Shown piece after piece: positions 1 through 64,000 of a stretch of 64,000 nt of DNA. The translations under genes were made by a program, and so were the position numbers. Position 1 is the stretch's first letter, and the number at the start of each line of letters is the position of its first letter. This DNA is from Chryseobacterium formosense (GTDB lineage: Bacteria > Bacteroidota > Bacteroidia > Flavobacteriales > Weeksellaceae): contig NZ_FPAP01000001.1 in NCBI RefSeq assembly GCF_900116415.1, forward strand, positions 1,054,001 through 1,118,000, written 5' to 3'. Below the pieces are notes generated by a model. It saw only the letters and a list, made by a program, of their open reading frames with translations. It did no database searches and was not told the DNA's origin.

Positions 1-145
1 AGCCGCTTGCTTCTAAAGTGGTGTGGGGAAATCTTTGATAACAGCTATCTATAAATGGTGTATTTGCCTGTGCCAATGCAGAAACTTCAGGATTTGTTCC
101 CAAACCCCATCCGTCAAGAATGGCTAAAATTGCTTTCTTCGACAT
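1..145 (-). CDS. gpmI: 2,3-bisphosphoglycerate-independent phosphoglycerate mutase, N-terminal part (runs off the window)
   Basis: Reading leftward from the ATG at 145, 48 codons are visible and begin MSKKAILAILDGWGLG. This is the characteristic N-terminus of cofactor-independent phosphoglycerate mutase, with the metal-binding Asp in the ILDGWG motif. The enzyme interconverts 3- and 2-phosphoglycerate in glycolysis in the cytosol. The rest of the gene lies outside the window, so length and catalytic serine cannot be checked. A -7 promoter-like box sits just upstream. Confidence 0.88.
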   Translation of the reverse strand, partial: MSKKAILAILDGWGLGTNPEVSALAQANTPFIDSCYQRFPHTTLEASG

Positions 146-167
146 TATATTTTTAATTTTTAACAAA

Positions 168-175
168 CAAATTTA
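168..175 (-). promoter_or_regulatory. -7 box of the gpmI promoter
   Basis: The minus strand reads TAAATTTG, matching the Bacteroidota -7 consensus TAnnTTTG, about 23 nt upstream of the gpmI start. No clear TTTG -33 box is seen at the expected spacing, so this is a moderate call. Confidence 0.5.
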
Positions 176-274
176 CCGATTTTATGATGAATTCGAGAAT
201 TTGAGGACTTAAATTTTTGTTTAAAAATGATGAAAAGCTTTGATGAAAAATGATAATCAATAAAGTTTTATTTA

Positions 275-282
275 TAATTTTG
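275..282 (+). promoter_or_regulatory. -7 box abutting the SUI1 start codon
   Basis: TAATTTTG fits TAnnTTTG and ends only 4 nt before the ATG at 287. If it is used, transcription would start at or next to the start codon and give a leaderless or nearly leaderless mRNA. No good -33 element is visible. Confidence 0.4.
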
Positions 283-286
283 CTTT

Positions 287-610
287 ATGGATTTACGAGA
301 TCAACTAAAAAACCTTTTTCCTGAGCATGAAGAGCAGGATTTTGAAATGCCTGAAGAAGAATTTAAGCAGAAAGAACCATTGGTTTGTAAGTTTGAAAAG
401 AAAGGCAGAAACGGAAAACCTGTAACGATTGTTGAAGGTTGGGAAGGCAGTGAGGAAGATCTGAAAAAGATTTCAAAAAAGATAAAAACCACTTTGGGAA
501 TCGGTGGTTCCGAAAAAGACGGTACCATTATCATTCAGGGAGATAACCGTGATAAAATCATGGCAATTCTGAAAGATTTGGGTTACAAAACGAAAAGAGT
601 CGGCGGATAA
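287..610 (+). CDS. SUI1/eIF1-family (YciH-like) translation factor
   Basis: The protein has 107 residues. Residues 1-30 are acidic, and the SUI1 fold runs from about 33 to the end. Recognisable segments are KKGRNGKPVTIVEG, a helix with many lysines, and the GTIIIQGDNRDKI strand-helix near the C-terminus. Bacterial YciH is a homologue of eukaryotic eIF1 that binds the 30S subunit and affects start-site fidelity. The length suits the bacterial family. It lies between gpmI, which is divergent, and the convergent LRR gene, so it is probably monocistronic. The start at 287 is the only ATG before the core apart from Met20. Confidence 0.85.
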   Translation: MDLRDQLKNLFPEHEEQDFEMPEEEFKQKEPLVCKFEKKGRNGKPVTIVEGWEGSEEDLKKISKKIKTTLGIGGSEKDGTIIIQGDNRDKIMAILKDLGYKTKRVGG

Positions 611-611
611 T

Positions 612-1511
612 TTAAAAATAAATCTGTGTCTGTGGCATTAAGATCTTAAGCTTATCAATTGTCGCTTTATTCATCGGATTTCCGGATAAAATAAGGGTTT
701 TGAGATTTTTTAGTTTACTAAATTCTTTAGGAAGATCTTTTAATTGATTGTTCGCAAGATTCATACTTACTACATTTTTTAATCCTTTTACTTTAGGTGA
801 AATTTTTTTAAGATTGTTTTGACTGACATTCAAAAATTCCAGATTTTTAGATTTAAATATTGATTCCGGTAGATTTATAATAGAATTTTGTTGAAGTTCG
901 AGGTATTTTAAATTTCCAGGAAACCTTACATCCGTTAAATCATTGATCTGATTGGCTGCGAGATTGAGGTATTTTAAATTTTTAATTTGATGTAAATCTT
1001 TCTCAACAAAGCTAATCTGATTACCTGAAAGGTTGATTTCTTCGAGAGTTGCAATCTTAATGAGAGCTTCGGGAAATACACTCAGATTGTTTGCATCGAA
1101 ATGTACTATTTTCAGATTTTGAAGTTTTGCGAAATTATTGTTGATCTTGGTTAAGCTATTCAGGTTCATTGAGAAGCTCGTAAGCTTTTTAAGATCACCA
1201 ATTTCATCAGGAATAAATTTAATGCTGTTTCCGTTTAAATTTAATATTTCAAGTTGTTTCAGCTTAAAAATTTCATCATCCATCTTTTCTAAGTTGTTTC
1301 CCATTAAATTCAGGAAAAAAAGAGAATCCATCTTTGAAAGCTTGGGAGAAACATTGAATAAGCCTTTATCTCTAAAACTCATACTGTAAATGGTTTTACC
1401 ACTTTTTAGAGCATCTTCTACATTTGTATAAGTAGGATATTTTAGTGGATCAATCTGTGCCTGAATATTTGACAGAGATAATATGGCAATAAGAAAAAGT
1501 AATTTTTTCAT
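612..1511 (-). CDS. Exported leucine-rich-repeat protein
   Basis: I start at 1511, where MKKLLFLIAILSLSNIQAQ forms a normal signal peptide. An in-frame ATG seven codons upstream would disrupt it. After residue 50 or so the protein is nearly all leucine-rich repeats of about 23 residues, with the pattern LxxLxLxxNxI/L and frequent LP. This is the typical bacterial LRR of about nine units ending close to the C-terminus. LRRs bind proteins, but no partner can be inferred. There is no T9SS tail or lipobox, so the location is probably periplasmic. A terminator hairpin for the upstream gene ends 3 nt before the start codon, so transcription depends on readthrough or an unseen promoter. Confidence 0.8.
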   Translation of the reverse strand: MKKLLFLIAILSLSNIQAQIDPLKYPTYTNVEDALKSGKTIYSMSFRDKGLFNVSPKLSKMDSLFFLNLMGNNLEKMDDEIFKLKQLEILNLNGNSIKFIPDEIGDLKKLTSFSMNLNSLTKINNNFAKLQNLKIVHFDANNLSVFPEALIKIATLEEINLSGNQISFVEKDLHQIKNLKYLNLAANQINDLTDVRFPGNLKYLELQQNSIINLPESIFKSKNLEFLNVSQNNLKKISPKVKGLKNVVSMNLANNQLKDLPKEFSKLKNLKTLILSGNPMNKATIDKLKILMPQTQIYF

Positions 1512-1513
1512 AA

Positions 1514-1549
1514 TAAAAAAAGCCACCGACAAAGAAAATGCCGGCAGCT
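1514..1549 (-). terminator. Intrinsic terminator of the PhoX-like gene
   Basis: On the minus strand GCTGCCGGCA and TGTCGGTGGC form a 10-bp stem, three pairs being G-U, around a short loop. The stem is followed by seven T. It lies about 20 nt after the PhoX-like stop codon and touches the start of the LRR gene. Confidence 0.75.
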
Positions 1550-1567
1550 GAGAAAGAAAATTAGTAA

Positions 1568-3718
1568 TTATTTTTTAAGGATTTTAACCGTTTTCTGGAA
1601 ACCGTCTGCTTCGATGTTCAGCATCAAAACTCTTGAAACCTGAAGCTGTGAAGTGAAATCCAGTTCTAATGAACTATTTGATCCTGTAAACTTTTTAGTA
1701 TAAACAATTTTACCATCCATGCTGTACGCTGTTACAGAAAGATTTTTAAGTGCTTTCGGAGATTCTATTTTCACTAAACCTGAAGTTGGGTTTGGAGAAA
1801 CGGTAACTTCTGTTTCAGAAATAGCTTCTGATGTTCCTAAAGAACCTGTTGTTCCTAAAAACTCCTTCAATGCGATGATCATCGTAGCCGATTTACCTTT
1901 GTAATCAATTGTATTTCCTGTTGCATCAATATCGGTAGAGATTGAAGAATCCGGATGCTGAACAGAGAAGAATCCGAATTTGTGATCCGGCGTAAACGTC
2001 AATCCTGTCGGTTCTGAGCCTGCAGGCATTGAAGCAAACAGTCTTACGTTAGGATTTGCCTGAGTGTGTGTTGGAGCAACTACCCAAATATAGTTTTTAC
2101 CACCATCCTGAAGAACCCAAAGATTTCCAAGTTCATCGAATGTTAAATTATCATTACCATCACCCCAAGTTTCTGTTTTAACGCCCTGTGCTGTGTTGAA
2201 AGAATACTGAGTGTTTAATCCGCCTACAAAAACTTCAACCTGAGAAGCTGTAGTTCCGTTATCCAGCATACGGTAAACTTTGTTCAGACCTTTCGCAGCA
2301 AAATAAACTTTACCATCGATCGGGCTGATTTCAATATCTTCGATTCCGTTGAATTTTGTTCCGCCTAAAGATTCTGCTAAAGTTGTCGTATTGTTTTGGT
2401 CTGCCTGAGTTTTATTCGGAACCTGAACCCATGTTGCTGTAGTCGCAACCGGATCTCCACCTGATAATCCCTGATCTAATTTCAGTACATATAAATTTCC
2501 TGAAGCCAAATTATTTGGGGTATCCATTACATATTTGTAAACCATGTGTGTTCCGCCATCTTCTCCGTAATAAGCCGTCGTTCCTGCATTGTTAACCACT
2601 ACATTTTCGTGGTTCATGATTCCCATCTGCCAAAGCTTATCTTTTGTGCCGTTAGAATTATGAGACATTACCTGAGCGGTTGCAGGATTGATCTCAACCA
2701 ACCATCCGTAATCTTTGTATCCGTCTGCATTGGTATCATTTCCGGTAACAGATTCTTCTGCCGTAACAATTGTTCCCCAAGGTGTAACTCCACCCGAACA
2801 GTTTCTGATGGTTTGTACCAAGCTCGTAGAAGAGAAATCTACTCCTCTTGATTTTGTTAATTGCCAAAGCTTTGCAGTAGGATTATAGTTGATTTCTGCC
2901 ATCGTCACTCCACCTGGGTTGGTTTCATGATTTACAGATAAATAACCGTCTGTACTGCTTGCATTTTTAGGAACATAACCTGTGAAATCATTTTGTCCGC
3001 CTACTAATCCTCCACCTTCTGTATAAGCATCTCCTTCTTTAAGGATCATCTGGAATTTGTGCTCTGCCGGAATAATCAATTTTGAAGTCTGGTTGGTAGG
3101 AACTATTGAAGTAAAGCAGCTGATGTGAGTTCCCGTACAAGTATTTGTAGGAGGTGGCGTAGTTGTAGCCACTGTTTTTAAATAAGCATCAATAGTTAAA
3201 TCTGAACTGGATGCACTTCTGTTGTGTAATTCGATTGAAATTCTGTTATTTCCCTGAACAAATTTACTTTTGGGGATTGAGAAAGTATTAATCGCCGTTT
3301 CTGCTCCGCCATCGATTATTGTGCTGGAAAAAGTACTGTGAGAAATTGTTCCTGCAGGCATATTGTCTCGGATTACTTCTTCACCGTTCAGATAAACGAT
3401 AATACCGTCGTCTCGTCTTACACCAAATTCCATTGTATTAGTAAGATCTGCTAAGTTTACCGTAAAATCTTTTGTAAGATAAGCCGTATCAACACCTGAT
3501 ACGAAAGCAGTTGTTACAGGATCTCCATAACCAAGCGGTCCGTTTCCTGATGCCCATGTTGAAACATCATAATTAGTGTTTTTCCATGTTGCAGGAAGTG
3601 CAACGTCTGCGTCATTAAAACGCCAAGAACTTGCAAGACCGAAAATTGTGGTCTGAGCCTGCATTGCAGAGCTCGTAACTAAAGCAAGCATTGCAACTGT
3701 AAGTAGTTTTTTCTTCAT
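1568..3718 (-). CDS. PhoX/DUF839-like secreted protein with T9SS sorting tail
   Basis: The protein has 716 residues. Residues 1-21 are a signal peptide. Residues about 25-185 form a beta-rich jelly-roll-like domain containing VYLNGEEV, as seen in carbohydrate- or surface-binding modules. A proline/threonine linker follows. The region from about 205 to 640 resembles the PhoX/DUF839 propeller of calcium- and iron-dependent alkaline phosphatases, with NHETNPGG, PWGTIVTAEES and MGIMNHENV segments. The last 75 residues are a type IX secretion tail beginning VSPNPTSG. It is probably a surface or secreted phosphatase-like enzyme. Activity is inferred from the family, and metal ligands were not verified one by one. 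It has its own terminator. Confidence 0.78.
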   Translation of the reverse strand: MKKKLLTVAMLALVTSSAMQAQTTIFGLASSWRFNDADVALPATWKNTNYDVSTWASGNGPLGYGDPVTTAFVSGVDTAYLTKDFTVNLADLTNTMEFGVRRDDGIIVYLNGEEVIRDNMPAGTISHSTFSSTIIDGGAETAINTFSIPKSKFVQGNNRISIELHNRSASSSDLTIDAYLKTVATTTPPPTNTCTGTHISCFTSIVPTNQTSKLIIPAEHKFQMILKEGDAYTEGGGLVGGQNDFTGYVPKNASSTDGYLSVNHETNPGGVTMAEINYNPTAKLWQLTKSRGVDFSSTSLVQTIRNCSGGVTPWGTIVTAEESVTGNDTNADGYKDYGWLVEINPATAQVMSHNSNGTKDKLWQMGIMNHENVVVNNAGTTAYYGEDGGTHMVYKYVMDTPNNLASGNLYVLKLDQGLSGGDPVATTATWVQVPNKTQADQNNTTTLAESLGGTKFNGIEDIEISPIDGKVYFAAKGLNKVYRMLDNGTTASQVEVFVGGLNTQYSFNTAQGVKTETWGDGNDNLTFDELGNLWVLQDGGKNYIWVVAPTHTQANPNVRLFASMPAGSEPTGLTFTPDHKFGFFSVQHPDSSISTDIDATGNTIDYKGKSATMIIALKEFLGTTGSLGTSEAISETEVTVSPNPTSGLVKIESPKALKNLSVTAYSMDGKIVYTKKFTGSNSSLELDFTSQLQVSRVLMLNIEADGFQKTVKILKK

Positions 3719-3744
3719 TTTTAATACTTTTATTATTTCTGATG

Positions 3745-3752
3745 CAAAACTA
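3745..3752 (-). promoter_or_regulatory. -7 box of the PhoX-like gene
   Basis: The minus strand reads TAGTTTTG, fitting TAnnTTTG, 27 nt upstream of the start codon. The -33 region is not recognisable. Confidence 0.5.
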
Positions 3753-3884
3753 TTTTTTTCCTGCGAAGCCTTTATTAATAGGGTTTTAAATAAACAACGT
3801 TAAAAATTAACAAATCAAAAACCTAATGTTACGAGCATTAAATAATTGTTAAATTATATAAGGATGAAAAACCAATTAGAATTT

Positions 3885-5720
3885 TTATTTAGATTTTGTT
3901 TTACTAATGTCAGTAAGAGCATTCAGAAAAGCGATGATCTGCTTTATTTCAATCAGAGAAAGATCCAGTTTATCTGCGGGTAAAGTCTGATTTTTTATTT
4001 TTAAACCAAGACCTTCTGCCCCGCCCTGATTATAAAACTCCAGAACTTCTTCCAATGTATTGAATGCACCGTTGTGAAAATAGGGTTTTGTGAGGGCAAT
4101 ATTTCTTACGGTTGTTGTTTTAAAAGAGTTTTCATAGATCCATGAATCTTCTTTTTTTACATTACTTTTTATTCTTCCTCTGTCCGAATCTATTTCTAAA
4201 GGTAAATTCTGAACAGGTTTTTTGGTAACTCCCAAAACTTCAGATTCATTTTCATTAAAAAACGGCGGAACAAGCCCCGAAAACAACGGCGCGAAATGAC
4301 ATGTTGCACAATTGGCTTTCCCCATAAAAAGATTAAATCCTTTTTTGGCATCATCAGAAATTTCTTTTTCATTTCTCATAAATCGGTCGAAATCGCTGTC
4401 GAAAGAATATAATGAAGCCACATAAGAACTCAGCGCTTTTGAAAAGGTCTGCTTATCAATATTTGCGTTTTTGTAGGCTTTTTTAAATGCCTGTTTGTAT
4501 TCAGGATTTAATTTTAATTTTTTGATGATGCTTTCATAGCTTGTATTAAATTCTTCTGAATTGTAGATAACGTGTTCTGCCTGTTGTTCAAGATAATAAG
4601 CTCTCATATCATAGAAGAATCTTTTAGCGAAGACAGCATTATAAAGAGATGGTGAATTTCTTAAAACCGTTTTTCCTTCTGCATTGCTCAAAGATTTAGT
4701 TTTAAGATCTGTGAATGCATTTTCGGGTAAGTGGCAGGTTGCGCAACTCATTTTACCATTGTCGCTTAAACTTATATCATAAAATATTTTCTCTCCTAAA
4801 CTTCTCAGGTCAGCATTGTCTTCGGAACCTTTCAGCAAAGTAAAAAAATAAGGGTTAAGAAAATCGCTGCTGAAAAAGTTTTTATTGGAGGCATTCCAGC
4901 CGGAAAATTCTTTCAAATCATCTTCATTCCCGTCCCATTTTCCCAATTCTTCATAGATTGGCTGTAAATGTTTTTTATAAAATTCTATGCGGTCGAAACT
5001 TTCAAAATCTTTATTTTTTGAAAGATACAAGATGGCATCAGAAAACATTCTGTTAACATTTTCTTTATTGTAATTATCAAAATACGGATCGTCATTGATG
5101 TACTTTTTTATTCCCTGAAAAGCAAAACTTGCTTCTTCAGAAATATTAAGAGATCCCGGAGTATCGAAACCGGTAAGTCCCAAAGTATAGATTCTGATCA
5201 ATTCTATTCTTAAAGGAAGCGTTTTATTTTTCCCCTGACTGGTCCCGTTTTTTATCGTGCTTGTATAAAAATTGTTATAATTATTATATAAATAACCCGT
5301 GATTTCAGAGATTTTGTCTTTTTGTTCGGCAGCTTCATCAGAAAAAATCAGTTCATCCAAAACCTGCAATCCTTCCGGAGGTAAAGTATAGGCTGTTGTT
5401 CCTGCCGCTTCTATTCTGAATAAAGGAGCTGCATTAAGATGTGTTTTTGAAAATTCAGGGTAATGATAGGCAATATAGAATTCTATTTCCTTGTAAGAAT
5501 TTCTTGTATTGCTTAATGATTTCTGAAGCTCTTCCAGACTTACTTTATCTTCTTTAAAGAGCTCAACATCAGCTTTTAAACTTTCAAGCTTAAACTTAAA
5601 ATCAGACAATCCGTTTCTGATAAAACTGCTTTCAATGGAGTGGCCTTTATCAACAGTATTGAATGACATGACGAAAATCGTTGTTAATAAGACTAAAATA
5701 ACTATAGGATAAGATTTCAT
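3885..5720 (-). CDS. Di-haem cytochrome c peroxidase / MauG family protein
   Basis: Two CATCH haem-attachment motifs lie at about residues 325 and 465, as in bacterial di-haem cytochrome c peroxidases, which reduce H2O2 in the periplasm using electrons from small cytochromes. The protein has an additional N-terminal region of some 280 residues, helical and without haem motifs, which makes it much longer than a basic CcpA of about 330 residues. Long forms of this kind occur in Bacteroidota. I start at 5720 (MKSYPIVILVLLTTIFVMSF, a signal or anchor segment). An upstream in-frame ATG at 5747 is unlikely because a -7 promoter box lies between the two. Confidence 0.82.
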   Translation of the reverse strand: MKSYPIVILVLLTTIFVMSFNTVDKGHSIESSFIRNGLSDFKFKLESLKADVELFKEDKVSLEELQKSLSNTRNSYKEIEFYIAYHYPEFSKTHLNAAPLFRIEAAGTTAYTLPPEGLQVLDELIFSDEAAEQKDKISEITGYLYNNYNNFYTSTIKNGTSQGKNKTLPLRIELIRIYTLGLTGFDTPGSLNISEEASFAFQGIKKYINDDPYFDNYNKENVNRMFSDAILYLSKNKDFESFDRIEFYKKHLQPIYEELGKWDGNEDDLKEFSGWNASNKNFFSSDFLNPYFFTLLKGSEDNADLRSLGEKIFYDISLSDNGKMSCATCHLPENAFTDLKTKSLSNAEGKTVLRNSPSLYNAVFAKRFFYDMRAYYLEQQAEHVIYNSEEFNTSYESIIKKLKLNPEYKQAFKKAYKNANIDKQTFSKALSSYVASLYSFDSDFDRFMRNEKEISDDAKKGFNLFMGKANCATCHFAPLFSGLVPPFFNENESEVLGVTKKPVQNLPLEIDSDRGRIKSNVKKEDSWIYENSFKTTTVRNIALTKPYFHNGAFNTLEEVLEFYNQGGAEGLGLKIKNQTLPADKLDLSLIEIKQIIAFLNALTDISKTKSK

Positions 5721-5735
5721 AGAAAAAATTAAACG

Positions 5736-5743
5736 CAAAACTA
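5736..5743 (-). promoter_or_regulatory. -7 box of the di-haem peroxidase gene
   Basis: The minus strand reads TAGTTTTG, 15 nt upstream of the chosen ATG at 5720. It argues against the longer reading frame. The same octamer precedes the PhoX-like gene. Confidence 0.5.
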
Positions 5744-5869
5744 TCATCCTAAGATTACCACAGTTTTAACAAGGAATTAAATAATGTTTATATTTATTTC
5801 ATTTAAAATTCACTAATTTTAAATCCCCAAAAATTAAAACAGATATTCATTTTATAATTAAAATAAACT

Positions 5870-6724
5870 ATGCTAAATAAACTTGCAGCTTCAGAATTGG
5901 TTCTGAACGATGACGGAAGCGTCTATCACCTTAATCTTTTACCTGAAGATATTGCCGATAAAATTATTCTGGTTGGTGATCCCGACAGAGTTCCTAAGGT
6001 TTCTAAATATTTTGACAAAGTAGAAATCAAAAAAAACAAAAGAGAATTTTATACCCACACCGGAACTTTGCGTGGCGAAAGAATTTCTGTAATGTCTACA
6101 GGAATTGGTACGGAGAACATCGATATTGTGATGAATGAGCTTGATGCTTTAGTAAATATAGATTTGAAGCAGAAAGAATTTAAAACCGAACATAAATCTC
6201 TGGAATTGTTCAGAATGGGAACTTGCGGAAGTGTAAATCCTGATGTTCAGGTTGATAATATGCTTGTTACCCAGAATGTGGTTGGTTTAGATGGTTTAAT
6301 GCACTTTTATCAGGATTATCATTTTGAAAATGAATTTTCGAAGCAGTTTTTAGACAAATTTCCATATCAGAAGATTAAGCCGATGCTTTATTTCTCTGAG
6401 TGGTCTGAAGAATTGGGAGAGTTGTATAAAGATGCAAAATACCACGGAAATACAGCTACTTTCCCGGGATTTTATGCTCCACAGGGAAGACAGCTCCGTC
6501 TGAAAGCTCTGGATGACAAATTTCTTGAAACTTTGAATGATCTGGGAATTACCAATTTTGAAATGGAAACTTCTGCCATTTATGCATTCTCAAAATTATT
6601 AGGGCATAAAGCTATTACCGTAAATAATGTCATCGCCAACAGAAGACGAGGTGAGTTTTCTTCTGATCACCACGCTTCAGAAAAGAATCTCATCGAATGG
6701 GTTCTTGAAAGAATCATCAAATAA
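5870..6724 (+). CDS. Nucleoside phosphorylase (uridine phosphorylase-like)
   Basis: The protein has 284 residues with the PNP/UDP phosphorylase signatures. GDPDRVPKVSKYF near residue 37 is the phosphate-binding loop, STGIGTEN follows near 80, FRMGTCGSV near 115, and EMETSAIYAF near 230 contacts the ribose and base. These enzymes split nucleosides with phosphate into base and ribose-1-phosphate in the cytosol for salvage. Substrate choice between uridine and purine nucleosides cannot be settled by eye, though the overall form is closest to uridine phosphorylase. It is monocistronic with a strong terminator. Confidence 0.85.
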   Translation: MLNKLAASELVLNDDGSVYHLNLLPEDIADKIILVGDPDRVPKVSKYFDKVEIKKNKREFYTHTGTLRGERISVMSTGIGTENIDIVMNELDALVNIDLKQKEFKTEHKSLELFRMGTCGSVNPDVQVDNMLVTQNVVGLDGLMHFYQDYHFENEFSKQFLDKFPYQKIKPMLYFSEWSEELGELYKDAKYHGNTATFPGFYAPQGRQLRLKALDDKFLETLNDLGITNFEMETSAIYAFSKLLGHKAITVNNVIANRRRGEFSSDHHASEKNLIEWVLERIIK

Positions 6725-6728
6725 AAGT

Positions 6729-6766
6729 AAACAGGATTTCAAATTTTGGAATCCTGTTTTATTTTT
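6729..6766 (+). terminator. Intrinsic terminator after the nucleoside phosphorylase
   Basis: AAACAGGATT and AATCCTGTTT pair around a short loop, followed by TATTTTT, 4 nt after the stop codon. Confidence 0.85.
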
Positions 6767-6843
6767 CATTAATCATTGTTTGTCTCGGTATTAAAAGCAT
6801 CGACAGATCTGCAGTATAAGATTATGAAAAATTTAACAGTCGA

Positions 6844-6851
6844 TATTTTTG
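6844..6851 (+). promoter_or_regulatory. Possible -7 box for the small charged protein gene
   Basis: TATTTTTG fits TAnnTTTG 54 nt upstream of the ATG at 6906. No -33 box was found. Confidence 0.35.
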
Positions 6852-6905
6852 TTAGGAACAGTTCTTGTTTAATGATTGTCATAACACACTTAAATTATCA
6901 TTATT

Positions 6906-7205
6906 ATGGAAAACCAAGATTATAACAAAGCCGAAAAAGCTGTTGACAACACAGAAAATTCTTTGAGAAATGCAGCCAACGATGCGAAATGGAAAATCAG
7001 TGATCTTGCAGACAAAGCGAGAGATTATATCAACGAAAAAAGAAACAATGATGAAGAGGCAAGCCAGGAAGACTGGTTCGACAGGGTAAAAGCTAACGCA
7101 GCCGAAACTTGGGAAGATATTAAAGACGGAGCCAACGAAGCTTGGGAAAAAACAAAGGATGCAGCAGAAGATGTAAAGGCAGAATGGAATAAAAAAACAA
7201 ATTAG
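6906..7205 (+). CDS. Small highly charged helical protein (YtxH/LEA-like)
   Basis: The protein has 99 residues, is rich in Glu, Lys, Asp, Ala and Trp, and has no signal peptide or membrane segment. The second half repeats an 11-residue-like pattern (WEDIKDGANEAWEKTKDAAEDVKAEW), which predicts an amphipathic helix as in LEA-type or CsbD/YtxH-like stress proteins. It is likely cytosolic and stress related by analogy only. It stands alone between two terminators. Confidence 0.65.
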   Translation: MENQDYNKAEKAVDNTENSLRNAANDAKWKISDLADKARDYINEKRNNDEEASQEDWFDRVKANAAETWEDIKDGANEAWEKTKDAAEDVKAEWNKKTN

Positions 7206-7234
7206 TTTATTAGTCTTTTATATATTATCAAAGA

Positions 7235-7269
7235 AAACGGAGTCTTTTTAGTGAAGGCTTCGTTTTTTA
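7235..7269 (+). terminator. Intrinsic terminator
   Basis: AACGGAGTC and GGCTTCGTT pair (one G-U) around a T/A-rich loop and run into a T tract, 30 nt after the small charged protein gene. Confidence 0.75.
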
Positions 7270-7294
7270 TTATGCTCTAAACACAAATTATTGC

Positions 7295-7302
7295 TACATT
7301 TG
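7295..7302 (+). promoter_or_regulatory. -7 box of fabI
   Basis: TACATTTG matches TAnnTTTG, 24 nt before the fabI ATG. A weak TATG sits 20 nt further upstream in place of TTTG. Confidence 0.6.
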
Positions 7303-7326
7303 TACATCAATAAACATTAAAAAATT

Positions 7327-8139
7327 ATGTCATACGGTTTACTTAAAGGCAAGAAGGGAATTATTTTTGGAGCCCTTAATGAACAATCTATCGCATGGAA
7401 AGTTGCTGAAAGATGCCACGAAGAAGGCGCAGAATTCATCCTGTCAAACGCTCCTATCGCTCTTAGAATGGGAGAACTTAATGGTTTAGCAGAAAAAACA
7501 GGTTCTGAGGTAATCGGTGCAGATGCAACTTCTATTGAAGATCTTGAAAAACTTTTTGATGCCGCTGTTGCAAAATTTGGTAAAATAGACTTCATCCTTC
7601 ACTCTATCGGTATGTCTATCAACGTTAGAAAAGGAAAACATTATACAGAAATGAACTACGACTGGTTGGAAAAAGGCTGGGATATCTCTGCTGTTTCTTT
7701 CCACAAAGTAATGAGAGTGGCGTACGAAAAAGACTGTATGAATGAATGGGGAAGCATTTTGGCGCTCACGTATATTGCAGCACAAAGAACATTCCCCGAC
7801 TATAATGATATGTCTGACAACAAAGCGTATCTTGAAAGTATTGCAAGAACTTTCGGAAATTATTGGGGTGAAAGAAAAGTACGTGTAAACACTGTTTCAC
7901 AATCTCCTACTCCAACAACTGCAGGAAGCGGTGTAAAAGGTTTCGGAGGTTTCTTGGGATATGCTGAAGATATGTCTCCGCTAGGAAACGCTACAGCTCT
8001 TGAATGCGCAGACTATTGTGTAACTCTTTTCTCTGATTTGACTAAAAAAGTGACGATGCAGAATCTTTTCCACGATGGTGGCTTCAGCAGCTCTGGTGTT
8101 ACTCAGAAAGTGATCAGTAAGTATGATGTTGAAAATTAA
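7327..8139 (+). CDS. fabI: Enoyl-[acyl-carrier-protein] reductase (NADH), FabI
   Basis: The protein has 270 residues, typical for FabI, which carries out the last reduction of each fatty acid elongation cycle. The N-terminal GKKGIIFGALNEQSIAW is the FabI form of the Rossmann loop. The active site Tyr159-x6-Lys166 (YNDMSDNK) has the FabI spacing rather than YxxxK of ordinary SDRs. The segment SQSPTPTTAGSGVKGF corresponds to the flexible substrate loop. It is monocistronic with its own promoter and a terminator. Confidence 0.95.
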   Translation: MSYGLLKGKKGIIFGALNEQSIAWKVAERCHEEGAEFILSNAPIALRMGELNGLAEKTGSEVIGADATSIEDLEKLFDAAVAKFGKIDFILHSIGMSINVRKGKHYTEMNYDWLEKGWDISAVSFHKVMRVAYEKDCMNEWGSILALTYIAAQRTFPDYNDMSDNKAYLESIARTFGNYWGERKVRVNTVSQSPTPTTAGSGVKGFGGFLGYAEDMSPLGNATALECADYCVTLFSDLTKKVTMQNLFHDGGFSSSGVTQKVISKYDVEN

Positions 8140-8161
8140 TTTATTTTAAAGGATATAATAT

Positions 8162-8196
8162 AAAAACCCATGCATTGACATGGGTTTTTGTTTTTA
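8162..8196. terminator. Bidirectional terminator between fabI and the terpene synthase
   Basis: AAAAACCCATG and CATGGGTTTTT form a perfect 11-bp stem with a 6-nt loop, with T tracts on both strands. It serves two convergent genes. Confidence 0.9.
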
Positions 8197-8212
8197 GTAT
8201 TTATACTTATGT

Positions 8213-9229
8213 TTATTGATTCCAACCGGGAAATTCACCTTCTACATATCCTCCGTTCACATATCTGGAAGTGTCGTTTGTATGCCATGCGTATACTCCG
8301 GCAATCATAATTCCAAGATCCTGTATGTAATTGTAGACATTGTTTTGATGCTCTCCGAATGGTGGAAGATGCTCCTGTAAGATTAAAAATTCTTTCAAAT
8401 ATTCATCATGAATTTCCATGGATTTTTTATAAGCGTCAAATAATGATAAATTATTCTCTTTCTGCAAAACTTTTACAATATTCATCGTATCACCTTCTCT
8501 CTGAAGTTCTTTTGGCAATGAAATAATATCATTATGTATTCCTATCATTAATGAGCAGAGACTGTAAATGCGTTTTATATGAGGATGATCAAAAATTTCT
8601 TCAGGAAGATTTCGGTATTCTTTCTGTAATAGCACATAATCGCAATATGGCTGAACTCCGCTTGTCGCTTCCCTGATAAGAAGATAAACTGGTAAGGGCG
8701 GAACTGTGTTGGTTCGATAGTATACTTTTTCTTCAGAATAACCAATTAAAACATCCTTGATTGACTTTACAAATCTTTTATATATTTTTTCAGGAATTTC
8801 GCATTTCATGGCATCCTGTCTTAAAATCCAGAACAAATGAAATATTCCGTTTTCTTTGGGCTCCTGAGTATCTTCACCTGATAATAAAGCAATAATCTTG
8901 TTCATTATCTGATACATTTCATCACGCGAACAACGATCAAAATAATCATCCATCATTGCTCCGTTTGCTGTATAATTCGCCAAAGGTCGTAATTCTGCAA
9001 TATCTTTCAAGAATGGGCATCCTCTTGCAGCAATATCTGTAAGGTGATGCTTCTTGTGCTTTTCTCTGGCTTCTGTACTTTGGAACGCATATTCTTTGTC
9101 GATCCATTCGTAATATTCTTCCCGCTGTTTTTGCATATCGGGATGAGTAAAATCGGGAAATGGGTAATGCGGTTTGGGAAGATGCTGTAAACCAGCAATA
9201 AACTCGTCGTTTGTGCTTACTGTTTTCAT
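8213..9229 (-). CDS. Class I terpene synthase (terpene cyclase)
   Basis: The protein has 338 residues, all helical, without a signal peptide. It carries the class I terpene cyclase metal motifs. The Asp-rich DDYFD is at residues 94-98. The NSE triad N233-D234-x2-S237-x3-E241 (NDIISLPKE) follows, then R322-Y323 near the C-terminus, which holds the diphosphate. R186, 47 residues before the NSE motif, fits the pyrophosphate sensor. Such enzymes bind three Mg2+ and cyclise a linear isoprenyl diphosphate, most often farnesyl or geranyl diphosphate, in the cytosol. The product cannot be predicted. No prenyltransferase, P450 or methyltransferase neighbours are present. It has its own promoter and terminator. 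Confidence 0.85.
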   Translation of the reverse strand: MKTVSTNDEFIAGLQHLPKPHYPFPDFTHPDMQKQREEYYEWIDKEYAFQSTEAREKHKKHHLTDIAARGCPFLKDIAELRPLANYTANGAMMDDYFDRCSRDEMYQIMNKIIALLSGEDTQEPKENGIFHLFWILRQDAMKCEIPEKIYKRFVKSIKDVLIGYSEEKVYYRTNTVPPLPVYLLIREATSGVQPYCDYVLLQKEYRNLPEEIFDHPHIKRIYSLCSLMIGIHNDIISLPKELQREGDTMNIVKVLQKENNLSLFDAYKKSMEIHDEYLKEFLILQEHLPPFGEHQNNVYNYIQDLGIMIAGVYAWHTNDTSRYVNGGYVEGEFPGWNQ

Positions 9230-9268
9230 AATTATTTTGTGTTAATTTAAGGTCTGTTAAAAATAATA

Positions 9269-9276
9269 CAAAATTA
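9269..9276 (-). promoter_or_regulatory. -7 box of the terpene synthase gene
   Basis: The minus strand reads TAATTTTG, 40 nt upstream of the ATG at 9229. A -33 TTTG is not evident. Confidence 0.5.
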
Positions 9277-9359
9277 TATACCACGCGTTTTTTTTTTACA
9301 TCATTATAAATTATATCTAAAACATAGAATTTATGATCATTTGAACCCTATATAAACAG

Positions 9360-9388
9360 TTTCGGCGGAGCCAAAGGCTCCGCCGAAA
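9360..9388. repeat. Perfect GC-rich hairpin downstream of the GH30 gene
   Basis: TTTCGGCGGAGCC and its exact reverse complement are separated by AAA: a 13-bp stem with a 3-nt loop in AT-rich surroundings. It lies 28 nt past the end of the minus-strand GH30 gene and could stop or protect the end of the glucan locus transcript. No T tract follows, so it may instead be a REP-like element. Confidence 0.7.
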
Positions 9389-9416
9389 CATAATAAAAAT
9401 GTTAATACGAAGTGAT

Positions 9417-10856
9417 CTATAAAATTATAGTCTGTATAGAATGTGCAGGTGCAGATAACTTGGCCGACATTCCTTCGATCCAAAGATTCGTATCGATATC
9501 GTTGTCAGAGTCGTTCATGATGACAGTAACTAACTGTCCGTTTTCATTCATGAAAGTAGTAGAAGTTAAAGCTGCTCTGTTAGATGAGCTTCCGATTCTT
9601 TGCGCATTTGGCTTAATGAATTTAGAAACGTGACCAACATAATAATACTCATACGTATAATGAACTTCCCCGGTTTTTGTATCGGCGATGATTGGTGCAA
9701 AACAGAAGTTTCCAACGTGGTTTGGTCCGCCTGTTTCGTCAAGAAGTACATTCCAATCCGTCCATAAAACGGTTCCTTTGTTGAAATCGTTGATCATATT
9801 TCTTCCGTACAATTCGCCTAAGCTTACATCGTAAATTTTCGACATATCAAATTGCTCTTTGCAACCTTCCGTAAACGCTAAAAACTTATCAGGAAAAGCT
9901 CTTTGCGTTTCTAATAAATTGTCGAATAACTGAGTTTTGTTATTCCATGTTTCGTACCAGTGATAGCCGATTCCATGGGCGTATTTTGAAGTTTCAGGAT
10001 CGCTCAAAGTAGTTGTAGCTCTTTGGTAGATCAAGTCTCTGTTATGATCCCAAATCATCACCTTTTTATCTTTAAAACCGTTTTTCCAAAGCGTTGGTCC
10101 TAAATTATTTTTAAGAAAAGCTCCCTCTTCTTCGGCAGTATAAATACAGGATTCCCAAGTCTGCGTTGCCATCGGCTCATTCTGAATCGTCAATCCCCAA
10201 ACATTGATTCCTCTTTTCTCGTATTCTTTGATGAATTTCACATAATAATCTGCCCAGGTTTGATAGAAAGCATTTTCCAGCCTTCCGCCTTTCAACATAC
10301 TTTTGTTCGATTTCATCCAGGCTGGTGGGCTCCAGGGAGAAAAATAGAAGGTAAAATCTTTTCCAATTGCTTTTTGAGCTTCCTTAATTAATGGAATTTT
10401 ATACTTTTCATCATGCGCAACGTTGAATGATTTTAACGATTGATCATTTTCTGTTACATAAGTATAAGAATCGCTTGAGAAGTCACACGAGTTCATACTG
10501 GTACGAACAACCGTATAACCCAACCCATTTTTACCATAATAAGCATCAATAATTTCTTTCTGCTTATTCTTTGGAAGTTTATAAAAAGTTTCAGCTGATG
10601 CATCTGTGATAGCACCACCGATTCCGATCAGTTTTTGATATTTAAAATCTGGATCTACAAAAATACAGGCATCAGTTTCTTTTGGCTGATCCATCTTTTC
10701 GAATTTCACCATTCCTTTATCGACCATTTTTTCGTTGGTCTTAGAATTGGTGAAAATTACTTTCGCTGTTTTTCCTGCATTCTTTTTCCAGTAATTCTGA
10801 GCATTTGCATTGAATACAATTCCGATTACAAAACAACTTACAATTAGCTTTTTCAT
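9417..10856 (-). CDS. Glycoside hydrolase family 30 (beta-glucanase/glucosylceramidase type), first copy
   Basis: The protein has 479 residues with a signal peptide ending NANAQ. The catalytic acid/base is Glu227 in IQNEP and the nucleophile is Glu330 in AFTEG, both at GH30 positions. YFSPWSPPAWMKSN is the family's substrate-loop segment. A small beta domain closes the C-terminus. GH30 members act on beta-1,6-glucan, beta-glucosides or xylan. Company with GH16, GH3 and SusCD points to beta-1,6-linked or branched beta-glucan. There is no lipobox, so it is probably periplasmic. It is the last gene of the locus and is followed by a strong hairpin. Confidence 0.88.
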   Translation of the reverse strand: MKKLIVSCFVIGIVFNANAQNYWKKNAGKTAKVIFTNSKTNEKMVDKGMVKFEKMDQPKETDACIFVDPDFKYQKLIGIGGAITDASAETFYKLPKNKQKEIIDAYYGKNGLGYTVVRTSMNSCDFSSDSYTYVTENDQSLKSFNVAHDEKYKIPLIKEAQKAIGKDFTFYFSPWSPPAWMKSNKSMLKGGRLENAFYQTWADYYVKFIKEYEKRGINVWGLTIQNEPMATQTWESCIYTAEEEGAFLKNNLGPTLWKNGFKDKKVMIWDHNRDLIYQRATTTLSDPETSKYAHGIGYHWYETWNNKTQLFDNLLETQRAFPDKFLAFTEGCKEQFDMSKIYDVSLGELYGRNMINDFNKGTVLWTDWNVLLDETGGPNHVGNFCFAPIIADTKTGEVHYTYEYYYVGHVSKFIKPNAQRIGSSSNRAALTSTTFMNENGQLVTVIMNDSDNDIDTNLWIEGMSAKLSAPAHSIQTIIL

Positions 10857-10925
10857 TTATTTCTTCTTCTTTTTTCTATTTATATTTAAACCACCCCGTC
10901 TAAATTTTCCTCGAATATTTATCCA

Positions 10926-10942
10926 CCCCTCCAAAGGAGGGG
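10926..10942. repeat. Short GC-rich palindrome between GH16 and GH30 genes
   Basis: CCCCTCC-AAA-GGAGGGG is a perfect 7-bp stem with a 3-nt loop. There is no T tract on the minus strand where transcription runs. It may be a REP-like repeat or a processing/stability hairpin within the locus transcript. Confidence 0.5.
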
Positions 10943-10955
10943 AATTTTGCAACGT

Positions 10956-11768
10956 TTATTTTTTATTCTGATAGACTCTTACATAATCAATGTAATATTT
11001 CTGAGGGAAAATAGAATCATCAATTCCTTCTTTTCCGCCCCAAAATCCACCGACCGCTAAATTTAAAATGATGAAATATGGTTGATCAAAAGGCCAAGAT
11101 TCATAGGTTTTCTCTTTATTTTCATAGGTGAAAAACTTTTGATCATCAATGTAAACATCAATTTTTTCAGGTGTCCAATCCGCTTTATAGACATGAAATT
11201 TTTCGCTTGCATCTTTCATGATCAACGTATCAGTTTTCTGAGTTCCGATAATATGATTGTACTTTTTAGTATGAACCGAAGCATGAATATAACCTTGATT
11301 AAAACCAACGTGTTCCATGATATCCAATTCCCCATCGTCCGGCCATTTCTTCATATTTTCGCTCATCATCCAGATGGCAGGCCATGTTCCGCGACCTTTC
11401 GGAAGCTTTGCACGAACTTCAACCGTTCCATATTGAAAGGAAAATTTCCCTCTGGTTAAAAGCCTTGCAGAAGTATATTTGTTCTTTTCCCAGTTTTCTT
11501 TTTTAGCTTCAATGACTAAATTTCCGTTTTCAACTCTTGCATTTTCCAAACGGTTTTTGGTATAAAACTGAGCTTCATTGTTACCGTAACCATCACCTCC
11601 GACGTCATAATTCCATTTTGTGGAATCTGGTAAACCATTTCCATTAAATTCATCATTCCAGATTAATTTTCTGCTGGAATCAGGCTTGTTTGAAGCACAA
11701 TTTGAAGCAGAAAAAGCTAAAGCTCCTCCGACTAAAATGGTAATGATATGTTGGAATTTTATGTTCAA
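10956..11768 (-). CDS. Glycoside hydrolase family 16 lipoprotein (beta-1,3-glucanase type)
   Basis: The protein has 270 residues. Lipobox Cys24 (SASNC) suggests an outer-membrane or surface lipoprotein. The GH16 active site E147-L-D149-I-M-E152 (GELDIME) includes the extra Met of the laminarinase/beta-1,3-glucanase branch. Surrounding conserved pieces are GTWPAIWMM before it and IDYVRVYQ at the end. The enzyme would cut beta-1,3 (or mixed beta-1,3/1,4) glucan internally, probably at the cell surface, giving oligosaccharides for SusC/SusD. It lies between the GH3 and GH30 genes on the same strand. Confidence 0.9.
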   Translation of the reverse strand: MNIKFQHIITILVGGALAFSASNCASNKPDSSRKLIWNDEFNGNGLPDSTKWNYDVGGDGYGNNEAQFYTKNRLENARVENGNLVIEAKKENWEKNKYTSARLLTRGKFSFQYGTVEVRAKLPKGRGTWPAIWMMSENMKKWPDDGELDIMEHVGFNQGYIHASVHTKKYNHIIGTQKTDTLIMKDASEKFHVYKADWTPEKIDVYIDDQKFFTYENKEKTYESWPFDQPYFIILNLAVGGFWGGKEGIDDSIFPQKYYIDYVRVYQNKK

Positions 11769-11797
11769 AGTTTTATTCAGTTTAATTTATTTTCAAA

Positions 11798-11880
11798 GTT
11801 TGTCATTCTGATGAAGGAAGAATCTCAAATCCGTTTTAATAGATTCTTCTATACGCTGCGCTTCTTTCAGAATGACAAAC
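11798..11880. repeat. Nested inverted repeat of the TCATTCTG type
   Basis: The outer arms GTTTGTCATTCTG (11798-11810) and its exact reverse complement (11868-11880) enclose inner arms GAAGAATCT (11817-11825) and AGATTCTTC (11841-11849). This layout is like intergenic repeats I recall from Flavobacteriia, a recollection not tested here. It sits in the 200-nt gap between the GH3 and GH16 genes, where no promoter is visible. Confidence 0.7.
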
Positions 11881-11971
11881 AATGCTTTCTATTAATGCTC
11901 TTATAAAAAACGTTCAGTCTTTTACCACCAAAAGCGGGTTTTATCCCGCTCTCAGTTTCGTAAACTAATAT

Positions 11972-14194
11972 TTATTTTAACCAATTGATTCTTTTTGTCT
12001 GAACATTTTGAGAATCGGTTCCTACCATAATATCAAATTCTCCGGATTCCCAATCATAGTTTAATGCATCATCGTAGAATTTTAAATTTTCCGGAGTCAA
12101 CGTAAAGTTTACGGTTTTACTTTCTCCTTTTTTGATGAACACTTTTTGGAAATTTTTCAATTCTTTCACAGGTCTTACCACTTTTCCGAACAAATCTCTG
12201 ATGTATAACTGCACCACTTCCTCCCCATCATAATTTCCGGTGTTGGAAACATTTACACTGATATTTAAAGTCTGATTTCCTTTAAGGTTTGTTGAACTTA
12301 AATTCATATCAGAATATTTAAACTGAGTATAACTTAAACCATACCCAAACGGGAATTTCGGATCATTATCCAAATCGATGTAAGCGGAAACGTAATTTCT
12401 GTCTGTATTGTTTTTCGCTGGTCTTCCTGTATTGTAATGATTGTAATACACAGGAATCTGCCCTTCCGTTCTAGGGAATGTTATTGGAAGTTTTCCACCC
12501 GGATTTACTGTTCCGAAAAGAACATCCGCGATCGAATTTCCAGCTTCCGTTCCCAACCACCAAGTGTAAACAATCGTCGGAATATTGTCTGCAGCCCAGT
12601 CAAAAACCAAAGGTCTTCCTGCGTTGATCATTAAAACAATCGGTTTTCTGGTTTTTGCAATTTCTTTTAATAAATCTTCCTGAACTCCCGTGAAACGCAG
12701 ATTACTTCTACTTTTCGCCTCACCGCTCATGGCGTGCCCTTCGCCTAAAGTCATGATGACAACGTCTGCTTTTTTTGCCGTTTCTACAGCTTCTGCAAAC
12801 ATCGATTTATCCTGATCATCAACGTTTGCGCCTTTTGCATAGAGTAAAGTTGAGTTTTTGTCTAATTGATTTTTAATTCCATCAAATTGGGTTACAATTC
12901 TTTGATTGTCATCTTTAAATGCAACCGACCAAAAACCGTGATTAGCAGTGGTTTCTTTTCCGAAAGGCCCGATCAATGCAATCGTTTTTATAGTTTTTGA
13001 AAGCGGAAGAATATTCTTTTGATTCTTCAGTAAAACAATACTTTTTGAACCAAATTCTCTTCCGAATTTTCTATTTTCCTGATTGTTTAACTGTTCTTTC
13101 TGCCTTTTTTCATTACTAAATCTGTAAGGATCATCAAATAATCCCATCTCGAATTTTTTAATTAAAATTCTTCTTGCCGCATCATCAATCAACTTCGGAT
13201 CAACCTTTCCTTCCTGAACCAACTTTGGAAGTTCAGCCATATAAGCACGACTTTCCATATCCATATCGCTTCCTGCAATGATTGCTTTTTCGGCAGCTTC
13301 TTTATTGTCTTTTGCGTACCCGTGAGGAACCATTTCGCCGATACTTCCCCAATCTGAAACCACAAAACCTTGATAGTTCCATTTGTCTTTTAATAAATCT
13401 CTTAAAATATATTTGTTTGCCGTTGCCGGAATTCCGTTGATATCATTAAAAGAGTTCATGAAAGTTGCAACTCCCGCTTCTGCAGCTGCTTTGAACGGAG
13501 GAAGATAAGTTTCGTTCAATTGTCTTAAACTCATGTCAACAGAATTGTAATCTCTTCCGCCAACTGCCGCTCCGTATGCTGCGAAATGCTTTGCACAAGC
13601 CATAATAGCATCAATATTTCCAAGTCCCTTCCCCTGAAAACCTTTGATTCTTGCCAAACCGATTTGTGTTCCCAAGTAAGTATCTTCACCCGAACCTTCC
13701 ATCACTCTACCCCATCTCGGATCTCTGGCAACGTCAACCATTGGAGCAAAAGTCCAGTGGATTCCGTAGGCTGAGGCTTCTGTTGCGGCGATTCTTTCAG
13801 ATTTTTCAATTAAACCTAAATCCCAGCTTGCAGCCTGTCCAAGATTTACAGGAAAAGTTGTTCTGTATCCGTGAATAACGTCCTGACCGAATAACAAAGG
13901 AATTTTTAACCTTGACTGCAAAGCTAATTTTTGAAAAGCACGTGTTTCTTCTGCTCCTGCTACATTCAGCATGGAACCTACTTTGCCTTGCTTTATTTCA
14001 TTTAAAACATTTGCAGAGTTGGAATTCTGAGGACCTGTCGCATATTCAAATCCGCTGTATTGAACAAGCTGCCCTACTTTTTCTTCTAAAGTCATTTTCG
14101 ACAATAATTCAGAAACTTTCTGATCGATTGTCTTTTGTCCAAAAGAATTGAAACCAAATACTGTAAATGCTAGTATGAAATAAAGCTTTTTCAT
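11972..14194 (-). CDS. Glycoside hydrolase family 3 beta-glucosidase (BglX-like)
   Basis: The protein has 740 residues with a signal peptide ending FGQ. Its arrangement is the usual GH3 one: a TIM-barrel domain with KHF (202-204) and nucleophile Asp281 in VVSDWGS, an alpha/beta sandwich from about 390 with GEGHAMSGEAKSR carrying the acid/base region, and a fibronectin-III-like end. Family members remove terminal beta-linked glucose. Here it would finish oligosaccharides made by GH16 and GH30 in the periplasm. Length is normal. It belongs to the minus-strand glucan locus. Confidence 0.93.
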   Translation of the reverse strand: MKKLYFILAFTVFGFNSFGQKTIDQKVSELLSKMTLEEKVGQLVQYSGFEYATGPQNSNSANVLNEIKQGKVGSMLNVAGAEETRAFQKLALQSRLKIPLLFGQDVIHGYRTTFPVNLGQAASWDLGLIEKSERIAATEASAYGIHWTFAPMVDVARDPRWGRVMEGSGEDTYLGTQIGLARIKGFQGKGLGNIDAIMACAKHFAAYGAAVGGRDYNSVDMSLRQLNETYLPPFKAAAEAGVATFMNSFNDINGIPATANKYILRDLLKDKWNYQGFVVSDWGSIGEMVPHGYAKDNKEAAEKAIIAGSDMDMESRAYMAELPKLVQEGKVDPKLIDDAARRILIKKFEMGLFDDPYRFSNEKRQKEQLNNQENRKFGREFGSKSIVLLKNQKNILPLSKTIKTIALIGPFGKETTANHGFWSVAFKDDNQRIVTQFDGIKNQLDKNSTLLYAKGANVDDQDKSMFAEAVETAKKADVVIMTLGEGHAMSGEAKSRSNLRFTGVQEDLLKEIAKTRKPIVLMINAGRPLVFDWAADNIPTIVYTWWLGTEAGNSIADVLFGTVNPGGKLPITFPRTEGQIPVYYNHYNTGRPAKNNTDRNYVSAYIDLDNDPKFPFGYGLSYTQFKYSDMNLSSTNLKGNQTLNISVNVSNTGNYDGEEVVQLYIRDLFGKVVRPVKELKNFQKVFIKKGESKTVNFTLTPENLKFYDDALNYDWESGEFDIMVGTDSQNVQTKRINWLK

Positions 14195-14376
14195 TGTAAT
14201 TTAATTTTGCTCTAACTTTAAATTTTAACGCAAAGTCCGCAAAGATTTTTTTTGAAAATTATACTGTTGATTTTTTTAAGTTCGCAAAGGTGTTTGACTA
14301 TGTCGAATCTTCGATTTCACTTAACAAAGAACACAGAGTTTTCATTCTCAAAACATCTAAATGTGTCATTTAAAAT

Positions 14377-15807
14377 TTAAAAAACATAAGTTGCAACCGA
14401 ACTTGCTGTAATGTTTACAGGAGCTGTTTTGTTGTTATATTTAATATTAAAATTTTCATCTGTCTTGCTGTAATTCTGAACTATTAAAACCGTTTTTCCT
14501 TCAGAGGTTTTAAAGGCCACTGTAGACAGGTTATCCGTCTGCGTTGAAGATATTCTCTGAGAATTGGCAGGAACAAATTTTGATGCGTGAGCGATAATAT
14601 AATACCCTACATTTCTCGTAAAATTCTCTTTATCTGAAACCGTAATTGCACCTTTACATTCTGTACAACCTCCGGGAGTATGGGGTTTAAATTCAGTGTC
14701 GTTGGCAAGATTCCATTCTAAAGCGATTTTGCTCCAATTTCTCATAGAACCAATCACAACATTTTTGGTATGCCAGTTTAAATCTTCATTGAAAGTACCT
14801 TTTGCACCCGTCCATTGCTCTGTGAAATATAAATTTTTATTAGGGTGTGCATTATGAACTGTACTTAAAGCTGAAATATCACCTTCGTATAAATGAAAAG
14901 CTGAACCATCGATATATTGGTTTGCTTCACCATCATTTAAAATATTGATGGCATATTCTGGCTTATTGCAATTGTGATCGTAAACGACAATTTTAGTTTT
15001 AATATTATTTGACTTAAAAATTGGTCCTAAACTTTGCTTGATAAAATCTCTCTGCTGATCAGAAACCATCAACAAACTAGGATTATTTCCCGGATGTAAC
15101 GGTTCGTTTTGAGGAGTAATTGCATCAATGGTTATTCCTTCTTTCTGCATTCCCTGAATATATTTGACAAAATATTTTGCATAAGCATCATAAAATTCAG
15201 GCTTAAGACTTCCCCCAACTGATTTCCCATTATCTTTCATCCAAACCGGTGGCGACCAAGGCGCTGCAATGATCTTGATTTTCGGATTGATGGCTAAAAT
15301 TTCTTTTAACATCGCAATTAAATCCTTATCTCTCGCCAAACTGAATTTTGATAAACTTGGATCAGTTTGACCTTGAGGCAAATCGTCATAAGAAAAAACT
15401 TCGCCATCCAAATCAGATGCGCCAATGCTTAATCTTAAATAACTGATGGAAATCGAATTTTCATCTTTCCCGAAAAGTTCGTTCAACAAAGCTTTTCTTT
15501 TTGTTGATGAAAGACGATTGATTACTTCAACACTTCCGCCCGTTAATGTATAACCGAAACCGTCAACATATTGAAATTTTTGAGTGTCGTCAATTTCAAT
15601 ATTCTGAAAGTTGTTGGATGTATTTACAAAAACTAAAGGTAATTGTTGCTGTAATTTTACGCTCTCATCTCCTTTCGTCAACCAGGATTGAACCTGATCT
15701 TTCGTATTTATTGTCGATTTACAAGACGTTAAAGATAAAAGTACCACACCGCTAAATAGCAGTGCAGTACTCTTTAAAAAGAAACTATATGATTTTTTAT
15801 TGAACAT
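14377..15807 (-). CDS. Glycoside hydrolase family 30 lipoprotein, second copy
   Basis: The protein has 476 residues. Lipobox Cys29 (SLTSC) marks it as a lipoprotein. The acid/base is Glu235 in PQNEP and the nucleophile Glu330 in YFTEQ, with AAPWSPPVWMKDNG before them. It is clearly related to the other GH30 of the locus but diverged, so the pair is likely specialised in site: this one probably at the surface, the other probably periplasmic. It begins 2 nt after susD ends and is surely co-transcribed with susC and susD. Beta-1,6-glucan is the most plausible target. Confidence 0.9.
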   Translation of the reverse strand: MFNKKSYSFFLKSTALLFSGVVLLSLTSCKSTINTKDQVQSWLTKGDESVKLQQQLPLVFVNTSNNFQNIEIDDTQKFQYVDGFGYTLTGGSVEVINRLSSTKRKALLNELFGKDENSISISYLRLSIGASDLDGEVFSYDDLPQGQTDPSLSKFSLARDKDLIAMLKEILAINPKIKIIAAPWSPPVWMKDNGKSVGGSLKPEFYDAYAKYFVKYIQGMQKEGITIDAITPQNEPLHPGNNPSLLMVSDQQRDFIKQSLGPIFKSNNIKTKIVVYDHNCNKPEYAINILNDGEANQYIDGSAFHLYEGDISALSTVHNAHPNKNLYFTEQWTGAKGTFNEDLNWHTKNVVIGSMRNWSKIALEWNLANDTEFKPHTPGGCTECKGAITVSDKENFTRNVGYYIIAHASKFVPANSQRISSTQTDNLSTVAFKTSEGKTVLIVQNYSKTDENFNIKYNNKTAPVNITASSVATYVF

Positions 15808-15809
15808 AT

Positions 15810-17273
15810 TTAATATCCAGGATTTTGGGTTAAGTTAGGGTTGTTATCAAGTTGAGTTTGTGGTATAGGCCACAATAATCTGTTTTGGTTCAAATTATTT
15901 ACATATGGTAATAAGTTACCAGCTGCATTCCTTTGTTGAGAAAGTATTTCAATTGCTTTTCCTGTTCGTTTCAAATCAAACCAACGGTGACCTTCGAATG
16001 CTAATTCTAACTTTCTTTCTTTAAGAATCTTATTAATTCCGTCATCAGTATTAGCAATTGTAATAGGTGTTAAACTTGAACTCGCTCTTGCTCTCACTTG
16101 GTTCACCAGCGCTGCAGCATCTGTGAAATTACCTTGACGAACCAAAGCTTCCGCTCTGATTAATAATAAATCGGCATATCTCATCACATAAAAATTCTGA
16201 CTACCATCCGTTTTTCTTAATTTATACATAAAAGGAAAACTTGAACTTGGCCAAAAGTTATCTGACCAATCAACGGTGGTAGGAGAAACCCAAATACTTG
16301 AATTTTTTCTAACCAAGTCGTTTTCTATATTAAAAGTATTTATAAGATCATAAGAAGGAGTATTGAATTTTTTCCAGTCTGTACCAAAAAACATAGATGA
16401 TCCCCAAGCCCAGATAGTTCCAGTATTTCCATTGGATTCAAAAATTGATTCTGCATTGGCTTCATGAGCTCCATCAAATAAATGGTCGTAATTGGGAAGC
16501 AAAGAATATCCTTGCCCCATTAACTGCGATGTATAATCTAAGACTTTTGCATAATCTGGATTGGGTTTTGTCGCATATACTTTCGCCAATAGAGCCATAG
16601 CTAAACCTTTTGTAGCTCTATATTTATTTGAACTCGCAGGAGCATTCGCAATAGCTCCTTCCAAATCTGAGATGATTTGAGCATAAACTTCATTCACAGG
16701 TTTTCTTGCAGGATAAACTTGACTGTAAACTTCATCGAAATTATCTGCATTTACTCCAACAACTGCTTTTGTTACTAAAGGAAAATCGCCCCACAATTGT
16801 ACGCCGTGGAAATTGTACATTGCTCGCATAATCGCAGCTTCAGCTTTCATTTCCGCTTTTCGAGAATTTGAAAGTGCAGGATCCGAAATATTATCTACGT
16901 AATTTAGGACTTTATTACAATTATTGATAAATCTGAACAAATAATTCCAGTCTCTGTTAACGTTTGAATTGGTTGCGATAATTCTGTATTCATCAATTTG
17001 AAAATTTTGAATATTATCACTTCCTGCATGAGCTACATCCGTTTGCGCATCACCATTAAAAAAATAATCTAACTGCCAGTATTCGTTACCCAAATCTGTG
17101 TAGATAACAGTCATCAAACCTTCCGCTTGATCCGCTTTTGTGTAGGGAGTATCATTATTCGGCACTGCTCTATCAGTAAGTGGCTCCGTATCCAAATAAT
17201 CACTACAAGAAGTTGTTCCTAGAGTTAAAGTTGCTCCAAGTAGAAAATAGTATATTGTTTTATTAATTTTCAT
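15810..17273 (-). CDS. SusD/RagB-family nutrient-binding outer-membrane lipoprotein
   Basis: The protein has 487 residues. Lipobox Cys23 follows GTTS. The family layout is visible: an N-terminal SusD-like part with tetratricopeptide-like helices (NRDWNYLFRFINNCNKVL) and the C-terminal RagB segment with YADLLLIRAEALVRQG, then KERKLELAFEGHRWFDLKRTG. SusD proteins form the lid over the SusC channel and bind glycans at the surface. It directly follows susC with an 11-nt gap. Confidence 0.95.
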   Translation of the reverse strand: MKINKTIYYFLLGATLTLGTTSCSDYLDTEPLTDRAVPNNDTPYTKADQAEGLMTVIYTDLGNEYWQLDYFFNGDAQTDVAHAGSDNIQNFQIDEYRIIATNSNVNRDWNYLFRFINNCNKVLNYVDNISDPALSNSRKAEMKAEAAIMRAMYNFHGVQLWGDFPLVTKAVVGVNADNFDEVYSQVYPARKPVNEVYAQIISDLEGAIANAPASSNKYRATKGLAMALLAKVYATKPNPDYAKVLDYTSQLMGQGYSLLPNYDHLFDGAHEANAESIFESNGNTGTIWAWGSSMFFGTDWKKFNTPSYDLINTFNIENDLVRKNSSIWVSPTTVDWSDNFWPSSSFPFMYKLRKTDGSQNFYVMRYADLLLIRAEALVRQGNFTDAAALVNQVRARASSSLTPITIANTDDGINKILKERKLELAFEGHRWFDLKRTGKAIEILSQQRNAAGNLLPYVNNLNQNRLLWPIPQTQLDNNPNLTQNPGY

Positions 17274-17284
17274 GAGAATTTAAA

Positions 17285-20068
17285 TTAAAAATTAGCTTTA
17301 AGACCGAAAATAAAAGTTCTTACCTGAGGATAAGTTCCGTAGTCAACACCTGAAACACCATTTGTTGTATTGAATGCATTTACTTCAGGATCAAAACCTG
17401 TATAATCTGTCCAAGTTAGTAGATTTTGTCCCGTAATATAGAGATTTATCTTACTTACACCTTTGAAGGGACTTAAGAAATTATAGCCAAGTGTAGCACT
17501 CTTAATTTTAAGGAAAGAACCATTTTCCACAAATCTATCAGATACATACTGCGAAGTTGGAGAATTAGCCCTTGGTGTATTTGTAATTTGTCCAGGAGTA
17601 GTCCATCTGTCTAAGACCGCTGTAGATTGATTTTTAAAATCATTCATCATTTCAAGATCAAATCTTGAAGCATTGTAAATTTCACCTCCGTAAGATCCGG
17701 TCACCAAAACATCTAAATACCAGTTTTTATATGAAAAATTATTGCTGAAACCAAAACTGAAGTCCGGATTTGGATTTCCTATTATTGTTCTGTCATTGGG
17801 GTCAAAAATTCCATTTCCATTATTATCTTTGTATACCAAATCACCTGTTTGAGAATCGACATGACTCACTTGATAACCGTAAAAAGAACTTATTGCCTGA
17901 CCAGGTGTAAATCTTACTAAATTAGCTCCAACCGTTTCAATATTTGCTACATCAATGTTTGGTCTATAATTTAAATCTAATACCTTATTTTTTGTAAATG
18001 AAATATTGAAATTTGTGCTCCAATTAAAGTTTTCTCCTTTGAAATTCTGCGTGTTTAGAGCAAATTCTAAACCTTTGTTTTCCATGCTGCCAATATTCTT
18101 AAGAATGTTTCCGATACCAGCACTTTCGAATGAAATAGGAACAATTAAGTCCTTGGTTTTTCTTTTGTAAGCATCTATGCTCAATTTAATTCTATTGTTT
18201 AAGAAGCCAAAATCTAAACCTATGTTTGCATCCGTAGTTGTTTCCCAACCCAAGTCACTACTATCCCACTGATAACTGTACCAGACACCATCTGGACCTA
18301 CACGTGAATTTCTTTCAAGGTTATAATGAGAATATGGAGGAATTCCTGAAGCATTACCACTTTGTCCCCATCCTCCTCTCAATTTTAATTCGGATAAGAT
18401 TTTATTGTCAGCTAAGAAATCTTCATTAGATACAGTCCACGCTGCTGAAACTCCAGGGAAGAATCCCCATTTATTTCCGGGAGCTAAAGCTGAACTTCCG
18501 TTATATCTGAAAACTCCCATAATAGTATACTTGTTATCATAGGTGTACAGAGCTCTTCCGAAGAATGATAATTCTCTCAAATGTTCTTTTACAAGACTTT
18601 CACGCTTATTATCAATTACTGTATTATAATCAAAGAAAGTTGTGCCTTCAGGAAAGTTGTTTCCTTCAAAATTATTCCATGAGTTTCTCTTTTCATGGAT
18701 CTGATTTCCACCTAATAAAGCTAAATCATGAACTCCTGATTTTATAGTATAAGTTAAGGTGTTTTCAATATTTAAATCCTGATAAGTCGATAAATATTTG
18801 CCTCCAATACCTTTTTGCTGTCTTCCGTAACTCGTCTGGTAACCATCAGTAAACTGATCATTTGTTACATCTATAAAATCAAACGAAACTGTTGGCTTCC
18901 AAACTAAGTTTTTAAGAATGTTTACTTCTAAGCCTAAATTGCTTAAAAAACGCTGTGTACGAGTCTCGTTTTGTCTTGACTGATAAGCCACAGGGTTTTC
19001 CCAAGAAGACTGGAATGGGTTTAAAGCAAATTGTCCGTCTTTATAACCATCTAAGTAATTTCCTGCAGTATCTTTGTCTCTTATCGCAAGCTGACTGCCG
19101 TAAATAGGAAGAAAAGCTGGTGTATTCAACGCACTTAAAATAACTCCTCCTCTTGAAGTACCAAGATTATCATTGGTGTTTTTTAATCCGGTATTAATAT
19201 AATTAAAATTCGCCGTAAGTTTGATCCAGGGAGCTATTTTAGCGTCTAAATTTGCTTTTGCCGAAACTCTGTCGAATCTTGCAGGATCAATTATCCCGTC
19301 GATTCCCTGATAACCCAAAGCAGTGTATGCTCTTACATTTTCGTTACCGAAAGAATAATTAACATTATAGTTCTGATCAAAACCTGTTCTAAATACTTCG
19401 TCTCTCCAATTGGTATTAATACCTTCATATCTTGGATTGTTAATGGTTGTTAAGTAAGAAGGATTAATTTCCGCCATTAACGTTTTATACTGATCTAGAT
19501 TTAAAACATCAATATTATTAACGGTTTTAGACATACCCCAGTAAGCATTGAAACCTAACTGCGGTTTGTTTGCTTTCCCTCTTTTTGTAGTAACAATCAC
19601 TACTCCTGAAGAACCATTAATACCATAAATTGCAGCAGAAGTTGCATCCTTCAGAATTGTCATATCGGTAATATCGTCAGGATTAATTCCACTAATATCA
19701 AACGTCTGAATTCCATCAACAACATATAAAGGGTTTACACTCGAAGAAATAGAGTTGTTACCCCTGATTTTTACATCAATTGCAGCTCCCGGTTTTCCTG
19801 AAGACTGAATGACGTTGACTCCGGCTGCATTACCTTGTAATGCCTGACCGACGTTGTAAATCGGTCTGTCATCAAAAGTTTCAGACTTCACTGTAGAAAC
19901 GGCACTGGTAAGGTTTGATTTTTTAACGGATCCGTAACCAATTACAACCACTTCCTCAATTTTCTGTTCTTTCTGAACAGTGTCTTTCGGCGCTGTTTGT
20001 GCATGGAAATTTGCCGTAAAGTAAAGCGCTGCAACCAGCCCGATACTTCTTGATATTTTTACATTCAT
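17285..20068 (-). CDS. SusC/RagA-family TonB-linked outer-membrane transporter
   Basis: The protein has 927 residues. A signal peptide ends in FHAQ, then KIEEVVVIGYG is the TonB box. The plug (PLYVVDGIQ, DITDMTILKDATSAAIYG) and a beta-barrel ending in phenylalanine (FGLKANF) follow. It imports glycan oligosaccharides across the outer membrane with SusD, powered by TonB-ExbBD. It lacks the N-terminal carboxypeptidase-like regulatory domain that many SusC proteins carry, which explains its modest length. It is the first gene of the minus-strand locus and divergent from the MFS gene. Confidence 0.95.
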   Translation of the reverse strand: MNVKISRSIGLVAALYFTANFHAQTAPKDTVQKEQKIEEVVVIGYGSVKKSNLTSAVSTVKSETFDDRPIYNVGQALQGNAAGVNVIQSSGKPGAAIDVKIRGNNSISSSVNPLYVVDGIQTFDISGINPDDITDMTILKDATSAAIYGINGSSGVVIVTTKRGKANKPQLGFNAYWGMSKTVNNIDVLNLDQYKTLMAEINPSYLTTINNPRYEGINTNWRDEVFRTGFDQNYNVNYSFGNENVRAYTALGYQGIDGIIDPARFDRVSAKANLDAKIAPWIKLTANFNYINTGLKNTNDNLGTSRGGVILSALNTPAFLPIYGSQLAIRDKDTAGNYLDGYKDGQFALNPFQSSWENPVAYQSRQNETRTQRFLSNLGLEVNILKNLVWKPTVSFDFIDVTNDQFTDGYQTSYGRQQKGIGGKYLSTYQDLNIENTLTYTIKSGVHDLALLGGNQIHEKRNSWNNFEGNNFPEGTTFFDYNTVIDNKRESLVKEHLRELSFFGRALYTYDNKYTIMGVFRYNGSSALAPGNKWGFFPGVSAAWTVSNEDFLADNKILSELKLRGGWGQSGNASGIPPYSHYNLERNSRVGPDGVWYSYQWDSSDLGWETTTDANIGLDFGFLNNRIKLSIDAYKRKTKDLIVPISFESAGIGNILKNIGSMENKGLEFALNTQNFKGENFNWSTNFNISFTKNKVLDLNYRPNIDVANIETVGANLVRFTPGQAISSFYGYQVSHVDSQTGDLVYKDNNGNGIFDPNDRTIIGNPNPDFSFGFSNNFSYKNWYLDVLVTGSYGGEIYNASRFDLEMMNDFKNQSTAVLDRWTTPGQITNTPRANSPTSQYVSDRFVENGSFLKIKSATLGYNFLSPFKGVSKINLYITGQNLLTWTDYTGFDPEVNAFNTTNGVSGVDYGTYPQVRTFIFGLKANF

Positions 20069-20087
20069 ATACAGTTTGTTTTTTAAT

Positions 20088-20100
20088 TCTCAAATTGAGA
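20088..20100. promoter_or_regulatory. 13-bp palindrome in the susC leader
   Basis: TCTCAA-A-TTGAGA is a perfect palindrome 20 nt upstream of the susC start, in the 177-nt region shared with the divergent MFS/NUDIX genes. It could be an operator, for example of the NUDIX regulator, or a leader hairpin. No good -7 box was found for either direction in this interval. Confidence 0.4.
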
Positions 20101-20245
20101 CAATAAAAATATATTTTTTTTTGAACATTTAACATTTATTTAATAATTATTTTAATATTTCCTGTATTTTTGGGACTTTAAAGCCTATCAAATCAGGCAA
20201 AACAAAGTAAAAAATTCAATTCTTAGCTAAAAATTTATCCCCAAA

Positions 20246-21430
20246 ATGAATCTCAAGCAGCCCAATATTTCTCTTCCGTTGAAGCTAACTTTCCTTATTT
20301 TCTCAATGGTTTTGAATTGCATGGGCATCATTATCATTCAGCTTTCACAGGAAAATATCACTTATGATAAGTTAGGTTTTTTAGAATCATTTAAGGATAT
20401 TCCCATTGCTTTTATTTCACTTTTTGCAGTAAATTTCATCAGCAGATTCGGAACAAAAAAATCACTCGTTTTTTCGCTTTTGTTTGTTGCCATCTGTTCA
20501 CTTATTCTTCCATTTGTAAAAGTATTCTGGTTTTATAAACTTTGGTTTGCGATAATCGGGACTTGTTTTGCACTAGGAAAAATTTGTGTTTACGGAATTA
20601 TCCGGAATAATATGATCGAAGAAAAATCTCTTGCCAAAACCATGAACAGTGTGGAAGCTTCTTTCATGATCGGAATTTTTGTGGTCAATACAGGTTTTGG
20701 GTGGCTTATTTCAAGTAAATATGGTGAATTCTGGAAATTCGGGTTTATATTTATATCACTGATTTCATTTTTTACGGTGTATCTTTTTTCAAAACTAAAA
20801 ATATCCGAACCGGAAAATAAAAATACCCGGTTGCTTCCCGACTTATCAGGCTTCGGAAAAACATCGGTTGTCGTATTTTTTGCGGTAATCTTTTTTATTG
20901 TTTTTACAGAACAGAGTTTCAACTCCTGGTTACCAGCTTTTTATAAAGATCATTTGAAGGTAAACTCATTTTTTGCATTGCAGGCTTCCTCATTTTTAGC
21001 CCTGTTTTCTTATGCCGGAAGAACGATCACATCTAAAATCATACAGAGATTTTCTTTAGGTAAATATTTTATAACTTGTCTACTTCTTACCATTTCCCTA
21101 CTCATCATTATATCAATCATTCAATTTTATTTTTCGGATGATGCGAAGGTTCTTTTGTATCTTTTCCCGGTAATCGGCTTGTTTCTTTCACCTCTTTATC
21201 CGGTGATCAATGCAAAAATGATTGCTAAAATTGATAGAGAAAAAATTAATACCTTCACCTCACTCATTGTAATTTTCTCTTCATTGGGAAGTTCACTCAG
21301 TTCAATTACCATATCGATATTATTTGAAAGACAGTTACTTAGTTACTATTCTGTGTACATTTTAAGTGCTGTTGTCGTTATTTTTATACTTGCATTTGCT
21401 TATTTTAGATTAAGCGCTAATAAAATTTAA
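20246..21430 (+). CDS. Major facilitator superfamily transporter (likely sugar)
   Basis: The protein has 394 residues, almost entirely hydrophobic, with about 12 predicted membrane segments and a central polar loop (about 190-205, SKLKISEPENKNTR). An Asn/Gly-rich first half and RFGTKKS between helices 2 and 3 correspond to the MFS A-motif region in weak form. It is probably an inner-membrane importer of the sugar released by the neighbouring glucan enzymes. It is divergent from susC and 22 nt ahead of the NUDIX regulator, with which it forms an operon. Substrate is inferred from context only. Confidence 0.8.
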   Translation: MNLKQPNISLPLKLTFLIFSMVLNCMGIIIIQLSQENITYDKLGFLESFKDIPIAFISLFAVNFISRFGTKKSLVFSLLFVAICSLILPFVKVFWFYKLWFAIIGTCFALGKICVYGIIRNNMIEEKSLAKTMNSVEASFMIGIFVVNTGFGWLISSKYGEFWKFGFIFISLISFFTVYLFSKLKISEPENKNTRLLPDLSGFGKTSVVVFFAVIFFIVFTEQSFNSWLPAFYKDHLKVNSFFALQASSFLALFSYAGRTITSKIIQRFSLGKYFITCLLLTISLLIIISIIQFYFSDDAKVLLYLFPVIGLFLSPLYPVINAKMIAKIDREKINTFTSLIVIFSSLGSSLSSITISILFERQLLSYYSVYILSAVVVIFILAFAYFRLSANKI

Positions 21431-21452
21431 AAAATAATTTTATTTTTATCCC

Positions 21453-22193
21453 ATGAAAACGGATCACAATAAAAACTTAGAATCATTAAAGGAACTCATT
21501 GACAGTAAGGATCTTATCCCTAATATCTCAGTAGACTGTACCATTTTCGGTTTCCACGACAATATCCTTAAAGTCTTATTATTGAAGTACCACGATATGG
21601 ATTTGTATTCTCTTCCCGGTGGTTTTGTTTTCATAGATGAAGATCTTAGAGAAGCCGCAGATCGTGTTTTATATGAAAGAACCCATCTTAAAGGTTTGTT
21701 TCTGGAACAGTTTCATACTTTTGGAAGGCTCGACAGAACAAAGAATAACGTTCACAAAACTTTAATTAATAACAAAGGCCTTGAGGTTCCTTCTGATCAC
21801 TGGATTTTGCAAAGATTTATCACAGTCGGTTATTGCAGCCTGATCGATTTTTCGATGGCAAATACTTTTCCGGATGCTTTTAATGAATCTTGCGCTTGGT
21901 TTGAAGTAAATAAACTTCCACAAATGGCTTTCGACCATGACAGAGTCATTTCTGAAGGATTGCAATATCTCAGAAAAAACATTGATACTCAGATTGCTGC
22001 AAGTAATCTTTTGCCTGAAAAATTCACCATGAAAGATCTTCAGTCATTATACGAGACAATTTTAGGGGAAAAATTCAGAAGGAATAATTTTCAGCGTAAA
22101 ATATTAAGCACCAATTCTTTAGAAAGAATGGAAAAACTTTACGACGGTTCTGCCAACAAAGCGCCTTATCTGTATAAATTTATCAAAGAATAG
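21453..22193 (+). CDS. NUDIX-type transcriptional regulator (NrtR/AraR-like)
   Basis: The protein has 246 residues. The N-terminal part (about 20-150) is a NUDIX fold containing LYSLPGGFVFIDEDL. The catalytic box is degraded (RVLYERTHL where REuxEExG is expected), so hydrolysis is unlikely. The C-terminal 80 residues form a winged helix like that of NrtR and of the Bacteroidota arabinose regulator AraR, ending KAPYLYKF. Such proteins sense sugars or ADP-ribose and repress catabolic genes. Its place beside the MFS transporter and opposite susC makes it the likely local regulator. No HTCS or sigma/anti-sigma pair is present. Confidence 0.82.
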   Translation: MKTDHNKNLESLKELIDSKDLIPNISVDCTIFGFHDNILKVLLLKYHDMDLYSLPGGFVFIDEDLREAADRVLYERTHLKGLFLEQFHTFGRLDRTKNNVHKTLINNKGLEVPSDHWILQRFITVGYCSLIDFSMANTFPDAFNESCAWFEVNKLPQMAFDHDRVISEGLQYLRKNIDTQIAASNLLPEKFTMKDLQSLYETILGEKFRRNNFQRKILSTNSLERMEKLYDGSANKAPYLYKFIKE

Positions 22194-22265
22194 CCTTTTT
22201 TCTCATTTTTAAAGTTTTTTTTTCAGGGTTCCGAAAAAATCTTACTTTTAGAAAAATTAAATTAC

Positions 22266-23444
22266 ATGTCATATTATCCTCTTACCAGCATTCCCGATTA
22301 CTACGGAATTGATGCTTTATTAACCGAAGAACACAAACTAATTCGCCAGTCTGTAAGAGATTGGGTAGAAAGTTTTGTAATGCCGAAAATAGATGAAGCC
22401 GCTCAAAATCATACCGATTTGCCGAATCTGATGAAAGAATTGGGTAAAATCGGAGCTTTGGGACCATACATTCCTGAGGAATATGGTGGTTCTGGTTTAG
22501 ATCAGATTTCGTATGGTTTAATTATGCAGGAATTGGAAAGAGGAGATTCAGCAGTACGTTCTGCGGCTTCTGTGCAAAGTTCTTTGGTGATGTTCCCGAT
22601 TAATGAATTCGGTTCTGAAGAGCAGAAAAGAAAATATTTACCAAAATTAGCTTCAGGAGAAATGATCGGATCTTTCGGTCTTACTGAGCCTAATCATGGT
22701 TCCGACCCAAGCTCTATGGAGACTTATTTTAAAGATATGGGAGATCATTATCTTTTAAATGGTGCTAAAATGTGGATTACCAATTCTCCATTGTGCGATA
22801 TTGCAGTAATTTGGGCTAAAAATGAAGAGGGAAAAGTGCAGGGACTGATCGTTGAAAGAGGAATGGAAGGTTTCACAACTCCGGAAACACACAATAAATG
22901 GAGCTTGAGAGCATCTAAAACCGGTGAATTGGTTTTCAATGATGTGAAGGTTCCAAAAGAAAACTTATTACCCAATGTTACAGGCTTGAAAGGACCTTTA
23001 TCATGTTTAAATTCTGCAAGATACGGAATTTCGTGGGGTGTAATTGGCGCAGCGATTGATTGTTATTGTACTGCTGTTCAGTATTCTAAAGAAAGAAAAC
23101 AATTCGGAAAACCAATTGGTTCATATCAGTTACAGCAGAAAAAATTAGCTGAATTTTTAACGGAAATCACTAAAGCTCAGTTACTTTGTTTACAGTTAGG
23201 AAACCTGAAGAATGACCACAAGGCAAGTCCGGCTCAGATTTCTATGGCGAAAAGAAATAATGTAAAGATGGCAATTGATATTGCAAGAGAATCACGACAG
23301 ATTCTTGGCGGGATGGGAATCATGGGAGAATTCCCGATGATGCGTCACGCTGCCAATTTAGAATCGGTAATTACTTATGAAGGAACACATGATGTTCACT
23401 TGTTGATTACAGGTCTTGACATTACAGGAATTAACGCTTTTTAA
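22266..23444 (+). CDS. Glutaryl-CoA dehydrogenase (acyl-CoA dehydrogenase family)
   Basis: The protein has 392 residues, the length of glutaryl-CoA dehydrogenase. Segments such as RSAASVQSSLVMFPI, FGLTEPNHGSDPSSM, WITNSP and NSARYGISWGV match GCDH closely. The catalytic base is Glu372 in TYEGTHDVH. The enzyme oxidatively decarboxylates glutaryl-CoA to crotonyl-CoA in lysine and tryptophan breakdown, using FAD and passing electrons to ETF. It is separated from the NUDIX gene by 72 nt and ends at a bidirectional terminator. Confidence 0.9.
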   Translation: MSYYPLTSIPDYYGIDALLTEEHKLIRQSVRDWVESFVMPKIDEAAQNHTDLPNLMKELGKIGALGPYIPEEYGGSGLDQISYGLIMQELERGDSAVRSAASVQSSLVMFPINEFGSEEQKRKYLPKLASGEMIGSFGLTEPNHGSDPSSMETYFKDMGDHYLLNGAKMWITNSPLCDIAVIWAKNEEGKVQGLIVERGMEGFTTPETHNKWSLRASKTGELVFNDVKVPKENLLPNVTGLKGPLSCLNSARYGISWGVIGAAIDCYCTAVQYSKERKQFGKPIGSYQLQQKKLAEFLTEITKAQLLCLQLGNLKNDHKASPAQISMAKRNNVKMAIDIARESRQILGGMGIMGEFPMMRHAANLESVITYEGTHDVHLLITGLDITGINAF

Positions 23445-23456
23445 ATAACTCAATTC

Positions 23457-23495
23457 AAACCTGACAGATTTTTGAAACCTGTCAGGTTTATAATT
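23457..23495. terminator. Bidirectional terminator
   Basis: AAACCTGACAG (23457-23467) and CTGTCAGGTTT (23479-23489) form an 11-bp stem with an 11-nt loop between two convergent genes. Confidence 0.8.
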
Positions 23496-26195
23496 TTAGC
23501 TAGCATTGTACGTTTTTACATTTTCAAGGAAACTTATTTCAGGATTTAAAATTTCAAGAATTAAATTTTGGATTGAAACCATTGCATCATCGAGATTCCC
23601 CTGAGCAAATTCAAGTGACACTACCCCTTTTTTAGCATCTGCAAAACTCCAGATTCCTGTTTCTACAGGATAACCCCAAAATTCGGGCAAACTTTGAACT
23701 ACATATTGATACAAACAAAGCTGCATTGCCTGTTTTCGATCGCTATTCTGAAAGTAATCCGATTTGTTGAGCTCATCAATTTTTACCGTCAGATTTTTAG
23801 TTTTTGCTGTTTTATAATCAATAATTCGAATCGTTCCGTTGAGCTTATCAATTCGATCGATGAATCCAAAGAAAGATACCTTGTCAGATTTTTCATCATT
23901 AAGGTAAAAATCTACACTTTCAAAACGTCTTTCAATATCAATGATCTCTAAAGAGTTTCCGTTTTTAATCAATTCAAGATCATGATTAAGAATATTCTCA
24001 GTCACTTTTTTGGCAATTGCCCGATGAATGTAATTCATCCCTTTCTGATAGAATTCCGGTTGGTGTTTCAACTTTTCGATAGCAACATCTATAAATTGAT
24101 CTATTTGTTTAATTGAATCCTGTAAATCATTTAATTTTAAAACTTTACCTTTTAATACTTCATAAATCTCTTGAAGGGTGAAATGCACTAAATTTCCGTA
24201 ATTTCTGATGGATAATTCTTCTTCAATTTCATCAGCTTCAGAAGTATTTAATATTTTAGAAAGATAAAAATCAACCGGATTATACAGATAACTCGTCAAA
24301 TGCGAAGCCGAAACTTTCTCTTTCCATTTCAAGAGCTGTTGCTGAACAATATCCGTTTTGAATATTTCGATGGGCTGGCTCAAAATTGGTTCAGAAGAAT
24401 TCTCGACAATGATATGTTCGATCTGATGTGAACTTTCCATTTCAATTTGGGTGATAAATCTACTTTTTTCTCCTGTATTTACCCCCGAACTTAAAGCATT
24501 AAAAAGCAAATGAACATTCTTTGCATCCTGAATCAAACGATAGAAATGATAGGCATAAATACTGTCATTTTCCAGGAAAGTGTGCAGATCAAAATGTCTG
24601 CGAATATCAAAAGGAATATAGGTGTTTTGTGAATTTCCTAGAGGTAATTTGCCTTCATTTACCGACAGAAGAATTACGTTTTCAAAATTTAAAAGACGGG
24701 TTTCCAGCAATCCCATTACCTGAAGCCCTTTCAAAGGTTCTCCCTGAAAATCGATACTTTCTGAATTGATATGCTGGTTGATCAGAATTTCAAGCGTTTC
24801 CATCTTTATATCAAAACCATAAGGCGTGATCTGATTTTTGATGATTCTGAATGCATTTTCAAAATGAGAAACGTTTTCATATTGAATATCATCAAGCTCA
24901 AGCCATTTTATTTTACGGCAAAACTCAATAAGATCATCCAAAAAACGATATCCAGATTGTGCTTTTTGGAGAAGATTGAAATAAGATAAATTTTCTAAAA
25001 GTTCCCGAAAAAGCTTTTGAGAGATATAAACAATGTTCCTCTCCTCTATTTTAGACTTAAATTCATTAATGGTTTTTTCGTCTTCATCAGATTTAGGAAG
25101 TTCTTCAAGAATCGGAAAAACATCGCGATAATAGTATGAACTTTTGCTTTTTTCAAGCTGTTTCTGAAGATAAAAAAGTTGTTTTACCGCATTTGAAAAT
25201 GAAAGATTTTTCAACGGAAAACCCATTGTAATGTTTAGATTTTCAACAGCATGCATGACATCGAGACTTGCAGGCAAAAGATTTTCATCTAATAAAACTA
25301 CTGCGGTATTGGTAAATGTTTTATTATCAATTTTTTCAAATAATTCTGGTAGAATTTTGGTTTGGGTAACATTCCCTGAAACTTCGTAAACCCTGATGTT
25401 TTTAGGTTGATTAAAATCATCCTCAATCCAATTGAAAGCTCTGCTGTCATTGAATTCCTTCCATGTTTTATGATTTCTAAGGAATTTCCCGGCTTCTTGT
25501 CTTTCATCATCAAAATAATATTTATCTGCCTGAAAAAAACATTGTGCTTTATCCCATTGCAAAAGATTTCGCACTAATTTTTCTTCAACTGGTGTAAATG
25601 CATTAAAACCACAAAAAACAAAATTCTCGGTATTATTTTTAGCAAATTGTTCGATTTTAGCTTTTGCAGATTCATGAATCATTCCGGGAGTTGCCCAGTT
25701 TTTTTCTTTTAATTTCTTTTTTAAAACCGGAAGAAAAACATTCATGTTCCGCCAGAAATTCAGGAATTTTTTCCTTGGAACTTCATCATCACCCAAATCC
25801 TGTGCCCATTCTTTGATCCGCTCTTCATCAAACATATACTGCAGAACGGCTTCATCTGAATCTGAAAACTTCAGAATATCATCCCAATCTTTCTGAAGTG
25901 TCGGAAACCATTTTAAAAATTCAGAAAAATCATCATTAGGAATGAGGTTTAAACTTTTATAAACATCGTACGCAAAAAGCCAGAGAGAAATCCCCTGAAT
26001 GGTTTGTTGGTCAACAATGTTAACAATAAGTTCTTCAATCGTGTAAAAAGTCGGAAGAAATCCCGAATAGTTGTTTTCTTCCAGAATCTGACGAATGAAA
26101 ACGATGGGTCTTTTCCCGGGAAGAACAATATTAAATTGCGATAAATCAGAATTCTGAATTATTAATTCATTGATGATTTTGTTTAGAAATTTCAA
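23496..26195 (-). CDS. PD-(D/E)XK nuclease family protein (AddB/RecB-like)
   Basis: The protein has 899 residues. The C-terminal third is a RecB-family nuclease: LVHFTLQEIYE near 680, GFIDRID then IRIIDYKTAK (the D and DYK catalytic residues), and the supporting QAMQLCLYQYV motif. The first 600 residues resemble an inactive UvrD-like helicase fold as in AddB, with no P-loop seen at the N-terminus. The four AddB iron-sulfur cysteines are not apparent. A role in double-strand end processing with an AddA/RecB-like helicase encoded elsewhere is likely. It overlaps the next gene upstream by 4 nt, implying translation coupling. Confidence 0.82.
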   Translation of the reverse strand: MKFLNKIINELIIQNSDLSQFNIVLPGKRPIVFIRQILEENNYSGFLPTFYTIEELIVNIVDQQTIQGISLWLFAYDVYKSLNLIPNDDFSEFLKWFPTLQKDWDDILKFSDSDEAVLQYMFDEERIKEWAQDLGDDEVPRKKFLNFWRNMNVFLPVLKKKLKEKNWATPGMIHESAKAKIEQFAKNNTENFVFCGFNAFTPVEEKLVRNLLQWDKAQCFFQADKYYFDDERQEAGKFLRNHKTWKEFNDSRAFNWIEDDFNQPKNIRVYEVSGNVTQTKILPELFEKIDNKTFTNTAVVLLDENLLPASLDVMHAVENLNITMGFPLKNLSFSNAVKQLFYLQKQLEKSKSSYYYRDVFPILEELPKSDEDEKTINEFKSKIEERNIVYISQKLFRELLENLSYFNLLQKAQSGYRFLDDLIEFCRKIKWLELDDIQYENVSHFENAFRIIKNQITPYGFDIKMETLEILINQHINSESIDFQGEPLKGLQVMGLLETRLLNFENVILLSVNEGKLPLGNSQNTYIPFDIRRHFDLHTFLENDSIYAYHFYRLIQDAKNVHLLFNALSSGVNTGEKSRFITQIEMESSHQIEHIIVENSSEPILSQPIEIFKTDIVQQQLLKWKEKVSASHLTSYLYNPVDFYLSKILNTSEADEIEEELSIRNYGNLVHFTLQEIYEVLKGKVLKLNDLQDSIKQIDQFIDVAIEKLKHQPEFYQKGMNYIHRAIAKKVTENILNHDLELIKNGNSLEIIDIERRFESVDFYLNDEKSDKVSFFGFIDRIDKLNGTIRIIDYKTAKTKNLTVKIDELNKSDYFQNSDRKQAMQLCLYQYVVQSLPEFWGYPVETGIWSFADAKKGVVSLEFAQGNLDDAMVSIQNLILEILNPEISFLENVKTYNAS

Positions 26196-26728
26196 ATTTT
26201 CTGGTAGTTTTTTAGTTTTTCGAGCTCTTCGCTTATTAACATATTGTATTCTGCCTGTTTTTCTTTATTCATTCCGTGCTCTGTAACCCGGTCATAAGCA
26301 GCCTGAAAATTTTTATATTCTGAAGAAATTTTAGCGTAAATCGTCTTGAAAAGTTTATTGTAATCCGCAGTCGTTTTTATTTTTTCCGAAACTTCTTTTC
26401 TCAGTTTTCTTGCATGAATTTCAGCAATATCGAAATGTTTCTGCTCATGAAGAAGCACATAATCATTGATTCTCTTATCGTCCTTCCAGGATTTATCTTC
26501 GTTAAAAACAGTTTCAATGGTCATTTTTACAGGAATTTTAGGATCGCTTGAAGTAATTACAGAATATTCCCAACCGCAATGCGTGTATGCTACGACTGTT
26601 GAACCACCTAAATTGTTGCGTTTGCTTTTAAAATTATCCCAAACCAACTTCTGATCTTCACTCCAGTAAATTTTCTGAGCAGATAATCCGCTAAAAATCA
26701 ATAAGAAAACGATTAAAAAAAACTTCAT
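26192..26728 (-). CDS. Exported protein with HExxH-like motif (DUF922-like)
   Basis: The protein has 178 residues with a signal peptide (FSGLSAQ). LLHEQKHFDIAE contains HExxH (HEQKH), the zinc-binding signature of many metalloproteases, followed by a long charged helix. The overall form resembles DUF922 proteins, putative secreted zinc proteases. No activity is proven for the group that I can cite. It lies in a three-gene minus-strand run between the lipoprotein gene (1-nt overlap) and the nuclease gene (4-nt overlap). Confidence 0.65.
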   Translation of the reverse strand: MKFFLIVFLLIFSGLSAQKIYWSEDQKLVWDNFKSKRNNLGGSTVVAYTHCGWEYSVITSSDPKIPVKMTIETVFNEDKSWKDDKRINDYVLLHEQKHFDIAEIHARKLRKEVSEKIKTTADYNKLFKTIYAKISSEYKNFQAAYDRVTEHGMNKEKQAEYNMLISEELEKLKNYQKI

Positions 26729-27135
26729 TATTCCACTACAATTGTTTTTGTGATCCAGCTATTATCTCCGTTCCAGAATTTGAAAGTGTATGTTCCCACT
26801 TTTTGAGGTCTGAAATTAATCTGATTCGCTCCGGTATAAATTGCCTGTGTACACGGACCGTTTGTTGTAAACTGATAGGCTGTAATATCCCTTTCAAGAT
26901 CCGACAAGTGAACGTAGTCGTAACCGTAAAAACCTTTGCATCCCGATGAATAGGTTGAATACGTTCTGATACTCTGAACCGAAAAAACATCCATTGTATC
27001 GTTCACTATTTTCACACTGTCGATTTTCACCTTATCAACAGATTCGATCGTCTGATAATCGTCATCATCTTTACATGAAGTAAATGAGATACCAAAAATT
27101 ATAGCAGCAAGACTTATTTTCAAAAGAGATTTCAT
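26728..27135 (-). CDS. Small lipoprotein of unknown function
   Basis: The protein has 135 residues. A signal peptide with lipobox (SFTSCKDDDD) is followed by an acidic stretch typical of surface-exposed Bacteroidota lipoproteins, where charged residues follow the cysteine. Two further cysteines (SSGCKGF and GPCTQA) could form a disulfide. The end looks like a beta-sandwich strand (KVGTYTFKFWNG). The family is not recognised. It is the first gene of the minus-strand run with the HExxH protein and the nuclease. Confidence 0.7.
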   Translation of the reverse strand: MKSLLKISLAAIIFGISFTSCKDDDDYQTIESVDKVKIDSVKIVNDTMDVFSVQSIRTYSTYSSGCKGFYGYDYVHLSDLERDITAYQFTTNGPCTQAIYTGANQINFRPQKVGTYTFKFWNGDNSWITKTIVVE

Positions 27136-27197
27136 GATACAGGATTTGATTAAATTCTAATTAAAATTAACAAAAATTATTCTTTATTAACGTCAAA

Positions 27198-27833
27198 TTA
27201 TGAATTAAAATTGCCTTTTGATAAATAAACTACCTTTTTAGTATCAAAAAATTCTTCATCAAAATAGTTTTTAAGGTTATAGAGTTCACATTTCAAGCCT
27301 GCTAATTCTTCGGCAAGATCTCCTCCTTTCAGATAAAGAACACCGTTATGCTTAGAATTTATTTGCTCTTTTTCAAATTTTCCTTTCAGCCATCTTAAGA
27401 ATTCCGGCATTTGCGTAACAGCACGACTTACTACAAAATGAAACTTTTCTTTTACTTTTTCAGCTCTTCCGTGAATTGCAGTAACATTCGTTAAACCAAC
27501 TCCTTCTGCAACAGCACTTACCACTGTAATTTTTTTGCCAATAGAATCTATTAAGGTAAATTCAGTTTCAGGAAACAAAATTGCCAAAGGAATTCCCGGG
27601 AAACCACCACCAGTTCCTACATCTAAAACTTTTGTTCCGGGAGCAAATTCCATGATTTTTGCAATTCCTAAAGAATGAAGAATGTGTTTTTCATATAGAG
27701 ATTCCATGTCTTTTCTGGAAATAACGTTGATCTTTTCGTTCCATTCACCATAAAGGCTTTCAAGCTTTGTAAACTGCTCAATTTGTTTTTCTGTAAGATC
27801 CGGGAAATATTTTTGGATAATTGATATCGACAT
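27198..27833 (-). CDS. rsmG: 16S rRNA (guanine-527-N7)-methyltransferase
   Basis: The protein has 211 residues, typical for RsmG/GidB. The SAM-binding loop VLDVGTGGGFPGIPLAI and the SRAVTQMPEFLRW motif are diagnostic. The enzyme methylates G527 of 16S rRNA in the 30S subunit, and its loss is known in other bacteria to give low-level streptomycin resistance. It has its own promoter, divergent from the aminotransferase gene. Confidence 0.95.
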   Translation of the reverse strand: MSISIIQKYFPDLTEKQIEQFTKLESLYGEWNEKINVISRKDMESLYEKHILHSLGIAKIMEFAPGTKVLDVGTGGGFPGIPLAILFPETEFTLIDSIGKKITVVSAVAEGVGLTNVTAIHGRAEKVKEKFHFVVSRAVTQMPEFLRWLKGKFEKEQINSKHNGVLYLKGGDLAEELAGLKCELYNLKNYFDEEFFDTKKVVYLSKGNFNS

Positions 27834-27850
27834 AAAGTTATTGTAAAGAG

Positions 27851-27882
27851 CAAAAATAAGTTTTATTCACATTTTATTCAAA
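27851..27882 (-). promoter_or_regulatory. rsmG promoter
   Basis: On the minus strand TTTG (27879-27882) precedes TATTTTTG (27851-27858) by 20 nt, very close to the Bacteroidota consensus, ending 18 nt before the rsmG start codon. Confidence 0.7.
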
Positions 27883-27895
27883 TTAAGTTTTTATA

Positions 27896-27903
27896 TATAT
27901 TTG
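27896..27903 (+). promoter_or_regulatory. -7 box of the aminotransferase gene
   Basis: TATATTTG fits TAnnTTTG. It overlaps a possible TTG start at 27901 and so supports the ATG at 27925. Confidence 0.6.
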
Positions 27904-27924
27904 TTAAAAAGACAAAAACAGTAT

Positions 27925-29118
27925 ATGGATAAACTTTCAGACAGAGTAAAAAGATTAGGCTACTCTCAGACTTTCGTGATGTCTAACAAAGCTAGAGAAA
28001 TGAAAGCCAGCGGAATAGATGTAATAAGTTTAACGCTTGGCGAACCTGACTTTGACGTTCCCGACAATATAAAACAGGCGGCATTTGATGCAATTAATGA
28101 AAATTACAGCCACTACTCTCCTGTTCCGGGATTTTTGGAACTTCGGCAAGCTATTTCTGAAAAATTAAAAAGAGACAATCAGTTAGACTATAAACCGACA
28201 CAAATTTGTGTTTCTAATGGTGCGAAACAGGCCATCATTAATGTTTTGGCAGCAATTGTTAACGACGGAGACGAGGTAATTCTTCCGACACCTTATTGGG
28301 TAAGCTATGATGAGATGGTAAAAATGATGGGCGGAAATTCTGTGATGCTTCCGACTTCTTATGTTACTGATTTTAAAATTACTGCAGAGCAGCTTGAAGG
28401 GGCTATTAATGATAAAACAAAAGCAATCCTTTTCAGCTCACCTTGTAATCCTTCAGGCGGATATTATACGTATGATGAATTGAAATCTTTAGCTAAAGTT
28501 ATAGCTAAATATCCTCATGTTACGGTAATTTCTGATGAAATCTATGAGTACATTAATTACGAAACAAAAACAACTTCGATTGCACAGTTTTCTGAAATTT
28601 ATGAGCAAACCGCTGTTATCAACGGGATGTCTAAAGCTTTCGCAATGACGGGCTGGAGAATCGGTTATTCTGCTTGTCCCGAATGGTTGGCAAAAGCTTG
28701 TGAAAAAGTACAGGGACAAATGACGAGCGGCGCCAATACTGTTGCTCAAAGAGCTTCGATTGTTGCTTTGAAAACCGATCCTTCAGAATATAAATACATG
28801 ATTGATGCTTTCAAAATAAGAAGAGATTTGGTATTTGATTTAATGAAAGATATTCCAGGATTTAAAGTTCTTTTGCCTAAAGCAGCATTTTACTTTTTCC
28901 CTGATATTTCTTATTACATAGGAAAAACCTTAAACGGAACAGAAATAAAGGATGCTGATGATTTCGCCATGTTTATTTTAGAAAATGCTCATGTAGGTTG
29001 TGTTGGAGGCGTTTCATTCGGAAGTCCGGAATGTATTAGATTTTCGTATGCAGCGTCTGAAAATGATTTAAGAGAAGCGATGAGAAGAATCAAACATCTT
29101 TTGGAAAATTTAAACTAA
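27925..29118 (+). CDS. Class I pyridoxal-phosphate aminotransferase (aspartate aminotransferase-like)
   Basis: The protein has 397 residues from the ATG at 27925. PLP-fold landmarks are LTLGEPDFDVP, SNGAKQAI, the PCNPSGG loop, SDEIYEY, the PLP lysine in SKAFAMTGWRIGYS, and the substrate-binding arginine in CIRFSYA. The enzyme transfers amino groups between aspartate (or another amino acid) and 2-oxoglutarate in the cytosol. It is monocistronic and divergent from rsmG. Confidence 0.9.
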   Translation: MDKLSDRVKRLGYSQTFVMSNKAREMKASGIDVISLTLGEPDFDVPDNIKQAAFDAINENYSHYSPVPGFLELRQAISEKLKRDNQLDYKPTQICVSNGAKQAIINVLAAIVNDGDEVILPTPYWVSYDEMVKMMGGNSVMLPTSYVTDFKITAEQLEGAINDKTKAILFSSPCNPSGGYYTYDELKSLAKVIAKYPHVTVISDEIYEYINYETKTTSIAQFSEIYEQTAVINGMSKAFAMTGWRIGYSACPEWLAKACEKVQGQMTSGANTVAQRASIVALKTDPSEYKYMIDAFKIRRDLVFDLMKDIPGFKVLLPKAAFYFFPDISYYIGKTLNGTEIKDADDFAMFILENAHVGCVGGVSFGSPECIRFSYAASENDLREAMRRIKHLLENLN

Positions 29119-29244
29119 ATTACATATTTCCCGATAAAATATAATAAAAAGGCTCTTTAAACGGAGCTTTTTTCAGTATTTAAGTTTAAAAACAATTATA
29201 GATTTTATTTATCAATAATTGTAATATCAATAGATAAAACTATG

Positions 29245-29252
29245 TATATTTG
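29245..29252 (+). promoter_or_regulatory. -7 box of the peroxiredoxin gene
   Basis: TATATTTG fits TAnnTTTG, 33 nt before the peroxiredoxin ATG. An ATTG lies 23 nt upstream, too far for a confident -33. Confidence 0.5.
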
Positions 29253-29285
29253 CAAAGTAAAATTTTAAATCAAAAATAGAAAATT

Positions 29286-29918
29286 ATGTCTTTAGTAGGA
29301 AAAAAATTCCCAAATGTAACGGTAGACGCAATGTCTGAAATGGGTGATGATTTAAAAATCAACATCTTGGAAGAAGCTACAAACAATCAGCAAAAAGTTC
29401 TTTTGTTCTGGTATCCGAAAGATTTCACTTTCGTTTGCCCGACTGAGCTTCACGCTTTCCAGGAAGCTTTAGGTGAGTTCGAAAAAAGAAACACTAAAGT
29501 AATCGGTGCTTCTTGTGATACAAACGAGGTACACTTCGCTTGGTTGAACGTATCAAAAGATAACGGTGGTATCGAAGGGGTTACGTACCCACTTTTAGCT
29601 GACACACACAGACAATTGGCAAACCTTTTAGGAATTGTGGATCAGGATTTCGAATACAATGAAGAAGGTGAAGAAGTTTTCACAGGTTCAAACGTAACTT
29701 ACAGAGCGACTTATCTTATCGACGAAACAGGAAAAATTTTCCACGAGTCTGTAAACGATATGCCTCTTGGTAGAAACGTAAAAGAATATTTAAGATTAAT
29801 CGACGCTTACACTCACGTTCAGAAGCATGGTGAAGTTTGCCCTGCGAACTGGGAAGAAGGTAAAGAAGCGATGAAAGCCGACAGAACTTCTACTGCTGAG
29901 TATTTAGCGAAGAACTAA
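29286..29918 (+). CDS. 2-Cys peroxiredoxin (AhpC/TSA family)
   Basis: The protein has 210 residues. The peroxidatic Cys51 is in FTFVCPTELHAF and the resolving Cys185 in GEVCPANW, so it is a typical 2-Cys enzyme. The C-terminal tail (AEYLAKN) differs from the YF motif of over-oxidation-sensitive forms. It reduces H2O2 and organic peroxides, here probably with electrons from the thioredoxin-like protein encoded 300 nt downstream. Codons are strongly biased, as expected for a highly expressed gene. Confidence 0.95.
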   Translation: MSLVGKKFPNVTVDAMSEMGDDLKINILEEATNNQQKVLLFWYPKDFTFVCPTELHAFQEALGEFEKRNTKVIGASCDTNEVHFAWLNVSKDNGGIEGVTYPLLADTHRQLANLLGIVDQDFEYNEEGEEVFTGSNVTYRATYLIDETGKIFHESVNDMPLGRNVKEYLRLIDAYTHVQKHGEVCPANWEEGKEAMKADRTSTAEYLAKN

Positions 29919-29934
29919 TACAATGTGGTAATTT

Positions 29935-29992
29935 GAAAATGAGATAATTTGAAAATTAATCACATGATTACTTTAAGGATTATCTCATTTTC
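29935..29992 (+). terminator. Hairpin after the peroxiredoxin gene
   Basis: GAAAATGAGATAAT (29935-29948) and its exact reverse complement (29979-29992) form a 14-bp stem with a 30-nt spacer, followed by TATTTCT. It is probably a terminator or stabilising 3' hairpin. The rest of the gap up to 30217 is AT-rich with no further signal seen. Confidence 0.55.
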
Positions 29993-30217
29993 TATTTCTA
30001 AGAACAGGTTTAAGTTTTATTATTTTAAATTCTATATGATTAACTTTTAGTTTTTCTCAATCAATTTTTAATATAATTCTCACTGATTTTGCTGATTGAG
30101 CAGATTTATTTCAATGTTTTTAATCTGTTAAATCTCTACAATATAGAGAGACTATAAATTTAAACATACTCTAAGCATTTTCAAATTAATCAATTTCCAA
30201 ATTTTCAAATTAAAATT

Positions 30218-30523
30218 ATGTATACAGAATTAACAGAAGATACGCTACAAAATATTGTAAGCGACAATGAAAAAGTGGTTGTACAATACGGAGCAACATG
30301 GTGCGGAAACTGCAGAATCATGAAGCCTAAATTCAAAAAACTGGCATCAGAAAACGACAGTATTCCTTTCCTTTATATAGATGCAGAAAAATTACCTGAA
30401 AGCAGAAAATTAGCTAAAGTTGATAATTTACCTACTTTTGCGATCTTCAAAAATGGAGAATTGGTGAATCAGGTGCAGTCTAATCAGGCAGAAAGTTTAA
30501 TTAATTTATTTAATGAATTGTAA
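30218..30523 (+). CDS. Thioredoxin-family protein
   Basis: The protein has 101 residues, single thioredoxin fold, no signal peptide. The active site is WCGNC (Cys29, Cys32) in place of WCGPC, with the cis-proline in NLPTFAIF. The Asn in the active-site loop should shift its redox potential. Location next to a 2-Cys peroxiredoxin suggests it reduces that enzyme, though this is inference. It is followed within 60 nt by a small protein gene on the same strand. Confidence 0.88.
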   Translation: MYTELTEDTLQNIVSDNEKVVVQYGATWCGNCRIMKPKFKKLASENDSIPFLYIDAEKLPESRKLAKVDNLPTFAIFKNGELVNQVQSNQAESLINLFNEL

Positions 30524-30581
30524 TTATGAATTCGTATCACACGAATCCATATGACAAACAAAAAAAATACAGAAATCACAT

Positions 30582-30830
30582 ATGAAATTGCCAGTTATCA
30601 GACAGTTTTACCAAAATCAGACTCCTGAAAACCTTGAAAAAACGTTAGAAGTTTTGGAAAGCTTCACCGAGTTCAGAGGAACTACGGAAGAAGATTTGAA
30701 TGTTGCAGGAGAAATAATCACAAATATTTGTGGTGCTCTTGAAGTTCATGCTAATGTACAAAACGGAATGAGTGAAAAAGATGCTTTAAACTCATTTGCG
30801 CAAAAGGTTTTAGGATCGATTGACAAATAA
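30582..30830 (+). CDS. Conserved small cytosolic protein, thioredoxin neighbour
   Basis: The protein has 82 residues and is acidic and helical (PENLEKTLEVLESFTEF, GEIITNICGALEVHANVQNG). It has no signal peptide or membrane segment and a single Cys. Family not recognised with certainty. It is probably co-transcribed with the thioredoxin-like gene and shares its redox context. It ends before a bidirectional terminator. Confidence 0.7.
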   Translation: MKLPVIRQFYQNQTPENLEKTLEVLESFTEFRGTTEEDLNVAGEIITNICGALEVHANVQNGMSEKDALNSFAQKVLGSIDK

Positions 30831-30942
30831 TTTAAACGCTAAGATCACAAATATTTTTCACAAATTTTCACGAGTATAATTATTGAAAATTGTGTTATTT
30901 GTGAAGAAATTAGTGCCGCTTGTGTTTAAACAAACCAAAAAT

Positions 30943-30976
30943 AAAATCCCGATGAAAAGACATCAGGATTTTTTGG
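30943..30976. terminator. Bidirectional terminator
   Basis: AAATCCCGATG and CATCAGGATTT (one mismatch) with a 6-nt loop and T tract, between the small plus-strand gene and the convergent BI-1 gene. The preceding 100 nt (30838-30930) holds imperfect inverted repeats around CACAA/TTGTG of the kind often seen between Flavobacteriia genes. Confidence 0.75.
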
Positions 30977-31034
30977 GTTTATAAAGTTTTGAAAGATTTT
31001 TATAATTCAAAACTCATAATCTATAACTTTAAAA

Positions 31035-31721
31035 TTAGCTTCTTCTGCTCATTAAAATTCTTAAAATATACCAGAACAAAAGCATAATTGATGCAAACAG
31101 CTGTAAAGAAGCCCCGACATATTGGTTGGTTGTATATCCTTCTTTAAGTTTGCTTGTTTGATATAAAATCGTTGCAGAAGCCAAAATTACCATTCCTACG
31201 GAGAACCAAAGTCCAAGATTGAATCCGAAGATTGCTCCGCCTACAATAAGTCCTAAAGCAATAAAACCTCCGATTACAATAATATTTCTGAGGAATGAAA
31301 AATCTCTTTTAGAAGTAAATGCTACTGCAGAAATCCCTGCAAACATAGCGATCGTAAGTGTTGCCGCCTGAAGAATTACAACGGTTCCCGCATTGGCTAC
31401 GGCAATATAGATTAACGGAAGGAAAATCACAGCTTCCAGTAAAACATAAAAAGCCAATCCAAAATATTGGGTAGATTTACTTTGAGCCAAAGACCATTTG
31501 GTTGCTAGAAAAGAAGCCAGCCAGAATACACCGATTACCAATAGCCAAGTATATTTCTGAGCGAACATTAATCCGATTACTTCCGGTGGTACAACATTCA
31601 GTAAAACCGTTTCAACACCAATAAATGCGAGAATAGCAAAAGCTACATGCAAATACGTTTTCTTGTAAAATTCAGCCTTTTCTACATCCGAAGAGTGCGA
31701 GACTAAAACATCTGTCATCAT
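31035..31721 (-). CDS. Bax inhibitor-1 / YccA family membrane protein
   Basis: The protein has 228 residues with seven hydrophobic segments after a short polar N-terminus. The order and final helices (FASIMLLFWYILRILMSRR) match the BI-1/TMBIM family, inner-membrane proteins linked to calcium leak and stress in known members. Two adjacent ATG codons are possible starts, differing by one residue. It is followed upstream by two small exported paralogues on the same strand. Confidence 0.88.
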   Translation of the reverse strand: MMTDVLVSHSSDVEKAEFYKKTYLHVAFAILAFIGVETVLLNVVPPEVIGLMFAQKYTWLLVIGVFWLASFLATKWSLAQSKSTQYFGLAFYVLLEAVIFLPLIYIAVANAGTVVILQAATLTIAMFAGISAVAFTSKRDFSFLRNIIVIGGFIALGLIVGGAIFGFNLGLWFSVGMVILASATILYQTSKLKEGYTTNQYVGASLQLFASIMLLFWYILRILMSRRS

Positions 31722-31750
31722 AGTTATTTTATTTAAAATTCTAAAATCTT

Positions 31751-32215
31751 TTATTTTCTAATTTCATAAGGTTTAATTCCTAATATTTTCCCGTCTGGTT
31801 CGAATACGGCAGTAATAATTTCCTTGGGTTCTGCTGCCTTGTCATCAGAATATTTATATTGAATCATCGGAAAACTGCTGCCATCAATTAATGGTTTGTA
31901 ACCCGTTTTTACAATTTCAAAAGTTTTATTGGTGTCGATATCTGTCGACAATTTTTTGTAGACAACATCCGTTACCATTTTTTTTGCCTTATCCGACAAT
32001 AAAGCGTCCATAGCTGCACGGTCAGAAGCTTTCAGAGCGGCAATAAATTTCAGGAACTTTTCATGATAAAGATCCTTTTCTTTTTTGCTTAAACTTAAAG
32101 CATCATTTTTATTTTCGATGGTATTCTTCTTGTTTTCAGACTTTGCTTCTGTCTTTTTTTGTGAAATAAAAAATTGAACAGATAAAACCGCAAGAATTAA
32201 AAATATTTTTCTCAT
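31751..32215 (-). CDS. Small exported protein, paralogue A of a tandem pair
   Basis: The protein has 154 residues with a signal peptide and a lysine-rich region (residues 19-45). The core has FIAALKASDRAAMDALLSDKAKK, then a pattern shared with the next gene: GY-x2-LIDG, P-x-IQYKY-x-DDK, ITAVFE-x-DGKILG-x-KP. It resembles a small alpha+beta (NTF2/cystatin-like) fold, but this is a guess. It is an exported protein of unknown function, adjacent to BI-1. Confidence 0.7.
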   Translation of the reverse strand: MRKIFLILAVLSVQFFISQKKTEAKSENKKNTIENKNDALSLSKKEKDLYHEKFLKFIAALKASDRAAMDALLSDKAKKMVTDVVYKKLSTDIDTNKTFEIVKTGYKPLIDGSSFPMIQYKYSDDKAAEPKEIITAVFEPDGKILGIKPYEIRK

Positions 32216-32280
32216 CCTATTTTAATTGTTTTGAATAAACAATAAACGAAATTGTGCGCTACTTATTCTTTTAAATATAA

Positions 32281-32727
32281 TTATTTGCTGTAATCAGGTT
32301 TTACACCAAGAATTTTCCCATCGTTTTCGAAAATTACCGTAATCAGATCTCTCGGCGGATTTTGTTTGTCGTCTTCATATTTATATTGAATCGCAGGGTA
32401 AGTTTGGTTATCAATCAATTTTTGGTAACCAGACAGATAAACTTCTGTTTTTCTGTCAAAACTAATTCCTCCCGAAAGTGTCTGGATCATTTTTTCATTA
32501 ACCAGATTCTTTACTTTTTCTGAAATTAAACCCGAAACCGCATTTTTATCTGATGCTTTCAGTGCAGAGACAAATTTTGAAAACGACTGATTATAGAGTT
32601 CGATTTTATCTTTAGCAATCGGAGTAGCAACATCCATCGCCGGATTCTGAATTTCTACTTTAGTAACATTCTGCGCCATTGCAAACGATACTGCAAATAG
32701 ACTCAAAACCAAGAACAACTTTTTCAT
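32281..32727 (-). CDS. Small exported protein, paralogue B of a tandem pair
   Basis: The protein has 148 residues with a signal peptide ending SFAMAQ. It shares the whole C-terminal pattern with its downstream neighbour (KFVSALKASDKNAV, GYQKLID, YPAIQYKYEDDK, ITVIFENDGKILGVKP), so the two arose by tandem duplication. Function unknown. The 65-nt gap between them has no visible promoter, so they may be co-transcribed. Confidence 0.7.
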   Translation of the reverse strand: MKKLFLVLSLFAVSFAMAQNVTKVEIQNPAMDVATPIAKDKIELYNQSFSKFVSALKASDKNAVSGLISEKVKNLVNEKMIQTLSGGISFDRKTEVYLSGYQKLIDNQTYPAIQYKYEDDKQNPPRDLITVIFENDGKILGVKPDYSK

Positions 32728-32775
32728 AATAAAACAGATTTGAAATTTTGGTAAAACTAATGTAAGCTAAAAAAA

Positions 32776-33810
32776 TTAAATAACCTCCAAAAACTTCATC
32801 GTATCAACATTGTCTGCATAAGTGTTTAATGAAGGATTTTGAGCTTCTCCAAAAGGAATAGATCCGATGCCTAATTCATCTTTTGCAACAATGCATTGAA
32901 TGTTTTCTTCATTTTCTTCAATAAAATTTTTCACTTCGTCCAAAGATGAATATCTGCTGAAATTAATTACAGAAAGCGGGCTGAACAATTTCTCATCTTC
33001 CTTAAGCATCACAAAATTATTGTCCCAGAATTTATCCTGATTCAGAAGATAAACCGCCCTGTTGTAATCGTAATTATTGGCATACTTATTATGATTGATG
33101 ATTTCTTTGAAATCTAAGAAACTCTCAAATAATCTGTCGATTAGAAAATCTTCAGGAATGAAAACTCTGGTCACATTTCTGCAGCCTAACCCAAAATATT
33201 GGAAAATATCGTTCGCAAGGAGTTTTAGATCATCTTCTTTTTCATCACCTTTTAAAACAGCAACGGAAGTCCTGTTTTTTCTGATGATACTTAAATGATT
33301 TTTAAAATAATATTCTAAATATCTTGCAGTGTTATTGCTTCCTGTGGCAATTACGGCATCAAAATTCACCAATTTCTCAACAAATTCAAACTTAATCTCT
33401 TCATCAGAAAATTCTTTCCATTTTTTTAATAAAAAAGGAATCATTAATCGATCTTTTGATGATAATTTGATGAGAGGAATGTGATTGCTTAAGATCACTG
33501 AGATTACATCATGCAGCCCAACCAATGGAATATTTCCGGCAAGAATTAATCCTACTTTTTTTGATATTTTTGATGGTGAATATTCTGTCAGCCAATTATT
33601 TATATTATCAACAATCAGTAATTCAGACCATTGTTTTAAAGCAAATTTCTGATTATCAATTGTAAACCAAGGATTTTCAATTTCAGATCTTTTCAATACC
33701 TGCTCAAATTCTACATCAATTTCGCTATAATCTTCAGAATTTCTTGTTAAAAAATCTTTTATATAACCACTTAATTCATTTAGTCCTAAAACTGCTTTTT
33801 CGATATTCAT
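32776..33810 (-). CDS. LuxC-like acyl-CoA reductase
   Basis: The protein has 344 residues. It resembles the NAD(P)-dependent acyl-CoA reductase (LuxC) branch of the aldehyde dehydrogenase superfamily. The nucleotide-binding region has GLILAGNIPLVGLHDV and VIATGSNNTARYLEYYF, and the likely catalytic cysteine is in FGLGCRNVTRV. LuxC reduces fatty acyl groups to aldehydes. The partner and product in Flavobacteriia are unknown to me, and no luxD/E/AB genes are nearby. It is divergently transcribed from the ferredoxin gene with interleaved promoters. Confidence 0.8.
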   Translation of the reverse strand: MNIEKAVLGLNELSGYIKDFLTRNSEDYSEIDVEFEQVLKRSEIENPWFTIDNQKFALKQWSELLIVDNINNWLTEYSPSKISKKVGLILAGNIPLVGLHDVISVILSNHIPLIKLSSKDRLMIPFLLKKWKEFSDEEIKFEFVEKLVNFDAVIATGSNNTARYLEYYFKNHLSIIRKNRTSVAVLKGDEKEDDLKLLANDIFQYFGLGCRNVTRVFIPEDFLIDRLFESFLDFKEIINHNKYANNYDYNRAVYLLNQDKFWDNNFVMLKEDEKLFSPLSVINFSRYSSLDEVKNFIEENEENIQCIVAKDELGIGSIPFGEAQNPSLNTYADNVDTMKFLEVI

Positions 33811-33838
33811 AATTACTTTAAAATTGGGGAATATTTTG

Positions 33839-33846
33839 TAATTTTG
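33839..33846 (+). promoter_or_regulatory. -7 box of the ferredoxin gene
   Basis: TAATTTTG fits TAnnTTTG, with CTTT 19 nt upstream as a weak -33. Start codon at 33870. Confidence 0.55.
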
Positions 33847-33848
33847 TG

Positions 33849-33856
33849 CAAATTTA
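33849..33856 (-). promoter_or_regulatory. -7 box of the acyl-CoA reductase gene
   Basis: The minus strand reads TAAATTTG. It is only 2 nt from the plus-strand box, so polymerase could not occupy both promoters at once. Confidence 0.5.
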
Positions 33857-33869
33857 AAAAAAATTAGCG

Positions 33870-34220
33870 ATGGCTATTAAAATAACTGATGAATGCATTA
33901 ACTGCGGGGCTTGTGAACCCGAATGTCCAAACAATGCAATTTATGAAGGAGCAGTAGACTGGAAAGCATCCGACGGTACAGAACTTTCGGGAACTGTAAC
34001 TTTACCTTCTGGTCTTACTGTGGATGCAAATGCGCCGCAGGAGCCTGTAAGTGATGATGTTTATTTTATTGTAACAGATAAATGTACAGAGTGTAAGGGT
34101 TTTCATGAAGAGCCACAATGTGCTGCAGTTTGTCCTGTAGACTGCTGTGTTCCGGATGAAGATCATGTAGAATCTGATGAAGCACTGCTAAACAAAAAAG
34201 CATTCTTACACGGAGAATAA
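33870..34220 (+). CDS. 2[4Fe-4S] ferredoxin
   Basis: The protein has 116 residues. The first cluster motif is CINCGACEPECP. The second region CTECKGFHEEPQCAAVCP has the longer spacing found in bacterial ferredoxins of the YfhL/FdxN type, plus extra cysteines (DCCVPD). A 50-residue insert between the motifs carries acidic residues. It is a cytosolic electron carrier. The partner could be the divergently encoded acyl-CoA reductase, but this is inference. It ends at a strong terminator before serC. Confidence 0.9.
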   Translation: MAIKITDECINCGACEPECPNNAIYEGAVDWKASDGTELSGTVTLPSGLTVDANAPQEPVSDDVYFIVTDKCTECKGFHEEPQCAAVCPVDCCVPDEDHVESDEALLNKKAFLHGE

Positions 34221-34225
34221 CAACT

Positions 34226-34256
34226 ACCGTCTCATGAATCATGAGGCGGTTTTTTA
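34226..34256 (+). terminator. Intrinsic terminator after the ferredoxin gene
   Basis: ACCGTCTCATGA and TCATGAGGCGGT pair over 12 positions (one G-U) and are followed by TTTTTT. serC downstream must therefore have its own promoter. A TA-AAA-TTTG element one base longer than consensus lies at 34319-34327. Confidence 0.85.
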
Positions 34257-34347
34257 TTTTTATTTTATATAAATCTCTTTAAAATACCAATGAAACCGCA
34301 GATTTTTTCTATCTTGAATAAAATTTGCAAAAAACAATAAGAAAGTT

Positions 34348-35412
34348 ATGATTAAAAAGCACAATTTCAGCGCAGGACCTTGTATTTTACCACAGGAAGT
34401 ATTCGAAAAATCTGCAGCAGCCATTTTAGATTTTAACGGAATGGGATTATCGATTCTTGAAATTTCCCACAGAAGCAAAGAATTTGTTGCAGTAATGGAT
34501 GAAGCGCGCGCTATTGTAAAAAGGCTTATGAATCTTGGTGATGATTATGAAGTGCTTTATCTGGGTGGCGGAGCAAGTCTTCAGTTTGCAATGGTTCCTT
34601 ATAATCTGATGAAAGTTGGCGGAAAAGCTGCTTACCTGGACACCGGAACCTGGGCTGCAGGAGCAATAAAAGAAGCAAAAAAAGTTGGAAGTGTAGATGT
34701 TGTTGGTACTTCAAAAGAAGAAAACTATTCTTTCATTCCTAAAGATTATAAAGTAGGTGCAGAATATGATTATTTCCACTGTACTTCAAACAATACGATC
34801 TACGGAACTCAGATGAAAACTTTCCCGGATGTAGAAACCATTATGGTTTGTGACATGAGTTCTGATATTTTCTCAAGACAATTGGATTTCTCAAAATTTG
34901 ACTTGATTTATGCAGGAGCTCAGAAAAATATGGGACCTGCAGGCGTAACTTTAGTGGTTGTAAAGAAAGAGATTTTAGGTAAGACCGACAGAGAAAATAT
35001 GTTCTCTATTTTAGATTACAATCAGCACATTTCTAAAGAATCAATGTACAATACTCCGCCTGTATTCCCGGTTTATGCATCTTTATTGACTTTACAGTAT
35101 TTAGAGAAAAACGGAGGAATTGCAGCTGCAGAAGCAAGAAATGAAGCTAAGGCTAAATTGTTGTATGATGAAATTGATTCTAACCCGTTATTTGAAACTT
35201 TCTGTGTAAAAGAAGATCGTTCTCTGATGAATGTTTCTTTCAAACTCCTTGATGAAAGTAAAAAAGAAGAATTTGATGCGGCATGGAAAGCTGCAGGAAT
35301 CAGCGGATTAAATGGTCACAGAAGCTTGGGCGGTTACAGAGCAAGTCTGTACAACGCTTTACCGATTGAAAGCGTACAGGTTTTGGTAGATGTAATGAAA
35401 TCTTTAAAATAA
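34348..35412 (+). CDS. serC: Phosphoserine aminotransferase
   Basis: The protein has 354 residues. The start HNFSAGPCILP is the SerC N-terminus. EISHRSKEF, LGGGASLQFAMVP and the PLP lysine Lys193 in AGAQKNMGPAG are diagnostic. The end has GHRSLGGYRASLYNALP. It converts 3-phosphohydroxypyruvate to phosphoserine, the second step of serine synthesis, and can also act in pyridoxine synthesis. serA follows 109 nt downstream. Confidence 0.97.
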   Translation: MIKKHNFSAGPCILPQEVFEKSAAAILDFNGMGLSILEISHRSKEFVAVMDEARAIVKRLMNLGDDYEVLYLGGGASLQFAMVPYNLMKVGGKAAYLDTGTWAAGAIKEAKKVGSVDVVGTSKEENYSFIPKDYKVGAEYDYFHCTSNNTIYGTQMKTFPDVETIMVCDMSSDIFSRQLDFSKFDLIYAGAQKNMGPAGVTLVVVKKEILGKTDRENMFSILDYNQHISKESMYNTPPVFPVYASLLTLQYLEKNGGIAAAEARNEAKAKLLYDEIDSNPLFETFCVKEDRSLMNVSFKLLDESKKEEFDAAWKAAGISGLNGHRSLGGYRASLYNALPIESVQVLVDVMKSLK

Positions 35413-35521
35413 GCAGTTGCCCTATTTAAAGTATTTAAGATTTATTTTTCATTATCTTAAAATTTCTTAATTTGCGCAACTATTTATTTTGTAAAAAAGT
35501 TCGCCTTAATTAAATATAATC

Positions 35522-36481
35522 ATGAAGGTTTTAGCTAACGACGGAATTTCAAAAGCCGGAGAAATTACTTTAAAAGAAGCCGGAATAGAGGTGCTCGACA
35601 ACAGGGTTGCTCAGGATCATGTTGCCAGTTTCATCAATGAAAATAATGTTGATGTTCTATTGGTAAGAAGTGCTACAAAGGTTAGGAAAGATCTGATTGA
35701 TGCTTGTCCGAATCTTAAAATCGTCGGAAGAGGCGGCATAGGAATGGATAATATTGATGTAGATTATGCGATAGATAAAGGAATTTATATCATCAATACA
35801 CCAACTGCTTCATCAAAGTCTGTAGCAGAATTGGTTTTTGCACATTTCTTTTCTTTAGCCAGATTTTTGCATGAATCAAACAGATTGATGCCATTGGAAG
35901 GAGAAACCCATTTCGATGCGATGAAAAAATCGTTCAGCAAAGCGTATGAACTTTCAGGGAAAACGTTGGGCGTGATCGGTTTCGGAAGTATTGGTCAGGA
36001 AGTCGTAAAAATGGGGATTTCTTTAGGAATGAAAGTGAAAGTTCTGACAAGAAAACCAAGAACAGAAACATTAACTTTAGAATTCTTCGATGGTCAAAAA
36101 GCCAATTTTGAAATCACATCTACCAACAATACGGATGATTTTTTAAAAGATGCTGAATTTATAAGTATTAATACTCCGCAAACCAGCGAATACATCATTG
36201 ATACGCCACAGTTTGAAAAAATGAAAGACGGTGTTTATATCGTAAATACAGCAAGAGGCGGTGTCATTAATGAAGTGACTTTACTGGATTTTATAGAATC
36301 CGGAAAAGTTGCAGGAGCAGCACTTGATGTTTTTGAAAATGAGCCTAAACCGGAGCTTATATTGTTGATGAATCCGAACCTGTCTCTTACACCACATTTA
36401 GGAGGAAATACGGTAGATGCACAAGAAAAAATCGGTGTAGAGCTTGCCCAACAAATTATTGAAATTAAAAAGAAACTATAA
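35522..36481 (+). CDS. serA: D-3-phosphoglycerate dehydrogenase (short type)
   Basis: The protein has 319 residues. GRGGIGMDNIDVDYA, the NAD-binding VIGFGSIGQEV, NTARGGVINE and the catalytic His in TPHLGGNT identify a D-isomer 2-hydroxyacid dehydrogenase. Position right after serC makes it 3-phosphoglycerate dehydrogenase. It lacks the C-terminal ACT domain of the E. coli enzyme, so serine feedback through ACT is not expected. This short form is complete, not truncated. Confidence 0.9.
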   Translation: MKVLANDGISKAGEITLKEAGIEVLDNRVAQDHVASFINENNVDVLLVRSATKVRKDLIDACPNLKIVGRGGIGMDNIDVDYAIDKGIYIINTPTASSKSVAELVFAHFFSLARFLHESNRLMPLEGETHFDAMKKSFSKAYELSGKTLGVIGFGSIGQEVVKMGISLGMKVKVLTRKPRTETLTLEFFDGQKANFEITSTNNTDDFLKDAEFISINTPQTSEYIIDTPQFEKMKDGVYIVNTARGGVINEVTLLDFIESGKVAGAALDVFENEPKPELILLMNPNLSLTPHLGGNTVDAQEKIGVELAQQIIEIKKKL

Positions 36482-36488
36482 ACTATAT

Positions 36489-37733
36489 ATGCCAGTTTTT
36501 AAACCTTTCCGCGGAATCAGACCTCATAAAGATCATGAGTCTACATTTCCTACACATCCTTTAGATAATTTCACCCAGGCTGAAATTGCTGAAAAAGCGC
36601 AAAAAGAGAAAACTTACATCAATATGATTAAACCTTATGTTGTAAGCAAATCTAAAGATGTCGACAGGAATCTGAGGAAAATTCGTTCTACGTTTGAAGA
36701 GCTTCTTGAAGAAAATGTTTTGGTTCAGGATAGTTCAGCTTATTATCTTTACGAGCAGATTTACCCGAATAAGCAGGTTTTCAGGGGACTTTTAGGTCTT
36801 GCAAGCATTGAGGATTTCTGGGCAGGAAAAATCAAGAGACATGAAAGTACCATTCCTGAAAGAAAAGAAAAGCTGGCGCATTATCTTGATAAAGTAAATC
36901 TTCAGGCAGAACCTGTTTTGCTAACTTATCAATCAAATTCAAAAATTGAATTATTGATGAATCATGAGGAGAAAAATGTTCCGATCTTCAATCACGTTGA
37001 TACGATCGGCATCAGACATAAAATCTGGAGAATTGATAACCGTTTGAAATTACAGCAGTTCAAGGAAGTGATAGACCAGATCGATTCTTTCTACATCGCT
37101 GATGGTCACCATAGAATAGGTTCCACAGCATTACACGCCAAACGTTTAAAAGATAAAAACAAAAGGCATAACGGAACAGAGGCATACAATTTCGTTTATA
37201 GCTTTATTGTTTCTAACCAATCTATCAAAATTCACGATTACAACAGAATTGTGAAAAGCATCGGTGATCTTACAACGGAAGAATTCCTGAATAGAATTGA
37301 AAAATACTTTTTAATCCACGAAAAAGGAGAAACACCTTACTACCCTTCTCAGAAATTCCATATTTCGATGTATCTGGATGGTAAATTCTATTCTCTTCAC
37401 GTAAAACACGATCTTCGTTCCCAGGAAATGTCTTTAGACAATTTAGACCACCATCTTTTAGATAAATATATTGTAAAAGATATTCTGAATATTGAAGATT
37501 CTGACAGCTCTGATGAGATTTCCTACATCAAGGGAACTTCCAATATTGAAGGAATCAATTTATTAAAAGAAAAGGTAGACAGCGGAGAAGGAAAAGTAGG
37601 TTTCGGAATTTATCCTATAAGCTTTAATGATATGATTAAAATATCTGATTTAAAGCTGAGTATGCCTCCGAAATGCACATTCATTGAGCCAAAGCTGGTT
37701 ACTGCATTATTAATGTACGATATGAAACAATAA
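36489..37733 (+). CDS. DUF1015 family protein
   Basis: The protein has 414 residues from the ATG at 36489, 7 nt after serA (a longer frame would overlap serA and lacks similarity). MPVFKPFRGIRP and the central IADGHHRIGSTALHA are hallmarks of DUF1015, a cytosolic family with a DGHHR motif like that of ParB/Srx-type nucleases or kinases. Members are often encoded beside serA/serC, so a link with serine metabolism such as serine kinase activity is plausible. I infer that from neighbourhood only. Confidence 0.85.
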   Translation: MPVFKPFRGIRPHKDHESTFPTHPLDNFTQAEIAEKAQKEKTYINMIKPYVVSKSKDVDRNLRKIRSTFEELLEENVLVQDSSAYYLYEQIYPNKQVFRGLLGLASIEDFWAGKIKRHESTIPERKEKLAHYLDKVNLQAEPVLLTYQSNSKIELLMNHEEKNVPIFNHVDTIGIRHKIWRIDNRLKLQQFKEVIDQIDSFYIADGHHRIGSTALHAKRLKDKNKRHNGTEAYNFVYSFIVSNQSIKIHDYNRIVKSIGDLTTEEFLNRIEKYFLIHEKGETPYYPSQKFHISMYLDGKFYSLHVKHDLRSQEMSLDNLDHHLLDKYIVKDILNIEDSDSSDEISYIKGTSNIEGINLLKEKVDSGEGKVGFGIYPISFNDMIKISDLKLSMPPKCTFIEPKLVTALLMYDMKQ

Positions 37734-37785
37734 TTATCTATTTTTTCTTTATTTTTATGCTCCGAAAAGAAAACGGTCAGTAAAA

Positions 37786-39186
37786 ATGAAAAAAATATTA
37801 CTTATCATACTTCCACTCTTTTTGAGTGGATTTTTATTTTCTCAGAAAAAAGCTCCGGTGAAAAAACCGAAAGTAATTCCTAAATTCAACTATCATGAAG
37901 AATTTAAGAAAATCTCTGATGAAATTTTTCTTCATGGAACAGCGTACGATAATCTTGGTGAATTAACCAAAGGAATCGGATCGCGATTCAGTGCTACACC
38001 GGGCTACGCTAAAGCAACCGAATGGGCCGAAAAAAATCTCCAAGAAGCAGGAGCTGAAAATATATGGAAACAGGAAGTAAAAGTTCCGGTTTGGATCAGA
38101 GGAAAAGAATCTTTGCAGATCAAAACTTCTTCAGGCGATTGGAAATCTATTAAAATGCTTTCATTCGGGAATTCTGAAGGAACAAAGGGAAAAGATTTAA
38201 TCGCTGATATTCTTTTGGTAAATGATGTTCAGGAGCTTGTAAACCTGAGAACCGCAGACGTAAAAGATAAAATCATTTTTGTAAACTATCCGATTGATCC
38301 TACCATTATCAATACCGTAGATTCTTATATGATTGCTGCAAAATCTAAACTTATTTCGGCTTCCGTGATTGGACAGAAAGGAGCAAAAGCTTTAATTATA
38401 AGATCATTAACAACCGCTTCGGACGACATTCCGCACGCAAAACAGGTTTATTATGAACCTGAAGACAAAACAAGAATTCCGGCAATGACCATTGGAGTCC
38501 GTTCTGCAGATGAGCTTGAAAAACTGCTGAAGAAAACACCGGTTAAGGCTAAAATCAACATGTCTGCCGAATCAAAGGGCGAAACCATTAATCATAATAT
38601 TATCGGCGAAATTCCAGGTAAAAAAGATTCAAAAGTGATTGTTCTGGGTGCGCAGCTGGATTCTTGGGATTTTGCTGAAGGCGCTCATGACGACGGAACC
38701 GGAGTTGTACAGTGTATGGAAGTTCTAAGAACGTTTAAAGCTTTAGGTTATGATAATAACCATACGCTAAGAATTGTGCTTTATGCCAACAGTGAAAACG
38801 GTGGAATGGGTCGTGAAACCTATGCTTTGCAGGCAAAAAAGAAAGAAGAAAAGCACATTTTTGCATTGGGAACCGATGCAGGAGGTTATTCTCCACGAGG
38901 TTTTTCATTGGATATGTCTCCACAAAGAAGAAAGCTGATGTTCGAATGGAAAAATTATTTTTTACCTTATGGAATTTATGATTTCGACCAGACTTATGCC
39001 ATTCAGGATATTGCACCGTTGAAAAAACTAGATGTTCCGTTGGCTGAAATGGTCGTTGATACTCAAAGATATTTTGATTATCATCACTCCGAAAAAGATA
39101 CCTTCGATAAGGTCAACAAAAGAGAATTACTTCTCGGAGCAGTTGCCATGACCCAGCTTATTTTTATGATTGATAAAAACTGGTAG
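37786..39186 (+). CDS. M28-family peptidase-like protein, probably inactive paralogue
   Basis: The protein has 466 residues with a signal peptide (SGFLFSQ). The N-terminal part and PA-like insert are followed by an M28 domain from about 270. Compared with the paralogue encoded 900 nt downstream, the first zinc ligand His is Gln290 (VLGAQLDSWD) and the general-base Glu is Ser336 (YANSENGG). The bridging Asp in AHDDG, the second Glu (337), Asp in GTDAGG and the C-terminal His in DYHHSEKDT remain. Proteolysis is therefore unlikely, and a binding or regulatory role is possible. The frame is intact, so it is not a decaying gene. Confidence 0.82.
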   Translation: MKKILLIILPLFLSGFLFSQKKAPVKKPKVIPKFNYHEEFKKISDEIFLHGTAYDNLGELTKGIGSRFSATPGYAKATEWAEKNLQEAGAENIWKQEVKVPVWIRGKESLQIKTSSGDWKSIKMLSFGNSEGTKGKDLIADILLVNDVQELVNLRTADVKDKIIFVNYPIDPTIINTVDSYMIAAKSKLISASVIGQKGAKALIIRSLTTASDDIPHAKQVYYEPEDKTRIPAMTIGVRSADELEKLLKKTPVKAKINMSAESKGETINHNIIGEIPGKKDSKVIVLGAQLDSWDFAEGAHDDGTGVVQCMEVLRTFKALGYDNNHTLRIVLYANSENGGMGRETYALQAKKKEEKHIFALGTDAGGYSPRGFSLDMSPQRRKLMFEWKNYFLPYGIYDFDQTYAIQDIAPLKKLDVPLAEMVVDTQRYFDYHHSEKDTFDKVNKRELLLGAVAMTQLIFMIDKNW

Positions 39187-39214
39187 ACCTTTAAATTTAA
39201 TTTATAAAAAACTA

Positions 39215-39625
39215 ATGAGTATTAACAAAACTCTTTCAGAAGAAAATACACAACCTGTTCATCCGAATTACAAAAAATCTGCCGAACTCCTTTATATCTC
39301 AGGATTTTTAGGCATTGGCAACCTGATCTGGAAATATGATACTTTAGAAAATGAACTGCAAATTTTCATAGCAATTATTGTTCTGGCATTTGGTTTCGTG
39401 CTTGCGTATGTCACCAGTAAAGGGATTGAATGGTTTAAATATATTTTACTTGCTCTTTTCGCATTCGGTCTTATCAGTATTCCGTTTATTATTTCGGATA
39501 TTTTAAATGAGCCTGTGGTCGGAATTATTAATATCGTACAAACGATTCTTCAAATATATGCACTGGTATTATTATTTAAAATTCCAAAAACTATAAACCC
39601 CAACCAATCTGATCAGAAAAATTAA
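39215..39625 (+). CDS. Small membrane protein with four predicted helices
   Basis: The protein has 136 residues from the ATG at 39215 (upstream codons overlap the peptidase gene and are not convincing). A polar 25-residue N-terminus is followed by about four hydrophobic segments (GFLGIGNLIW, FIAIIVLAFGFVLAYV, YILLALFAFGLISIPFII, GIINIVQTILQIYALVLLF). Family not recognised. It lies between two peptidase paralogues and 1 nt from the next gene, so it is probably in the same operon. Confidence 0.65.
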   Translation: MSINKTLSEENTQPVHPNYKKSAELLYISGFLGIGNLIWKYDTLENELQIFIAIIVLAFGFVLAYVTSKGIEWFKYILLALFAFGLISIPFIISDILNEPVVGIINIVQTILQIYALVLLFKIPKTINPNQSDQKN

Positions 39626-39626
39626 T

Positions 39627-40091
39627 ATGGAAATCAAACAATTAAATTTAAACCCGGAACAGATCAATAACGATAAAGTAAAAAATCTGTACGATCAGAT
39701 GCAGCAATTGATTGAAAAACTTAATATTAAAAAGCTTCCATCAGAAATTGTACAATTTATCAATCAACAGATTGAAGATATTAATTCAACAACTCTGACA
39801 GGTTTTCAGCTTTATAAATTTCTAAAAAAAATACAGACTGCTATTATCAAAAAACTAGAAGCTGATCATAAAATAGTTCCTAAAAATTATTACAGAAACC
39901 TTTGGACAGCCGTCGGAATGTCGGCTTTCGGATTGCCTTTAGGTGTAGTTTTCGGTTTGAGCATGGGAAATATTGGTTTAATGGCATTGGGTTTACCCAT
40001 TGGTTTGGCAGTTGGTGTTGGAGTAGGAACTTCAATGGACAAAAAAGCTTTGGCAGAAGGAAGACAAATCGATATGGAATTAAAATTTTAA
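39627..40091 (+). CDS. Hypothetical protein with glycine-rich hydrophobic hairpin
   Basis: The protein has 154 residues. The first 95 are charged and helical. The C-terminal part has a small Gly/Leu-rich double segment (AVGMSAFGLPLGVVFGLSMG and LMALGLPIGLAVGVGVG) that may insert in the membrane as a hairpin. No homologue recognised. It starts 1 nt after the membrane protein gene and ends 19 nt before the active M28 gene. Confidence 0.65.
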   Translation: MEIKQLNLNPEQINNDKVKNLYDQMQQLIEKLNIKKLPSEIVQFINQQIEDINSTTLTGFQLYKFLKKIQTAIIKKLEADHKIVPKNYYRNLWTAVGMSAFGLPLGVVFGLSMGNIGLMALGLPIGLAVGVGVGTSMDKKALAEGRQIDMELKF

Positions 40092-40110
40092 TGAAATCAC
40101 AGAAAATTCA

Positions 40111-41469
40111 ATGAAAAATATAATTTCAACCGCTATCCTATTCTTCGGTTTCACTGCTTTCGGACAGACTAAAGAAGATTCAATTCAATTCAGCAGAATT
40201 TCTATTGAAATTTTAAATAAAGGAAAGTCGTACAACGAATTAAGAGATTTAACTAAAAACATAGGTCATCGACTAAGCGGCTCAGAGGCTTACGAAAAAT
40301 CGGTAAAATGGGCCGAACAAAAATTAAAAGAAGCCGGAGCCGATAAAGTGTGGCTTCAGGAAGTCATGATTCCGGTTTGGGAACGAGGAAAAGAATCTTT
40401 AAAAATAAAAGCCGGAAACGGAAAATGGATTTCTCTGAAAATGCTTTCTTTAGGCAATTCTGAAGGCACAAAAGGAAAAGATATTTCAGGAGATATTATC
40501 ATGGTGAAATCTTTAGCGGAATACAACAAACTTACTCCTGATCAGGTAAAAGATAAGATTGTTTTCTTCAATTATCCTTTCAGTCAGTCTTACGTTCAGA
40601 CTTTTCATGCCTACAGCGATGCAGCTGTTTATCGCTCTACTGCTGCATCATTAACGTCAAAAAAAGGTGGGAAATTTGCGATTGTACGATCACTTTCGTC
40701 TGCATTTGATGATGTTCCGCACACAGGAGCGATGCGTTACGATAAAGATATTGAAAAAATCCCTGCCGTTGCCATCGGAAATACTACTGCAGATGAACTG
40801 GAAAGTCTTTTAAAATCACAGAAAATTATCGCTAAACTCAATTCCAACTGTGGTATGAAAGGTGAGAAACTCTCCCACTCTGTTATCGGGGAAATCACAG
40901 GTCACAAAGATAGAAGTGTGATTGTTGTAGGCGGACATTTAGATTCATGGGATGTAGGCGAAGGAGCTCATGACGACGGAGCAGGAATTGTACAGAGCAT
41001 CGAAGTTTTGAGAACTTTTAAAAATTTAGGGATTAAAAATAATCACACGATAAGAGTCGTCTGTTTTGCCAATGAAGAAAACGGTGTAAAAGGCGGTCAG
41101 CAATACGGAAAAATAGTAAAAGATAGCAACGAAAAGCACCTTTTTGCCTTAGAATCTGACGCGGGAGGATTTTCACCACGAGGAATTGCTCTGGAAATGG
41201 ATGAGGCTAAAATCAATCAGATCAAAAGCTGGTCTTCCTTATTTTTACCTTACGGAGCTTATGATTTTGGAGGAAGATATTCAGGAACCGACATATATCC
41301 TTTGAAAGATATGGGAGTTCCTACCGCAGAGCTGGCTCCGGATTCTCAGAGGTATTTTGATATTCACCACACCGAAGAAGATACTTTTGAAAAAGTAAAC
41401 CGCAGAGAATTGTTGTTGGGAGCAACGATCATGACGCAGATGATTTATATGATTGATAAAAACTGGTAA
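40111..41469 (+). CDS. M28-family zinc aminopeptidase, secreted
   Basis: The protein has 452 residues with a signal peptide (FTAFGQ). All M28 site residues are present: His276 in VGGHLDSWD, Asp288 in AHDDGAG, Glu322-Glu323 in ANEENG, Asp in ESDAGG and His in IHHTEEDT. It should remove N-terminal amino acids or cut small peptides with two zinc ions in the periplasm or outside. It forms an operon-like set with two small genes and the upstream degenerate paralogue. It ends at a hairpin. Confidence 0.92.
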   Translation: MKNIISTAILFFGFTAFGQTKEDSIQFSRISIEILNKGKSYNELRDLTKNIGHRLSGSEAYEKSVKWAEQKLKEAGADKVWLQEVMIPVWERGKESLKIKAGNGKWISLKMLSLGNSEGTKGKDISGDIIMVKSLAEYNKLTPDQVKDKIVFFNYPFSQSYVQTFHAYSDAAVYRSTAASLTSKKGGKFAIVRSLSSAFDDVPHTGAMRYDKDIEKIPAVAIGNTTADELESLLKSQKIIAKLNSNCGMKGEKLSHSVIGEITGHKDRSVIVVGGHLDSWDVGEGAHDDGAGIVQSIEVLRTFKNLGIKNNHTIRVVCFANEENGVKGGQQYGKIVKDSNEKHLFALESDAGGFSPRGIALEMDEAKINQIKSWSSLFLPYGAYDFGGRYSGTDIYPLKDMGVPTAELAPDSQRYFDIHHTEEDTFEKVNRRELLLGATIMTQMIYMIDKNW

Positions 41470-41504
41470 ATATAAAGTCATCGATTTGAGGACTTTATAT
41501 TATA
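41470..41504. terminator. Hairpin between convergent genes
   Basis: ATATAAAGTC (41470-41479) and GACTTTATAT (41491-41500) form a perfect 10-bp stem with an 11-nt loop between convergent genes. T tracts are weak. Confidence 0.6.
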
Positions 41505-41510
41505 TTAAAA

Positions 41511-42677
41511 TTATTTTAAATATTCTTTTTTAGCAATAACAAAATTTAAAACTTTCCCTTCTCTTTTTATTTTAATATTGATAACATTAACATCTTTCTC
41601 AATTCGGTTCAGCAAATATGTGCAAACCGTTTCGTTGGTCAGATTTTCGAGACTTATGTGATTGATGCTTAAAATCTCATCATCAAATTTTAAAGGAAAA
41701 TCTTTATCATTAAATAATAAAACCACTTTCGCTTTATTGTCGATAAATCGATATCCAAAACCAAATGATTCTAGTTTAGGCTCATCTTCTTTAATTTGAT
41801 GAAGGTAGATCTTACTATTTTTCCAATCCAGAATATAACTAAATTTTTTGAGAAATTCATTTCCCAGCAAGCTTGTAGATCCGGTAACGATAAGCTGGTT
41901 GCCGAATTTCTTTTGATCGATCATAATTTCGCCTGTCTTGAAATGATATGAAACCTGTGGTTTTCCTGCTCCGAAAGCACCTATAGAAGCAATTCCGTAC
42001 GTTTCAACAAACTTCACATTACCTTTTTTCGGATCGAAATATTTATCTAAGATTTTCATGGAACCTGTAAAGCCGGTATCAAAAGTCATCTCTATTTTTT
42101 TATCTAAAATTTTAGCTTCAATGATAGGTGTTTTCTGCATTTTGGGATCAAAAGAAAATATGGTTTCGTACCCTTCGATCGAGAAATTGGTAAGATTTTG
42201 GGTTGCTTCCAGATTATTTTCAGAATAATTGATTCTCCAGAAAAGCTTTGCCATTTGATTGGCTCCGATAATTCCGTCGATTTTTATACAGCCGAATTCT
42301 GTCCCTTGCAAATCCATCACAACTGTCCCGATATTTTTGAAGATGATATTATCAATTTTCATTTCAGGGATTTCGGTAAAAATCTGTTTTTGCTTATTTT
42401 TCTGTGAATCTGAAACTTTGCTGGTATGTTTTTCTTTCAGTTTTAATTGATTAAAAATTGCGAAAGAAATAACTGTAGGTGCTCCTGTGTCAAACAAAAA
42501 CTGATACATTTTACCATCTATTTCTACTTTTACAAGAGGTAATTCATATTCAAAATTCAAATTAACTTTTTCCACAGGATTTTTTAATACTGCTTCTCCA
42601 GTTTCAAAAAATTTCTTTCCTTGAGCAGAAATTGTAATGGTAAGAAATACGTAAGCAAAAAGTGAAATTTTCTTCAT
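41511..42677 (-). CDS. Secreted retropepsin-like aspartyl protease with PDZ-like end
   Basis: The protein has 388 residues with a signal peptide (TITISAQ). Two DTG active-site motifs, Asp63 (FDTGAPT) and Asp200 (FDTGFTGS), belong to two pepsin-like lobes within one chain. LLGNEFLKKFSYILDW matches the conserved end of the family. Residues about 300-385 resemble a PDZ module (DDEILSINHISLENLT). Such two-lobed aspartyl proteases with PDZ domains are common in Bacteroidota but mostly uncharacterised. It is monocistronic and convergent with the M28 operon. Confidence 0.82.
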   Translation of the reverse strand: MKKISLFAYVFLTITISAQGKKFFETGEAVLKNPVEKVNLNFEYELPLVKVEIDGKMYQFLFDTGAPTVISFAIFNQLKLKEKHTSKVSDSQKNKQKQIFTEIPEMKIDNIIFKNIGTVVMDLQGTEFGCIKIDGIIGANQMAKLFWRINYSENNLEATQNLTNFSIEGYETIFSFDPKMQKTPIIEAKILDKKIEMTFDTGFTGSMKILDKYFDPKKGNVKFVETYGIASIGAFGAGKPQVSYHFKTGEIMIDQKKFGNQLIVTGSTSLLGNEFLKKFSYILDWKNSKIYLHQIKEDEPKLESFGFGYRFIDNKAKVVLLFNDKDFPLKFDDEILSINHISLENLTNETVCTYLLNRIEKDVNVINIKIKREGKVLNFVIAKKEYLK

Positions 42678-42841
42678 GAATAATTTTTGATAAAAATAGT
42701 GTTTTGAAATTAGTAATGTGAATTAATGATGAGTGATTTCAAGAAAATTCATCTTTAAGAAAGCTTAAAACCAAATTATGGTTTTCCGTAATATTTTTTT
42801 CAATCATTTGTGTATTATTGTATATCAAAAAACTAATAACC

Positions 42842-44524
42842 ATGGAAATTATTTTAATTGTTATTTTAATCATTTTAGTGATTTATTTTTATGCTAAATC
42901 ACAAAAATTAAATAATGAAATCAAAACCAAAGATTCAAAAATCACTGAACTATCAAAAGATATAGCGCAACATCAAGCTGAAAATAATTTATTAAAAAAT
43001 AAGCTTCAATCAACCCAAACAGAATTTTCAGAACTTCAAATTAATAATCGTGATCTAAAAGATAAAATTGCAGAATTAAGTAAATATCAAAATATAATTG
43101 ATGTAAAAGTAGAATGCGAATATTTGTTGAAAAAAGCTCATAAAGATTACGAGAAACTCCGAGAAAAAGGAAATCAGGAATTATTTGATGCTCAGGAAAA
43201 TGCAAAAGAATCACGCCGAAATATTAAAGAACTCATAGAAAATAAAAAACGTGAAATTGAGCTTCTCTACGAAAATGCAGTAAGAGAATCAAAAAGAATT
43301 ATCGAAAATGCAGAAAACAGAGCAGAAACCATTGGCGGTGATGCTTACAGAAGTTTGAGAGAAGCCAATGAAATTGCAGACAGAATTCAGGCAATGCAAA
43401 ATGTAATTAAAGGTTATGGAAATGAATATCTTGTACCGAGCTATACGCTCTTAGACCAGCTTGCAGAAGATTTTAGTCATAAAGAAGCGGGAGAAAATCT
43501 TAAAAAACTTCGCCAAAACAATAAACTGATGATTGTGAACCGACAAGCCGGAATCTGCGAATATATGGATGAAGAAAGACAAAAAACTGCTGTGGATTTT
43601 GTGATTGATGCTTACAACGGTAAAGTTGATTCTATTTTAGCAACAGTAAGAAAAGACAATTATGGCATCTTGAAACAGAAAATAGAAGATGCTTTTCAGT
43701 TGGTTAATTTTAACGGAAAAGCGTTTAGAAATGCAAGAATATCAGAAGTTTATCATCAGGCGAGATTAGAAGAATTAAAATGGGCAGTCGTTGCACAAGA
43801 ATTGCGTGCAATGGAACTTGAAGAACAGAGACAAATCCGCGAACAGATTCGTGAAGAGGAAAAAGCCCGAAAAGAGTTTGAAAAAGCAATAAAAGAAGCC
43901 GAAAAAGAAGAACAAACTTTAAAAAGACTCATTGAAAAAGCAGAAGCACAAGTTTCAAGAGCTAATGAAGAGCAGAAAGCAATTTTCCAACAAAAACTGG
44001 AAGAACTCCAGGGAAAACTCGAAGCGGCAGAAGAAAAAAATCAAAGAGCCATATCAATGGCTCAGCAAACAAAAACCGGAAATGTGTATGTGATTTCAAA
44101 CATCGGTTCGTTTGGAGAGCATGTTTATAAAATAGGAATGACGAGACGTTTAGAGCCTTTAGACCGAGTTCGTGAATTAGGAGATGCAAGTGTACCGTTT
44201 GAATTTGACGTTCATGCAATGATATACTCCGATGATGCGCCTGCCCTAGAAAGACAACTTCATAAAAAATTTCTTAAAGATCAGCTCAATAAAATAAATC
44301 CTCGGAAAGAATTTTTCAGATTGGACATTAATGATTTAAAGCATCATCTTGAGTTAATCGGAATCAATTGTAAATGGACACTTTTAGCAGAGGCAAAACA
44401 ATACAGAGAAAGCCTTAAACTTGAAAAAGAAATGAAAACGGACAAAACTCTTGAGGCAGAATGGGAACGTTATCAGGAAATCGTTGACCCAGTAACTTAT
44501 AATGAAGTGATTGAAGAAGTTTAA
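42842..44524 (+). CDS. Membrane-anchored coiled-coil protein with DUF4041 and GIY-YIG-like (T5orf172) domains
   Basis: The protein has 560 residues from the ATG at 42842. It begins with one membrane helix (IILIVILIILVIYFYA) and a long coiled coil (about 20-170). A DUF4041-like region follows (about 175-330), then a second charged coiled coil (330-420). The C-terminal T5orf172 domain carries a variant GIY-YIG signature: VYVISN, YKIGMTR, DRVRELG, and a Glu in ALERQLHKKF. This architecture occurs in phages and bacteria. DNA cleavage is possible but unproven. It is the last gene before the tRNA-Ser integration site. The start at 42842 is chosen because the upstream frame begins with TTG. Confidence 0.8.
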   Translation: MEIILIVILIILVIYFYAKSQKLNNEIKTKDSKITELSKDIAQHQAENNLLKNKLQSTQTEFSELQINNRDLKDKIAELSKYQNIIDVKVECEYLLKKAHKDYEKLREKGNQELFDAQENAKESRRNIKELIENKKREIELLYENAVRESKRIIENAENRAETIGGDAYRSLREANEIADRIQAMQNVIKGYGNEYLVPSYTLLDQLAEDFSHKEAGENLKKLRQNNKLMIVNRQAGICEYMDEERQKTAVDFVIDAYNGKVDSILATVRKDNYGILKQKIEDAFQLVNFNGKAFRNARISEVYHQARLEELKWAVVAQELRAMELEEQRQIREQIREEEKARKEFEKAIKEAEKEEQTLKRLIEKAEAQVSRANEEQKAIFQQKLEELQGKLEAAEEKNQRAISMAQQTKTGNVYVISNIGSFGEHVYKIGMTRRLEPLDRVRELGDASVPFEFDVHAMIYSDDAPALERQLHKKFLKDQLNKINPRKEFFRLDINDLKHHLELIGINCKWTLLAEAKQYRESLKLEKEMKTDKTLEAEWERYQEIVDPVTYNEVIEEV

Positions 44525-44585
44525 AATTTAAATCTCTCATTCTTCGATTAATAGGATCAAATCTTAAACAATTTTCAATTTTCTC

Positions 44586-44616
44586 TTTGCCATAACAAAA
44601 AAACATCCTATATTTG
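44586..44616 (+). promoter_or_regulatory. Consensus promoter of tRNA-Ser
   Basis: TTTG (44586-44589), exactly 19 nt, then TATATTTG (44609-44616). This is the best match to the Bacteroidota housekeeping promoter in the window, about 32 nt upstream of the tRNA. Confidence 0.85.
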
Positions 44617-44648
44617 CACCACTGAAAACGAGAAATCGTAGTAAATAA

Positions 44649-44736
44649 GGAGAGTTGGCAGAGTGGTCGATTGCGGCAGTCTTGAAAACTGTTGACTGTA
44701 ACAGGTCCGGGGGTTCGAATCCCTCACTCTCCGCCA
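44649..44736 (+). tRNA. tRNA-Ser (anticodon TGA)
   Basis: The 88 nt include an encoded CCA. The acceptor arms GGAGAGT and ACTCTCC pair. The anticodon loop is CTTGAAA within a CAGT/ACTG stem. A long variable arm is present, as required for tRNA-Ser, and the T loop contains TTCGAAT. The TGA anticodon reads UCA and other UCN codons. The 3' end abuts the integrase region and is the likely attachment site of the mobile element. Confidence 0.95.
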
Positions 44737-44758
44737 GTTGGGAAACCAAAATAAGCTA

Positions 44759-44796
44759 AAACGCTGTAAACATCAATGTTTACAGCGTTTTTTGTT
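44759..44796 (+). terminator. Strong intrinsic terminator after tRNA-Ser
   Basis: AAACGCTGTAAACAT (44759-44773) and its exact reverse complement (44776-44790) with a 2-nt spacer, followed by TTT and TTGTTTT. It stops the tRNA transcript before the integrase. Confidence 0.9.
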
Positions 44797-44824
44797 TTGC
44801 GCTAGTATCAAAGAAAATCAAAAA

Positions 44825-44884
44825 AGGTCATATTTAAAGTGACCTATTTAGTGACCTATAGTGAAAATATCAAAATAGGTCACT
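44825..44884. repeat. Cluster of AGTGACCTAT sites upstream of the integrase
   Basis: Direct copies of AGTGACCTAT occur at 44838-44847 and 44850-44859. An inverted copy (ATAGGTCACT) is at 44875-44884, and a half copy AGGTCA at 44825-44830. Repeats of this kind beside a tRNA-linked integrase are typical arm-type sites for integrase or excisionase, or an operator for the integrase gene. Confidence 0.6.
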
Positions 44885-44986
44885 GAAATCTCTGGAAAAC
44901 CCGACCAATAGGCAGTCTAACGATTGAACATCTTGCAAAAAGTGGTAACAAAAAGTAAATTATTAAACAATTAAAGTTATCACACA

Positions 44987-46207
44987 ATGAACAAAACATT
45001 CAACCTGTTATTCTTTATAAAAAAGAATAAAATCAGAACAAACGGAACCGCTCCTATCTACTTAAGAATCACAGTAGATGGCAAGGCAGCAGAGATTGCG
45101 GCTAAAAGATATATTGACCCAAAGAAATGGGATAATAAATCGCAGAAAGCCATAGGTTATAGTCAAGAATCCAAAACACTGAACTCTTACCTTAAAACTT
45201 TAGAACAGCAAGTTTACGATTTCCATTACTTGATGCTCAAAGAAGAAGACTTCGTAACCGCAGAAAGTTTAAAATCTAAACTGCTTGGAACTGATGTTTC
45301 GACAAGAATGCTCATTCCTATTTTTCAGGATCACAATGATAAAGTAGAAGCATTAATAGGTCAGGATTTCGCTCCAGGTACATTGGAACGATACAAAACT
45401 TCCTTGAAACACACACAGGAATTTCTAAATTGGAAGTATAAAATTTCTGACATTGATATTACAAAGATTGATCACGCTTTCATTATGGATTATGATTTCT
45501 GGCTTCGTAGTGTCCGAAAATGCGCTAACAATACTGCTGTAAAATACATCAAGAACTTCAAAAAAATTATGCGTTTATGCATGGCGAACGGTTGGCTATC
45601 AAAAGATCCGTTTCTAGGTTACAAAGCAAAAATTAAAGAAGTGGAACGCCCCTATCTTACAAAGAAGGAAATTCAATCGGTTTATGACAAAGAGTTTGCT
45701 TCAGACAGGTTGAATCAGGTACGTGATATTTTCCTTTTTAGTTGTTATACTGGTTTAGCTTATGTTGATGTAGTGAAATTATCTAAATCGCACATCAATA
45801 TTGGAATAGATGGTGACAAATGGATATTTACAAATCGTCAGAAAACTGGTACTGCAACCAGAGTTCCACTACTGCCATTAGCTCAAGAGCTTATTTTAAA
45901 ATATGAAGACCACCCGGAATGTGTAAATTTAAACGTACTTTTTCCTGTACTAAGTAATCAGAAAATGAATTCTTATCTCAAAGAAATTGCTAATGTTTGT
46001 GGGATTAACAAAGAATTGACATTTCATATTGCGAGACACACGTTTGCTACTACAGTTACATTATCCAATGGCGTTCCGATTGAAAGTGTAAGCAAAATGC
46101 TTGGTCATAAGAATATAAAAACCACTCAACACTATGCGAAAATTCTTGATAAGAAAGTGAGTGATGATATGCTACTTGTGAGGGAAATATTTAAAAATAA
46201 AGAATAA
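44987..46207 (+). CDS. Tyrosine recombinase / integrase
   Basis: The protein has 406 residues. The N-terminus has an arm-binding domain (about 1-90), then a SAM-like core-binding domain (about 105-205) and the catalytic domain. Catalytic residues are His347-x2-Arg350 (HIARH), His374 (LGHKN) and the nucleophile Tyr383 (QHYAKI). The first Arg is replaced: Ala258 in CYTGLAYVDV. This is usual in the Bacteroidota CTnDOT-related group and does not imply inactivity. It would insert the element into the tRNA-Ser 3' end 250 nt upstream. It points away from the tRNA. Confidence 0.92.
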   Translation: MNKTFNLLFFIKKNKIRTNGTAPIYLRITVDGKAAEIAAKRYIDPKKWDNKSQKAIGYSQESKTLNSYLKTLEQQVYDFHYLMLKEEDFVTAESLKSKLLGTDVSTRMLIPIFQDHNDKVEALIGQDFAPGTLERYKTSLKHTQEFLNWKYKISDIDITKIDHAFIMDYDFWLRSVRKCANNTAVKYIKNFKKIMRLCMANGWLSKDPFLGYKAKIKEVERPYLTKKEIQSVYDKEFASDRLNQVRDIFLFSCYTGLAYVDVVKLSKSHINIGIDGDKWIFTNRQKTGTATRVPLLPLAQELILKYEDHPECVNLNVLFPVLSNQKMNSYLKEIANVCGINKELTFHIARHTFATTVTLSNGVPIESVSKMLGHKNIKTTQHYAKILDKKVSDDMLLVREIFKNKE

Positions 46208-46228
46208 AAAGTTGTATAAATTAGTTGT

Positions 46229-46266
46229 AATAGAGAAGAAATTATGTTTATAATTTCTTCTCTATT
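46229..46266 (+). terminator. Hairpin terminator after the integrase gene
   Basis: AATAGAGAAGAAATTAT and its exact reverse complement (46250-46266) form a 17-bp stem with a GTTT loop, 22 nt after the stop codon. Confidence 0.75.
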
Positions 46267-46698
46267 TAAGAAAGTGAAATCTAACTAAGTCGACTATATA
46301 TTTGAGTCCACCAAATAAAATATAAAATTCTAAATATCTTAATTCAACCTGGCTCTTTTATATGTAGTATAAAAATGGATGTACTAATCTAGTGTACAGT
46401 TAAAGTTAAGCATTTATTTTAAAAATTCTTTAAGAATTACCGTTTGCTAGTAATGAATTAAAAAATGCAACTTGCACCAAAAACTTGTTTTGGTACATAA
46501 CTTCCTCAAGGGTTTATACTTATAGGAACGCAAATTGAAAGTTAGCAAGAATTGATAAATTTACAATTTTAACAAGTATTATTCATAAAATAAAATATAT
46601 AAATTACCTCTATCAAAAATTATATTATAATCCTTCTCTTTATATAATTATTTAAGGCTGTCGATCGTTTTCTTCAATCATTTATTTTAGAAATACAT
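46267..46698. other. AT-rich non-coding stretch
   Basis: These 430 nt lie between the integrase terminator and the TetR-like gene's regulatory region. I see no convincing reading frame, RNA gene or repeat. A weak imperfect dyad lies around CAAAAACTTGTTTTGG (46481-46496). Confidence 0.5.
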
Positions 46699-46741
46699 AT
46701 TACTAATTTTTTAGATTTAGTAAAATTAATTACTAATTTTG
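46699..46741 (+). promoter_or_regulatory. Operator-promoter of the TetR-like gene
   Basis: TTACTAA (46700-46706), TTAGTAA (46717-46723) and TTACTAA (46730-46736) alternate in orientation with spacers of 10 and 6 nt. The outer copies are part of the direct repeat ATTACTAATTTT. The last site overlaps a -7 box TAATTTTG (46734-46741), 18 nt before the ATG. A regulator bound there would block transcription, so autoregulation by the TetR-like protein is likely. Confidence 0.55.
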
Positions 46742-46758
46742 TTATAATAAAATGTATT

Positions 46759-47418
46759 ATGGAAAAAGAAAATCAAATCTCAGAAGAAAGAATATTCGAA
46801 TTGTACGGAGACTATATCCTCAATCACGGTGAAAAACCAAAAAACATTTACCGTTTTGCCAAAGACAATGAGTTTGAAGAAAAAGACTTCTACGATTACT
46901 TTGCTAGCTTTGAGCAAATTGAGAAACAAATGCTGGTTAACTTGTTTGTAAAATCTTTTGAACTTGCGGCTGAAGTAAACGAAGCTAAAAAAATGACTTC
47001 AAAAGAAAAACTTTTAAATGTTTATTATATATTTTTTGAAAATATGACGATGAACCGTTCTTTGGTTTTAATCATTTTAGGAAATACCAAAATGCAATCC
47101 GCTAAGATTCTCAGTCAGCTGAAAGCAACTCACCGCGAGTATATCAAAACGCTTGATTTCAATGATTGGGAGATCATCCAAAAAGCAAAAGATGATATTA
47201 GAAATGCGCATCAAAAAGCCCGTGAAGAAGCACTCTGGTTACATTTGGTTTCTGTTATTGAGTTTTGGAAAAAAGATACCTCACCCGCCTTCGAAAAGAC
47301 CGATATTTTCATTGAGAAAACGATTGACACTGGTTTTGAACTGATGGATAATGAACCATTGAGAAAACTCGCAGACCTCAGTAAGTTTTTATTTAAAGAA
47401 AAATTTAAAAAACACTAA
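46759..47418 (+). CDS. TetR-like transcriptional regulator of the photolyase module
   Basis: The protein has 219 residues. The N-terminal 50-60 residues are helical and fit a divergent TetR DNA-binding domain (ERIFELYGDYILNHG, IYRFAKDNEFEEKDFYDYFASFEQI). The remaining long helices are the ligand-binding part seen in Bacteroidota TetR relatives. The recognition helix is unusually acidic. It starts a tight plus-strand series: the AarF-like gene begins 2 nt later. It probably represses its own operon through the dyads just upstream. Confidence 0.72.
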   Translation: MEKENQISEERIFELYGDYILNHGEKPKNIYRFAKDNEFEEKDFYDYFASFEQIEKQMLVNLFVKSFELAAEVNEAKKMTSKEKLLNVYYIFFENMTMNRSLVLIILGNTKMQSAKILSQLKATHREYIKTLDFNDWEIIQKAKDDIRNAHQKAREEALWLHLVSVIEFWKKDTSPAFEKTDIFIEKTIDTGFELMDNEPLRKLADLSKFLFKEKFKKH

Positions 47419-47419
47419 A

Positions 47420-48736
47420 ATGAAAACACTGAATAAAATTCCTACCGGAAAGATAGAAAGAACTGGAAGTTTGCTGAAAGCGGGTGCCAAAATCGGTGTC
47501 AATTACATCAAATATTACGGAAATAAAATCACCAAAGACGAAGAACAAGCAAGGCAGATTCTAAACGAAGAAAATGCCACGGATATTTATGATTCCTTAA
47601 AAGAATTAAAAGGTTCTGCATTAAAAGTTGCTCAGATGCTGAGCATGGAAAAAAATATTCTTCCGCAGGCTTATGTGGAGAAATTTTCGCTGTCGCAGTT
47701 CTCGGTTCCTCCATTATCAGGCGCTTTGGTGAAGAAAACATTCAGAAAATATTTCGGGAAGAACCCGGAAGCAATGTTTGATGAATTTTCTCAGGAATCG
47801 GTGAATGCGGCGAGCATCGGACAGGTTCACAAGGCAAAAAAAGATGGGCACGATTTAGCGGTTAAAATTCAATATCCGGGCGTCCGGGAAAGTATTTCCA
47901 GCGACCTGAAAATGGTAAAACCGATTGCCATGAAGATGTTTAATATCCAGAAAGAAGGTTCTGAATCGTATTTTCAGGAAGTTGAGAGCAAATTATTTGA
48001 AGAGACCGACTATAATCTGGAACTGAAAAGAAGTCAGCAAATCTCTAAAGAATGCAGTCATTTGCCCAACCTGAGATTTCCCACCTATTATCCTGATTTA
48101 TCTTGCGAGAAAATCATCACCATGGACTGGATGAACGGAAAACATTTTTCGGAATTCACCAAGCAAAATAATTCTCAGGACAACCTCGACACAATCGGAC
48201 AGACCCTTTGGGATTTTTATATATATCAGATGCACGTCCTAAAGCAGGTGCACGCAGATCCGCATCCCGGCAATTTTCTTGTTTCAGAAAATAATGAGTT
48301 GTTGGTCATCGATTTTGGCTGTATTAAAGAGATTCCCAATGAATTTTATACACCTTATTTTGAACTGGCAAAGATGGAAAATCTTAAAAATCCTGAAACT
48401 TTTAAACTAAAGCTGTATCAGCTGGAAATTCTCCGACATGATGATACGCGGGAAGAACAGGAATTTTTCAGCAAGCTGTTTTATGAGCTTCTGGAACTGT
48501 TCACAAGACCATTTAACCTTGAAGTTTTTGATTTTTCTGATGAAGGCTTCTTTCAGGAAATCGCTGACCTCGGCCAGCGTTACGCGAAACTGAATGACAT
48601 GAAAGGAATGAATGTCAATCGTGGTTCAAAGCACTTTATCTATCTGAACAGAACATTTTTCGGGCTGTACAACATGATGCATGATGTGAGAGCTAAAGAT
48701 ATTAAAATCAATAATTACAAAAACTTCATCCCATAA
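47420..48736 (+). CDS. ABC1/AarF/UbiB-family atypical kinase
   Basis: The protein has 438 residues. The family's KGSALKVAQMLS segment (KxGQ-like, residues 64-75), the Ala-rich NAASIGQVHKA loop (129-139) with the ATP lysine in LAVKIQYPG, HADPHPGNF (278-286) and VIDFGC (297-302) are all present. UbiB-type proteins are ATP-dependent factors in quinone or lipid metabolism. This one lacks the C-terminal membrane helices of UbiB, so it is more like the soluble AarF homologues. Its position in front of photolyase genes suggests a role in light or oxidative stress response, which is an inference. Confidence 0.88.
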   Translation: MKTLNKIPTGKIERTGSLLKAGAKIGVNYIKYYGNKITKDEEQARQILNEENATDIYDSLKELKGSALKVAQMLSMEKNILPQAYVEKFSLSQFSVPPLSGALVKKTFRKYFGKNPEAMFDEFSQESVNAASIGQVHKAKKDGHDLAVKIQYPGVRESISSDLKMVKPIAMKMFNIQKEGSESYFQEVESKLFEETDYNLELKRSQQISKECSHLPNLRFPTYYPDLSCEKIITMDWMNGKHFSEFTKQNNSQDNLDTIGQTLWDFYIYQMHVLKQVHADPHPGNFLVSENNELLVIDFGCIKEIPNEFYTPYFELAKMENLKNPETFKLKLYQLEILRHDDTREEQEFFSKLFYELLELFTRPFNLEVFDFSDEGFFQEIADLGQRYAKLNDMKGMNVNRGSKHFIYLNRTFFGLYNMMHDVRAKDIKINNYKNFIP

Positions 48737-48737
48737 A

Positions 48738-48893
48738 ATGCCTGCTAACTTACCTACCAAAATCTGTAAGGTCTGCCGACTGTCTTTCAACTGGCGGAAA
48801 AAGTGGAAAAAAAACTGGGACGAAGTGAAATATTGCAGTGAAAAATGTCGGAAAAACAAAAAATCAACATCCTCTGGTTCACCAAAAATTTAA
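48738..48893 (+). CDS. DUF2256-type zinc-ribbon small protein
   Basis: The protein has 51 residues and starts 1 nt after the AarF stop codon. Cys10-x2-Cys13 and Cys33-x3-Cys37 would bind one zinc, and the middle is Trp/Lys-rich (NWRKKWKKNWDEV). Small proteins of this shape (DUF2256) are repeatedly found beside cryptochrome/photolyase genes. Function unknown. Its last 49 nt overlap the start of the Cry-DASH gene in another frame, so the two are probably translationally coupled. Confidence 0.8.
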   Translation: MPANLPTKICKVCRLSFNWRKKWKKNWDEVKYCSEKCRKNKKSTSSGSPKI

Positions 48894-50143
48894 GAATCAG
48901 AGACAACGAATCACTTCTGAAAATTCAGCAGGAGAATCTCCCGTTTCTTGTGGTGTATGTCTTTGACAGTGACTTTTACCAGGAGAATCAATTCGGATTC
49001 AGAAAAATCGGAAAATTCCGGAGTCAATTTTTACTCGAAACTGTTTTGGATCTGGAAAAAAATCTAAATGAGATTGGAGTTTCATTTGTCAAAAAGTTTG
49101 GAAAAACCGCTGAAATATTTAAGGAAATATCTGAACATATTGATATTGAAACCATTTTCTGCCAGGAAGAATGGACGAGAGACGAAATTTATGTGCAACA
49201 AAAGATTGAAAAAGTTTTGCCGAAAACCGTTTGGACTAAATCTTACTCCCAACAATTACTGCAAACTGATTTTGTCTACAGTCAGATAGAAAAAATTCCG
49301 ATTCAGTTTACCACTTTCCGACAGAAAGTTGAGAAGAATCTTACAGTTCGTGAAGAATTCAGTTTAGGTCAAATCAAAAACCATTTTAATTTTGAAATTA
49401 AAATCGAAAGCGATGACATCAATTTAAAAATTTTAGGTTTTGAAGATTTTGAAATTCATCCATCATCAGCCTTTCCATTTTCCGGTGGTGAGACAGTAGC
49501 TTTGAAACGGCTAAATGCTTACTTCTCTGAAACTAAAAATCTAAGCACTTATAAAGAAACCCGCAACGGAATGACAGGTTTGGATTACAGCAGTAAGTTT
49601 TCTGCGTGGCTCGCCAACGGAAGTTTGTCGCCCGTTTCAGTTTATCACGAAATCAAAAAATATGAAGCAGAATTCGGAAGCAACGAATCAACATACTGGC
49701 TTGTTTTTGAACTGTTATGGCGTGAATTTTTCAAATATGTTTCGAGGGAACACCAGGATAAAATTTTTCAGTTAAAAGGAATTTTAGGCAAAGAATATCC
49801 GTTTAAAAATGATGAAAATGTAATTCAGGACTGGATTCAGGGAAAAACAAACTCAGATTTCATCAATGCGAATATGCTTGAAATCAAACAAACAGGCTGG
49901 ATGAGTAACCGCGGCCGACAAAATGTAGCATCCTATTTCTGTAAAATACTTAATCAGGACTGGCGGATTGGAGCGCGTTACTTTGAAGAAGTGCTCATAG
50001 ATTACGATGCTCACAGCAATTATGGCAACTGGATGTACCTCGCCGGCATTGGAAATGACCCGAGAAGCCGGACTTTCAATGCCGAAAAGCAGGCAGAGCA
50101 ATATGATAACAACCACCAATTCAGAAATTTATGGCTACAGTAA
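48845..50143 (+). CDS. DASH-family cryptochrome/photolyase
   Basis: The protein has 432 residues. It begins with the antenna-binding Rossmann domain (ILWFTKNLRIRDNESL). The FAD domain has YKETRNGMTGLDYSSKFSAWLANG, ELLWREFFKY, and GWMSNRGRQNVASYF followed by YDAHSNYGNWMYLAGIGNDPR, which is the Cry-DASH signature. DASH proteins repair cyclobutane dimers in single-stranded DNA with FAD and an MTHF antenna, or sense blue light. The start is inside the DUF2256 gene and the end overlaps the next gene by 13 nt, indicating a tight operon. Confidence 0.93.
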   Translation: MSEKQKINILWFTKNLRIRDNESLLKIQQENLPFLVVYVFDSDFYQENQFGFRKIGKFRSQFLLETVLDLEKNLNEIGVSFVKKFGKTAEIFKEISEHIDIETIFCQEEWTRDEIYVQQKIEKVLPKTVWTKSYSQQLLQTDFVYSQIEKIPIQFTTFRQKVEKNLTVREEFSLGQIKNHFNFEIKIESDDINLKILGFEDFEIHPSSAFPFSGGETVALKRLNAYFSETKNLSTYKETRNGMTGLDYSSKFSAWLANGSLSPVSVYHEIKKYEAEFGSNESTYWLVFELLWREFFKYVSREHQDKIFQLKGILGKEYPFKNDENVIQDWIQGKTNSDFINANMLEIKQTGWMSNRGRQNVASYFCKILNQDWRIGARYFEEVLIDYDAHSNYGNWMYLAGIGNDPRSRTFNAEKQAEQYDNNHQFRNLWLQ

Positions 50144-51606
50144 AAACTTCCGTTGCCCAGTTGATTTTTCCGCATCAGCTTTTAAAGGATACTGATCATT
50201 TAGACCATAAACAGCCTGTTTATCTGGTTGAAGAATTTCTGTTTTTTAAACAGTATAAATTTCATAAGCAGAAAATTGCGTTTCATCGCGCAAGTATGAA
50301 GTTCTACGAACAGTTTTTACTGAAGGCTGGTTTCAAGGTAAATTATATAGAAGCCAATGACCAATTATCGGATGTCCGGAAATTAATCAAACACTTAGAA
50401 AAGGAAAAGTTTACAGATATTTTCATAGTTGATGTCTGCGATAACTGGCTGGAAAAAAGAATTAACAACACAAAATTAAATATAAAAATTGCTGACAATC
50501 CGATTTTCATCAATACAAAAGAAGATCTGAAGGAGTATTTTGATGGCAAAGAATTTTATCATCAGACTGATTTCTACAAACAGCAGAGAATTTTCCAAAA
50601 TATCCTGATGAAAGCAGGAAAACCATTGGGCGGAAAATGGACTTTTGATACCGAAAACCGCAAAAAATATCCTAAAAATAAAAAAGCGCCTTCCGTTTCA
50701 TTTCTAGACAACTCAGCGTTTTACGAAGAAGCAAAAACATACACTGAAAAATATTTTGGTAAAAATTATGGAAATCTCACTTCGTATCAGCTTTATCCAA
50801 CCACTTTTGAGGATGCTGAGAAATGGCTCGATCAGTTTTTAGAACTGCGTTTTGCAGAATTTGGAGTGTATGAAGACAGCATTGTGGAACGTGAACATTT
50901 CCTGCACCACAGCATACTCTCCCCTCTCATCAACGTCGGACTGCTAACGCCATATTTTGTTTTGGAACAGGCAATACAATATGCAGAAGATTTTGATGTT
51001 CCTATCAATTCTCTGGAAGGATTTGTCCGCCAGATTTTAGGTTGGCGTGAGTTCGTGAGAGGAATTTATTTGTATCAGGGAACTTATCAGAGAAATAAAA
51101 ATTACTGGAAACATAAAAATCCGCTTCCGGAATCATTTTACACCGGAAAAACCGGAATTAGACCCATTGACAGCACGATTTTAAAAGTTTTAGAAACAGG
51201 ATATGCCCATCACATTGAAAGACTGATGATTTTTGCCAACTTCATGAATCTGATGAAACTCAACCCTAATGATGTTTATCAATGGTTTATGGAAATGTTC
51301 ATCGATTCGTATGATTGGGTGATGGTACCTAATGTTTATGGGATGAGCAGTTTTTCTGATGGCGGTAAAATGAGCACAAAACCTTACATCAGCGGGAGCA
51401 ATTATGTAAAAAAAATGAGCGATTATTCTGACGGTGACTGGACTGAAAAATGGGATGCTCTTTTCTGGAATTTTGTGAATGACAACCGTGCATTTTTCGA
51501 AAAAAATCCGAGGTTGGGAATGATGATCCGGACTTTTGATAAGATGACGGATGAGAAAAAGAAAGCGCACCTGAAACTGGCTAAACAAACTATAAAAAAC
51601 CTTTAA
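50131..51606 (+). CDS. FeS-BCP-type (6-4) photolyase homologue lacking the iron-sulfur cysteines
   Basis: The protein has 491 residues. N-terminal antenna domain (VAQLIFPHQLLKD), then FAD domain with EGFVRQILGWREFVRGIY, GYAHHIERLMIFANFMNL and PNVYGMSSFSDGG, the pattern of PhrB-like prokaryotic (6-4) photolyases. PhrB has four cysteines binding a 4Fe-4S cluster. Here the MSDYC-x2-C site reads MSDYSDGDW (Ser433, Asp436), the later CPF-type Cys is missing, and the whole protein has one Cys, in VDVCDNW. FAD-based repair may persist, since the HHIERLM histidines remain. It overlaps the Cry-DASH gene. Confidence 0.88.
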   Translation: MATVKTSVAQLIFPHQLLKDTDHLDHKQPVYLVEEFLFFKQYKFHKQKIAFHRASMKFYEQFLLKAGFKVNYIEANDQLSDVRKLIKHLEKEKFTDIFIVDVCDNWLEKRINNTKLNIKIADNPIFINTKEDLKEYFDGKEFYHQTDFYKQQRIFQNILMKAGKPLGGKWTFDTENRKKYPKNKKAPSVSFLDNSAFYEEAKTYTEKYFGKNYGNLTSYQLYPTTFEDAEKWLDQFLELRFAEFGVYEDSIVEREHFLHHSILSPLINVGLLTPYFVLEQAIQYAEDFDVPINSLEGFVRQILGWREFVRGIYLYQGTYQRNKNYWKHKNPLPESFYTGKTGIRPIDSTILKVLETGYAHHIERLMIFANFMNLMKLNPNDVYQWFMEMFIDSYDWVMVPNVYGMSSFSDGGKMSTKPYISGSNYVKKMSDYSDGDWTEKWDALFWNFVNDNRAFFEKNPRLGMMIRTFDKMTDEKKKAHLKLAKQTIKNL

Positions 51607-51608
51607 CA

Positions 51609-51890
51609 ATGATAAAACAATTTAATGCAGAACAAACCGACCGCATCATCGAAATGGCTTGGGAAGACCGCACTCCTTTTGAAGCTATTGAATTTCAGTT
51701 TGGGACCAGCGAGGCGGAGGTGATTGAAATCATGCGGAGCGAACTGAAACTCTCAAGTTTTAAACTGTGGCGAAAAAGGGTAAATTCCGGTGTGAGCCAG
51801 AAACATTTAAAGAAGAGAAATCCGGAAATTTACCGTTTCAAATGCAGCAGACAGCGAACCATAAGTCATAATAAAATTTCTAAGCGATAA
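51609..51890 (+). CDS. DUF2805/TIGR03643-family small DNA-binding-like protein
   Basis: The protein has 93 residues, basic towards the C-terminus. ITEM: the N-terminal helix-turn-helix-like part (QTDRIIEMAWEDRTPFEAIE, TSEAEVIEIMRSEL) and LSSFKLWRKRV correspond to a family (DUF2805) regularly encoded beside photolyases. It starts 2 nt after the photolyase gene. Role unknown, perhaps DNA or nucleoprotein binding given the lysine/arginine-rich tail. Confidence 0.78.
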   Translation: MIKQFNAEQTDRIIEMAWEDRTPFEAIEFQFGTSEAEVIEIMRSELKLSSFKLWRKRVNSGVSQKHLKKRNPEIYRFKCSRQRTISHNKISKR

Positions 51891-51897
51891 TAAGATT

Positions 51898-51947
51898 CCA
51901 CGAATGCACGAATAATAAATTTTGATTTTTAATTCGCACATTCGTGG
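51898..51947. repeat. Inverted repeat between the DUF2805 and SDR genes
   Basis: CCACGAATGCACGAAT (51898-51913) and ATTCGCACATTCGTGG (51932-51947) pair over 16 positions with two mismatches, with an 18-nt spacer. It may be a terminator-like hairpin or a dispersed Flavobacteriia intergenic repeat. Confidence 0.6.
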
Positions 51948-52000
51948 CCAACAAACAATACTATTTGAAGTTTATTTTAAATCTTTAAAAACATTAAAAT

Positions 52001-52699
52001 ATGAAAAACATCGTCATCATCGGTTGCGGGCAGGGAATTGGGTTTGCTGCTGCAAAAATACTGTCAGAGAATCATCATGTGATCGGTATTTCGAGAAGCA
52101 AAAATTCAGAAGTTCAAAATCTGAATATTGATTTTCACCAAATGGATATTCTTTTGGGAAATCTGGATGAAATCACCTTTCCAGAGGTCATCGATGGCTT
52201 GGTTTATGCACCGGGAAGTATCAATTTGAAACCCTTCAACAGACTTTCCCTCGACGATTTTAAAAATGATTTTGAAATTAATGTTTTGGGAGCGGTAAAA
52301 ACGATTCAGAAATTATTGCCCAATCTGAAAAAATCTGAAAGTGCTTCTGTCGTATTATACAGTTCGGTAGCTTCAAAGCTGGGAATGCCTTTCCACGCTT
52401 CGATTTCGGCCAGTAAAAGTGCGGTGGAAGGTTTAACGAAAAGCCTTGCCGGAGAACTTTCTGCACAAAAAATAAGAGTAAACTGTATAGCACCTTCTCT
52501 CACGGATACGAACTTAGCATCTCAGCTTCTTTCGACACCAGAAAAAAGGGAAGCTTCAGGCAAAAGACATCCTCTGCAAAGAGTTGGAACTGCCGATGAA
52601 ATGGCAAATATGACGGAGTTCCTATTGTCTGGCAATGCCTCATGGATTACAGGACAAATCATCGGGATCGACGGTGGCATGGGAAGCGTGAAGCTTTAA
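52001..52699 (+). CDS. Short-chain dehydrogenase/reductase-like protein lacking the catalytic tyrosine
   Basis: The protein has 232 residues. The nucleotide-binding loop is GCGQGIG (8-14), and the end (IIGIDGGMGS) is SDR-like. The active-site YxxxK is I135-S-A-S-K139 (codon ATT), so the Tyr is missing while Lys139 and the catalytic Ser122 (LYSSVAS) are kept. The usual NNAG is APGS and Asn94 is present. Reduction chemistry by the normal route is unlikely. It may bind NAD(P)H as a sensor or use another mechanism. It belongs to the photolyase module and is followed by the MarR gene. Confidence 0.85.
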   Translation: MKNIVIIGCGQGIGFAAAKILSENHHVIGISRSKNSEVQNLNIDFHQMDILLGNLDEITFPEVIDGLVYAPGSINLKPFNRLSLDDFKNDFEINVLGAVKTIQKLLPNLKKSESASVVLYSSVASKLGMPFHASISASKSAVEGLTKSLAGELSAQKIRVNCIAPSLTDTNLASQLLSTPEKREASGKRHPLQRVGTADEMANMTEFLLSGNASWITGQIIGIDGGMGSVKL

Positions 52700-52716
52700 T
52701 TCAAAAAACTAATTTT

Positions 52717-52724
52717 TATCTTTG
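52717..52724 (+). promoter_or_regulatory. -7 box before the MarR-like gene
   Basis: TATCTTTG fits TAnnTTTG, with CTTT 19 nt upstream. It lies 12 nt before the ATG at 52737, so this gene could be transcribed separately from the rest of the module. It argues against the earlier TTG start at 52722. Confidence 0.5.
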
Positions 52725-52736
52725 TATTTTAAAGTT

Positions 52737-53360
52737 ATGAAAACTGATTTTATCATAGATTTGCTTCATCATGTAAAAGAGTTTGAAAATTCTTCTGCCT
52801 GCAAACCCAACTGCAGCGTGGAAGATTTCAGGATGTGGATGAATGAAAAGAAATATACCGAGGAAAGCCCGACCAAGCTTTTTAAAAACGAAAATCATCA
52901 GGTTTCATTTACAGAAAATGAGATTTGTAAACAGGTCCTATTGCTTGGGCGTTATTCTAAACTGTTAATCCGAAAAGGTTTAAGTGATTTTCCCGAATTA
53001 GCCAACGAAGAATTTACGTATTTATACCGTCTTAAAGATGAACCTTTTTTAAGCAAAATTCAGCTTATCGAAAAAAACGGTCACGAAAAACAGACGGGAA
53101 CTCAAATCATCAAAAGACTTCTTGAAGCAGGACTTGTAGAGGAGAAAAATGATGAAAGCGATAAGCGAAGCAAACGCTTAAATCTTACAGAACTTGGCGA
53201 AAAAAAGTTTCATGAGTCTGTAAAAAAAGTAAATCAAGCTTCACTCATACTTTCAGGAAGTTTAACTGATGATGAAAAAAAAGAATTTCTTTCACTCCTG
53301 AAAAAACTTAATGAGTTTCATGCATCGGTTTATGCAAATCATAAAAGTTATTCGAATTAA
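52737..53360 (+). CDS. MarR-family transcriptional regulator
   Basis: The protein has 207 residues from ATG 52737. A winged-helix core lies at about residues 95-165. The recognition and wing part is EKQTGTQIIKRLLEAGLVEEK then DKRSKRLNLTELG, as in MarR proteins. The N-terminal 60 residues contain Cys in ACKPNCS and may sense redox state. It is the last gene of the photolyase module. It might regulate its own gene or the module. Confidence 0.85.
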   Translation: MKTDFIIDLLHHVKEFENSSACKPNCSVEDFRMWMNEKKYTEESPTKLFKNENHQVSFTENEICKQVLLLGRYSKLLIRKGLSDFPELANEEFTYLYRLKDEPFLSKIQLIEKNGHEKQTGTQIIKRLLEAGLVEEKNDESDKRSKRLNLTELGEKKFHESVKKVNQASLILSGSLTDDEKKEFLSLLKKLNEFHASVYANHKSYSN

Positions 53361-53651
53361 AAATAGAAAAATACTTGATTCGCTTCTGAACGGTTAGTTA
53401 ATAAAGTCATTTGTTTTGTCATTTGTACACATAGGGCGCGAGTAGAGAAAGATTACTACAAGTTCGTAATGCACATTGTTTTTCGAAATGTTCAGAAGAA
53501 ACGTCTTTTTGCTATTGTAAGCCGTCAATAAATATCGTTAAGTCTACTGTTTTATTTCATCTGCATTACCTGTTTGAGACAACGGCAGGTTATTATGATC
53601 ACTATTGAATGATATTTCTCCCAGATAAATTTTTAATTCACTACAATGTCA
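53361..53651. other. Non-coding stretch after the MarR gene
   Basis: About 290 nt without a convincing frame. It holds a close direct repeat GTCATTTG (around 53407 and 53417) and a weak dyad CCTG/CAGG near 53570-53590. No terminator was identified for the MarR gene. Confidence 0.45.
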
Positions 53652-53659
53652 TATATTTG
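53652..53659 (+). promoter_or_regulatory. -7 box of a leader transcript
   Basis: TATATTTG fits TAnnTTTG. Transcription would start near 53664, at the beginning of a hairpin with arms GAGATAAC (53663-53670) and GTTATCTC (53691-53698). Confidence 0.55.
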
Positions 53660-53727
53660 CAGGAGATAACTTTTTTTGTATAAATAATATGTTATCTCTA
53701 AAAACTAAAACTTAAAAACTAATTAAC

Positions 53728-53805
53728 ATGAAAAACAACAGAAAAACCTGCGTTATTCTTAACACGGTAAATTACTCCAACAATTCAGGAATTATAACCA
53801 AATAA
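53728..53805 (+). CDS. Possible 25-residue leader peptide
   Basis: A short frame, MKNNRKTCVILNTVNYSNNSG and on to ITTK-like codons, begins 64 nt after the predicted start of transcription. Its stop is followed at once by the dyad TATCTCT-N9-AGAGATA (53807-53829), and later by GTAATCTA-N6-TAGATTAC (53904-53925). It is asparagine-rich. It could be an attenuator peptide or a decoy frame. Coding is unproven and no family is known to me. Confidence 0.35.
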   Translation: MKNNRKTCVILNTVNYSNNSGIITK

Positions 53806-54071
53806 TTATCTCTATACTTTCAAGAGATATCGTGTTCTCAAAATTTTGTACTAATTCTGCAAATATATTACTTAGCATCGCTTGTTACTAAAAAGCAGTC
53901 TAAGTAATCTAGCGATATAGATTACGGTTACAATATAAAATCTACAAAAAAGTTAGGTTAATTATTTTTATACAAGTGAGTTTGATCAATCCAAAAATTA
54001 TTTTTACTGACATTTATATAAACGAAGCGGAACCGAAAAGCTTACGAGTAGGGAAATTTTATAAATTAAAT

Positions 54072-56822
54072 ATGAGAAAATTTTTTTTATTTTTTGTTTT
54101 TATCAGCTTAAATTCCTTTGCCCAGTGTTGGCAAAGCCTTGCAATAGGAAGCCAGCACTCAATCGCTATTAAAACGGATGGATCACTGTGGACATGGGGA
54201 ATCAATAATTCCGGACAATTGGGTACCGGATCAAATATGACCAAAAGTTCCCCCACTCGTATAGGATCATCCACGGATTGGAAAATTGTTAGTGCTGGTT
54301 ATAATCAGTCTTTTGCTATCAAAACGAACGGAACATTATGGGCTTGGGGAGGTAATAGCTACGGACAATTGGGTGATGGTTCTACATCTTTTAGAAACAT
54401 CCCTACACAAATAGGTACTGCTACAAATTGGAGTACCATTAGCGCTGGAGATGATTTTACAATTGGTTTGAAAACCGATGGCACACTTTGGACATGGGGA
54501 CGCAATGATTCAAGACAGTTAGGAGACGGCACAAATATTTCAAAAAATATTCCGACTCAAATTGGCACTGATACAAATTGGAAAGCAGTCGATGTGGGAA
54601 ATAAATATTCGTTAGCAATCAAGACAGATGGAACACTTTGGGCATGGGGCTCTAACACATTCGGACAAATTGGTGATGGGACTACCGTAGTAAAAATGAT
54701 TCCGACACAAGTTGGAAACGACACAAATTGGAAAACAGCAATTGCATCTGATAATCATTCTATGGGAATAAGGACAGACGGAACATTATGGACATGGGGA
54801 TACAATACCTATGGGCAATTGGGAGATGGTACTACAATTAAAAAAAACATTCCTGTTCAAATAGGAACAGCAAGCGACTGGCTTAATGCAGCTTCGAAAA
54901 ATGCTGCTACTTATGCAACAAAAACTGATGGAACCCTTTGGTCTTGGGGATACAATTATTACGGACAGTTGGGAAATGGTAGCAGCGGTCAGACAAATGG
55001 TGGTACATCACCTTCACAGGTTGGTTTTTCTTCGGACAATTTAAATATTTATGCAGGTGAAAATTATGCTCTTGTCGAAACTATTGACGGTAATTTAAAA
55101 TCTTGTGGACAAAATAACTACGGGCAGCTTGGTGATGGCACTACTATTAGTAAGAACACTTTTATATCAATTTTCTGCCCCGAAGTCTGTATTGCCCCTA
55201 CTCAGCTTGCCACTTCTAATATTACCGCAGTTTCAGCTACGATTTACTGGACCGCTGCAAGCCAGAACCCTTCTAAAGGTTATCGATACCTCTACAGCAC
55301 TAATCCTACGATGGGTGGAAATAGTGGAGCTACCATTTCCAACACAGTAAATTTGACAAATTTGCTACCGAACACTACCTATTATTGGTGGGTTGCTCCT
55401 GATTGCGGATTCAGCCAGGTAGTCTGGTTGTCTGGAGGTTCATTTACTACACTTTCTTCAACCGAAGCAAGCTGCTGGCAAAGTGCCAGTGCAGGGGCTT
55501 ATTATTCGTTAGGACTAAAAAATGATGGCACATTATGGGCGTGGGGAGACAATTATGATGGCTCGTTGGGAGACGGTACATTCGTTGACAGATACACGCC
55601 CACAAAAATAGGAAATTCAGCCAATTGGACAAAAATATGCGCCGGGCTAACTCATGCTGCGGGAATAAAAACAGATGGAACATTATGGACATGGGGGTAT
55701 AACTATGACGGACAACTTGGCGATGGTACAACAATTAAAAGGAATACTCCGGCACAAATAGGTTCCGACACAGACTGGATTAAAATAGCGGGAGGTGATG
55801 CGCACACTGTTGCGATAAAAATAGACGGAACACTTTGGGCTTGGGGTGATAATGCTAAAGGCCAGTTAGGAGATGGTACAAACGTGAACAAAAGCGTTCC
55901 CATACAAATAGGAACTGCAACAGACTGGAAAAGTGTAGCATCCAAAGGTAATCACACGCTAGCCATTAAAACTGATGGAACATTGTGGGGTTGGGGTGAT
56001 AATACTTATGGGCAGCTTGGCAATAGTACGTTAACAGCAAGCAATGTACCTCTTCAACTGGGCACAGCTACAAATTGGTTAGCTGCTGAAGGAGCAAGAT
56101 CAAGCTCAATCGGAATTAAGACAGACGGAACACTCTGGACATGGGGTGATAACCGTTGGGGACAATTGGGAGATGGAACCCTAATTTCAAAGATTGTTCC
56201 TACACAGGTAGGAACAGAAACAGACTGGCAAAATTTCAGTATTGGTTTCAACAGCTCCACGATTGCTATAAAAACAGATGGAACGCTTTGGACTTGGGGA
56301 TATAACGTATTGGGTCAGTTGGGAGATGGGACGCAAATACATCGTTCTATACCCACTTTGATGTCTGCGTCTACCGATTGGCAAACTGTTGCGGCAGGAG
56401 CTCAGAACACACTCGCAATAAATTCGAGTGGACTTCTAGCAATTTCTGGGGATAATGGTCATGGTCAAATAGGTGACGGTACGATTATTCAAAAGAAAAT
56501 TTTCACTCCTGTAAAATGTTCTGCAAACACAATGGTTAACAACAAAATTTCATCAAACAAGATTCCAGCAGTCGATAATCCATCAGTAAAAGATTTTCGA
56601 CTAAAAGTTTATCCAAATCCTGTTTGCAACGAATTAAGGATATCGTCTGAGAGAAAAATTTCATCGGTAAATGTTTATAATATGGCAGGATATCAAGTTT
56701 TGAGTAAAATCGTAAATGATAATAATACAACACTGGATTTTTCAACTTTGCTACCAGGCGTCTATCAACTTAAGATTAACGATGGTGAAGCTGTAAAAAT
56801 GGTGAGAGTTGTAAAACGCTAA
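54072..56822 (+). CDS. T9SS-secreted protein with two RCC1-like propellers and a fibronectin III domain
   Basis: The protein has 916 residues from ATG 54072, where MRKFFLFFVFISLNSFAQ is a proper signal peptide (an upstream frame to 53976 would hide it). Seven RCC1 repeats of about 50 residues with the core TDGTLWTWG-x2-GQLGDGT form propeller one. A FnIII-like domain follows, starting near CIAPTQLATSNITAVSATIYW. Seven more repeats form propeller two. The last 75 residues form a type IX sorting tail (VYPNPVCNEL). It is probably displayed on the cell surface. RCC1 repeats bind proteins or other ligands, and the target is not inferable. It lies between integrase and tra genes, so it is likely element cargo. 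Confidence 0.88.
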   Translation: MRKFFLFFVFISLNSFAQCWQSLAIGSQHSIAIKTDGSLWTWGINNSGQLGTGSNMTKSSPTRIGSSTDWKIVSAGYNQSFAIKTNGTLWAWGGNSYGQLGDGSTSFRNIPTQIGTATNWSTISAGDDFTIGLKTDGTLWTWGRNDSRQLGDGTNISKNIPTQIGTDTNWKAVDVGNKYSLAIKTDGTLWAWGSNTFGQIGDGTTVVKMIPTQVGNDTNWKTAIASDNHSMGIRTDGTLWTWGYNTYGQLGDGTTIKKNIPVQIGTASDWLNAASKNAATYATKTDGTLWSWGYNYYGQLGNGSSGQTNGGTSPSQVGFSSDNLNIYAGENYALVETIDGNLKSCGQNNYGQLGDGTTISKNTFISIFCPEVCIAPTQLATSNITAVSATIYWTAASQNPSKGYRYLYSTNPTMGGNSGATISNTVNLTNLLPNTTYYWWVAPDCGFSQVVWLSGGSFTTLSSTEASCWQSASAGAYYSLGLKNDGTLWAWGDNYDGSLGDGTFVDRYTPTKIGNSANWTKICAGLTHAAGIKTDGTLWTWGYNYDGQLGDGTTIKRNTPAQIGSDTDWIKIAGGDAHTVAIKIDGTLWAWGDNAKGQLGDGTNVNKSVPIQIGTATDWKSVASKGNHTLAIKTDGTLWGWGDNTYGQLGNSTLTASNVPLQLGTATNWLAAEGARSSSIGIKTDGTLWTWGDNRWGQLGDGTLISKIVPTQVGTETDWQNFSIGFNSSTIAIKTDGTLWTWGYNVLGQLGDGTQIHRSIPTLMSASTDWQTVAAGAQNTLAINSSGLLAISGDNGHGQIGDGTIIQKKIFTPVKCSANTMVNNKISSNKIPAVDNPSVKDFRLKVYPNPVCNELRISSERKISSVNVYNMAGYQVLSKIVNDNNTTLDFSTLLPGVYQLKINDGEAVKMVRVVKR

Positions 56823-56894
56823 AATTTGTGTATAAATGTGTAATAACGAATTAATTTCTAAATAAAATTAATCATTATATAAACCTTTTATTAG

Positions 56895-56933
56895 AACAGC
56901 ATCACATATATAATTATGTGATGCTGTTTTTGT
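56895..56933 (+). terminator. Intrinsic terminator of the RCC1 gene
   Basis: AACAGCATCACATA (56895-56908) and its exact reverse complement (56915-56928) with a 6-nt loop, then TTTTTGT. Confidence 0.88.
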
Positions 56934-56941
56934 ATAATTAA

Positions 56942-56991
56942 AATTATCTCAGTCTTACAACTTCATTAATTTATTAGAGATTGAGATAATT
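56942..56991. repeat. Inverted repeat
   Basis: AATTATCTCA (56942-56951) and TGAGATAATT (56982-56991) are perfect 10-nt arms with a 30-nt spacer, just after the RCC1 terminator. Function unknown. Confidence 0.45.
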
Positions 56992-57025
56992 CGATAAACT
57001 ATCAGTGACAATCTTAATTTAGCAT

Positions 57026-57160
57026 TTAAAAATATACTGAAATTGACCAAGCATCAAAAAATAATTGACTGATGATCTTTATCCTCAGTACATCTGGATT
57101 GTCTTTTTCAGAGTTTTTCGTCTTTTCAAGATACTCCTGCTGCCACACTAAGCGGAACAT
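57026..57160 (-). CDS. Small 44-residue frame, possible gene remnant
   Basis: Reading from ATG 57160 gives MFRLVWQQEYLEKTKN followed by charged helix-like sequence ending SVYF. Amino-acid content looks like real protein rather than random frame, perhaps the C-terminal piece of a larger element gene. No family recognised. It lies in the otherwise empty gap 56992-57267. Confidence 0.3.
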   Translation of the reverse strand: MFRLVWQQEYLEKTKNSEKDNPDVLRIKIISQLFFDAWSISVYF

Positions 57161-57267
57161 CAATGGTATTCATTACTATAAATTAAAGAGTCGAAAGATT
57201 TAGCTAAATTTATCGACAAGGTCATCTGCTTATTTAGTAGAGATATTATCATCTTCATACTAAAGAC

Positions 57268-57948
57268 TCAATTACTTTTTCTGGTTCTTATAAAATGATT
57301 ATACTTGAATAGTTCCCTGGCTTGATCATCCCAGCTTTTCCTGGGCAGAAGTTGTAGAGTTACAAAAATGTCAGTGTTTTTATTATAAGAGTCCATGCGT
57401 TCCAATCTTCCGCTATAATCATTTTCGATATGCTTATAAAAAGAGTACGGTAAAATAGTATCGGTTGGATACACATAAAATCGAGTGTAGTTCCAGGGAG
57501 AGTTTATCTCAAATCGCTTATATTTTTTATTGAATAATACTGTATCAGACAAATTCTTTCTGTTTCTATAGTTGAGAACATGCTCTTTTGAAAATACTGC
57601 ACCCTCTTTTTTGTCCCAAATCGATAATGGTTTATGTTTCTGAGAAACTTCTGAAAATATTGTGTTATTCTCTGACGGATCCAGTTGAAAATACAATGAA
57701 TCTTTTATGTAGTAAACTTTTTTGGTGATTTCCGGAAATCTAGTATTCGGAACCAATTCTATTAACTGATTTTGGGAGTAGTTCATTTTCGACAAATGAA
57801 AGCTTTCCATTTGATCCAAGCCTTGGGAAGCATCAAAATAAACATTGGAAATGATATCAATACCTCCGCTTTCAGAAACGATTTCCTTACGACAAGAACT
57901 AAATGTAAAAAAGAATGCATATAATAGAAATATTAACTTTATTTTCAT
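57268..57948 (-). CDS. Lipoprotein of unknown function (element-borne)
   Basis: The protein has 226 residues from ATG 57948 (MKIKLIFLLYAFFFTFSSC), with lipobox Cys19. The longer frame from 58017 would hide the signal. The body is mixed beta/charged (LIELVPNTRFPEITKKVYYI, RFYVYPTDTILPYSFYKH) with an Arg/Lys-rich end. Family not recognised. It is last in a minus-strand set with conjugation genes but preceded by a terminator that ends 12 nt before its start codon. Confidence 0.68.
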   Translation of the reverse strand: MKIKLIFLLYAFFFTFSSCRKEIVSESGGIDIISNVYFDASQGLDQMESFHLSKMNYSQNQLIELVPNTRFPEITKKVYYIKDSLYFQLDPSENNTIFSEVSQKHKPLSIWDKKEGAVFSKEHVLNYRNRKNLSDTVLFNKKYKRFEINSPWNYTRFYVYPTDTILPYSFYKHIENDYSGRLERMDSYNKNTDIFVTLQLLPRKSWDDQARELFKYNHFIRTRKSN

Positions 57949-57960
57949 TTTAAGTTGTTT

Positions 57961-57993
57961 ATAAAAAAGCGGCAAATCTAATAGACCTACCGC
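57961..57993 (-). terminator. Intrinsic terminator before the element lipoprotein gene
   Basis: On the minus strand GCGGTAGGTCTA and TAGATTTGCCGC pair over 12 positions with three G-U pairs and run into TTTTTT. It follows the DUF3945-like gene and lies just upstream of the lipoprotein start. Confidence 0.75.
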
Positions 57994-58022
57994 CTCCGAT
58001 GGTATTATGGTAAGCAAAATAT

Positions 58023-59447
58023 TTATCTTTTGATACTTTGTTCTCTAACATTGTCTCCATAGTGATTGTTGTTTTGTTCTAAGCCGCCTACAGGTTTGTT
58101 GGTATTAAGCCTGTTCATATCGTTGTCATAAAGTTTAAGATTTCGATTTTGCGGATCCAGAACTGCTTTTCCCTCTACAACCCGATCATTCTCTTTAAAT
58201 TTTACTTTTAATATATTTCCTTTTTCTAAGGATTTTATAGCGCTTTCTTTCCACTCAGGTTGGTCAAAAACGAGATTAGATTTTTCGACTATTCTAGCTG
58301 TATCCACACCATATTTTTTATAGAAATTCTGAAAGTAATAATTTCCTTTTTCGGTTTTTGGTTCGTTGAAATTAAATTGAACAAATGCTGGTTCTACTTG
58401 TTGGCTCTTTGGATTGAGAAATTCTATTTTTACACTACGTCCCTCCAATAAATTAATTGCTTCTTTCGCAGTAAAGGTGTTATCCTTATTGACGGGAAAA
58501 TTATGCGAGATCTCCTCATTTTTGTCATTGGTCATCTTCGCATGGTAAGAATTGAGAAAAATTCCTCCACGATCTGTTTTATTGAATTTTAATACAAAAT
58601 CAACCTTATTTTCGGGCAGGGTTTTATCGGAAGTGGTCTTAATTTCAAACTCTTGCTTTTTTGAATTGATACCTATTTCCAAATTTTTGTGTAGTTTTTT
58701 ATCTTCTCCAAATCCAAGATATTTCAGTTGGTCTTTTAGGTATTTAACCTGATCAAATTCTTTTTTTGTGTCCATAATGTTTGGGTTTTGATTGTTATAT
58801 TTTATATTATTAACTGTTATAATTTTATTAGCTGGTAAACTATCTTCATGTATAAAAGTTTTGAAAATTTCACCATTTGCTAATTCTTTATTTAAGCTTA
58901 TATAATTGAGTAAATCATTTTTTTCATCCTCAGAAAGCTTTGGAGACAGATTATTTTCAGCAGCTTTTACTTTTAAGTCCAATTCAGCATAGGTTTTAAA
59001 TTCATTCAAACTTTTAGGTTGTTCAAAAAAATCTTTCATATTTGTCCAGCGATTGTGTAAAGTCGGGAGCTTATATTCCTGTGTTTGTAGATCATAGTTA
59101 TAGTAATAATTACCATTCGGGCTTTTTAGGGAACCACTCCCATCATCATAATCGTACCAACACCAACCTTTTGGAAGGCCTAATGCAGAAACATGGTTTT
59201 CTTTCAAATATTCTTCTGGAAAAAATTCATGAATTCTGTCATTAACAGAAAAATCACAGCCCTCAATATCTTTACTTTCACGATATTTATAGATTTGCAT
59301 AAATCTTTTCTCCTGATTCGAAAATTTTCTTTCTGAATCTTTAAAAAATAATTCAGGAGTATTATATCTGATTTCATTTTCAAAATCCTTGTATGCTTTG
59401 GTTTTTGGAGTAATCACTCTGTCAAACCATGATAATTTATTCTCCAT
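58023..59447 (-). CDS. DUF3945/DUF4099-like protein of Bacteroidota conjugative elements
   Basis: The protein has 474 residues, hydrophilic, no signal peptide. The N-terminal half (YDYDDGSGSLKSPNGNYYYNYDLQ) is not recognised. The C-terminal half resembles the DUF3945-type repeat common in Flavobacteriia integrative elements: KYLKDQLKYLGFGEDKKLH, DRGGIFLNSYHA, FTAKEAINLLEGR, KFKENDRVVEGKAVLDPQ and NRLNTNKP. Function is unknown, and family members occur next to relaxase or topoisomerase genes. It is 32 nt after the next upstream gene, so co-transcribed. Confidence 0.65.
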   Translation of the reverse strand: MENKLSWFDRVITPKTKAYKDFENEIRYNTPELFFKDSERKFSNQEKRFMQIYKYRESKDIEGCDFSVNDRIHEFFPEEYLKENHVSALGLPKGWCWYDYDDGSGSLKSPNGNYYYNYDLQTQEYKLPTLHNRWTNMKDFFEQPKSLNEFKTYAELDLKVKAAENNLSPKLSEDEKNDLLNYISLNKELANGEIFKTFIHEDSLPANKIITVNNIKYNNQNPNIMDTKKEFDQVKYLKDQLKYLGFGEDKKLHKNLEIGINSKKQEFEIKTTSDKTLPENKVDFVLKFNKTDRGGIFLNSYHAKMTNDKNEEISHNFPVNKDNTFTAKEAINLLEGRSVKIEFLNPKSQQVEPAFVQFNFNEPKTEKGNYYFQNFYKKYGVDTARIVEKSNLVFDQPEWKESAIKSLEKGNILKVKFKENDRVVEGKAVLDPQNRNLKLYDNDMNRLNTNKPVGGLEQNNNHYGDNVREQSIKR

Positions 59448-59479
59448 TATTTTAAGTTTTTTTTTTTTGGAGGTGGGAA

Positions 59480-60226
59480 CTATCTTCTGAATCCTCTCCT
59501 AATCTCCATATCCTCGGATTCTCCTTCTTGCTTCTCCCTGTTTCTGTTAGCATCTTCATACATATCCCTATCATTTACATTCAATTGAATTTGCGAATCA
59601 ACTCCTTCTGTAAGTTGGTTTTCTCTTGCAGCAATGTTACTTAAAGTAGAAATCTCTCTGGAAACAATATTCATATCATTTACAATTTCTTTTGCTATTT
59701 CAGGATACTGATCGATTTTATCTTGTAAATAACTTTTAAGTTTTAGAAGTTCGTTTTTATATCGGCTGAGTTCGTCAGGATCTTTTTTATCTGCAATGAT
59801 TGCGGTAAGCTCATTTGCATTTTTAATAAAATCGAACTCTACTGTTTTTCCTGTTTCATTATCGTATACAAAACCTTTTTTTTCAAGTGAAGTCAATTTA
59901 TTCGCAAGCTCTTTAATATCTGAATACTGAATTTTTTCCTTGCTGTTGTCCAGAATTTGAGATAGGTTTCGATCCCGTTCAAGAAAGATAATCTTCAGTT
60001 GAGTATTATCTTCTGTGAGTTGAAAAGTTGCCCTGTTTTTATCGTTGTCAGCAACTATGGTATATCCCTGAAGAAATTTCTGAATGTCATCTTCGCTCAG
60101 TTTTCTGGAAAACGTATGGTCATCGTTAATAATTCCAAAATTTTTAAGTTGCTCAGTCGGTAAATTGTGGTTTTGCATAATATTTTTAAGTTTAATAGTG
60201 GCGGTATAAAGATCTTCCAGTTTCAT
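59480..60226 (-). CDS. Cytosolic coiled-coil hypothetical protein of the element
   Basis: The protein has 248 residues from ATG 60226 (four codons inside the longer frame). It is charged and helical, with DDIQKFLQGYTIVADNDKNRATF resembling small beta pieces of element-borne proteins, and a C-terminal coiled coil ending in an acidic and arginine region (GESEDMEIRRGFRR). Family not recognised. Its 5' end overlaps the peptidase gene by 35 nt, so translation is coupled with it. Confidence 0.65.
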   Translation of the reverse strand: MKLEDLYTATIKLKNIMQNHNLPTEQLKNFGIINDDHTFSRKLSEDDIQKFLQGYTIVADNDKNRATFQLTEDNTQLKIIFLERDRNLSQILDNSKEKIQYSDIKELANKLTSLEKKGFVYDNETGKTVEFDFIKNANELTAIIADKKDPDELSRYKNELLKLKSYLQDKIDQYPEIAKEIVNDMNIVSREISTLSNIAARENQLTEGVDSQIQLNVNDRDMYEDANRNREKQEGESEDMEIRRGFRR

Positions 60227-61061
60227 AATAGTTGGCAATTAGATTATTGGTTTTAATTAGATCGTTCAGAAATCGGATTGGATTGATGAATTTTCCATTT
60301 TCTGTCACTGAAAAATGAAGATGCGGACCTGTCGAATTTCCGGAATTCCCACTTTTTGCGACAATATATCCGACTTTTACAAATTCTCCCTCTTTGTAAT
60401 AGATCTCTGAAAGGTGTAAATATGAGGTTACAAATGAATCCGAATGTCTGATTTTAAGATAATTCCCTCCTCCTGCGGAATCCCAACCCGATGCAATGAC
60501 AGTCCCGTCTAAAACAGCATAGACATTTTCATAGTTAGCTTTTAAATCTGTTCCATTATGCATCCTTGTAGCTCCGAAAATAGGATGAACTCTCCGCCCA
60601 AAAGGAGACGTGACCATTAACCTATTGTTGAGCGGCATACTTATTCTTGATGTATACTTCTCCTCACTAATGAAATCAAAATCTTTAACAGGTTTTCTTT
60701 TACTCTTATCATCCTCTGTTGATATTTTCTTCGTATTGTTTTGAAAAATTGAGTCTATACTGATTTTTGAATTAGCCTTAATTTCCGCAGTTTTTGATAG
60801 GTCATATCGAAGAATCAACGACTTTAAAGAATCAATCTCTTTTTTAAGATCGTTTTTATTGGGAGCATTGAAAAGTTTATTAATAATTAATAGTGTCTTT
60901 TTTTCTTTCTTAAATGCTGACTCATCTTGAAAACTTTTTTGTTCATTAAAAACTTCGTTGGAAGTAATTTTTTTAGGCGTGAGTGTATTAAACTGCGCGA
61001 AAAACAACGAGTAGCTTCCTAAGATCAGAACTGTTATTATATATTTTACTTTCGTTTCCAT
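60192..61061 (-). CDS. M23-family peptidoglycan endopeptidase
   Basis: The protein has 289 residues. A signal or anchor segment is followed by a coiled region (50-110) and a LytM/M23 domain from about 150. Zinc ligands are His168 and Asp172 (MHNGTDL) and His249 in PHLHFSV, with His247 next to it. These enzymes cut peptide cross-links in peptidoglycan. Encoded with TraG-like and TraN-like genes, it probably opens the wall for the transfer apparatus. Four nt separate it from the upstream gene. Confidence 0.9.
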   Translation of the reverse strand: METKVKYIITVLILGSYSLFFAQFNTLTPKKITSNEVFNEQKSFQDESAFKKEKKTLLIINKLFNAPNKNDLKKEIDSLKSLILRYDLSKTAEIKANSKISIDSIFQNNTKKISTEDDKSKRKPVKDFDFISEEKYTSRISMPLNNRLMVTSPFGRRVHPIFGATRMHNGTDLKANYENVYAVLDGTVIASGWDSAGGGNYLKIRHSDSFVTSYLHLSEIYYKEGEFVKVGYIVAKSGNSGNSTGPHLHFSVTENGKFINPIRFLNDLIKTNNLIANYYETGRSLYRHY

Positions 61062-61065
61062 CGTA

Positions 61066-63054
61066 TTATTCTTTGTGATGTTCGTTTACGATGAGCTCAA
61101 CCTCTCTGTTTATTTTTCTAAAGTTGGTCATCAGCACTTCTTCTTTACGATTGATACCCTTCTTATCAATGAATGAATAATAATCAGGCATTTGCACATA
61201 GTTTTGTTCTTCTTGATTGATAGCCTTCATATCTAAATTGATTCTCCCTTTAATCGCAGAAGTTTTGTATTCTTTAGAATTGTTTTCCTCGCCTTGGGCA
61301 ATCATCCCAACCATTTCACCTGTTTTAAGGGCTGCAATTTTTCCTGCAGGAATCATAAAGTCCATTTTTTCATTGATGCTTGTTGATGTTCCTTGCTGAG
61401 AAATAGATTGAGAGTAAGATTTCTGTTTAATTTTTCCGAACAATTTTTCAAGCCATTCCAATGTGTTCTTATCTCTTACAGAACCAGAAAGGACATTTCC
61501 TACAATAGCTGAAATAGTATCGGCAACTTCTTTCTTGTAAAACTGTCGAAGTTGTGGAATTTCCTGAAGCCCCAGTAATACAGCTACCTTATTGCTTCTA
61601 GCAGTTGCTATTATATTGTCAATTTTATGTATGTAGATTGTTGGGAATTCATCGCCAACAACTCCACCAGGTAAATTATGTTTGGAATTGATCAAGCGTA
61701 AAGTTCTGTTCAATATTGAAGAATACAAAGCTGAATTAATATCCTGTGTACTTGGATCGGAAGCCAAAATCAGAATCGAAGGATTTTTTCTATCTGTAAT
61801 TTTCAGTTCCACTTCATCTCCTGAGAAAACCCAGAAGCTTTCTTTAGTTGCCAATCGCGATAAAAATATTTTTAAAGTACCAATTTGTCCTTCCAATTGA
61901 TCAAAAGCCTTATTATCATATGCTGTTTTGAAGGGAGAAAGCAAAGAAAGAATCTCTTCATTGGTAAAAAGTGTATCAAAGATTTCTTTATAGCTGCGGT
62001 TCATAAAGGATAAAATATGTGGCAGGTCTGAATATTTACCATTTTCCAGTGTGGCAAAAAAGTAGATACAAGATGAAAGAAAGTTGATTGCCGACTGGGT
62101 AAAGAAAGCTTCGGAACCACCTCCGGAACTTGCACCTCCTTTTTGTAATGAAGAAACCATTGATTCTGCCATTTCCTGAGCTTCCGCCAAGGTTTGAATA
62201 TACTTTTTATGAAACGGATTTACTCTTCTTGATTTTTCTGCTTCATTCAGATTGATAATATGAAAACTGTAGTTGTAATCTGATTCTTTACTTTTTTTCA
62301 ATAAGTAGTGGTAATAGGCAATCTGTGCCAGATCAGGAAACTTGAAATCGTAAATACAAAGACAAAAACCTTTGGCAATCATCTGTCGAATGGAAGGATT
62401 AATAACCCCAAACGATTTTCCAGAACCAGGTACTCCGATTACAATAGTTCCTCTAAAAGGATCTATATTGATATAGCCTTTGTAGGTTTTATTATTGTAT
62501 CTGAAAACATACGGGATATTAATTGAAGTATTCGTGTTTACAAGTTCTTTGTTTTGATCAAAAGACTCTTCTTCAACATTCCATCGGTCTTTTCCCATTT
62601 TCTGCTGCATCAGTTTCGAAATGCTGTCTGCTCCCATCTGAAGAATAACTGCTCCTAAAAAAGAAAGAACTGCATAAATGATTTGATACAAATTAAGTCC
62701 GGGGAAAATATTGGGCAGTTCTCCATTTCCTGCTTCATTCTGCCAGATCAAGGATGAGAAAATCATAAATAACCCTAACACCATTGGAATTCCAATCTTC
62801 GTATAGATATTGAGATCTTTTTTCTTCTTAGCTTTTGTTCCAACGGCAACCAGTCCTATCAGAATCACCGTGGCAAATTTTGCATTGATGGGAGGATAAA
62901 TGAAACTCATCTTTGAGAAGTTCTTTAATAAGTTGGAAACTACAGGGACGTTAGCATTCAGATAAAACAGCGAAGCACAATCCAATACAACCACAGCATA
63001 GACCACCTTTTGCAGAAATCCATAGATTTTGATTTGATGTTGTTGCTCTTGCAT
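61066..63054 (-). CDS. VirD4/TraG-like coupling ATPase of conjugation
   Basis: The protein has 662 residues. Four hydrophobic segments in the first 140 residues anchor it in the inner membrane. Walker A is GVPGSGKS (207-214). The Walker B region is VVGDEFPTI with the following ATARSNKVAVLLGLQEIPQL (sensor/Q-loop). The N-terminal architecture and sequence match the TraG/MobC type of Bacteroidota elements. It delivers relaxase-bound DNA to the type IV secretion channel. It is in the minus-strand tra run with the TraN-like and M23 genes. Confidence 0.9.
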   Translation of the reverse strand: MQEQQHQIKIYGFLQKVVYAVVVLDCASLFYLNANVPVVSNLLKNFSKMSFIYPPINAKFATVILIGLVAVGTKAKKKKDLNIYTKIGIPMVLGLFMIFSSLIWQNEAGNGELPNIFPGLNLYQIIYAVLSFLGAVILQMGADSISKLMQQKMGKDRWNVEEESFDQNKELVNTNTSINIPYVFRYNNKTYKGYINIDPFRGTIVIGVPGSGKSFGVINPSIRQMIAKGFCLCIYDFKFPDLAQIAYYHYLLKKSKESDYNYSFHIINLNEAEKSRRVNPFHKKYIQTLAEAQEMAESMVSSLQKGGASSGGGSEAFFTQSAINFLSSCIYFFATLENGKYSDLPHILSFMNRSYKEIFDTLFTNEEILSLLSPFKTAYDNKAFDQLEGQIGTLKIFLSRLATKESFWVFSGDEVELKITDRKNPSILILASDPSTQDINSALYSSILNRTLRLINSKHNLPGGVVGDEFPTIYIHKIDNIIATARSNKVAVLLGLQEIPQLRQFYKKEVADTISAIVGNVLSGSVRDKNTLEWLEKLFGKIKQKSYSQSISQQGTSTSINEKMDFMIPAGKIAALKTGEMVGMIAQGEENNSKEYKTSAIKGRINLDMKAINQEEQNYVQMPDYYSFIDKKGINRKEEVLMTNFRKINREVELIVNEHHKE

Positions 63055-63094
63055 TTTGTTATTTTTTTATTTAAAAATGGAGGTCGAACCTCGA

Positions 63095-63958
63095 CTAGAA
63101 TGTATCAGCTTTTAGAATGTCAGAATAGTTCACTTTCATTTCAATAGTTCTGCCCGATAGTTGTTCCTCAATTAATCTTATCATCATCACTTTGGAATTA
63201 GGGTAAGTGAACTTTTTGAAGACGTAAATGTTTCTGAAATTTTTCTTGAAATGTTTTTGAGGATTAAGCTGAAAAAGCGGAGTCATCTCGATGCTTTGGT
63301 TATTCGTAGCCTTATGGATTTTTTTATCCTCTATGGAAAATTTTAACGCCTCTATATCATAGCTTAGATTAGAATTGTTTTTAAAGGTCATATCAAGGAA
63401 AATGTAATCGCTGATGACATAGACATTGTTGAGCTGGAAGCTGAGTTTAAGATTTTTCTCTTCTCTGATTGGATTATTTTCAGATTTCTTCTGAATGATT
63501 CCCATTGCAAATCTTCTAAGTTCAAGGTTAGAGAAGACCATTTTATCGAACTCAATAGGCTGCATCGCTTCAGGCTGAATGTGAATATTGGTAATTGTAT
63601 TCAAATTTTCAGAATGTCTGTAAACCGCTTTATACTGTGCAATATAAGATTGCCCTACAACGGTAATAATTCCAACTTGATCTCCATTAAAAAAGATGGA
63701 GGTCTTTTTCTTTTTATCTTCTTCAGATGTTTGACTATCTGCAATTTTGATTCTTGCAATATTGGTCGTTGGTAAATCCCCTGTTAGTTTTTCAGTTGAT
63801 AAATCGACGTATTGGATAGGTTCAGGAGAAATAATATGCAGGTTGACCCCTTCTGCTATTTCTATTTCTGGCAGATCAGAAATAATTTGTTCTTTGGTTG
63901 CTGTTTGAGCTTTGAGAGTCGCTGTAAACAGTAAAAGTGTATATAAAAATGATTTCAT
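63095..63958 (-). CDS. TraN-like (DUF4138) conjugation protein
   Basis: The protein has 287 residues with a signal peptide (FTATLKAQ). Beta-rich, with a middle segment FSNLELRRFAMGIIQKKSENN and SDYIFLDMTFKNNSNLSYDIEALKFSIEDKK, the conserved core of DUF4138/TraN proteins of Bacteroidota conjugative transposons. TraN is an outer-membrane-associated part of the mating channel. It is 40 nt upstream of the TraG-like gene. Confidence 0.85.
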   Translation of the reverse strand: MKSFLYTLLLFTATLKAQTATKEQIISDLPEIEIAEGVNLHIISPEPIQYVDLSTEKLTGDLPTTNIARIKIADSQTSEEDKKKKTSIFFNGDQVGIITVVGQSYIAQYKAVYRHSENLNTITNIHIQPEAMQPIEFDKMVFSNLELRRFAMGIIQKKSENNPIREEKNLKLSFQLNNVYVISDYIFLDMTFKNNSNLSYDIEALKFSIEDKKIHKATNNQSIEMTPLFQLNPQKHFKKNFRNIYVFKKFTYPNSKVMMIRLIEEQLSGRTIEMKVNYSDILKADTF

Positions 63959-63963
63959 TGCTT

Positions 63964-64000
63964 TTAAGGTTTTGGTTGGTTTTGTGAGTCTTTCAATTGT
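63964..64000 (-). CDS. Possible 3' end of the next upstream tra gene
   Basis: In one minus-strand frame 12 codons are visible, QLKDSQNQPKP and a stop at 63964-63966, right before the TraN-like start. It could be the tail of a TraM-like gene. Too short to identify. Confidence 0.3.
   Translation of the reverse strand, partial: QLKDSQNQPKP

What the first reader, a model, noticed from the sequence alone, without database searches (positions are those of the whole stretch)
37786..41469. Pair of M28 peptidases, one likely inactive
The two genes share order and motifs, but the upstream copy has zinc ligand His to Gln290 and general base Glu to Ser336, while the downstream copy has all residues. 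Both frames and signal peptides are intact, so the dead copy seems to be kept by selection, perhaps as a binding partner or regulator. Two small genes lie between them.
Basis: partly seen in the sequence, partly recalled or inferred. Interest (0 to 1): 0.6.

Follow-up and report, generated by a model that had tools for sequence, protein, structure and literature searches.

The report
Conserved dead-looking twin of M28 peptidase
Next to a normal zinc peptidase, Chryseobacterium bacteria keep a sister gene whose cutting machinery appears to have been lost once, long ago, and which has since been held fixed by selection even where the normal enzyme was lost, so it probably does a different job.

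Summary
The upstream gene (UP, 37786-39186, 466 aa) carries Gln290 and Ser336 where the downstream copy (DN, 40111-41469, 452 aa) has the zinc ligand His276 and general base Glu322. This is not a local accident. All 161 distinct full-length UP-clade proteins read have Gln and Ser, and the 278 other homologues read have His and Glu. The UP clade is one branch; its sister group, positional orthologues in other genera behind the same DUF1015 gene, still has His and Glu. UP is under strong purifying selection (median dN/dS 0.044, DN 0.046). Codons 290 and 336 changed at least 24 and 14 times, only synonymously. Six of 34 columns invariant in the active-type proteins have switched in UP, while the residues of one zinc site stayed. 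UP is kept in 13 of 148 genomes without an intact DN, so the 'partner or regulator of DN' reading is weak, and the two small genes between them are rarely present. Best reading: a genus-wide non-peptidase M28 homologue with one metal site and a rebuilt pocket, acting by binding. Loss of activity and metal content are inferred, not shown.

The parts
37786..39186 (+). UP: M28 homologue lacking the site-1 zinc His and the general-base Glu, 466 aa, secreted or periplasmic by its N-terminus
   Evidence: open frame; Pfam PF04389 72.5 bits; full-length orthologues with the same residues read in 145 of 148 genus genomes
38653..38655 (+). codon 290, CAG Gln, in place of the zinc-ligand His
   Evidence: Gln in 161 of 161 UP-clade proteins, His in 278 of 278 others
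38791..38793 (+). codon 336, AGT Ser, in place of the general-base Glu
   Evidence: Ser in 161 of 161, Glu in 278 of 278 others; at least 14 synonymous and 0 amino-acid changes on the tree
38689..38691 (+). Asp302, bridging zinc ligand, kept
   Evidence: 161 of 161
38794..38796 (+). Glu337, zinc ligand, kept
   Evidence: 161 of 161
38875..38877 (+). Asp364, ligand of the second zinc in active enzymes, kept
   Evidence: 161 of 161
39082..39084 (+). His433, zinc ligand, kept
   Evidence: 160 of 161; Asn in a second UP copy of one genome, L089
38347..38349 (+). Lys188, in place of an Arg invariant in active-type homologues
   Evidence: Lys in 157 of 161; Arg in 278 of 278 others
38437..38442 (+). 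Ala218-Lys219, in place of an invariant Thr-Gly
   Evidence: 161 of 161 against 278 of 278
38869..38871 (+). Gly362, in place of an invariant Glu two residues before Asp364
   Evidence: 160 of 161 against 278 of 278
40111..41469 (+). DN: M28 homologue with all active-site residues (His276, Asp288, Glu322, Glu323, Asp350, His419)
36444..37733 (+). DUF1015 gene, conserved neighbour just upstream of UP; serA and serC lie before it
   Evidence: Pfam 250.6 bits; found on the same strand in 235 of 238 UP loci (redundant), 231 within 400 bases, median gap 61
39215..39625 (+). small membrane-type frame between the pair, not conserved
   Evidence: no Pfam match; found in 6 of 197 loci
39627..40091 (+). 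small glycine-rich frame between the pair, patchy
   Evidence: no Pfam match; found in 20 of 197 loci

Best explanation
UP is a conserved non-peptidase homologue of the M28 family. Shown: a gene of this type with a full active site stands behind DUF1015 in sister genera, so the ancestor most likely had it. In the one clade that holds the Chryseobacterium genomes, the zinc-ligand His and the general-base Glu are gone, four more columns that are invariant in active-type homologues have changed too, and the new residues are held by strong selection. Inferred: it no longer hydrolyses peptides, because the base that activates water is gone. It probably still holds one metal ion through Asp302, Glu337 and His433. 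Loss of the two Glu at 336 and 362 and gain of Lys219 would make the pocket less acidic, so it most likely binds a ligand (a peptide end, amino acid or other small molecule) in the periplasm or outside the cell, as a binding or sensing protein, independently of DN.
For: Fixation: 161 of 161 against 278 of 278. One origin and an active sister group: in a subset of 49, the 12 Gln/Ser rows form one clade (100), 6 active UP-type rows from other genera are its sister (96), and the two join at 100, apart from the DN clade; in the full tree 12 distinct active proteins join the 161 with support 1.0. Selection: dN/dS 0.044; at least 24 and 14 synonymous but no amino-acid changes at codons 290 and 336, against neutral chances of at most about 3e-11 and 9e-9 over four transition biases. 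Pocket rebuilt, not decayed: 6 of the 34 columns invariant in the 278 switched, each to one new residue (97.5-100%), while Asp302, Glu337 and Asp364 stayed at 100% and His433 at 160 of 161. Whole fold kept in the model: best solved match 3iib, Z 42.0, rmsd 3.0 over 426 residues. Independence: UP kept without an intact DN in 13 genomes.
Against: No activity, metal or ligand data exist here. Changing the general base does not always kill M28 enzymes: a PDB title lists a functional Glu151-to-His mutant of the Aeromonas enzyme (2anp), and in human GCPII Glu424Gln lowers Vmax only 8-fold, although Glu424Ala abolishes activity (PMC8538779, passages). UP is split by a frame change in one draft genome (G313), its N-terminus is altered in G120, and a second UP copy in G072 has lost His433. 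I could not measure distances in the model, so that the six switched residues line one pocket is inferred. The re-fixation contrast is modest: 9 of 12 changed columns against 161 of 384 less conserved ones, one-sided p 0.024. Binding is preferred over new chemistry by judgement only.
Confidence: 0.5

Rival explanations
1. UP is a partner or regulator of DN: an inactive subunit that pairs with the active enzyme, or a decoy for its substrates.
For: Same strand and close by, with one or two DN copies behind UP in 167 of 197 loci (redundant, some cut); 53% identical. A bacterial precedent with degenerate metal ligands is Csd2 with Csd1 of Helicobacter pylori (PMC5053510, passages).
Against: 13 of 148 genomes have UP without an intact DN, at least 7 changes on the UP tree; the 10 close pairs among them show dN/dS median 0.031 (0.014-0.143) against 0.053 for 2455 pairs with DN and 0.063 for 97 mixed pairs. 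UP could still pair with itself or with other M28 proteins.
Confidence: 0.15
2. UP is still an enzyme, with one zinc and new residues doing a different reaction, as glutaminyl cyclases do on the same fold.
For: The ligands of the one-zinc site are kept, Asp364 too, and new residues are fixed. Cyclases of this fold use one zinc (PMC7948796, PMC7522609, passages).
Against: Glutaminyl-peptide cyclotransferase is reported to keep the active-site Glu (PMC4000134, passage), which UP lacks. None of the 23 switched columns listed gained an acidic residue.
Confidence: 0.25
3. UP keeps low peptidase activity; Gln or a water network replaces the lost groups and the change tunes specificity.
For: Asp292, next to the lost His, and the bridging Asp302 are invariant; some general-base mutants stay active.
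Against: His and Glu are present in 278 of 278 other homologues read; Ser is a poor base (general chemistry); both positions are changed in every UP-clade protein read.
Confidence: 0.1

Closest known systems
Shewanella amazonensis Peptidase M28, PDB 3iib (nearest solved relative)
   Same: whole-length similarity and fold: phmmer E 2.7e-51, Foldseek TM 0.80/0.84, Z 42.0 over 426 residues
   Different: keeps the His and Glu that UP lacks (alignment)
DN and the active UP-type orthologues of sister genera (L044-L052, L114-L121, L127)
   Same: 53% (DN) and 57-66% (UP-type) identity to UP; the nine named UP-type loci L114-L121 and L127 lie behind DUF1015 too
   Different: all have His, Asp, Glu, Glu, Asp, His; UP has Gln and Ser plus four more switched invariant columns
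CA_C2195 of Clostridium acetobutylicum (DUF4910), a bacterial M28-like non-peptidase
   Same: one zinc, catalytic residues replaced and mostly conserved as replaced in 82 homologues (PMC4000134, passages)
   Different: different replaced residues, extra domains, about 17% identity to M28 enzymes; no link to UP was tested
Transferrin receptor 1, inactive M28 homologue
   Same: same fold, best Z 28.7; binding function without catalysis (PMC4000134, passage)
   Different: human, about 15% identity, larger protein
Type II glutaminyl cyclases, one-zinc M28 fold
   Same: one-zinc site at the positions UP keeps, with Asp for the Glu ligand in bacteroidal ones; fold match Z about 25
   Different: reported to keep the active-site Glu; 12-18% identity in the rows listed

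Membership tests
M28 peptidase family (by descent) | sequence match over the family cut-off | tested here: met
   PF04389 72.5 bits, cut-off 21.3
M28 peptidase family (by descent) | fold | tested here: met
   model pLDDT 83.0; 3iib Z 42.0, rmsd 3.0, 426 aligned
active two-zinc M28 peptidase | five zinc ligands | tested here: not met
   His at site 1 is Gln in 161 of 161; the other four kept, His433 in 160
active two-zinc M28 peptidase | general-base Glu | tested here: not met
   Ser in 161 of 161
active two-zinc M28 peptidase | peptidase activity | not testable with these tools
   needs purified protein
non-peptidase M28 homologue (pseudoenzyme) | conserved loss of catalytic residues | tested here: met
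non-peptidase M28 homologue (pseudoenzyme) | kept by selection | tested here: met
   dN/dS 0.044; synonymous-only change at both codons
non-peptidase M28 homologue (pseudoenzyme) | absence of peptidase activity | not testable with these tools
   inferred from residues only
type II glutaminyl cyclase | active-site Glu beside the one-zinc site | tested here: not met
   one-zinc ligands kept, the Glu is Ser; that cyclases keep it is from PMC4000134
obligate partner of DN | occurs only with DN | tested here: not met
   13 of 148 genomes with UP and without intact DN

The most novel reading that the evidence does not exclude
UP founds a new functional class on the M28 fold: a one-metal protein with a rebuilt pocket (Lys188, Ala218-Lys219, Gln290, Ser336, Gly362, Ile406) that recognises or converts a ligand its peptidase ancestor did not, in a role nearly every Chryseobacterium keeps even after losing the active enzyme.
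Probability: 0.3. Interest if true: 0.62.

Novelty: new member of a known kind. Interest (0 to 1): 0.42.

Why it matters
Non-peptidase M28 homologues are known (over 550 in MEROPS by 2014, only a few characterised; PMC4000134, passage). This one is unusually well placed for study: a single loss on one branch, active positional orthologues in sister genera, an active paralogue usually next door, and natural genomes that have lost that paralogue. It lets one test how a peptidase is turned into something else, and it warns that annotation as 'M28 peptidase' in Chryseobacterium is probably wrong for this gene. My paper searches on it (two returned nothing) listed no paper whose title or shown abstract describes it; the library lacks most subscription journals, and only listings were seen for most papers.

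Tried and rejected
Chance or sequencing error: rejected by fixation in 161 distinct proteins.

Decaying gene: rejected by dN/dS and by the codon test.

Regained residues in other Chryseobacterium: the His/Glu cases are outside the clade.

Small genes as conserved partners: rejected.

Distances in the model: no coordinates are laid in the Python box, so pocket geometry was not measured. The second structure job was not used.

Genus genomes without a full-length read: G063 and G124 (75% and 73% complete) and G120. In one search two order-level rows (L220, L221) carried the label HE rather than OUT, the outgroup was not one side of a branch, and FastTree and quick IQ-TREE, not the careful method, were used. 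The DN set for dN/dS was 208 proteins over 76% identical to DN.

DN-loss count: 13 genomes judged by best score, G061 among them with DN in two frames; G063 was not counted; G103, whose DN match is in pieces, was counted as having it.

A mend after checking: I had taken L127 for a DN-type gene; one search shows it is UP-type, so two of the 11 named His/Glu loci (L153, L189) are not.

Papers that led nowhere: searches returned none; two searches gave nothing that bears on UP.

Full report
What is there. The window holds serC, serA, a DUF1015 gene, UP (37786-39186), two small frames and DN (40111-41469), all on the + strand (serC named from its sequence by recall, serA with Pfam support). UP and DN are whole-length M28 homologues, 53% identical. 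UP has Gln290 and Ser336; DN has His276 and Glu322 at the same columns. By the recalled numbering of the Aeromonas enzyme these are His97 and Glu151. The ligands of the other zinc (Asp302, Glu337, His433) and Asp364 are present in UP. A modelling paper on M28-type sites states that one zinc commonly sits at sites 2, 3 and 5, and a second at 1, 2 and 4 (PMC7522609, passages); UP has lost site 1.

How widespread. UP was sought in 148 genomes of the genus: 147 have a match. I read a full-length UP with Gln and Ser in 145 of 148. Of the other three, G120 shows both residues in a gene with an altered N-terminus, and G063 and G124 are 75% and 73% complete. Over all loci, 161 distinct UP-clade proteins have Gln, Asp, Ser, Glu, Asp (His433 in 160), and 278 other proteins, DN and order-level relatives included, have His, Asp, Glu, Glu, Asp, His. 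Of 80 named genome records, 69 have the Gln/Ser form and 11 the His/Glu form. A degenerate DNA pattern for the Gln motif occurred in 7 of 395 genomes across the phylum, the 7 of this genus in that sample; it needs the exact surrounding motif, so other contexts would be missed.

When it happened. With the two columns left out, the 161 form one side of a branch in FastTree (support 1.0). In a rooted subset of 49, 12 Gln/Ser rows form a clade (100), their sister is 6 active UP-type rows from other genera (96), and both join at 100, away from DN. In the full tree 12 distinct active proteins join the 161 with support 1.0. Synteny agrees: DUF1015 is found on the same strand in 235 of 238 UP loci (redundant), 231 of them within 400 bases, and before the M28 gene in all 11 named His/Glu loci; nine of those are UP-type by identity and two (L153, L189) are not. 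One sister genome carries both an active UP-type gene and a DN-type gene (L044). So duplication most likely came first, and loss of the two residues came later, on the stem of the genus.

Selection. Pairwise dN/dS has median 0.044 for UP (1188 pairs) and 0.046 for DN (939 pairs). At codon 290 at least 24 changes and at codon 336 at least 14 occurred on the tree of 145 genomes, all synonymous. If mutations were neutral, the chance of only synonymous changes is at most about 3e-11 and 9e-9 for transition biases of 1 to 8. The two substituted residues are therefore wanted as such.

Pocket. 34 columns are invariant in the 278 active-type proteins. Six changed in UP, each to one residue: Arg188 to Lys (97.5%), Thr218 to Ala, Gly219 to Lys, His290 to Gln, Glu336 to Ser, Glu362 to Gly (99.4%); in 28 the majority residue stayed. 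At the 97% level 12 of 82 columns changed, and 9 of those 12 are re-fixed, against 161 of 384 less conserved columns (one-sided p 0.024). The model (33 sequences, pLDDT 83.0) matches 3iib best.

Relation to DN. By best score, 13 near-complete genomes of 148 lack an intact DN (G035, G053, G060, G061, G067, G079, G088, G099, G102, G105, G110, G116, G143). In G061 the DN match lies in two frames. On the UP tree this needs at least 7 changes. UP in these stays constrained: 10 pairs, median 0.031, range 0.014-0.143, the two highest involving G061; pairs with DN on both sides have 0.053 (2455) and mixed pairs 0.063 (97). Many other genomes have two DN copies behind UP (81 of 197 loci, redundant, some cut). 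Against this, G120 has a UP with an altered N-terminus and two whole DN copies, and one draft genome outside the sample (G313) has UP in two pieces and two whole DN copies.

Is it inactive? Likely, not shown. Glu424Ala abolishes human GCPII activity, but Glu424Gln costs only 8-fold in Vmax (PMC8538779, passages), and a His mutant of the Aeromonas enzyme is titled functional. UP has lost a zinc ligand as well, and Ser is a weak base, so peptidase activity near that of DN is improbable.

Verdict. The idea of a partner for DN is not favoured. I read UP as an independent non-peptidase M28 homologue with a rebuilt, probably metal-bearing pocket. It is a clean new case of a known kind.

Noticed in passing
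L089:4001-5407 (G072): A second UP copy with no DUF1015 gene found in its 7.4 kb locus, with Asn at His433 as well as Gln and Ser: the one protein that has also lost a ligand of the remaining zinc site.
   Followed up: partly
L339 / L057 (G313): UP is split over two frames while two DN copies behind it are whole; draft genome, so an assembly error is possible.
   Followed up: partly
L079:2085-3436 (G061), L215:3465-4402 (G103): The DN match lies in more than one frame or in pieces while UP is whole.
   Followed up: partly
window 39215-40091: Two small frames of no Pfam family between UP and DN, the second glycine-rich; patchy across the genus, so probably later insertions.
   Followed up: partly
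window 41511-42677, - strand: Retropepsin-like aspartyl protease (Asp_protease_2) convergent with DN; related genes matched in 68 of 197 loci.
   Followed up: no
window 37843-37845: Gln20, just behind the hydrophobic N-terminus, is invariant in all 161 UP proteins; after signal cleavage it could be an N-terminal Gln, a target for glutaminyl cyclase.
   Followed up: no
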